Shown here: in pieces, positions 1 to 27,401 of the stretch
Layout of the letters: each line of letters starts with the position of its first letter
How positions within the stretch are numbered: the first letter of the stretch is position 1
IMG/VR virus record: IMGVR_UViG_3300044956_000104
Coordinates: 1 to 27,401 of that record
Length of the DNA stretch: 27,401 nucleotides
Direction: 5' to 3' (one strand)
DNA from: a virus
Notes under the pieces: model-generated
Seen by the model: the letters and a program-made list of their open reading frames with translations, nothing else
The model's database searches: none
What the model was told of the DNA's origin: nothing
Translations under genes and position numbers: made by a program

Positions 1-1
1 T

Positions 2-241
2 AATGGTTATTCTGCAAAAGCACTTACTGGATCTTCGTGGTCTGCAAGTGTTACTGGATCTAGTTTTACTTATCCAACTGTGACATGGACGTTTACAGGA
101 CCAAATGGAAACGTTTATGGTTATTATGTAACTAATTCTGCCGGATCATTAATTTTGGCGGAGAAATTTCCTTCTGGACCGTATAATGTACAAAACAACG
201 GTGATATAATTAATGTAAACCTAACACTACAAATGGTGTAA
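2..241 (+). CDS. C-terminal fragment of a phage structural protein (5' end outside window)
   Basis: An open frame enters from the left edge and ends at TAA 239-241, giving 79 residues without a start. The fragment is rich in Ser, Thr, Gly, Asn and aromatic residues with alternating hydrophobic positions (for example VTWTFTGPNGNVYGYYVTN). This is the composition of beta-rich virion proteins such as tail fibres or neck/baseplate decorations. No catalytic motif is visible. The next gene begins three bases after the stop, so both are probably read from one transcript. The reading frame is secure; the function is only a class-level guess from composition and from lying in a myovirus genome. Confidence 0.6.
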   Translation, partial: NGYSAKALTGSSWSASVTGSSFTYPTVTWTFTGPNGNVYGYYVTNSAGSLILAEKFPSGPYNVQNNGDIINVNLTLQMV

Positions 242-244
242 TTT

Positions 245-547
245 ATGGATGAACAATTTGAACCAGATGCATCTACAGTCACTGTAGATGTTACTAATGC
301 AACCGAAGAAATAATTGAAAACAACGAACCTCCAATTGAGTATGTGGAGCGCAATCTGTTTTATGCCAATGATGCTTTGACACCACCACCCCCATCAGCA
401 TCACAAGCAGACAAGAAAAAATATCAACAGATTAAAAAATCAGTAAAAAGATTGCGTAAACTAGAAAAAAATCCTCTCTTTATTGTACAAATGATGGACC
501 TGAAAGCACAACAAAAAATTCTTGATGAGATGAATGATGAAGGTTAA
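245..547 (+). CDS. Small acidic-to-basic protein of unknown function
   Basis: 100 residues. The N-terminal half (about 1-35) is acidic and Thr/Asn-rich, then comes a proline run near residues 47-51 (TPPPPSA), then a strongly basic, helix-prone segment (about 55-75, rich in Lys and Arg with heptad-like spacing) and a short hydrophobic end. No signal peptide, membrane segment or known motif is visible. It starts three bases after the upstream structural gene and overlaps the thyX start by 11-14 bases, so it sits in a translationally coupled string. It could be a small accessory or virion-associated protein. I do not recognise the family. Confidence 0.6.
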   Translation: MDEQFEPDASTVTVDVTNATEEIIENNEPPIEYVERNLFYANDALTPPPPSASQADKKKYQQIKKSVKRLRKLEKNPLFIVQMMDLKAQQKILDEMNDEG

Positions 548-1169
548 ATTCGTTTCCGTAACTCCAGATGCAGAAAAGACAATGGCATATGTTGCTAGAG
601 TGTCTAACCCTAGTAATCAAGATAACGAGAACTATGCAGGGTTATTGCGTTATTGCATTAAGCATAATCATTGGTCTGTATTTGAGCAATCTCATATGAC
701 ACTGGAGATTGAAACCAACCGTGGCATCGCAGCTCAAATCTTACGCCACCGCTCGTTTACATTCCAAGAATTTTCACAACGCTATGCAGATACTAATCTC
801 TTAGCAGCAGACATCCCAATTCCAGAGTTGCGTCGTCAGGATACAAAGAATCGTCAAAATTCTACTGATGACCTTGAGGAAGAAAAAATATTTGCCATGA
901 ATAAAATGATACAAGATTTGTTTCGTGATGCTCAAGATGTATATAATTTTCTATTGACTCAGGGAGTTGCTAAGGAATGTGCAAGGTTTGTGTTGCCTTT
1001 AGCAACTCCAACCAAAATTTATATGACTGGCTCATGTAGGTCGTGGATACACTATATCGATTTGCGCTCTGCCCACGGCACCCAAAAAGAGCACATGCAA
1101 ATCGCCGAAGCATGTAAAAAAATTTTTAAGCAACAGTTTTCAACGGTTGCGGAAGCACTGGAATGGTGA
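534..1169 (+). CDS. thyX: Flavin-dependent thymidylate synthase ThyX
   Basis: Makes dTMP from dUMP with FAD, NADPH and methylene-tetrahydrofolate, feeding phage DNA synthesis in the cytoplasm. At 211 residues it is of usual ThyX length. The signature motif is present as RHRSFTFQEFSQRY (family pattern RHRxxSxNExSxRY, here with Thr and Gln at two usually Ser/Asn positions). The C-terminal substrate-binding block GSCRSWIHYIDLR followed by TQKEH matches the family's T-x-N-R-S-L and LR..AQ blocks. Two adjacent ATGs exist (534 and 537); 537 gives the more typical MKVKF start. The start lies inside the end of the preceding gene, so expression is probably coupled. ThyX is a common auxiliary gene of marine T4-like phages. 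Confidence 0.95.
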   Translation: MMKVKFVSVTPDAEKTMAYVARVSNPSNQDNENYAGLLRYCIKHNHWSVFEQSHMTLEIETNRGIAAQILRHRSFTFQEFSQRYADTNLLAADIPIPELRRQDTKNRQNSTDDLEEEKIFAMNKMIQDLFRDAQDVYNFLLTQGVAKECARFVLPLATPTKIYMTGSCRSWIHYIDLRSAHGTQKEHMQIAEACKKIFKQQFSTVAEALEW

Positions 1170-1175
1170 TATAAT
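1147..1175 (+). promoter_or_regulatory. Candidate sigma70 promoter
   Basis: TTGCGG (1147-1152), a 17-base spacer and a perfect TATAAT (1170-1175). The -10 overlaps the thyX stop region, and transcription would begin about 25 bases before the next start codon. The -35 matches only the TTG half plus chance, so this is a moderate call. Confidence 0.45.
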
Positions 1176-1196
1176 GGTAGTAGAGAACATAAATTT

Positions 1197-1218
1197 ATGA
1201 ATATCTTATGAATATCTT
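1197..1218 (+). repeat. Tandem 11-bp duplication of a start-codon region
   Basis: ATGAATATCTT occurs twice in direct tandem (1197-1207 and 1208-1218). The second copy holds the start codon of the 1208 gene. The first copy opens a four-codon frame (Met-Asn-Ile-Leu) whose TGA (1209-1211) overlaps that start codon. Confidence 0.85.
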
Positions 1219-1771
1219 CTATCTTAGTTACGATCCAAGAACTTGTGCCGCCGAGCATTGTGATAAGCATGTAGTAAAAATGATTGTTGAGTATGCTCAA
1301 CTTCTTTCCACTGCTCATCGTGTGCTTGACGGCATTCCTTATAAGGAAAAATCTCCTAAAGGTAAAATCGTACAACGATATATGTTACCTAATCCCAGAG
1401 AGAATGTTTTGTATAAAGCATGTCACATAAATCACCCATCGGCATTGTGGACAAGACAATCTACGTCACACTATCGTTGGTTGTTTGACTTGTTTCAGCA
1501 TTGTTGTATAGAATATACACGACGCTACAAAAACTATCACAGCACAGAAAGTTTAATCAGTTATCTTTGGGTGCCACCATTCAACATTTCTAACGCTGGG
1601 TGGATTGATCCACCCCCAGCGATGCCAGATAAATACAAAGTACCTGAAGATTCAATTCAGTCGTACCGTAATTATTATATTGGAGACAAAATTTCTTTTG
1701 CAAAATGGAAATCTCCAGCAACAATTCCATCATGGTTTATTGAAGATGCCAACTTACAGATTCAAAGATAA
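1208..1771 (+). CDS. Conserved phage protein of unknown function (His/Cys-rich N terminus)
   Basis: 187 residues. The N terminus reads MNIFYLSYDPRTCAAEHCDKH, followed by VVKMIVEYAQLLSTAHRVLDG. A CDKHVVKMI-EYAQLLSTAHR pattern is one I associate with a widespread family of uncharacterised T4-like phage and cyanophage proteins. Conserved-looking polar residues (Asp9, Cys13, Cys18, Asp19, His21) and a central NHPSALW-R-S--HY block (about residues 77-91) could be an active or metal site, but no fold assignment can be made from sequence alone. Start chosen at 1208 because the ATG at 1197 meets a stop after four codons. The 3' end overlaps the following gene by 26 bases. Confidence 0.8.
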   Translation: MNIFYLSYDPRTCAAEHCDKHVVKMIVEYAQLLSTAHRVLDGIPYKEKSPKGKIVQRYMLPNPRENVLYKACHINHPSALWTRQSTSHYRWLFDLFQHCCIEYTRRYKNYHSTESLISYLWVPPFNISNAGWIDPPPAMPDKYKVPEDSIQSYRNYYIGDKISFAKWKSPATIPSWFIEDANLQIQR

Positions 1772-1976
1772 TAACACAGGTGAAGAGTTTGAGAAATGGA
1801 TGTCTATGGCGGATAGGAAGCCCTACCTTGCCAAAAACCCACACATCACGCAAATGCCTACCATTTTACACGCAGTTTCTGAAGTAGGAAACTGGCAAAA
1901 TAAAACTTCAAGCGATTGGAAACATATTATCAATCGTGCTGCTGATACCCCTGGTTCTAATATTAATCGTCTCTAA
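1746..1976 (+). CDS. Small FmdB-like protein lacking the zinc-ribbon cysteines
   Basis: 76 residues starting MPTYRFKDNNTGEEFEKWMS. This N terminus follows the FmdB-type zinc-ribbon pattern (MPxYxYxCxxCGxEFExxxS), but both expected cysteines are replaced (by Asp and Thr), and the second CPxCG knuckle is absent. The whole protein has no cysteine. The frame is open from 1605, but the ATG at 1746 fits the family N terminus and leaves only a 26-base overlap with the upstream gene; the longer version would be a shadow of that gene. Role unknown. Seen: the motif resemblance and the missing cysteines. Inferred: descent from a zinc ribbon. Confidence 0.75.
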   Translation: MPTYRFKDNNTGEEFEKWMSMADRKPYLAKNPHITQMPTILHAVSEVGNWQNKTSSDWKHIINRAADTPGSNINRL

Positions 1977-1978
1977 TT

Positions 1979-2737
1979 ATGCCTGTAAGAAATCGTAAAT
2001 CAAAGCAAGTTATTCCAAATGGAATAAGCATTAAGCAAATAAAGCGAAAGAAACCAATCAATAATGATACTTTCGCTAAAGATATTGAACCATTAACAGA
2101 ATCTCAAACTAAAATGTTTGAGGCATGGGAAAATGATAAGCATTTATTTGCTTATGGTGCTGCTGGTACAGGTAAAACATTCGTTGCACTTTACTTAGCA
2201 CTGAAAGATGTTTTGAATGAGAACACTCCATACGAAAAGGTTTATATTGTTCGCTCACTCGTAGCAACTCGTGAGATTGGTTTTCTTCCTGGTGATCATG
2301 AAGACAAGTCATCGCTTTATCAGATTCCATATAAGAATATGGTAAAGTATATGTTTGAACTTCCTACTGAAGAAGAGTTTGAACTTCTCTATGGTCGTCT
2401 TAAGACGCAAGGAACTATCAGTTTCTGGTCTACGTCGTTCCTTCGTGGTACTACAATGGACAACTGCATCATTCTTGTGGATGAAATGCAAAATCTTAAT
2501 TTCCATGAACTTGATTCGATCATCACTCGTGTTGGTCAAGATTGTAAAATCATGTTCTGCGGTGACGTTCAACAAACAGATCTTGTACGTATCAATGAAC
2601 GCAACGGTATTTTAGATTTTCAAAAGATTATCTCAACAATGGAAGAATTTGAATTGATTGAGTTTGGTGTGCAAGATATTGTTCGCTCTGGTTTTGTTCG
2701 TTCTTATCTAATTAGTAAAATTAATTTAGGATTCTAA
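1979..2737 (+). CDS. phoH: PhoH-like P-loop ATPase
   Basis: 252 residues. Walker A is GAAGTGKT (about residues 60-67). Walker B with its following helix is CIILVDEMQNL (about 162-172), then a sensor-like segment KIMFCGDVQQTDL. This order and the spacing are those of the PhoH family, related to the N-terminal half of superfamily 1 helicases. The first 30 residues are basic and probably flexible. PhoH is frequent in marine myoviruses. Its work in infection is not established; roles in RNA metabolism or phosphate stress have been proposed for relatives. The gene begins two bases after the preceding stop and ends exactly against the next start codon. Confidence 0.93.
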   Translation: MPVRNRKSKQVIPNGISIKQIKRKKPINNDTFAKDIEPLTESQTKMFEAWENDKHLFAYGAAGTGKTFVALYLALKDVLNENTPYEKVYIVRSLVATREIGFLPGDHEDKSSLYQIPYKNMVKYMFELPTEEEFELLYGRLKTQGTISFWSTSFLRGTTMDNCIILVDEMQNLNFHELDSIITRVGQDCKIMFCGDVQQTDLVRINERNGILDFQKIISTMEEFELIEFGVQDIVRSGFVRSYLISKINLGF

Positions 2738-3412
2738 ATGTTTATTCATTCTTCGTTATTCGCCCCCATTGAGTTGGAACCAATCATGGTAGATGATCGC
2801 AGAGTTTATTCTGTACCTTCTGGTGGTAAGTATCCATCTATTACAACTGTTCTTGGGGTGTGCCCGAAGAAGAAAAAAACTTTGAGCGAATGGAAGCAGC
2901 GTGTCGGTTATGATAAGGCACAGGCAATTTCAACTCGTGCTGCTACTCGTGGCACAAACTTTCACAAGATGGTTGAAGATTTCCTTAATAACTGCTATAA
3001 TGAGAGTAACTTCAAAGGGAACCCTCTTCCCCTTATGATGTTTAAAAATGCTGTTTCAACTTTGAATAGAATCACACAGGTCTATTTACAGGAAGCAACA
3101 TTATATTCTGACCATTTGGAAGTGGCTGGGCGAGTTGACTGTATTGGTGAGTTTGACGGTGTTCCATCTATTATTGATTTCAAAACTTCTAAAGAAGCAA
3201 AGAAAGAAGAATGGATGAAAGATTATTACATTCAAGAAACTGTATATGGTTGCATGTTTTATGAAATGTATAAGACACGCACAAAACAACTTGTCACTAT
3301 CGTTGCATGTGAAGATGGCGACACCCAAGTTGTCATCAAAAAACCAGAGAAATATTTTCTCGAACGCTTTATAGAACTACGCTCACTCTACCAGGAAATT
3401 TATGGAGGATAA
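2738..3412 (+). CDS. PD-(D/E)XK exonuclease, RecB/Cas4-like
   Basis: 224 residues. The nuclease core is visible in order: a conserved His in TNFHKMVEDFL (about residues 75-85), the metal-binding Asp in GRVDCIGEF (about 131-139), and the D-x-K motif IIDFKTSK (about 146-153), with a helix carrying Gln (YYIQETVYG) behind it as in RecB-family nucleases. The family acts on DNA ends during recombination, repair or genome processing. No helicase part is present. The start ATG directly follows the phoH stop with no gap, and the end overlaps gp33, so it belongs to the same early/middle transcription unit. Confidence 0.85.
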   Translation: MFIHSSLFAPIELEPIMVDDRRVYSVPSGGKYPSITTVLGVCPKKKKTLSEWKQRVGYDKAQAISTRAATRGTNFHKMVEDFLNNCYNESNFKGNPLPLMMFKNAVSTLNRITQVYLQEATLYSDHLEVAGRVDCIGEFDGVPSIIDFKTSKEAKKEEWMKDYYIQETVYGCMFYEMYKTRTKQLVTIVACEDGDTQVVIKKPEKYFLERFIELRSLYQEIYGG

Positions 3413-3650
3413 TATTTTTGAGGATAAATTTATGACTGTTACAAAATTTTCTTCGGAAGTTGAGACACTTGTAAACAGTGATTCTATGGGTTATATTGAT
3501 GCTATCATTCATTACTGTGACATCAACGATATCGAACTAGAAACTGTTCCCAAGTTGATTTCAAAACCGTTGAAAGAAAAACTAAAACACGAAGCTCAAC
3601 AACTAAACTTCATTAAAAAAACATCTCGTGCCAAACTATTACTAGTATGA
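3402..3650 (+). CDS. 33: Late-transcription coactivator gp33
   Basis: 82 residues from 3402, or 72 from an in-frame ATG at 3432 that also has a purine-rich GAGG upstream. The central part YIDAIIHYCDINDIELE followed by LISKPLKEKLKHEAQQLNF is the pattern I recognise from gp33 of T4-like cyanophages. In T4, gp33 bridges host RNA polymerase and the sliding clamp so that the gp55 sigma reads TATAAATA late promoters, of which several perfect examples occur in this window. The protein is much shorter than T4 gp33 but of a size normal for cyanophages. It overlaps its upstream neighbour by 11 bases and its downstream neighbour by 4. Confidence 0.75.
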   Translation: MEDNIFEDKFMTVTKFSSEVETLVNSDSMGYIDAIIHYCDINDIELETVPKLISKPLKEKLKHEAQQLNFIKKTSRAKLLLV

Positions 3651-3991
3651 CTGACTTTTTTGATTCTGATATTGTTCGTGAAGAAGTAAAAGAAATGGAG
3701 CGTCTTCAAATGGAAGCAATGAAAATGACTCTTGCTAATCCATTTAATAATTCACAGGAAGATCAATTAAAGTATATTCATACTGTTCGGGCACTGGTGG
3801 AGAAGCAGCAGATCTTCTACACCCGCCTAAAGCTCTTAGATGACCCCAAGGCGATTGAGATGTGCGAACAGATTGAGCAGGGTGCCAAGATTCTCTACGG
3901 ACAGTGGGAGACCGCTGACGTGCTCTCCACGATGCGTGAGATGCTTGCTAAGCTGGACGAGTTTGAAAAAAAAATCGAGGCAGAGGGTTGA
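3647..3991 (+). CDS. DUF1825-like protein
   Basis: 114 residues, helical, no membrane segment. The N terminus MTDFFDSDIVREEVKEMERL and the block VRALVEKQQIFYTRLKLLDD match my memory of the DUF1825 family, known from cyanobacteria and T4-like cyanophages; function unknown. The gene is compositionally split. The first about 135 bases are near 30% GC like the neighbours, while 3781-3960 is 54% GC by direct count (98 of 180), with CTG, CTC, GCC, ACC and GTG codons that are rare elsewhere in the window. The TGA stop lies inside the -35 box of the gp32 promoter. Its presence supports a cyanobacterial host. Confidence 0.75.
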   Translation: MTDFFDSDIVREEVKEMERLQMEAMKMTLANPFNNSQEDQLKYIHTVRALVEKQQIFYTRLKLLDDPKAIEMCEQIEQGAKILYGQWETADVLSTMREMLAKLDEFEKKIEAEG

Positions 3992-4016
3992 CACCAATCT
4001 CTGCCTGTGTTATTAT
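3988..4016 (+). promoter_or_regulatory. Sigma70 promoter for gp32
   Basis: A perfect TTGACA (3988-3993), a 17-base spacer and TATTAT (4011-4016, one mismatch to TATAAT). It lies in the only sizeable gap of this block, right before gp32. Transcription would start near 4023, giving a leader of about 50 bases. Confidence 0.8.
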
Positions 4017-4071
4017 GTTTAAGTGATGAGGTGTCACACAAACCAAATCTAAAAAAATCCGAGGTAATCCT

Positions 4072-4992
4072 ATGTCTTTCGCTGATCTTAAGCGTAAATC
4101 TCAAAACTCCTTTGCTTCTTTGACAAAAGAACTTGAGAAAGCAAATTCTACTTCCAGTGCTGATGAGCGTTTCTGGAAACCTAGCGTTGACGCCGCTGGT
4201 AATGGGTTCGCTGTTATTCGTTTTCTCCCCGCTCCCGATGGGGAGGACATTCCGTTTGTTAAACTATATTCTCACGCATTTCAAGGTGATGGTGGTTGGT
4301 ACATTGAGAACTCTCTGACTACTCTTGGTCAGAAAGATCCTGTCGGTGAAGTCAACCGTAAACTGTGGAACAGCGGTCGTGATGCTGATAAAGAAATTGC
4401 TCGTAAGCAGAAGCGCAAGCTATCTTACCATGCCAACATCTATGTGGTGAGCGATAAAGCAAATCCCCAGAATGAAGGTAAGGTGTTTTTGTATAAGTTC
4501 GGTAAGAAAATCTTTGACAAGATTACTGCCGCCATGCAACCTGAGTTTGAAGACGAAATTCCTGTAAATCCTTTTCACCTGTGGGAAGGTGCCAACTTCA
4601 AACTGAAGATCACCAACGTTGCTGGTTATTGGAACTACGACAAGTCCGAGTTTGCTGCTCCTTCTGCTCTTGCTGCAGATGATTCTCAACTTGAAAAGAT
4701 CTGGAGTCAAACATATTCGTTACAAGCGTTTATGTCTCCTGATAACTTCAAGTCCTATGAAGAACTTGAAGAACGTTTGAATCTGGTGCTTGGTATCACT
4801 CAAACCCCCGCTGCTGCTCGTGCTGCTCAGGTGACTCGTGTGATGGATGTGGAAGAGGACGAAGAGTTCGTGCCTCTCCCACTACCTTCTCCCCGTGAAC
4901 CTGCCCTGCCTAAGGTTTCAGTCGCCGCTAATGCAGATGAGGATGAAGATGATGCTCTTAGCTACTTCGCTCGTCTCGCTGAAGAGGACTGA
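4072..4992 (+). CDS. 32: Single-stranded DNA-binding protein gp32
   Basis: 306 residues. Coats ssDNA in replication, recombination and repair. The basic N terminus (LKRKSQNSFASLTKEL) corresponds to the cooperativity domain. The core (about residues 45-215) aligns by eye with T4 gp32 through PFVKLYSHAFQGDGGWYIEN, SYHANIYVVSDKANPQNEGK, VFLYKFGKKIFDKI and LWEGANFKLKITNVAGYWNYD. The last about 50 residues are acidic (DEDEDDALSYFARLAEED), as in the T4 tail that recruits other replication proteins. The three zinc-binding cysteines of T4 (77, 87, 90) are absent; the protein has no cysteine at all. A GAGGT ribosome site precedes the ATG. It has its own promoter and terminator, fitting high, separately controlled expression. 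Confidence 0.95.
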   Translation: MSFADLKRKSQNSFASLTKELEKANSTSSADERFWKPSVDAAGNGFAVIRFLPAPDGEDIPFVKLYSHAFQGDGGWYIENSLTTLGQKDPVGEVNRKLWNSGRDADKEIARKQKRKLSYHANIYVVSDKANPQNEGKVFLYKFGKKIFDKITAAMQPEFEDEIPVNPFHLWEGANFKLKITNVAGYWNYDKSEFAAPSALAADDSQLEKIWSQTYSLQAFMSPDNFKSYEELEERLNLVLGITQTPAAARAAQVTRVMDVEEDEEFVPLPLPSPREPALPKVSVAANADEDEDDALSYFARLAEED

Positions 4993-5009
4993 GTAAACTA
5001 AACAAAACG

Positions 5010-5035
5010 AAGGGGGGTTTAGACCCCCCTTTTTT
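5010..5035 (+). terminator. Intrinsic terminator between convergent gp32 and gp53
   Basis: A 9-bp stem AAGGGGGGT / ACCCCCCTT (5010-5018 with 5023-5031), loop TTAG, then further T to 5035. The T tract overlaps the stop codon (5034-5036) of the opposing gp53 gene. On the minus strand the hairpin is followed by a weaker T-rich run, so it may stop both transcripts. Confidence 0.9.
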
Positions 5036-5738
5036 ATTTGCCAGATTTTTTAGTTTTCTTATCGATGTATGATGAGGATACCGCATAAGTCATACCAGCA
5101 TCGAATTGAGAAATAAATTCTTGTACAAACTGTGGTTTGAGAATGTACATTTCTCTACGCTTGTCGTTTAATTGCTGTTCGTATTCAAAGTTTGTGACAG
5201 GTTTAATTACCGAAGAACCATTTACTTTAATAGTGGCACTAGTTCCACTATCATAATAATAGAACTTGCCGTCAGATGGTTTGAGTGGACTGTTTGAAAA
5301 TGTAGATTCTACTTTAAGACCTGCTTGAAGAACTACTCTACCCAAACTATCTTTTACTTCTCTTGTTTCATAATGGTGAACTCTATCGGTTGGTTGAACT
5401 GATGGATTGCCAGGAGCACTGCGATAAGATTCATTTACTATATCGTATAATTGCGATTCCGTCTTTGGCATATCATAATAAACATTCAACATATTATTTG
5501 TAATAGCAATCACCCAATCGTAATCAGGTGTATCATAAAATTTGTTTGATATAGTATCCAAACGCTCGTTATCTAGAATGGCATATTTTGAGAACAATGT
5601 ATTATAGTTAAAAGATGATTCCGATAGTTTATATCTTTTGAAGAAATTTTTGACAAGAACATATTCCGTTTCCGAGTATGGAAATGTTAATGGTTTCTTG
5701 TCGTATTCTATGTCTGGTAAACGATTGAAGTATGCCAT
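5034..5738 (-). CDS. 53: Baseplate wedge subunit gp53
   Basis: 234 residues. The N-terminal half contains LDTISNKFYDTPDYDWVIAITNNMLNVY, the LysM-like pattern (low start, xxIA--Y-G-P-Y-W-I---N) shared with T4 gp53, which links wedges around the hub. The rest is beta-rich and ends with a basic tail (KKTKKSGK). It is the last gene of the leftward late operon, two bases after gp48, and its stop overlaps the terminator hairpin's T tract. The neighbours gp48, gp2 and gp4 support the assignment. T4 gp53 is of broadly similar size (about 196 residues). Confidence 0.82.
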   Translation of the reverse strand: MAYFNRLPDIEYDKKPLTFPYSETEYVLVKNFFKRYKLSESSFNYNTLFSKYAILDNERLDTISNKFYDTPDYDWVIAITNNMLNVYYDMPKTESQLYDIVNESYRSAPGNPSVQPTDRVHHYETREVKDSLGRVVLQAGLKVESTFSNSPLKPSDGKFYYYDSGTSATIKVNGSSVIKPVTNFEYEQQLNDKRREMYILKPQFVQEFISQFDAGMTYAVSSSYIDKKTKKSGK

Positions 5739-5740
5739 GA

Positions 5741-6631
5741 TTATCTTACTGCGCCGCTTTTGATTTCTTCCGAGAATACCAACTTAAGTTCAGTTAATTC
5801 TACGGTTAAATTAATTCCTATTGGATGACCATCACTAAAAGTCATATATTGACCCTCGGTAATATAATCAACGTCCACTGACTTAATAGCGGATATTTTA
5901 TATTTTGGTAGATATGGATGTTCTCCCGTTGTTCCTGCTAAATGAAAACTAACTTTACAAATGTCTGGTATTCCAATGAAATTTCTATTTTCTAATCCCA
6001 AAAATTTTTGATTTCCTCCTTTAGGTGCAGTAACTTGTTTAAATGTATCTGCTATTTTTAAAATATCTTCTGCTTCCTTCCTAGATTGAGCAATCATTTT
6101 AAATCTATATCCATGCTGTCTCAGTTGAGTTCCTCCATATAAGAGTTCTGTGTTTGGATTTAAAATGTATGTACTTGTTAAACCCAATATATTATTAGCA
6201 GAAAAGTTTCCTCCTAATCCAGGAATTGTATTTAATCTCTCTGATAGATATCTAAGACCATCTTCAATAACTCCTCCTGCAACTCCAGATATCAACTTCG
6301 TGATATCAAAGTTATTAGCTAAATCTTTAGTTTTTTGTCCCCCCTTTCCTGCTGCTAGAGCCTCAGCAGCAGCTCCAACACCAGCACGTCCCAATCCAGT
6401 CATACTAAAAGATCCCCAGTTTCCAACGATATTACTAGAAATATCATTAGGCATAGTGATAACAATGCTGTCAACTTCTGAACTAGGGCTTAATGATTTT
6501 AAACTAGCACTGTAACTATCGATAGTATTAGATGCTCCCCCAACTAGTGCTGCTTTGTATTGAAAAAAATCAAATTTTATATAATCTGATCCAGAACCAT
6601 CTAACTTTTCTGGGTATCTTATAATTGCCAT
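5741..6631 (-). CDS. 48: Baseplate tail-tube cap gp48
   Basis: 296 residues starting MAIIRYPEKLDGSGSDYIKF, typical of cyanophage gp48. A glycine/alanine-rich middle (about 75-150) separates an N-terminal strand region from a C-terminal beta domain containing YRFKMIAQSRKEAEDILKI, the gp48/gp54-type block, and a final VDVDYITEGQYMTFSDGHP segment. In T4, gp48 sits on the hub and, with gp54, starts tail-tube polymerisation. The start overlaps the gp2 stop by one base (TAATG), suggesting coupled translation. Confidence 0.82.
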   Translation of the reverse strand: MAIIRYPEKLDGSGSDYIKFDFFQYKAALVGGASNTIDSYSASLKSLSPSSEVDSIVITMPNDISSNIVGNWGSFSMTGLGRAGVGAAAEALAAGKGGQKTKDLANNFDITKLISGVAGGVIEDGLRYLSERLNTIPGLGGNFSANNILGLTSTYILNPNTELLYGGTQLRQHGYRFKMIAQSRKEAEDILKIADTFKQVTAPKGGNQKFLGLENRNFIGIPDICKVSFHLAGTTGEHPYLPKYKISAIKSVDVDYITEGQYMTFSDGHPIGINLTVELTELKLVFSEEIKSGAVR

Positions 6632-7308
6632 TAACTTACGTCCGTGATGTCTTCTGGTTTACCATAACCTTTGATGATTCTCTTTGCTTTAATTCTATCT
6701 CCATAATTTTTGTTTGTTTCTTTCCATACTTCTGATGATTTGTATGGAACTAATACACCGCCTCTTTCTCTTACAAAATGTTCTACTGGTAGAACAATAG
6801 CACTATCCCATTCATCAATAGCAAGATCTAGAAGAAATCCATCTACATGGTCTAAAATGTATTTATGAAAACATGAGCGAGGTAAATCAATGCGGTTATC
6901 TTTAAGTTTTTCAATGGCAATTATTCTTTTTCTTGGTTCCATGTAGTGTAAGTTGGCACCAAAAAAATGATCTGCGTTTGCTCTAATAACATACACAAGG
7001 GGAAATGTATCATAGTATGGAAGATATTTTATTTTTGCTTTGTATTCAAAAAGAAACAACCTTCCTTGCCTTGCATATCTTCTTAATCTATTTTGGTCTT
7101 GACTATCTTCCTCGTCAGTTCTATCTCTTCTTTCGTCACGAATAGTTTTGTCAGGATTTTGTTTGTATTCCAGTGCCATCGAACGAACAGTTTTTCTATA
7201 CCACTGCCACGTTTGTTCTTCGTCGCCTGCTTTATCTTTTACTTTTTCAAATATTGTTTTATATCCTTTGGTTTGTTTTTTTGATTCTTTTTTAAATCCT
7301 TTTGCCAT
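6631..7308 (-). CDS. 2: Probable DNA end protector gp2
   Basis: 225 residues, very basic N terminus (about 1-80, Lys/Arg-rich). The central block RLFLFEYKAKIKYLPYYDTF followed by PLVYVI and FGANLHYMEPRKR is the hallmark segment I know from T4-like proteins annotated gp2, which caps packaged genome ends against RecBCD-type nucleases. Its place between gp4 (head completion) and gp48 agrees with the arrangement in marine T4-like phages. The exact gp2 label rests on family memory, so it is less certain than its neighbours. Three bases separate it from gp4. Confidence 0.65.
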   Translation of the reverse strand: MAKGFKKESKKQTKGYKTIFEKVKDKAGDEEQTWQWYRKTVRSMALEYKQNPDKTIRDERRDRTDEEDSQDQNRLRRYARQGRLFLFEYKAKIKYLPYYDTFPLVYVIRANADHFFGANLHYMEPRKRIIAIEKLKDNRIDLPRSCFHKYILDHVDGFLLDLAIDEWDSAIVLPVEHFVRERGGVLVPYKSSEVWKETNKNYGDRIKAKRIIKGYGKPEDITDVS

Positions 7309-7311
7309 GTG

Positions 7312-7746
7312 CTATACCCCCAAGTGATCTTCGGTAAGGATTAAAAATTGCATTTGTCTATCTTCGCACCAGTCACTTGCGGCTTCCCATTTCGCTTGGT
7401 TTTTTAAGAATGTTAGAACTTTATCTTTATAAATTTTTGTTTGTTTTTTAGAGGGTGGTGGCGGAGATGTTTGACTCTTTGGTTTGACTTCAATGAGATA
7501 TTTTTTAACTTCGTTTGTTTTAGTACGAATTTTAATATAGAAGTCCACATAATACCTATGCACCCTACCATCTAAAGGTGAACGATATGGTATCACAACT
7601 TCCTCACTGCCCCACTCAATCACGCTAACATTTCTATCACAAAACACCATGAATTTTTTTTCCCACAGAGAACGATAAACAATATTCATTGGATTGCCTC
7701 TGTACTTGCTGGGATTCATTGGGCGATAAAATCCCGAGTATGCCAT
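7312..7746 (-). CDS. 4: Head completion protein gp4
   Basis: 144 residues. The N terminus MAYSGFYRPMNPSKYRGNP and the segment IVYRSLWEKKFMVFCDRN are characteristic of T4 gp4 (gp50/65). The body resembles a TnsA-like nuclease fold: conserved E near residue 42-48 (SVIEWGSEEV), DFYI after VHRYYV, and the E-x-K of YLIEVKPKSQT (about 86-96). T4 gp4 works in head completion before tail joining. First gene of the leftward late operon; its start is 28 bases from the minus-strand late promoter. Confidence 0.88.
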   Translation of the reverse strand: MAYSGFYRPMNPSKYRGNPMNIVYRSLWEKKFMVFCDRNVSVIEWGSEEVVIPYRSPLDGRVHRYYVDFYIKIRTKTNEVKKYLIEVKPKSQTSPPPPSKKQTKIYKDKVLTFLKNQAKWEAASDWCEDRQMQFLILTEDHLGV

Positions 7747-7749
7747 AAA

Positions 7750-7757
7750 TATAAATA
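7750..7757 (+). promoter_or_regulatory. T4-type late promoter (rightward)
   Basis: Perfect TATAAATA, the gp55-dependent late -10 element, 25 bases before the tail-tube-like gene at 7783. It faces and overlaps in output with the leftward copy at 7774-7781. Confidence 0.85.
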
Positions 7758-7773
7758 TAAAACTACTCGTAGG

Positions 7774-7781
7774 TATTTATA
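7774..7781 (-). promoter_or_regulatory. T4-type late promoter (leftward)
   Basis: The plus strand reads TATTTATA, so the minus strand has a perfect TATAAATA. Initiation would fall near 7768 and give a leader of about 22 bases before the gp4 start at 7746. Confidence 0.82.
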
Positions 7782-7782
7782 G

Positions 7783-8454
7783 ATGGGAGTTAAAAATTAC
7801 CTTTCTGTCATTACTAATGGAAGGGGTATGGCTAAAAGTAATACCTACTCAGTTAATTTTGTGTTAACTCCTAAATTACAAGAACATCTTCAAGCAATTG
7901 GAAGAGGAAATGGATTTAATGCGCCCGTGCGTGGTAATAGTACAGTGTCTACAGTTGGCGCAAGAATTTTAATTATGTGTGATGAAGTGTCATTGCCAGG
8001 TATTCAGTCAAATACTGGATCTATTGTTGGTAGATACCTAGGGCAAGGACCAATTTATTATCCCACTGCGCCAATATATAGTGATATGCAATTATCTTTT
8101 ATGTGCGATGCTGAGATGCAAGCATTTAAATTTCTTTTAGATTGGCACACTTACATATATGATACTGAAAGTGGATCTGGAATAAGAAAAGGAGAAAAGG
8201 TAAGAAGGTTAAAATATCCAGAAAATTATCAATGTGAAATGATAATTGAAAAAAGAGAAAGAAATAATTCAGATGAGATTGGAGTTACTACAATAGGATT
8301 TAGATTATTCAATGCTTGGCCATATTCAGTAGATTCTATTCCTCTATCGTATGGTTCTTCACAATTAGTAAAATGTACTGCTAATTTTTATTATAGTTCT
8401 TGGGACAGAAATCCTATTAAAGAAGCGGGTCTTCCTTGGCCAACACCAAAATAG
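7783..8454 (+). CDS. Tail-tube-fold protein, gp19/gp54 family
   Basis: 223 residues. Blocks typical of T4-like tube proteins are present in order: FVLTPKL near the N terminus, ILIMCDEVSLPGIQSNTG (about 62-80), a Tyr/Pro-rich PIYYPTAPIYSDMQLSFMCD (about 92-111), EMQAFKFLLDWHTYIYD and, near the C terminus, FRLFNAWPYSVDSIPLSYGS, which parallels the GLWPTNVGEL end of T4 gp19. Because it is grouped with hub genes and apart from a sheath gene, it may be the tube initiator gp54 and not the main tube subunit; sequence alone cannot decide. Read from the late promoter at 7750. Confidence 0.7.
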   Translation: MGVKNYLSVITNGRGMAKSNTYSVNFVLTPKLQEHLQAIGRGNGFNAPVRGNSTVSTVGARILIMCDEVSLPGIQSNTGSIVGRYLGQGPIYYPTAPIYSDMQLSFMCDAEMQAFKFLLDWHTYIYDTESGSGIRKGEKVRRLKYPENYQCEMIIEKRERNNSDEIGVTTIGFRLFNAWPYSVDSIPLSYGSSQLVKCTANFYYSSWDRNPIKEAGLPWPTPK

Positions 8455-8456
8455 AA

Positions 8457-8464
8457 TATAAATA
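8457..8464 (+). promoter_or_regulatory. T4-type late promoter before gp26
   Basis: Perfect TATAAATA two bases after the preceding stop codon, leaving about 20 bases of leader before the ATG at 8491. Confidence 0.82.
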
Positions 8465-8490
8465 ATTTTACGAATTTATAATTATAAATT

Positions 8491-9207
8491 ATGCCTTTAC
8501 CAAAACCACCAATTCCAACCTATGAATTGGAATTACCATCGACAGGAAAACAAATTAAGTATAGACCATTTCTTGTCAGTGAAGAAAAAGTTCTTTTGAT
8601 GGCAATGCAATCTGAAGATGAAAAACAGATTACAAATGCTGTTGTAGATATTGTGAAGAGTTGTATTCTCACTAGAGGAATCAAAGTATCTGAACTTGCT
8701 TCATTTGATATTGAATATATCTTTTTGAATATTCGTGGTAAGTCAGTAGGTGAAGAAGTTCAGATGAAGATTACTTGCCGTGATGACAACGAAACACAAG
8801 TAAACTATTCACTGAATCTTGAAGATGTGAAGATTCAGAAAGATCCCAAACACAATAACAAAATTATGTTGGATGATACTTCAGGAGTTATTATGAAGTA
8901 TCCTGGTATCGATCAGTTTATTCAAACACAAATCATGATGAAGAGTTTGAATGCCGAAGAAGTATTTGATATTATTGTAGATTCCGTGTATCAAATCTTT
9001 GCAGGTGAAGAAGTATATGAAGCAAAAAACACTCCCAAAAAAGAAGTAGAAGAATGGTTGGGTGGATTAACATCAAAGCAGTTTGAAAAAATCAAAGATT
9101 TCTTTGCTACGATGCCAAAACTTTCACATACTTTTAGTGTGAAGAATCCAAACACAGAAGTTGAATCCGAATACACTATCGAGGGTCTGGTAAATTTTTT
9201 CGGATAA
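8491..9207 (+). CDS. 26: Baseplate hub assembly protein gp26 (tail-chaperone-like)
   Basis: 238 residues. LPSTGKQIKYRPFLVSEEK near the N terminus and the following LLMAMQSEDEKQI are the recognisable start of the T4 gp26-type baseplate protein family. The rest is a mixed alpha/beta acidic protein ending TIEGLVNFFG. In T4, gp26 takes part in hub assembly. Here it stands directly before the tape-measure-like genes, the place occupied by G/GT-type tail assembly chaperones in other tailed phages. Its last codons contain the slippery heptamer T_TTT_TTC (9195-9201). A -1 slip there would read through the stop into the 57-aa frame beginning at 9210 and give a 297-aa fusion. Confidence 0.78.
   Translation: MPLPKPPIPTYELELPSTGKQIKYRPFLVSEEKVLLMAMQSEDEKQITNAVVDIVKSCILTRGIKVSELASFDIEYIFLNIRGKSVGEEVQMKITCRDDNETQVNYSLNLEDVKIQKDPKHNNKIMLDDTSGVIMKYPGIDQFIQTQIMMKSLNAEEVFDIIVDSVYQIFAGEEVYEAKNTPKKEVEEWLGGLTSKQFEKIKDFFATMPKLSHTFSVKNPNTEVESEYTIEGLVNFFG
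9195..9201 (+). promoter_or_regulatory. Candidate -1 ribosomal frameshift site
   Basis: In the gp26 frame the codons are AAT TTT TTC GGA TAA, so the heptamer is T_TTT_TTC, a classic X_XXY_YYZ slip site; the preceding A_AAT_TTT also fits. After a -1 slip the reading continues CGG ATA AGC ATG, in frame with the ORF at 9210 and without an intervening stop. Confidence 0.55.
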
Positions 9208-9209
9208 GC

Positions 9210-9383
9210 ATGTTCCATGATAATCTGGTGAATTACTACCAATCTAATTTTAACTTAGTTTATCATCATAAATTTTCATTAGCTGAACTTGAGAACATGC
9301 TTCCTTGGGAAAGAATTGTTTATGTCACGCTGCTTAATCAGTACATAGAACAGAAGAACGCAGAAGCAACTCAACAGAGATGA
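9210..9383 (+). CDS. Small ORF in the -1 frame of gp26, possible chaperone extension
   Basis: 57 residues from ATG 9210 to TGA 9381-9383: begins MFHDNLVNYYQ and continues with YHHKFSLAELENMLPWERIV and YVTLLNQYIEQKN. The His-x-x-Ser-Leu-x-Glu...Met-Pro-Trp-Glu-Arg pattern is like the short C-terminal extensions of tail assembly chaperones. It starts two bases after the gp26 stop and overlaps the next gene by ATGA. It may be made alone by reinitiation, as a gp26 fusion by frameshifting, or both. Its position, between gp26 and the large tail proteins, is where T4 keeps hub-assembly gene 51, but I cannot show homology to it. Confidence 0.75.
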   Translation: MFHDNLVNYYQSNFNLVYHHKFSLAELENMLPWERIVYVTLLNQYIEQKNAEATQQR

Positions 9384-11911
9384 ACCCAGCACAACCGCCA
9401 GAAGGAATACTAGATCCCAAACAACCTTATTGGCCTGCTGATAAGGTTGGTGAGATTACTTGGTTGCGTCTAAAGGGCAAACTAACTGGCAGAAGAGTAG
9501 AAGGTATAAGTGAAAACTTTACATCTTATGTAGACCTTGGTGATGCTGATGCTGATAGGTTGATTGAAAACATTAAGAAGTATGGTAAGTATCCACAGGT
9601 CAATCAGAATGATAGGTATGGTGGTGCATATAATAATGAAGCATATCAGAAGTGGTTGGTAGAAGAGTTCCTTGAGAAACCATTTAGGGAAGAAACAAAT
9701 AAAAAGATTGAAGAAGCAGAGATTGAAAGAAGAGTAAAGGAGATACAAGAAAACAAAAAAAAGATTGCTAATACTTTAAACAATAAACCACAACCAGAGG
9801 TTCAACCACAGGATAAACTAATCCCAGCAGATCCTTTAGACATTCCTGATCCCTGGGAAGGTAGCGAAACGGTTCCAAATATTATTACTCCTGTCACTAC
9901 CAAACCAACATTACTGTTGCCACCAGCAAAAGATCTTAAAGATCTTGAACCTGAGGTAAAGAAATCACAGCAGAAGCAGAAGAGACAAAAGAAAGAAAAA
10001 TCTTTCATCATACCAGAAACTCTTAGTCCTGAAATACAAACTGCGATCAGGAATTTTTCTGGTAATCTTGATAGTGTTCGTAGGCAAATGTCTAAACAGA
10101 CACGAATACTGCAACGCAGAGAAAGAAACTATAGAAAAATTATAAGTGGATTGGAGTCCACTAAGTTTTTACTTGGGCAACAAGTAGAAAACTCTAGAGA
10201 GGCGTTGGATGATTTAGAAACGCAACAAAGAATTACCAAAGCATATAGTGCTCCTATTGGACCACAACCAACAGAGTCACCTACACCATGGGCATCAGCG
10301 GGTCCAGAAGATGCAGGTAATAAACAAGGATTCACACCACGATTACCTGCGGAGAAATTATCTCAGGGTGGATTTCTTAATACTCCATATCCAGCAAGGT
10401 TTTCTGAAGGAACCGCTGGATATCCAGACACACCTATTCCAGGATTTGCTGAGGGTGGAATAAACACGGCATCTAACTTCGGTAAAAAGATGCTACAACC
10501 TGGCATCTATGATAATCCAACAATAGGAACTCTACCACCAAACTCTGCTGTTGTTCCGTTGAACAGGAACTTTGGTAAAAAGTTGATGGGTCAATATGAT
10601 ACTCAACAATATATTCAAGCACTTGGCGAGACAATGTTCAAACCAATCAATGCTTTGCTTGGTGGTGCTCTGGCTACATTAGGAGATATTCTTAGAAACC
10701 TTGGACCTTTTGCTGGATATTTTAATTTGGGATTGAAATCTTTATTTGGATCTTTATCTGGTTTGTTGAAACTTCCTGTAAACATAATATTAGATTTGTT
10801 AGGTGGTCCAGCATATACAGGAACTCAAGTTGATAATGAAGAAACAAAATCTTTTTATGCTTCCTGGAAAGCTTACATGGACAAAAATAATTTGTTTTTT
10901 CCTGGTGGTGGTTTTGCTCCTGGAGCTCCTGGAGGTGGTGGAGATGCTGGCGCAGGTGAGGGACAAGATTCTGGAGGACCAGAGGCAGAATGGATGGGGG
11001 GATTACAATATGCACCACCTTCCAATCCTTTCGAAGATACTGATGGTCAAGAAACTGGTATTGATATTTCACTAAAAGGTAAAGGTACAAATGGTTATGG
11101 TCAAGGATTGACGATACGAAATCCTATTGATAATTTGTATTACTTTTCTAAAGTTCCAAAAGGATTTCAAAATGCTGGCGGTCCAACGAGAGGGATTCAG
11201 GGAACACCGAGAAGAGTTAGGAAAGGAACAGGACCAGGTGGATTTGGTCATTGGGCAACATATTATATCAAAGACAACGATGGCACTTTTTATGAATTAA
11301 TGATAGGTCACTTGGATAGACCAGCTCCAACTTGGAATGATACTGGAAGCGGTGTTAAATTAAATAAAGGAGTGAAGATAGGAGTTCAGGGCGCTAGTGG
11401 ATCATCGGTTGGTAATACGCCAGATGGAACTTATGATCACATGACAACTCACGTCAACTCTCCTTATAGAAGAAATCCAGCAAAATCTGGACAACTTTTA
11501 ATACAGTGGGCAAAAGAATTAGATGCTTATAAATCACTAACTACGCCTCGGCAACCACCGATCGCTGGACTAGAAGTTGGTGGTGAAATAAAAGCAGGAA
11601 AAATTAGTAACTTATCTAATACTTTCACTGATATATTCCACAGCAACAGCAAGCAACCTGTTGTAAGCACACCTATAAAATCTATAAGTACACCAACTGG
11701 TGCTTCTCCTCTACCAAAAGTTCAAAGAATTACAACAACTCCTATTGCAACATCAACAAAAACAAAACCAAAGGTGTATAACATACAAGCACCACAGACA
11801 GGTCCATCTATTCAAATGATTCCAACACCTACATTTAAACCACAATTTATCATGATTGATATACCAACAAATGATATTTTGGAATCAAATGAGATTAGGA
11901 GGATGATGTGA
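9380..11911 (+). CDS. Large tail/hub protein with M23-like peptidase domain
   Basis: 843 residues. Order: charged helical N terminus with coiled-coil stretch (about 100-150), Pro-rich linker, second helical region (about 210-280), a tape-measure-like FAEGG...NSAVVPLNR segment (about 355-395), a hydrophobic helical block with LGPFAGYF and LLGGP (about 438-476), a Gly/Pro-rich hinge, then about 555-710 a LytM/M23-like domain. In it GID (H-x-G-x-D with the His replaced by Glu), IGHLD (His644), LNKGVKIGVQGASGSSVG and DHMTTHV (His687, His691) follow the family's Y-A-H-L, KGQ-IG-VG-TG-S-G and HLH order. Zinc ligands look altered, so activity is uncertain. Starts by a 4-base ATGA overlap. Confidence 0.72.
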   Translation: MNPAQPPEGILDPKQPYWPADKVGEITWLRLKGKLTGRRVEGISENFTSYVDLGDADADRLIENIKKYGKYPQVNQNDRYGGAYNNEAYQKWLVEEFLEKPFREETNKKIEEAEIERRVKEIQENKKKIANTLNNKPQPEVQPQDKLIPADPLDIPDPWEGSETVPNIITPVTTKPTLLLPPAKDLKDLEPEVKKSQQKQKRQKKEKSFIIPETLSPEIQTAIRNFSGNLDSVRRQMSKQTRILQRRERNYRKIISGLESTKFLLGQQVENSREALDDLETQQRITKAYSAPIGPQPTESPTPWASAGPEDAGNKQGFTPRLPAEKLSQGGFLNTPYPARFSEGTAGYPDTPIPGFAEGGINTASNFGKKMLQPGIYDNPTIGTLPPNSAVVPLNRNFGKKLMGQYDTQQYIQALGETMFKPINALLGGALATLGDILRNLGPFAGYFNLGLKSLFGSLSGLLKLPVNIILDLLGGPAYTGTQVDNEETKSFYASWKAYMDKNNLFFPGGGFAPGAPGGGGDAGAGEGQDSGGPEAEWMGGLQYAPPSNPFEDTDGQETGIDISLKGKGTNGYGQGLTIRNPIDNLYYFSKVPKGFQNAGGPTRGIQGTPRRVRKGTGPGGFGHWATYYIKDNDGTFYELMIGHLDRPAPTWNDTGSGVKLNKGVKIGVQGASGSSVGNTPDGTYDHMTTHVNSPYRRNPAKSGQLLIQWAKELDAYKSLTTPRQPPIAGLEVGGEIKAGKISNLSNTFTDIFHSNSKQPVVSTPIKSISTPTGASPLPKVQRITTTPIATSTKTKPKVYNIQAPQTGPSIQMIPTPTFKPQFIMIDIPTNDILESNEIRRMM

Positions 11912-14169
11912 TGGTACAAACACTGAACGAATATATTTTTAATAAGGCAACTAACAAGAGACCTTCAGCATCTCCTGCTGATTCTTCGTCTAGTTTAATT
12001 GAATATGTTGTTAACAGAGTCATGAAGCGTAATGATTCTGGTCAATCATTTGAAGAGCAACTTGACAAAGCATTTCAAATGCTTGGTAAAAAAACTTCTG
12101 CTATCAAGAAAGAACAATTTAAGCAAATCAAAATTGCTACAACTTTATTAGAGAAGCAAGAGGATTCTCAGAAATTAATTACTGACATATTAAATCTTAC
12201 TCAAGAAAAAACCATATTAGAAAAACAATTTTATGAAAGAATTTTAGAGAATCAAACACCACCAGAACCACCATCAGAACAACCACCAGAACAAAGTGTT
12301 CCTGAAGAATTACCTGTTAAGGAAGAGTCAAAAGAATCGAAAGAACAAGCGTTACCAGAGACAGAAAAATTAGCATCTGGAGGGACTACGGAAATGTCAC
12401 CACCAGCGCAAAAAAGCAAAAATTTAAATGAAAGAGATAAGCAAATCAAATTCGCAGATGTTATACAGTTGCAACCAAAAGCTTCTGGAATTGTTGCTGT
12501 ATCTATACTTAAAGAATTTTTATCTGCTCTCGGTCCTCTTGCTGGATTCTTTAAACCATATGTAAAAAACATAGCGACTCCATTTGCTATTGCAATGGGA
12601 GTCAGTCAATCCATTATTAGTAACTTATTGGGTGGTCCAGTACAAGCAGGAGAATTCAAATTAAAAGAATATCAAAAAGATTTTGGGAAAACTTGGAGTA
12701 AGTTTTTGAACGACGATAACTTTATTTCATTGTTTATTGATAGAACAGTTGATAAACTAACTGGAGAAGTAATTGGAGGATTTGTGCCAGCTAATTGGAA
12801 AGATGATCCAGAATTTACAGCAGAACTAAATCGAGTAGCACAAAAATTTAACATCAACGCTAATGATCTTCTCGCTGTAATGTTAATTGAAACTGCAGGA
12901 ACATTGAATCCATCTATAAGAAATCAAGATGGTAGTGGCGCCGTTGGATTGATTCAGTTTCTGCCAATAACAGCAACAGCACTTGGGACAACTACTGATA
13001 ATCTTGCTAAGATGACAAGAGTACAGCAAATGAAATATGTTGAAAAATATTTGCAGTACTGGAAGCTTCCCCAAGGTGCTACTGCAGGTCATTTATATAC
13101 AGCAGTATATTTGCCCGCATACATCAATAAAGATGTTCTCTCAGTAAGAGGTGAGGCAAATTACGAGCAAAACCGTGGTCTGGATTACAATAATGATGGT
13201 AAAATTACCAGGAGTGATCTAGACGCACATGTAAATAATGCAAAGAAACAATACAAATTGGAGAAAGGGGATGATATAGGTGGCAATAAATTACCTATGA
13301 TGCCATATATGTTAATTGGTTCTAAATCAGGTTATGATGTAAACATTCAAGGACATGATGTAACTATGCATGGTGCCGAAGTAGTTGTTCCATTTGGAAA
13401 TGGTTTTCAAGTATTCCCTGTAATGAACAGAAGATATAATATTATAGAAGATCCTGTTGGTGTTATTGATAGATGGAGACAGATTGCACAAGGATCTAAT
13501 TCAAAATTAAGTTCCTTTGTTTCTGGAGGCACCGCTGATTTTTGGAAAATAGCTGCCCTTGCATCAAAAGAAGACAGTTTAAATCCTCAAGGACAGGCAG
13601 ATGTTGCACAAGCATTATATAATCGTGCAGCAATTGGTTCTTATCCTGGGGGGAGATCTATTGGTGCAATTATAACAGCACCAGGGCAATTTGAACCAAC
13701 TTTTCATAACACTGAATCCTGGGCAGCAATTTGTGATAGAAAATCTGCGATTGTAGCTGCTGGCAATGCACAGAAAGTTGATATGGCAGTAAGGTCTATT
13801 ACAAATTCATCTTTACAAAAAGAGGCACAGAAATTTGTTGGGGGAAGAACAGATTTTATGGGGGAAACTCAGAAGAAACATATGAAACCCGGAGATGTAA
13901 CTAGAGGACGAGGATATAATTTTCATGGTTGGTTTTATGATGCTAAGCTTCCTAAACCAGCACCTGTGCCTAAAGTTGTTTCTGCTCAAACTGTTAGTAC
14001 CGTTGCTGGGTCAAGTAATAAACCAAAAATTATTGTCAACCAAGTAGGTGGTGAATCGTCGCCATCATTTATACAGCAGGTGCAACAGACCATAACAAGA
14101 TTGATACCAGTTCCTGTATTTAATTCTCAAAGATTGAGAACAGAATTAAATATGAAACGCACCAAATAA
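11908..14169 (+). CDS. Tail-associated peptidoglycan hydrolase: lytic transglycosylase plus SleB-like domain
   Basis: 753 residues from GTG 11908, but ATG 11911 lies 8 bases after a strong AGGAGG (11897-11902) and is the likelier start. N terminus: coiled coil and Pro/Glu-rich linker; about 200-250 holds ALGPLAGFF and LLGGP, paralogous to the preceding protein. About 310-400 is an SLT/lysozyme-like domain with catalytic-type Glu328 (MLIETAGTLNPSIRNQ) and GAVGLIQFLPITATALGT. A perfect EF-hand loop DYNNDGKITRSD (426-437) follows. A tape-measure-like HGAEVVVPF lies near 488. About 548-650 matches the SleB/cell-wall hydrolase pattern (Glu555; VAQALYNRAA...APGQFEP). Probably cuts peptidoglycan during tail penetration. 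Confidence 0.82.
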   Translation: MMVQTLNEYIFNKATNKRPSASPADSSSSLIEYVVNRVMKRNDSGQSFEEQLDKAFQMLGKKTSAIKKEQFKQIKIATTLLEKQEDSQKLITDILNLTQEKTILEKQFYERILENQTPPEPPSEQPPEQSVPEELPVKEESKESKEQALPETEKLASGGTTEMSPPAQKSKNLNERDKQIKFADVIQLQPKASGIVAVSILKEFLSALGPLAGFFKPYVKNIATPFAIAMGVSQSIISNLLGGPVQAGEFKLKEYQKDFGKTWSKFLNDDNFISLFIDRTVDKLTGEVIGGFVPANWKDDPEFTAELNRVAQKFNINANDLLAVMLIETAGTLNPSIRNQDGSGAVGLIQFLPITATALGTTTDNLAKMTRVQQMKYVEKYLQYWKLPQGATAGHLYTAVYLPAYINKDVLSVRGEANYEQNRGLDYNNDGKITRSDLDAHVNNAKKQYKLEKGDDIGGNKLPMMPYMLIGSKSGYDVNIQGHDVTMHGAEVVVPFGNGFQVFPVMNRRYNIIEDPVGVIDRWRQIAQGSNSKLSSFVSGGTADFWKIAALASKEDSLNPQGQADVAQALYNRAAIGSYPGGRSIGAIITAPGQFEPTFHNTESWAAICDRKSAIVAAGNAQKVDMAVRSITNSSLQKEAQKFVGGRTDFMGETQKKHMKPGDVTRGRGYNFHGWFYDAKLPKPAPVPKVVSAQTVSTVAGSSNKPKIIVNQVGGESSPSFIQQVQQTITRLIPVPVFNSQRLRTELNMKRTK

Positions 14170-14172
14170 ATA
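14165..14172 (+). promoter_or_regulatory. Possible weak late promoter
   Basis: AATAAATA, one mismatch to TATAAATA, at the only notable gap (25 bases) inside the tail operon; initiation would leave a short leader with GGAAGG before the ATG at 14195. Confidence 0.35.
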
Positions 14173-14194
14173 ATTTATAAGGAAGGATTGATAG

Positions 14195-16747
14195 ATGGCA
14201 GAGAGTAGCTTAACGGGATTTCTATTAAAACAAGCATTTAAATCTCGTGATGAAGCGAAAGCCGAAAAAGCGAGACAAGATAAAGTAGTTGAAAGTGATA
14301 AGAAAATAGACGATAAAGATCGTAAGGGTTTGTTCCGCAAAGCATTCACGAAGAATGTATTGAGTGGATTGTTTGGTGGAAAGAGTGCAACGGGTGGCGG
14401 TAGTTCTACTGCTATTGGCGCTATGCTTGGTGGTGGTAAAAAGAAGAAGCAAAAACAACCCAAAGATGGTGGAGGAAAATCATCAGGGGGAAAAGCAAAA
14501 GGATTAGAAAAGATCCTGCTCATTGGTTTCGGATCTCTAGCAGCAGATACTACTACTATCGGTGGAGGACTTGCTGCTCTCACTGAGATTATGAATTCGC
14601 AACTGAATGTTGAAAGCGATATATCATCTAACATTCAAGGTATTAATGCCATACTTGCTGATCAACTAGAAGTTCAGACATCATTCCTTGATGCTATAGG
14701 ACTTGGTGGTGGTCTTGGTGGTGGAGGAGGTGGTGAAGGTGGATTATCTAGTTTATTTGGGGGCGCTGGAGCAGGTTCAACTACAAATGAATCTTCTCTT
14801 ACTGGATTATTGCTTGAGCAATTCAATAAACTCAAAGATTTAGCAATGAGTTTTGGTGGTGGTGCTGCCCTGCAGGCTGCCCGTCAGGCAGGTATGAAAG
14901 GTCTTGCTCGGGCAGGGGCTGCTGCAGCACCTGCTGCTTCTGTACTAGGAGTTGGTGCATTGCTCAGTGCTGGTGGTGAAGGCATGTTTCAGCTTGGCAA
15001 GACGGGAGACCAGTCATTGAAAGATAGAAGTAAATTGATAAAAGAAAAGGAAGCACGAGGAGAAAATACTTTCTTAGATAAGACATTACAATATGGGCAG
15101 ACAGGTCTTGGAGAAATAGGAAAAACAGTAGGTGTTGCTGCTGATGTAGGTGGAGCACCAGTGAGAATGCTTGGTGAATTAATTGCTAATCCTTTCTTAA
15201 ATGAGAAGCAGAAGAAAGAGCAGGCAATGAATTTGGCAAAGTATGACACTCGTATCAGAGAACATGCTCGTGGTTGGATGAATCGTATTGACTTCTTAAA
15301 TGTTATTTCTGATGAAAAGGGTGGGTTTGGAAATATCTACGGTAATCAAGCTGCTACTAAAGAAATGGCAGGCAAGATGGCAGCAGGTGGTAGTAAGGCA
15401 ATGATAGGCGAGGCAGGTAAAGAGGCAGTTGTTCCTCTACACTCTGCAGATTCACCAGCAAAATCCAAGATAGGAATGGATCCTTCTATGCAAGCATCAG
15501 CTGGATCAATGCTTGCAGTTACTGATCAGTTCATCAAATCTATGGGTCCACTTGGAGGTTCTGTATCTCAAGCGTTGGGTTCTGATATCAGTAATCTTGC
15601 TAAAACATTTGGTATGTCACAGACGCTTCCTAATCTTTCTCTAGGTGGTGATAAGTTTAGAGAAGATACTACTGCTAAAAAAGATCGTGAAAAGTTTTTG
15701 AAAGAATTGATTGCAGGATCTTTAGAAGCATTGGGTGCTAAATCAAAACCACAATCACAATCACAACCTGAGAGTCCATCAATAAAACCAACCTTAAATA
15801 AACCTTCTCCTCCAGAAACAAGAAATCCAGTGTCTAATCCAGATCCTAATTCACCTAATCCACCTTCAAATGGAAGCAATGGAAAAGCAATGGGTGCTCG
15901 ATATACTGATCCCGGAAGTCAACCGGGTGCTGTTATTCCTAATTTAAGTAAAGAAGAAGCAAAAAACATGGGGTTGGGTAATAAAAAAGATAATCAAAAA
16001 TATATAGAATTCCAACCAGGGTCAAAATTACGTGATAAGTATCATATACTTCTTAATGCTGCTAATGGTTCATATGAAGTTTGGGAAAAACCAGGCATAT
16101 TTAATTGGGCGCCTAAGAGAATATTTCTTGGACAAAAACAAAATTCTAACGTTGTAGAGAACAGTGCAATAGCAGAAGAAGCTCATAATTCAGTCAAAAA
16201 GTTTATGATAGATAACATGCCAAAAACTGGACAAGCTTTAAAATGGTTATCTTCAGATGATATACTAGGAGGATATGGCGGACCAAATAATGAGAAAGGA
16301 GGATCTGTTAAATCATTTCAACAAGGTGGCAAGGTAGTTCAAAAGCCATGGTGGGATTTCTTGGGTTGGGTAACTGGATTACAAGAAGTTCAGAAAGGAA
16401 CAACTGGAATCTATTCAAATTCTCCAGCGGGAAGAATTGCTGAGGCATCAGCGCAGAGAAATAGAATGATGAAAGAACTTGGTTATGAAAGTGGTGGCAT
16501 CCTGACTGGAGTAAAAGCATCAGCATCAACACCAAAAGTAGCACCAGTTTCATATGCACCTATGGCAACAGCAGAAATAGAATCAACTGACATCGGTGCT
16601 ATTGTAAATATAATAGGTTCTCAAACACAACAAGCAATACCAGTCATGTCAGATAATAAAGGTCCAACAACATCAGATTACGTAGCGGCACCTACTGGTG
16701 GCGGTTTGGCATTTACTGTATTATCATCAAGTCAGTGGGGTGGATAA
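14195..16747 (+). CDS. Large tape-measure-like tail protein
   Basis: 850 residues, Gly/Ala/Ser/Lys-rich. A basic helical N terminus (about 1-55) is followed by glycine-rich linkers, a helical segment around 120-165 (LTEIMNSQLNVESDI), poly-Gly near 170-180 and a hydrophobic Ala-rich stretch (about 225-265). MIGEAGKEAVVPL (403-415) is the short motif often seen near the C-terminal part of tape-measure proteins. SMGPLGGSVSQAL after it echoes the LGPxAG blocks of the two preceding proteins. The C-terminal half is Pro/Ser/Asn-rich and low-complexity, with a small folded region near 590-650. No enzyme motif seen. Candidate functional equivalent of T4 gp29 or an internal tail protein; exact role not provable here. 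Confidence 0.65.
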   Translation: MAESSLTGFLLKQAFKSRDEAKAEKARQDKVVESDKKIDDKDRKGLFRKAFTKNVLSGLFGGKSATGGGSSTAIGAMLGGGKKKKQKQPKDGGGKSSGGKAKGLEKILLIGFGSLAADTTTIGGGLAALTEIMNSQLNVESDISSNIQGINAILADQLEVQTSFLDAIGLGGGLGGGGGGEGGLSSLFGGAGAGSTTNESSLTGLLLEQFNKLKDLAMSFGGGAALQAARQAGMKGLARAGAAAAPAASVLGVGALLSAGGEGMFQLGKTGDQSLKDRSKLIKEKEARGENTFLDKTLQYGQTGLGEIGKTVGVAADVGGAPVRMLGELIANPFLNEKQKKEQAMNLAKYDTRIREHARGWMNRIDFLNVISDEKGGFGNIYGNQAATKEMAGKMAAGGSKAMIGEAGKEAVVPLHSADSPAKSKIGMDPSMQASAGSMLAVTDQFIKSMGPLGGSVSQALGSDISNLAKTFGMSQTLPNLSLGGDKFREDTTAKKDREKFLKELIAGSLEALGAKSKPQSQSQPESPSIKPTLNKPSPPETRNPVSNPDPNSPNPPSNGSNGKAMGARYTDPGSQPGAVIPNLSKEEAKNMGLGNKKDNQKYIEFQPGSKLRDKYHILLNAANGSYEVWEKPGIFNWAPKRIFLGQKQNSNVVENSAIAEEAHNSVKKFMIDNMPKTGQALKWLSSDDILGGYGGPNNEKGGSVKSFQQGGKVVQKPWWDFLGWVTGLQEVQKGTTGIYSNSPAGRIAEASAQRNRMMKELGYESGGILTGVKASASTPKVAPVSYAPMATAEIESTDIGAIVNIIGSQTQQAIPVMSDNKGPTTSDYVAAPTGGGLAFTVLSSSQWGG

Positions 16748-16750
16748 AAA

Positions 16751-18157
16751 ATGTTAGATCTTAATGCCGCAGTCAAAGAAGTTTATATCACTGACTTAAA
16801 AGGAAAAAAACATATGCTAACTGGTACAGGACCAGAAGCACAGATCAACGCCATTCGTATCTATGAGGGAATGGAGATGCCTACTATTGCTGCTGAGATA
16901 GAAATTATTGACACAGCAATTAACCTGATTGCCACTGCTCCTATCGTAGGCACGGAAGAAGTGGTAATTAAATTAATTGCTCCCATAATTTCACAAAAAG
17001 AATACACTTATAAGTTTGTCGTATACGGCATTAGAAACAGAATTGTTTCTAAAAATGCACAGATGTATGTGCTTGACTTGTTCACACTTGAGGCATTGAA
17101 AAACGAAGTGTTGCGTGTTGGTAAAAAATTAGAGGGAACTGGTGAACAGATTGTTAATGACATTTTGAAAAATTATCTAGAAACAGATAAGAAAATAGAT
17201 ACTGAACCATGTAAATATAAGATGAAAGAGATTCCTTCTCTCAAGAGACCTTTCGATCTTATTACTTCTATTCTTCCTGAGTGTGTATCAGGAAGCACAA
17301 ATCCTCAGCAAAAAGCACAACCATCCTCTACAAATAAATCGGGATCTACAACAAAAGCAGCAGGAACAACCGATTCGCCAACTGAAACAACAGCAACAAT
17401 CATATCTGGCACAGCTGGATATGCATTCTTCGAAACTTATGACGGATATGTGTTTAAATCTTATGATCAATTAATAAAATCAAATGAAAAGCATAAGGGA
17501 TACTTATATGGTTATGCACAAACACCCGAAAGTGATGCAGAAAAAAATGCTTTTAAAATTTTAAATTACTCTTTTGGATCTCAAGAAAACATTCTAAAGA
17601 AAATGAGATACGGTGTGTACTCTTCAATGATTGCTTTCTTTAATTCATCTACTCTTGAGTACGAAGAGTATATGTTCTCTCTTGATAAAGAATATCAACA
17701 GATGGCGCACTTAGGAACAGATGAAAAGATTCCAGAACAAATTAAAAATTTCTCCAAGTATCCATCGAGAATTATGTTGCAATTTTATGATCATGAGACA
17801 TATCATAATGGTATAGATATAGCAAATCCGCAGCAAGCAGGATCTAAAGGCGGCACTCCATTCCCAGATTTTAGAAAGCAGTGGATGGCACAATCGATTA
17901 GTAGAAGTATCATAATGAAAAATCAGATCCTAAATATTACTATACCTATCAATCTTGAGTTGCGGGCGGGAGATAAATTGAGAGTTAGATTACCTAATCA
18001 ATCTGTTTCTTCAGAAAGAGAAAAACAATTATATGATGAAAAAAATAGCGGAGTTTATTTAATCAACAAAGTTTCTTATGAAGTTTTGAGAGACAATTCC
18101 AAGGGATTGATTGCGGTATCAAATCTAGAATTAATCAGAGATAACCTAGGTAGCTAA
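16751..18157 (+). CDS. 27: Baseplate central hub gp27
   Basis: 468 residues. N terminus MLDLNAAVKEVYITDLKGKK, then IYEGMEMPTIAAEIEIIDTA and a TEEVVIKLIAP beta segment, matching the first tube-like domain of gp27/VgrG-type hub proteins. A Ser/Thr/Gln-rich insertion lies about residues 178-215. The C-terminal part contains NITIPINLELRAGDKLRVRL, typical of the second tube-like domain of hub proteins. In T4 the gp27 trimer forms the cylinder that holds the gp5 spike and docks the tail tube. It is immediately followed by the gp5-like gene, as expected for partners. Confidence 0.85.
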   Translation: MLDLNAAVKEVYITDLKGKKHMLTGTGPEAQINAIRIYEGMEMPTIAAEIEIIDTAINLIATAPIVGTEEVVIKLIAPIISQKEYTYKFVVYGIRNRIVSKNAQMYVLDLFTLEALKNEVLRVGKKLEGTGEQIVNDILKNYLETDKKIDTEPCKYKMKEIPSLKRPFDLITSILPECVSGSTNPQQKAQPSSTNKSGSTTKAAGTTDSPTETTATIISGTAGYAFFETYDGYVFKSYDQLIKSNEKHKGYLYGYAQTPESDAEKNAFKILNYSFGSQENILKKMRYGVYSSMIAFFNSSTLEYEEYMFSLDKEYQQMAHLGTDEKIPEQIKNFSKYPSRIMLQFYDHETYHNGIDIANPQQAGSKGGTPFPDFRKQWMAQSISRSIIMKNQILNITIPINLELRAGDKLRVRLPNQSVSSEREKQLYDEKNSGVYLINKVSYEVLRDNSKGLIAVSNLELIRDNLGS

Positions 18158-18158
18158 A

Positions 18159-18377
18159 ATGATATACAATAACATTACTGATCATATTAAAGAAAACCAA
18201 AGAAGAATGAATGATCCAATGATTTCTTATCAAGCACGAAGGCACGTTGAAGAAGAATTAGAATCTTTGGAAAAGTATCATAGCAGACATCCAGAAGATT
18301 CTCACGATCCAACTTCATTAGAACTTTATTGTGATGATAATCCAACGGCATTTGAATGTAAAATTTTTGATGTGTAG
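18159..18377 (+). CDS. Small conserved cyanophage-type protein, function unknown
   Basis: 72 residues, strongly charged. RRMNDPMISYQARRHVEEEL then LESLEKYHSRHPEDSHDPTS and LELYCDDNPTAFECKIFD. The C-terminal DPTSLELYC-x-NP-x-x-x-EC pattern with two cysteines (about residues 58 and 67) is one I associate with a conserved small protein beside gp27/gp5 in T4-like cyanophages. It begins one base after the gp27 stop and ends five bases before the gp5-like gene, so it is co-expressed with the hub. The two cysteines and histidines could bind a metal. No function known to me. Confidence 0.78.
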   Translation: MIYNNITDHIKENQRRMNDPMISYQARRHVEEELESLEKYHSRHPEDSHDPTSLELYCDDNPTAFECKIFDV

Positions 18378-18382
18378 TTCTT

Positions 18383-21076
18383 ATGTTGTTACCTGAATTA
18401 AATACGCCTGTAGGATTTGCTGGTAAAGATGGATTTTACTGGTGGATTGGTCAGGTAGAAACTGGTAAGGATATTAAAAATTCTAACAGATACAAAGTTA
18501 GAATTGTTGGACAGCATCTTAAGAGTTGCGAGGCAATTCCTTATGATGATTTGCCTTGGGCAACTATCATGCTGCCCGTCACACATCCTTCGAGTTTAGG
18601 TAATAGTAACTATACACCAGCAAGATTACAAAAAGGTGATTGGGTGATTGGATTTTTTCTTGATGGTGCATCAGGGCAGCATCCAATAATCATGGGTCAG
18701 ATGCAGCGTGTTACTGCATCAACAAAAAACGATTCGTTGGATACCAAACAAAGTGCAGAAGAATGCCTTGGATATACTACCTATGTTCCGCCTACAAATC
18801 CAACAGTTGCAATACCAGTGGTGCCAGCGGGAACAGAACCAACCTCATCGAATAGACAAACGGGAACAGCAGAACCTTCTGCTGCATTACAAGCATCGGC
18901 CGGAGAAAATAATCCAGGCAATCAAATGGGTAGATATGCCTGTCATCCTATAGCAGACGCTGGATGTAAAGACACTGGCACTGCCAAAACAAAGATGGAA
19001 CAGGTGTTTACTGAAATTTTTGGTAGTATTTCTAAAAATGGTGGCACTATTGGAACCAAAATGCTGAGCGAAGCAACTGGTCAGGTATTTGATTATGCAA
19101 AAACAGCAAGAGGTTATGTCACCAGAGTGTTTGGCGTAGCGAATGCATATCTTAGAAATGCTAAGTTTAGAATGATTGCTTTGATTAAACAAGGCATAGA
19201 ACAACTTATTAAATGGTTGATGGGTGTTCCTACACCGCCAACGGGGTCACCAAAGTCAGGTCCAGTTACTAAGAAAAAAAATGTAGGATTTCTTGGTAAG
19301 TTAATTAAAGATTTGAATGATAGATTGGGTGCAATTAACTGCCAGTTTGCTAATTTTGAAGAAAAATTGCTTGCATTTCTCACTAACTTAATTACAGAAT
19401 TGGTTACTGATGTTGTCAGTGCAGCAACATGTGTTATCGAATCAGTTATTAGTCAGATTCTTAGCGAAATAGAATCATTTTTAACTGGCATTGTTGATGC
19501 TGTTCTTGGTCCTTTGCAATCTATTCTTGGTATCATAGCAAGTCCTTTAAATATTTTGGGAGCAGCTTTACAATATATCTTCCAACTCATAGGACTTAGT
19601 TGTACTGGACCAGATAATAAGTGCAGTGAGAAAACACAACACTGCACTGGATCAGCAAATAAAAAGAAACCAGGCGAAGATGATTTTGCAAAACTTGATA
19701 AATTAATATCGGAAATAGAATCAAAAGGTGTTATACCATTGCAATCAACATGTGACGAAGCTTATGCATTACCGTGTCCAATTGTTACTACAGCTGATGT
19801 AACTGGTGGTACGCCAGGCAAAGGAAGTATTCCTGGCACAACACCATTAGATCCTCCCGATAATGAATACGAAATTGTTTTACCCCCACTCGTTGATGTT
19901 ATTACAGTGGATCCTCCTACTACGCCAACAATACCAACATTTCCCCCAGTCAACGTAGATATTGATAGTTTTGCTACTTTAATTTTAAGTGGGAAAGAAG
20001 ATGTAACTGCATTGCTATATAACAATTCATTACCAACGCCAACACCAACGCCAACACCAACGCCAACACCAACGCTATTACAAACTGCAATTTATTCAAC
20101 TAAATCAAATGGATCTATTAGTTTAAGTGGCTCTTCTGCAATTACATTCATACCAATTGTTGTTGCTCCTACTCCTAGTTTAAATTTCTTGTTGACATCA
20201 AACAAATCTAGGGTAACTGCTGGAGAAAATATTTCTTTTACTCTCACTGTGATTTCTGGAACAGTAGCAGATGGAACTGAATATGATTACCTAATGTACG
20301 GAAATATAGAACGCACTGATTTCATAAACAACACAACGATTGGCAAAATTAGAATGGTTGGTGGAGTTGGTGTTGCTACGATTACTCTTTCCAATAAATT
20401 AAGCATTACATCTGATACTGTTGTTACATTTAGTGTGCTGGGTCCAAGAATTACAAAAGATTTTGTCATATACACAACCGATCCTCCCAATCCACCACCG
20501 CCACCCCCAGAAGAATTTAAACCACCTACTTTAGATGTGATTGTAGATGACAATGGTAAGATAATATCGATAATAATTCTAGATAAAGGAGATTCTTATT
20601 TAAGTCCTCCATTCGTAACGATTTATGGAGAAGGCATAGGAGGATTTGCTTCTGTGGAATTAGATGAAAATGGAAAATTAAAAAAGGTATTTGTTGATAG
20701 ACCAGGCACAGGTTACACTCCAACGATTACAACAAATGATAACTGCTATATCGATGGATTCATAGTTATCAGACCAGGATATCGCTACGCTTCCGAACCT
20801 ACCATATATGTTGATGGAGATCCAACAATAGCTAAAGCAGTAATTAATTCTACTGGTAATCTAATTGCAGTGGAAGTAATAAATAAAATTAAAACGTTTG
20901 GTGCATTTCCTTCTATAGAAATTGTTGGTGGTGGTGGCATGGGAGCTAAAGCAATACCATCATTCAATTGTATTGAACCTACTTTATATAAGAAGTATGT
21001 TGCCAGCGTGTCGCCATCTGGTGTAGATAGTGTAGTTGATTGCCCTAATGGCGATTGCGATGATTGCAGTGTGTGA
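18383..21076 (+). CDS. 5: gp5-type hub protein: OB-fold, no lysozyme, modular C terminus
   Basis: 897 residues. Residues 1-115 resemble the OB-fold of T4 gp5: FYWWIGQVE, KVRIVGQH, DLPWATIMLPVT, KGDWVIGFFLDG and PIIMGQMQ line up with the T4 order. No lysozyme domain follows. Instead there are a linker, a mostly helical hydrophobic region (about 200-410), cysteine-containing stretches (about 412-430 and 455-465), a Pro/Thr-rich section with a PT repeat (551-564), an Ig-like beta region (about 575-695), a proline run (701-710) and GxGY-type beta repeats (about 718-880), ending in a Cys-rich DCPNGDCDDC tail. It probably plugs the gp27 cylinder. The spike helix seems to be supplied by the next gene. 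Confidence 0.75.
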   Translation: MLLPELNTPVGFAGKDGFYWWIGQVETGKDIKNSNRYKVRIVGQHLKSCEAIPYDDLPWATIMLPVTHPSSLGNSNYTPARLQKGDWVIGFFLDGASGQHPIIMGQMQRVTASTKNDSLDTKQSAEECLGYTTYVPPTNPTVAIPVVPAGTEPTSSNRQTGTAEPSAALQASAGENNPGNQMGRYACHPIADAGCKDTGTAKTKMEQVFTEIFGSISKNGGTIGTKMLSEATGQVFDYAKTARGYVTRVFGVANAYLRNAKFRMIALIKQGIEQLIKWLMGVPTPPTGSPKSGPVTKKKNVGFLGKLIKDLNDRLGAINCQFANFEEKLLAFLTNLITELVTDVVSAATCVIESVISQILSEIESFLTGIVDAVLGPLQSILGIIASPLNILGAALQYIFQLIGLSCTGPDNKCSEKTQHCTGSANKKKPGEDDFAKLDKLISEIESKGVIPLQSTCDEAYALPCPIVTTADVTGGTPGKGSIPGTTPLDPPDNEYEIVLPPLVDVITVDPPTTPTIPTFPPVNVDIDSFATLILSGKEDVTALLYNNSLPTPTPTPTPTPTPTLLQTAIYSTKSNGSISLSGSSAITFIPIVVAPTPSLNFLLTSNKSRVTAGENISFTLTVISGTVADGTEYDYLMYGNIERTDFINNTTIGKIRMVGGVGVATITLSNKLSITSDTVVTFSVLGPRITKDFVIYTTDPPNPPPPPPEEFKPPTLDVIVDDNGKIISIIILDKGDSYLSPPFVTIYGEGIGGFASVELDENGKLKKVFVDRPGTGYTPTITTNDNCYIDGFIVIRPGYRYASEPTIYVDGDPTIAKAVINSTGNLIAVEVINKIKTFGAFPSIEIVGGGGMGAKAIPSFNCIEPTLYKKYVASVSPSGVDSVVDCPNGDCDDCSV
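20033..20074 (+). repeat. Hexanucleotide minisatellite encoding Pro-Thr repeats
   Basis: Seven perfect units of CCAACR, strictly alternating CCAACG and CCAACA, i.e. 3.5 copies of a 12-bp unit, encoding (Pro-Thr)7 within the gp5-like protein. Confidence 0.95.
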
Positions 21077-21088
21077 TGAGGAAAACAA

Positions 21089-22894
21089 ATGGCAACTAGT
21101 TGGTTAGATTTACAAGCAAAATTAAAATCTGGAGTAAAAAGTTTTCCTAACCCAGTAAAAGGAAAGTGTGGAACTGGAACCAGAACAATAGACACTGATA
21201 TAAATTTAGGTCTTCCTGGTTTAGATGGTATTGCTGGAGATCTTAACGGAATTCTTGGCGATGTACAAGGAGCAATTGATCAATTTGGTTCTGAGGTCAT
21301 GGGAGTGCTTCAGGATATTGGTGCGTGGATTCCGCCTGATTTGCAGGGTAGCGGTAGTAGTTCTGCAGAAGCAAAACAAGCAGCAAAAATAGCAGACATT
21401 ACTAAGCAAAATACACAGACAATAGAAGGCGGAAATATTGCCACCACTACTGGTCACAATGAACAAACAGGGCAATCATTCTATCAGATCAAGATGAGTT
21501 CTGGAACTGGAATGGCATTTGATACTGACGGTTCTATTCGTTTTAACGCTGCAGCAGATCCTCCAGACAGTCCTATTGCAGGAGATTTTGAAATCTCTAG
21601 ATGCAATAGTTTTCTTGCAAACATAGAAGAATCTTGCATTATAACAGTTAACAATAAAAATAATATTTGTGGTGGTAAAGACGCAAATATTAAAAAATCA
21701 TTAATGATTCTTGTTAATGGTGGTGATGTTGATTTAGAGGTAACTGGTGGTGATGTGAAAGTAAAATCATCAGGCAATATATCATTAGATGCTGGGAAAA
21801 CTTTAGAATTAAGAGGAGCAGATATTAAATTACTAGCTGGTGGTGGAATTTCTGATGCGAAGAAAGCAGGGCAGGCAGCAGGAGAACAGTATGGCGGCAT
21901 GATTGACTTGAGATGTGGCACATATAGGAATAGTGCTACTACAAAACAAACAATAGAGTCAGCAAAATATAGCACAGTTAAAGGTGAATTGACAATTGCT
22001 ATGGAAGATCCAATGGCACGATTTAATATTGTATCTGCTGGTCATTTTATGGTAGATGTTAATGGCGACATTCTAGAAGAAAGTAGAAGTAAAGCGACTA
22101 TTGTTGGCAGAATACCTAAAGTTGGTATTCCCGCTTTACCTATTTTGGGTAATTTGATTAGTCAAAACGCTCAATACACAGTAGTTAATGATCGTCCAAT
22201 TATACCAGAACCATCAACGGGATCTACAGAATCACCTGACGCACAACCGATGATGCAAGTAGTTAATAGTGTAAGTGCTCAGGGCGGATTCAAAGTTAAT
22301 TTAATGAGAGGAGATATTATTTTTAGTACAAAGCAAGGCAATCTCATTATGGGTAATGAAAAATCATTGATTGCAGACATCACTAAACCCAATACAGACG
22401 TTTCATTATCACCTGCGATTGTTAAAGGAGCTAAAACACCAGGAATGTATGTTGGATCGGATGCATCACCATTCCTTGCATTATACAATGCGTCATCAAC
22501 TTATATGACAGCGGGCAAATTTACGCCAGGACCAACACCAACGATTAATTCTGTTGTTGTTACTCCTGCATCAGTAAATCTTACTGCTACCGCAATGACT
22601 AATAAAGTTATTGGTGCTATGACTAACAATTTAAAAGGAGCAGTTACTACAGATATCGCTGGTACAAACACTCTCAATATTAAGGGGGCAAACATTGAAA
22701 ATATTACTGGTGCTAAATTAGCAAATGTTACTGGTTTTATCACAGACAAGTCGCCAGCAGGTGTGGTTATTGAGAGTCCAGGAGCAATTACAATTAGGTC
22801 AATAGGAATTATAGATATTACATCTGGTGATGCAATAAACATTACTGCTGGTGGTGCACTAACCATGATTGCCACAGCAATTCTTTTAAATTAA
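21089..22894 (+). CDS. Beta-helical spike/needle protein (gp5 C-domain-like)
   Basis: 601 residues. The N-terminal about 105 residues are Gly/Asp-rich with a small Cys-containing motif (KGKCGTGTRTIDTD). From about 110 onward the sequence is a long run of short beta strands with regularly spaced Gly, Val, Ile, Asp and Asn, for example GNISLDAGKTLELRGADIKL and, near the end, NTLNIKGANIENITGAKLAN, VVIESPGAITIRSIGIIDIT and SGDAINITAGGALTM. This is the texture of a trimeric beta-helix such as the gp5 C-terminal needle or VgrG spike. It starts 12 bases after the OB-fold protein. Inference: it provides the membrane-piercing needle as a separate chain. Confidence 0.7.
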   Translation: MATSWLDLQAKLKSGVKSFPNPVKGKCGTGTRTIDTDINLGLPGLDGIAGDLNGILGDVQGAIDQFGSEVMGVLQDIGAWIPPDLQGSGSSSAEAKQAAKIADITKQNTQTIEGGNIATTTGHNEQTGQSFYQIKMSSGTGMAFDTDGSIRFNAAADPPDSPIAGDFEISRCNSFLANIEESCIITVNNKNNICGGKDANIKKSLMILVNGGDVDLEVTGGDVKVKSSGNISLDAGKTLELRGADIKLLAGGGISDAKKAGQAAGEQYGGMIDLRCGTYRNSATTKQTIESAKYSTVKGELTIAMEDPMARFNIVSAGHFMVDVNGDILEESRSKATIVGRIPKVGIPALPILGNLISQNAQYTVVNDRPIIPEPSTGSTESPDAQPMMQVVNSVSAQGGFKVNLMRGDIIFSTKQGNLIMGNEKSLIADITKPNTDVSLSPAIVKGAKTPGMYVGSDASPFLALYNASSTYMTAGKFTPGPTPTINSVVVTPASVNLTATAMTNKVIGAMTNNLKGAVTTDIAGTNTLNIKGANIENITGAKLANVTGFITDKSPAGVVIESPGAITIRSIGIIDITSGDAINITAGGALTMIATAILLN

Positions 22895-23034
22895 TAGGCG
22901 ATTTCAAAATTGACCTTTAATTACTAAAAGGTCGTAAAAAAAATTTTGGGTAATTTTTTGTTAAAAAAGTCGAGCTTGACATAATCTCCAAATATCTTTA
23001 TACTAGCAATGTAGGACTTTGAGGTCTGGGTCTT
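22895..23034. other. AT-rich intergenic spacer between the late hub operon and tRNA island
   Basis: 140 bases with no gene. It holds a 7-bp inverted repeat GACCTTT/AAAGGTC (22912-22918 with 22927-22933, loop AATTACTA) without a clean T tract, then A- and T-runs, then the sigma70 promoter at 22976-23004. Confidence 0.7.
22976..23004 (+). promoter_or_regulatory. Strong sigma70 promoter
   Basis: TTGACA (22976-22981), exactly 17 bases, TATACT (22999-23004). Drives the 62-aa gene and the following tRNA; leader about 24 bases. Confidence 0.85.
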
Positions 23035-23223
23035 ATGAATTTTCAAAATACTTTTGAACAAGCTCTTGACAAAATCACGGTTGATATCTACAATAAGAGA
23101 GTAATCATTAGAGGCGAACATGGAACTACACTCATTTTTAAATGTGCTTCGATTAACGAACTAGTTGAACTCAAGCAACAGTGTTCTAGAGTTCTTAAAT
23201 CAGAAAACTTTATTTACAGATAA
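23035..23223 (+). CDS. Small unknown protein upstream of tRNA
   Basis: 62 residues: begins MNFQNTFEQALDKITVDIYN and ends VLKSENFIYR. Two beta-like segments (ITVDIYNKRVIIRG and TTLIFKC) frame a compact alpha/beta protein without membrane segment or known motif. It has its own sigma70 promoter, and its stop codon (23221-23223) is one base from the tRNA 5' end, so gene and tRNA are made as one RNA. I do not recognise a family; early expression is inferred from the promoter type. Confidence 0.65.
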   Translation: MNFQNTFEQALDKITVDIYNKRVIIRGEHGTTLIFKCASINELVELKQQCSRVLKSENFIYR

Positions 23224-23224
23224 T

Positions 23225-23297
23225 GCTGGTTTAGCTATCTGGTGAAAGCACCCGACTCATAATCGGACACAGGTGGGATCGTTCCCCACAACCAGCA
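23225..23297 (+). tRNA. tRNA with CAU anticodon (elongator Met or lysidine-type Ile)
   Basis: 73 bases. Acceptor stem GCTGGTT/AACCAGC fully paired, discriminator A23297, D stem GCT/AGC, anticodon loop CTCATAA with CAT at 23258-23260, T stem GTGGG/CCCAC. No encoded CCA. The paired G1-C72 argues against an initiator tRNA. Met and Ile2 both use this loop, so identity stays open. Oddities: a C-A mismatch at the top of the anticodon stem, and a T loop ATCGTTC in which the usual T54/A58 pair appears as A54/T58. Confidence 0.8.
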
Positions 23298-23298
23298 C

Positions 23299-23327
23299 TT
23301 GACAATCAAGGCATCGCTTGTTATGAT
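23299..23327 (+). promoter_or_regulatory. Sigma70 promoter for tRNA-Leu
   Basis: TTGACA (23299-23304), exactly 17 bases, TATGAT (23322-23327). Transcription would begin around 23334, about six bases before tRNA-Leu. An inverted repeat ACAATCA/TGATTGT (23302-23308 with 23324-23330) spans the spacer. Confidence 0.75.
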
Positions 23328-23339
23328 TGTTCTCTGTTT

Positions 23340-23412
23340 GGGAGTGTAGCCCAGCGGAAGAGGCAAACGACTTAAAATCGTTCAAGGGTGGGTTCAAATC
23401 CCACCACTCCTA
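23340..23412 (+). tRNA. tRNA-Leu (UAA) with short variable arm
   Basis: 73 bases. Acceptor GGGAGTG/CACTCCT (first pair G-U), discriminator A23412, D stem GCC/GGC with GG in the loop, anticodon stem AACGA/TCGTT, loop CTTAAAA with TAA at 23373-23375, variable region only CAAGG, T stem GTGGG/CCCAC, T loop TTCAAAT. All stems pair. Bacterial tRNA-Leu normally has a long extra arm, which is missing here. It reads UUA, a preferred codon in this AT-rich genome. Confidence 0.88.
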
Positions 23413-23414
23413 TC

Positions 23415-23439
23415 TCTCACTAAATATATTGTAGTGGGA
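23415..23439 (+). other. Hairpin between tRNA-Leu and the next gene
   Basis: TCTCACTA pairs with TAGTGGGA (8 bp with one G-U), loop AATATATTG, ending six bases before the ATG at 23445. There is no T tract, so it is not a terminator. It could mark tRNA 3' processing or affect access to the ribosome site. Confidence 0.35.
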
Positions 23440-23444
23440 ATATT

Positions 23445-23711
23445 ATGAAATACACACTCTCTCAAGCATATGTTTTTTATATGGGTGAGGTTGTTCGTAT
23501 GTATTTTGTCCAAGGTCTTCCATATACATTTGATCAATTACCTCAAATTATACAAGACCATCCTGCTGTTCAAACAGAAGCACTTCAACATCGTGACTAT
23601 GATGATGAAGATATGTTAAAAAATTCTAATTATCTAATAATGGAAGAAATGCACCCTCTAATGTTTGAAGTAGATATCGAAAATCCAGAATTATTGCCAA
23701 AAGATGATTGA
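23445..23711 (+). CDS. Small acidic protein of unknown function
   Basis: 88 residues, MKYTLSQAYVFYMGEVVRMY then FVQGLPYTFDQLPQIIQDHP, with an acidic C terminus rich in Glu, Asp and Pro (NPELLPKDD). No signal peptide, membrane helix or recognisable motif. It follows tRNA-Leu and overlaps the next gene by eight bases, so the pair is co-translated and is likely read from the sigma70 promoter ahead of tRNA-Leu. Family not recognised. Confidence 0.7.
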   Translation: MKYTLSQAYVFYMGEVVRMYFVQGLPYTFDQLPQIIQDHPAVQTEALQHRDYDDEDMLKNSNYLIMEEMHPLMFEVDIENPELLPKDD

Positions 23712-24171
23712 AGAATTTTTTCTTTATTTTGAAGGCACATTTAATAACTGTATGCAAGCAATGTCGCATCCTACTAAGTTTGCGATGATTGAATTACTTC
23801 ATAAAAAACTTGATAATAACCGTTTTCATTGCATCCAACAGTATTATGTTGACAAAGTTCCATATCGAAACAGTATTATTGAAGTAGTTTCCCATGACTC
23901 TCACTTAATTCTCAAATTTTTCAAAAATGAGGGATTGACATACTTGACTGGATGCGATGTAATAATGGAGAAGATGGGTTCTGAGTTTATCGGCAAAAAT
24001 CTTTGTAATGAATGTTTTATAAAATGGCAAGATAAACAGACCCGCCTTCAAGCTACCAGTATTCTTGGGAATAACTACTATCATGTAATTGATCAAGGAT
24101 ACGATATAAACACTGGCGAGCAAATTTGGGGATCTTACAATGGTCCTTTTGAGTTCGTCAAATTGCCCTAA
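23704..24171 (+). CDS. Unknown protein ending inside tRNA-Thr
   Basis: 155 residues: MIEEFFLYFEGTFNNCMQAM, a beta-rich middle with SHDSHLILKFF, a segment FIGKNLCNECFIKWQDKQTR carrying CNEC (a CxxC knuckle), and an end YDINTGEQIWGSYNGPFEFV. The CxxC plus nearby residues might bind zinc, but a second pair is not clear. The CDS tail resembles CpeT-like proteins (Y--D----G--IWGS--GPFEF), a phycobilisome lyase family carried by cyanophages; the N terminus FF-Y-EG-FNN--QA and -Y-DKVPYRN support this. The last seven bases, including the TAA, form the 5' acceptor strand of tRNA-Thr. Confidence 0.72.
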   Translation: MIEEFFLYFEGTFNNCMQAMSHPTKFAMIELLHKKLDNNRFHCIQQYYVDKVPYRNSIIEVVSHDSHLILKFFKNEGLTYLTGCDVIMEKMGSEFIGKNLCNECFIKWQDKQTRLQATSILGNNYYHVIDQGYDINTGEQIWGSYNGPFEFVKLP

Positions 24172-24238
24172 TAGCTCAGTTGGATAGAGCAACGGTTTTG
24201 TAAACCGTAGGTCGTTGGTTCAAGTCCGACTTGGGGCT
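24165..24238 (+). tRNA. tRNA-Thr (UGU)
   Basis: 74 bases. Acceptor GCCCTAA/TTGGGGC (one T-G pair), discriminator T24238, anticodon stem ACGGT/ACCGT, loop TTTGTAA with TGT at 24199-24201, T arm with loop TTCAAGT. Reads ACA. Its first seven bases are shared with the end of the preceding CDS. No encoded CCA. Confidence 0.92.
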
Positions 24239-24262
24239 TCTGTGTGAAGGAAGACGCAAGAC

Positions 24263-24287
24263 CCAGGAGATCGCTCCTGGTTTTTTT
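24263..24287 (+). terminator. Intrinsic terminator closing the tRNA island
   Basis: Stem CCAGGAG/CTCCTGG (24263-24269 with 24274-24280), stable tetraloop-like ATCG, then seven T. Directly followed by a late promoter. Confidence 0.92.
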
Positions 24288-24288
24288 G

Positions 24289-24296
24289 TATAAATA
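24289..24296 (+). promoter_or_regulatory. T4-type late promoter of the giant structural gene
   Basis: Perfect TATAAATA two bases after the terminator T tract; leader about 32 bases to the ATG at 24335. Confidence 0.85.
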
Positions 24297-24334
24297 ACAC
24301 AGAAGAAATAAACATAATTACGGGTAACTGAGTA

Positions 24335-27300
24335 ATGCCATTAACGAGATTAGATAATCTACTTTCAAGTAAAACTGGTAAGTATCTTTATGTTTCTCCT
24401 GACGATTTTAATGCGACAGACGCTTTAGATAATAGAGGAAATTCACCAACTAGACCATTTTTATCGATTCAGAGAGCTTTTCTTGAAGTAGCAAGATTTT
24501 CGTATTTACCTGGCATTGATAATGATCGTTTTGATCAATTCACAATCATGCTGTCTCCCGGTGTACACCATATTGACAACAGACCAGGCATTGAAAACGT
24601 AGATGATCTTCCTGTATTTCAGTATAATCAGGCGCTTGGTGAGTGGGAAACAAACAGTAATGTGAGTTTTGATTTAAGCGATCCTAACAACATTCTTTAC
24701 AAGTTTAATGGTCGTGATGGTGGTGCTACCATTCCTAGAGGTACTTCACTCGTAGGTATGGACTTGCGTAGAACTCAATTGCGCCCATTGTATGTTCCTG
24801 ATCCTGCAGATAAAGATGTTCCTCGTTGTTCGCTATTTAACGTAACTGGTGGTTGCTATTTTTGGCAATTCACTATTCAAGATGGAGATCTTTCTTCTAA
24901 TTCTCCGTTATATGATGCAACTGCTGGTATAGGTAAGGTATACACTCAACCAAATGACACTGTTAATAAATTAATACCAGAATTCTCTCATCACAAAATT
25001 ACTAACTTTGTATTTGCTGATAGACAAGATCTTGGTCTTCTCTACAGAAAGATTTCGCATGTTTTCAGTGATTATCAACCACCTATCGATGACGTATTTG
25101 TAGAAGGAGAAACACAACCAATAACCGAATATTGGTCTTCTACAGTTAATTACTCTGCTGGCAATAAAGTTTTGTATAATGGTCAAGCATATTTGGCATC
25201 TACTAGTTCAATCAATTCTAGACCAAATGTGAATCCAAATAAATGGTCATTAATGATCATTCGCAGCAGGGAGTTTGATTTCAGAATACAGGAAAATAGA
25301 ATTGTTGGACCACTACAAGATGCTATTCGTCTTGAGGAAGTAAGAGTTGATGATTCAGTACCAGTTGGTATTACTACTCTTACTGTTCGTACAAAAATTA
25401 ATCATGGATTTTTTCCTGGGCAATATGTTGCTATTACTAACAATGGTCTTAATGATACATTAAATGGAGTTTTCCAAGTAGCAAGTATTAGCGCAACAGA
25501 TCCAAAAGTATTTACATATCGTGTATCTTCTACAGCAACTGGTCTAGGTCTTGTAAGCGGCACAACCTACACTGCAGCATCTTCACCCCCTCTTGACACT
25601 AACTCTACCGTACAGGCGGAGGTAGATAGCGTAGAATCTGCATCTCCATACGTCTTTAACGTTTCAATTCGTTCAACCTGGGGTATTTGTGGTATTTGGG
25701 CAAATGGTAGGAAAGCTAGTGGATTTAAATCCATGGTTATTGCTCAGTACACTGGTGTTTCTCTACAAAAAGACGATAGAGCATTCATTCGTTATGATGA
25801 GTTTAGCAACACTTGGAACCAAGCACCGTTAACCGATGCATTTGCAACTACTCCTTATCACATTAAGGGAGATGCATATTGGAAAGATGATTGGAGAAAC
25901 TTCCACGTTAAGGCATCTGACGACTCCTTCATTCAGTGCGTTTCGATTTTTGCTGTAGGTTTTGCTGATCACTTCTTGATGGAAAGTGGTGGTGATATGT
26001 CAATCACCAACTCTAACTCCAACTTTGGTAATACTTCTCTACACGCTATTGGTTTTAAAGGATTTGCCTTTAACCAAGATAAAGGTGGATACATTACTGA
26101 TATTATTCCACCAAAATTATTATCAACTCTGAATGTAAATAGAAAACAGTATTATACTTTTGATGTTCCTTTAATTAGAGGAACTTCGCTGAATCCTAAC
26201 TCTACTAGATTATACCTTGGAACTGAAGATGCTCGCAATCCAGAAGATCGCCCAGCAGGTTCTATTGATGGATATAGATTGGGTGCAAAAAGAAATGAAA
26301 AGATTTTTGTAAAACTTGACGCATCTGCTTCTAAATCAGCAGATCTTATTCATTCTGGTTTTAAAAAATGGACTGCCTCACTTTCCACGTTAAATCCTAT
26401 TGGTGTTGGATTTACTACTGAGTTTAATTTGAAGCAAGATGCTGCTAACTTAATTGATGCTAATAAGACATTCATTCAAGCGGAAGCATTTGGATATATT
26501 CTCGACAAATATCCAAATCTTCAAAATATTCCTTATGTAAATCCAAATATTACTTCTGAAACTGGACGCTATAGAGATGCTTCTACATTAATTAAAGCGA
26601 ACAGACAAGAAATTATTGATTATGCTTTCTCTAAAATACAAATCGCATTTCCTTCATTCGTTGTTCCTGGTGGAGGAAATGCTGATGAAAAATGTAAGCG
26701 TGATATTGGATATATTGTAGACGCTATCGCTGACGATTTATACAGTGGTGGTAACTCCAATATGATTGATGCCACCAAAACATATTTTAACTCTTCTGGT
26801 CAACTAATCAGCAATGGTCTTGCTGGAGAAGAAACTCAATCAATCTTTGCTTTCAATAGAGCAAAAGATTGGTGTAAGAAAGCAATTTCAAACCTACTAA
26901 CAAACACTTCTCTGTTAGATAACCCTGCTCTTTCTGCATCTGGTACTACGATTACTGTAACCACTGCAACGCCACATAATCTACAAGCAAATGATTTTGT
27001 AACAGTTGGTGGTGCTACACAAACTCAATTTAACGGTAGGTATCAAGTTCTTTCTGCTGGATTAACCTCAACTCAGTTTAGATATACTGTTACATCTGCT
27101 CCTAGTGTAGCAAATGCAACTGGAGCTGTCTATGTTTCTACTATCACAATCGATCCGTTAAATGATGATGCGAATGTAGGAAGATTTAAGGATGCAAGTA
27201 AATTAATTACTTCAAACAGGCAAGAAATTATTGATAGAGCAGCTGCAGAAATTGCTGTTCAGTTTCCCGATTTCTATTATCCAGGTGATCCTCAAACTAC

Positions 27301-27401
27301 ATCAACTTCTAGATATAAAGATGCATATCGTTTAATTCAGCAAAATAAACAAGAAATTATTGATGGCGCTTATGCACAAATAATAATTGATTTTCCATCT
27401 T
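24335..27401 (+). CDS. Giant repeat-containing virion structural protein (3' end outside window)
   Basis: Starts ATG 24335 and stays open for at least 1,022 codons to the window edge (translated by hand, no stop). N terminus MPLTRLDNLLSSKTGKYLYV then RPFLSIQRAFLEVARFSYLPG and a right-handed-beta-helix-like region, familiar from large structural proteins of marine T4-like phages. Later modules: two copies of an H-G/L-x-x-G-x-x-V-x-I-x-G...NG-x-x-x-V unit (near 355-405 and 875-925), and a repeated R-Y/F-x-D-A-x-x-L-I-x-x-N-x-Q-E-I-I-D unit at about residues 745, 950 and 993, the first followed by KCKRDIGYIVDAIADDLYSG. Most likely a tail-fibre or baseplate-attached adhesin-type protein. Driven by its own late promoter and insulated by the terminator upstream. 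Confidence 0.85.
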   Translation, partial: MPLTRLDNLLSSKTGKYLYVSPDDFNATDALDNRGNSPTRPFLSIQRAFLEVARFSYLPGIDNDRFDQFTIMLSPGVHHIDNRPGIENVDDLPVFQYNQALGEWETNSNVSFDLSDPNNILYKFNGRDGGATIPRGTSLVGMDLRRTQLRPLYVPDPADKDVPRCSLFNVTGGCYFWQFTIQDGDLSSNSPLYDATAGIGKVYTQPNDTVNKLIPEFSHHKITNFVFADRQDLGLLYRKISHVFSDYQPPIDDVFVEGETQPITEYWSSTVNYSAGNKVLYNGQAYLASTSSINSRPNVNPNKWSLMIIRSREFDFRIQENRIVGPLQDAIRLEEVRVDDSVPVGITTLTVRTKINHGFFPGQYVAITNNGLNDTLNGVFQVASISATDPKVFTYRVSSTATGLGLVSGTTYTAASSPPLDTNSTVQAEVDSVESASPYVFNVSIRSTWGICGIWANGRKASGFKSMVIAQYTGVSLQKDDRAFIRYDEFSNTWNQAPLTDAFATTPYHIKGDAYWKDDWRNFHVKASDDSFIQCVSIFAVGFADHFLMESGGDMSITNSNSNFGNTSLHAIGFKGFAFNQDKGGYITDIIPPKLLSTLNVNRKQYYTFDVPLIRGTSLNPNSTRLYLGTEDARNPEDRPAGSIDGYRLGAKRNEKIFVKLDASASKSADLIHSGFKKWTASLSTLNPIGVGFTTEFNLKQDAANLIDANKTFIQAEAFGYILDKYPNLQNIPYVNPNITSETGRYRDASTLIKANRQEIIDYAFSKIQIAFPSFVVPGGGNADEKCKRDIGYIVDAIADDLYSGGNSNMIDATKTYFNSSGQLISNGLAGEETQSIFAFNRAKDWCKKAISNLLTNTSLLDNPALSASGTTITVTTATPHNLQANDFVTVGGATQTQFNGRYQVLSAGLTSTQFRYTVTSAPSVANATGAVYVSTITIDPLNDDANVGRFKDASKLITSNRQEIIDRAAAEIAVQFPDFYYPGDPQTTSTSRYKDAYRLIQQNKQEIIDGAYAQIIIDFPS

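Follow-up and report, generated by a model that had tools for sequence, protein, structure and literature searches.

The stretch of DNA analysed here (the window) comprises 27,401 nt of the IMG/VR virus record IMGVR_UViG_3300044956_000104, from an uncultivated T4-like (cyanophage-type) virus. Its plus strand carries a gp26 gene followed, in the -1 frame, by a short gp51-type reading frame, with these features:

8491-9207, + strand: gp26, the predicted short tail assembly chaperone (TAC-N), 238 aa (PF12322, phrog_150, AlphaFold2 model)
9181-9185, + strand: Shine-Dalgarno-like GAGGG, 9 nt before the heptamer, a candidate upstream stimulator (tetramer conservation)
9195-9201, + strand: slippery heptamer T_TTT_TTC (sequence; TTTTTTC in 75 of 77 representatives, TTTTTTT in 2 of 77)
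9201-9383, + strand: -1 frame extension of 60 codons (RISMFHDN...) plus stop, the TAC-C domain of the predicted TAC-NC (translation; collinear with the T4 gp51 C terminus)
9202-9215, + strand: 5' arm (GG..AAGCATGTTC) of a candidate long-range stem, the main helix beginning 4 nt past the heptamer (pairing analyses)
9210-9383, + strand: gp51 ORF as usually annotated, 57 aa, ATG present (phrog_634)
9293-9304, + strand: 3' arm (GAACATGCTTCC) of the candidate long-range stem, within gp51 codons (pairing analyses)

The 3' end of gp26 reads GTA (from 9190) AAT TTT TTC GGA TAA (stop at 9205-9207), which confirms the T_TTT_TTC that a preliminary description of this DNA had reported near the end of the gene and places it in X_XXY_YYZ phase relative to the gp26 codons. 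The A_AAT_TTT said to overlap it is present in the window (9192-9198) but is not conserved among relatives, in which only the third-base T of the preceding codon is invariant. The -1 frame is indeed open from the slip through the ORF at 9210-9383 and includes the Pro-Trp-Glu-Arg motif (as LPWER); the open stretch runs from 9165, 40 nt ahead of the gp26 stop codon, to the stop ending at 9383, the start of the open frame having been derived from a public contig (L001) with a junction identical to the window's. By translation, a -1 slip would yield a 297-aa fusion (237 + 60). The gp51 ORF of the window also has its own ATG (9210), two bases past the gp26 stop codon. The contig just mentioned (IMGVR_UViG_3300045612_000038, 10,282 bases) encodes gp26 and -1 extension proteins 100% identical to those of the window, and is probably from the same or a near-identical virus.

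Within the window alone the heptamer is unremarkable: TTTTTTC occurs 19 times on the two strands versus 17.0 expected, and in-frame X_XXY_YYZ heptamers number 51 in the 8729 codons of 26 window ORFs. It is conservation that lifts the heptamer above chance. Another in-frame heptamer, TTTAAAT at 22885-22891, precedes the stop of the ORF at 21089-22894 by one or two codons, probably by chance.

The gp26 product matches PF12322 (T4_baseplate, the gp26/gp51 family; E=4.3e-69, 233 bits, gathering cut-off 24.5), the single match to this family in the 27.4-kb record, itself a fragment, and phrog_150 (baseplate hub; E=3.2e-74). The 57-aa ORF, previously presented as an unnamed extension of gp26, belongs to phrog_634 (baseplate hub assembly catalyst, which is gp51; E=1.1e-22, 81.5 bits), so that its namelessness was rejected while its fusion to gp26 by a predicted -1 shift was retained. 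The phrog_150 profile (282 positions) extends into the gp51 domain, its positions 238-278 matching the small ORF (E=0.0019), a first hint of one-piece forms. In an alignment, many gp26/gp51 proteins contain paired CxxC motifs (zinc-ribbon-like, such as CPECGK of T4 gp26, encoded at 6803-7429 of the T4 region L161), and the C-terminal CxxC pair is missing in several, including those of the window, S-PM2, Mosig, Melnitz-3, phiM7 and pf16.

Relatives were drawn from IMG/VR by two similarity searches, as the best 80 of 118 relatives with gp26 alone as the query and the best 80 of at least 597 with the -1 peptide, a query that includes three -1 frame residues encoded ahead of the gp51 ATG. Together with the window these 160 loci, among which contigs overlap, make 161 sequences, of which 157 match both genes and yield 109 distinct junctions; these reduce to 77 representatives less than 90% identical, one of which stands for the window's own sequence. 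The representatives are related, and counts over them are not counts of independent events. The gp51 domain is in the -1 frame at all 109 distinct junctions (heptamer TTTTTTC in 106, TTTTTTT in 3) and in 77 of 77 representatives (T_TTT_TTC in 75, T_TTT_TTT in 2), and the gp26 stop follows the heptamer one codon later in 72 of the 77 and immediately in 5. Because 37 of the 77 stem from the gp26-only search, the -1 frame is no artefact of the -1 peptide query. As a frame control, which rests on the upstream neighbour only, gp26 and that neighbour were distributed 30/27/14 over the three frames (71 scored).

Of 43 conserved degenerate gp26 columns (median top-codon share 0.64), the two that hold the slip-site Phe codons show the strongest codon conservation, with TTT in 77 of 77 and TTC in 75 of 77 representatives; TTC accounts for 29% of all gp26 Phe codons. 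The codon before the run is AGT (30 representatives), AAT (28), GCT (9), GAT (8) or TCT (2), and its third base is T in all 77 though the residue may be Ser, Asn, Ala or Asp. A nucleotide-level comparison of relatives had been proposed as a check on the frameshift; in the T6C run, the relative frame and the codon conservation of the slip site, its outcome agrees with what had been expected.

Homopolymers are error-prone, and indels introduced into the T run during sequencing or assembly might have split one ordinary gene into the two frames. The arrangement is kept, however, in all 77 representatives and in the isolate genomes of S-PM2, CC2 and phiM7, and an origin by sequencing error was rejected on this conservation, its probability being negligible. 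Alternatively, RNA polymerase could add one U at the T run and so give a subset of mRNA with a fused frame; the six- or seven-T run is correctly placed in 77 of 77 representatives. Such transcriptional slippage is nevertheless very improbable: a six-T run is short for it, the phase is always T_TTT_TT with the preceding T in 77 of 77 although NNV TTT TTT would give an equal run, and two named phages have T_TTT_TTG.

Another alternative is that ribosomes make gp51 as a small protein in its own right, by re-initiation or coupling at an ATG just past the gp26 stop, with the T run incidental. This would suit the ATG at 9210 in the window, the in-frame ATG available to gp51 in 33 of 77 representatives, and the annotation of gp51 as a gene of its own in S-PM2 and others. 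From the upstream stop to approximately gp51 residue 11, however, 44 of the 77 have no in-frame ATG and 31 have no ATG, GTG or TTG (the only start codons counted), so the whole gp51 domain could hardly be made in those 31 without a shift. CC2 has no annotated gp51 and no ATG, GTG or TTG visible before the domain in the -1 frame; the -1 frame and the heptamer are invariant; and T4 gp51 is a single fused chain. Gene callers often miss gp51: 20 of 60 listed rows (579 records matched, duplicates of one phage included) have no annotated gene under the gp51 match. A wholly separate gp51 is decidedly unlikely; the ATG of the window counts against frameshifting to the extent that it makes separate translation possible in this lineage, where the two may coexist.

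Regions from 15 named phages and from T4 were also compared, the downstream domain being recognized by eye, from its [LM]PWER-like motif, in named phages without a tblastn match. All 13 named phages that have a short gp26 and a downstream domain, spanning Kyanoviridae, Emdodecavirus, Menderavirus, Otagovirus, Pootjesviridae, Straboviridae CC2, Chakrabartyvirus, Ackermannviridae and two Vibrio phages, have this domain in the -1 frame. The heptamer T_TTT_TT(C/T/G) is found in 11 of the 13: T_TTT_TTC in Yut2, Astolliot, CC2, Vibrio D490, Mosig and S-PM2, T_TTT_TTT in phiM7, pf16 and Melnitz-3, and T_TTT_TTG in RHph_I9 and RL2RES. In Cba120 (L170, ~3208-3247) and Vibrio D492 (L167, ~3187-3226) the gp51-like domain is likewise in the -1 frame, with possible start codons and with non-canonical G_ATT_TTC and A_CTT_TTC, respectively. 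These two phages, in which the -1 arrangement persists although the heptamer is not canonical, weigh against frameshifting, and their lineages may use another route to the gp51 domain. The preliminary description had held that relatives with a different relative frame, or with no slippery run, would speak against its reading; no other frame occurs in the 77 representatives or the 13 named phages, but a canonical heptamer is missing from Cba120 and Vibrio D492.

In T4, gp26 (208 aa) and gp51 (249 aa) are encoded on opposite strands. Both belong to PF12322 (gp51 through residues 1-201, E=3.9e-52), and gp51 residues 147-246 match phrog_634 (E=1.2e-23). T4 gp51 aligns as one protein through the slip point, where the window has ...GLVNFF in gp26 and RISMFHDNLVNYYQSNFNLVYHHKFSLAELENMLPWERI... 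in the -1 frame. Aes508 and RB43 possess a long one-piece gp51, as in T4. The possibility that T4 gp26 retains a slip site was rejected, its 3' end being GAG TTC TTT GAG TTA CTA TAA. As judged from these alignments, T4 gp51 is the long form occurring naturally in one piece, collinear with the fusion predicted here, and T4 gp26 is the short form. Each form thus has its own gene in T4; in the window a single locus most likely gives rise to both.

An AlphaFold2 model of the window's gp26 (23 aligned sequences, pLDDT 90.7) has as its top VIA match the HK97 tail assembly chaperone (2ob9; Z 7.6, rmsd 4.4, 84 aligned), followed by 3klu (Z 7.2), 3fgx (6.8) and 5ir0 (4.8), with the rest at 2.4 or lower. 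We take 3klu (YqbN) and 3fgx to be TAC-like as well. The Foldseek match of the same model to 2ob9 is weak (E=1.0, prob 0.72). By sequence, phmmer of gp26 against the PDB returned 0 matches up to E=1, and a profile search of the PDB returned 8 chains, all designed or unrelated proteins, with no sequence relative of gp26. A model of the T4-type long form of gp51 (pLDDT 88.9) gave no convincing PDB or TAC match among the matches listed. The matches of the gp26 model are supportive, not proof, of a TAC-N fold, the Z score being moderate and one below 8 being able, alone, to reflect a common arrangement.

The fold bears on whether gp26 is a chaperone at all. According to standard T4 naming, gp26 would be only a structural subunit of the baseplate hub and gp51 an assembly catalyst, and the TAC role a false analogy, an interpretation that is compatible with frameshifting; genetic studies cited in a review also put gp26 in the hub (PMC3004832). 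The same review, however, lists both proteins in a table as hub assembly chaperones and has gp51 absent from the final particle, the predicted fold of gp26 matches the HK97 chaperone, and the genes have been identified as TAC genes in print (Vladimirov, Gautam and Davidson 2022, by the title of the paper). A hub-only role is therefore unlikely.

A tail-tube-type gene (PF23849) is located upstream of gp26. Downstream of gp51 are three large ORFs (9380-11911, 11908-14169 and 14195-16747), for which Pfam and PHROG profile searches gave no tape-measure family match. The first (9380-11911) starts on an ATGA that overlaps the gp51 stop, and its N terminus matches only phrog_11440 (unknown); a stretch of it presumably resembles an M23-type peptidase motif. 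The ORF at 11908-14169, located where a tape measure is expected, has weak matches, below Pfam cut-offs, to SLT transglycosylase (E=0.0013) and cell-wall hydrolase (E=0.00028).

Two candidate stimulators flank the slip site. A Shine-Dalgarno-like tetramer 7-18 nt upstream of the slip is present in 75 of 77 representatives versus 7.3% of same-phase control windows, an enrichment that is weakened by a conserved Glu-Gly pair that forces such a tetramer; at this site GAG is used in 43 of 68 Glu codons versus 25% across gp26. The second candidate, put forward tentatively, is a long-range RNA stem that may stimulate the frameshift, with its 5' arm 4-6 nt past the heptamer and its 3' arm approximately 75-95 nt further, in gp51 codons, and that different lineages may have rebuilt with different partners.

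In the window's clade the candidate stem is an 8-10-bp helix of 9206-9215 with 9293-9302, with GCATGTT/AACATGC as partners; elsewhere CTCTTTC/GAAAGAG and compensated variants are found. Among 16 sequences of this clade, 94.3% of 192 cells are paired and one pair shows an A-U/G-C compensatory change; 10 of the 12 pairs are invariant, 8 of the 16 sequences lack the last pair and 3 of 16 the first pair of the long helix, and the covariation is not clearly above that of shuffles, 30 of 500 of which reached its score. RNAalifold predicts the helix in 13 sequences of the clade (-8.96 versus -4.70 after column shuffling, sd 2.18) and no shared structure in either the mid (27) or the far (37) set. Of the remaining 64 representatives, 13 form 11 or more of the 12 pairs when the register is fixed (permuted mean 5.8, maximum 11 in 2000), and the fraction of paired cells is 0.708 versus 0.689 permuted. 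Strong helices with other partners are seen in other lineages, and many have none.

Over all 77 representatives, matched arms average -13.99 kcal/mol versus -11.44 and -11.54 for swapped arms, and in no more than 42-43% of representatives do they outperform 90% or more of the swapped arms, within a search range of 60-130 nt that limits the stems visible to arm swapping. With a synonymous-codon null, the stem z is below -1.64 in 32% of the 77 versus 10% of 308 control arms, the visible stems being limited here by the stretch used. The folding z of the 65-nt stretch from 4 nt past the slip averages -1.35, versus -0.54 for the gp26 control. The long-range stem is possibly new, and is a lead rather than a result. 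A third long-range stem, pairing +5 to +20 with +63 to +86 past the heptamer, is seen in the relatives L149 and L132, with one compensatory change (CGCTCAG/CTGAGCG versus CGCTTAG/CTAAGCG).

The locus very probably produces, by programmed -1 frameshifting, both a short (TAC-N, 238 aa) and a long (TAC-NC, 297 aa) chaperone. The G/GT-like pair of products suggested in the preliminary description is thereby upheld, as a prediction from sequence and models: it is favoured by the invariant frame and slip site, the missing gp51 starts, the fused gp51 of T4, the fold of gp26, and the citation in PMC12846349 of such signals in T4-like phages. Under this mechanism gp26-gp51 would constitute one tail-assembly-chaperone gene, at which most ribosomes would terminate at the gp26 stop and release TAC-N. 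A minority would slip by -1 on U_UUU_UUC, a sequence that allows re-pairing of tRNA-Phe in both sites, and would bypass the gp26 stop to make TAC-NC with the gp51 domain at its end. By analogy with lambda gpG/gpGT, both forms may coat the tape-measure protein, the C-terminal domain may recruit the tail-tube protein, and both forms may leave afterwards. We infer the slippage, its rate and the chaperone function from sequence, frame, conservation, homology and fold resemblance.

Judging by the 77 IMG/VR representatives and 13 named phages, cyanophage-type gp51 is most likely no free protein but a tail added to gp26 by frameshifting. If true, this would account for gene callers often missing gp51 and for the short gp51 of cyanophages: in a 2010 comparison of T4-like phages (PMC3037559), cyanophage and vibriophage gp51 are shortened, with C-terminal similarity, and cyanophage gp51 is only approximately 20% as long as other T4-like gp51. 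The length is given there without frameshifting as the explanation, and a term search of the text did not return the word frameshift. T4, in which the short and long forms have separate genes, would lend itself, together with its frameshifting relatives, to comparing how a phage sets its chaperone ratio.

The frameshift is already reported for T4-like phages, and the present locus is not new in kind, contrary to the earlier statement that no description for T4-type gp26 was known. Vladimirov, Gautam and Davidson (Virology 2022) are reported to have identified the tail assembly chaperone genes of T4-like phages, and PMC12846349 cites their study on poly-T signals for frameshifting in 'TAC-N genes of T4-like phages'. 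In a 2016 review of recoding, the G-T frameshift is described as widely conserved 'except T4' (PMC5009743).

The T4-like tail assembly chaperones (T4 gp26 and gp51) have PF12322 and short and long products in common with the window; T4 differs in having two genes on opposite strands, with gp51 as the fused form, whereas the window most likely has one frameshifted locus. Vladimirov and co-workers are said to have found the frameshift conserved in several T4-like groups, T4 itself using genes 26 and 51. The likeness to lambda gpG/gpGT lies in the scheme of short and long chaperones and is drawn by analogy; the lambda proteins and slip sequence differ from those of the window. The HK97 tail assembly chaperone (2ob9) resembles the modelled fold of gp26 residues 1-86 (Z 7.6), at 10% identity, and gp26 has approximately 150 additional residues. 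The TAC genes of Vandenendeviridae and Andersonviridae (phage Adele; PMC12846349) conserve a -1 frameshift at a poly-T motif where TAC-N ends, as is predicted for the window; their motif is GTTTTT rather than T_TTT_TTC, and the phage families are different.
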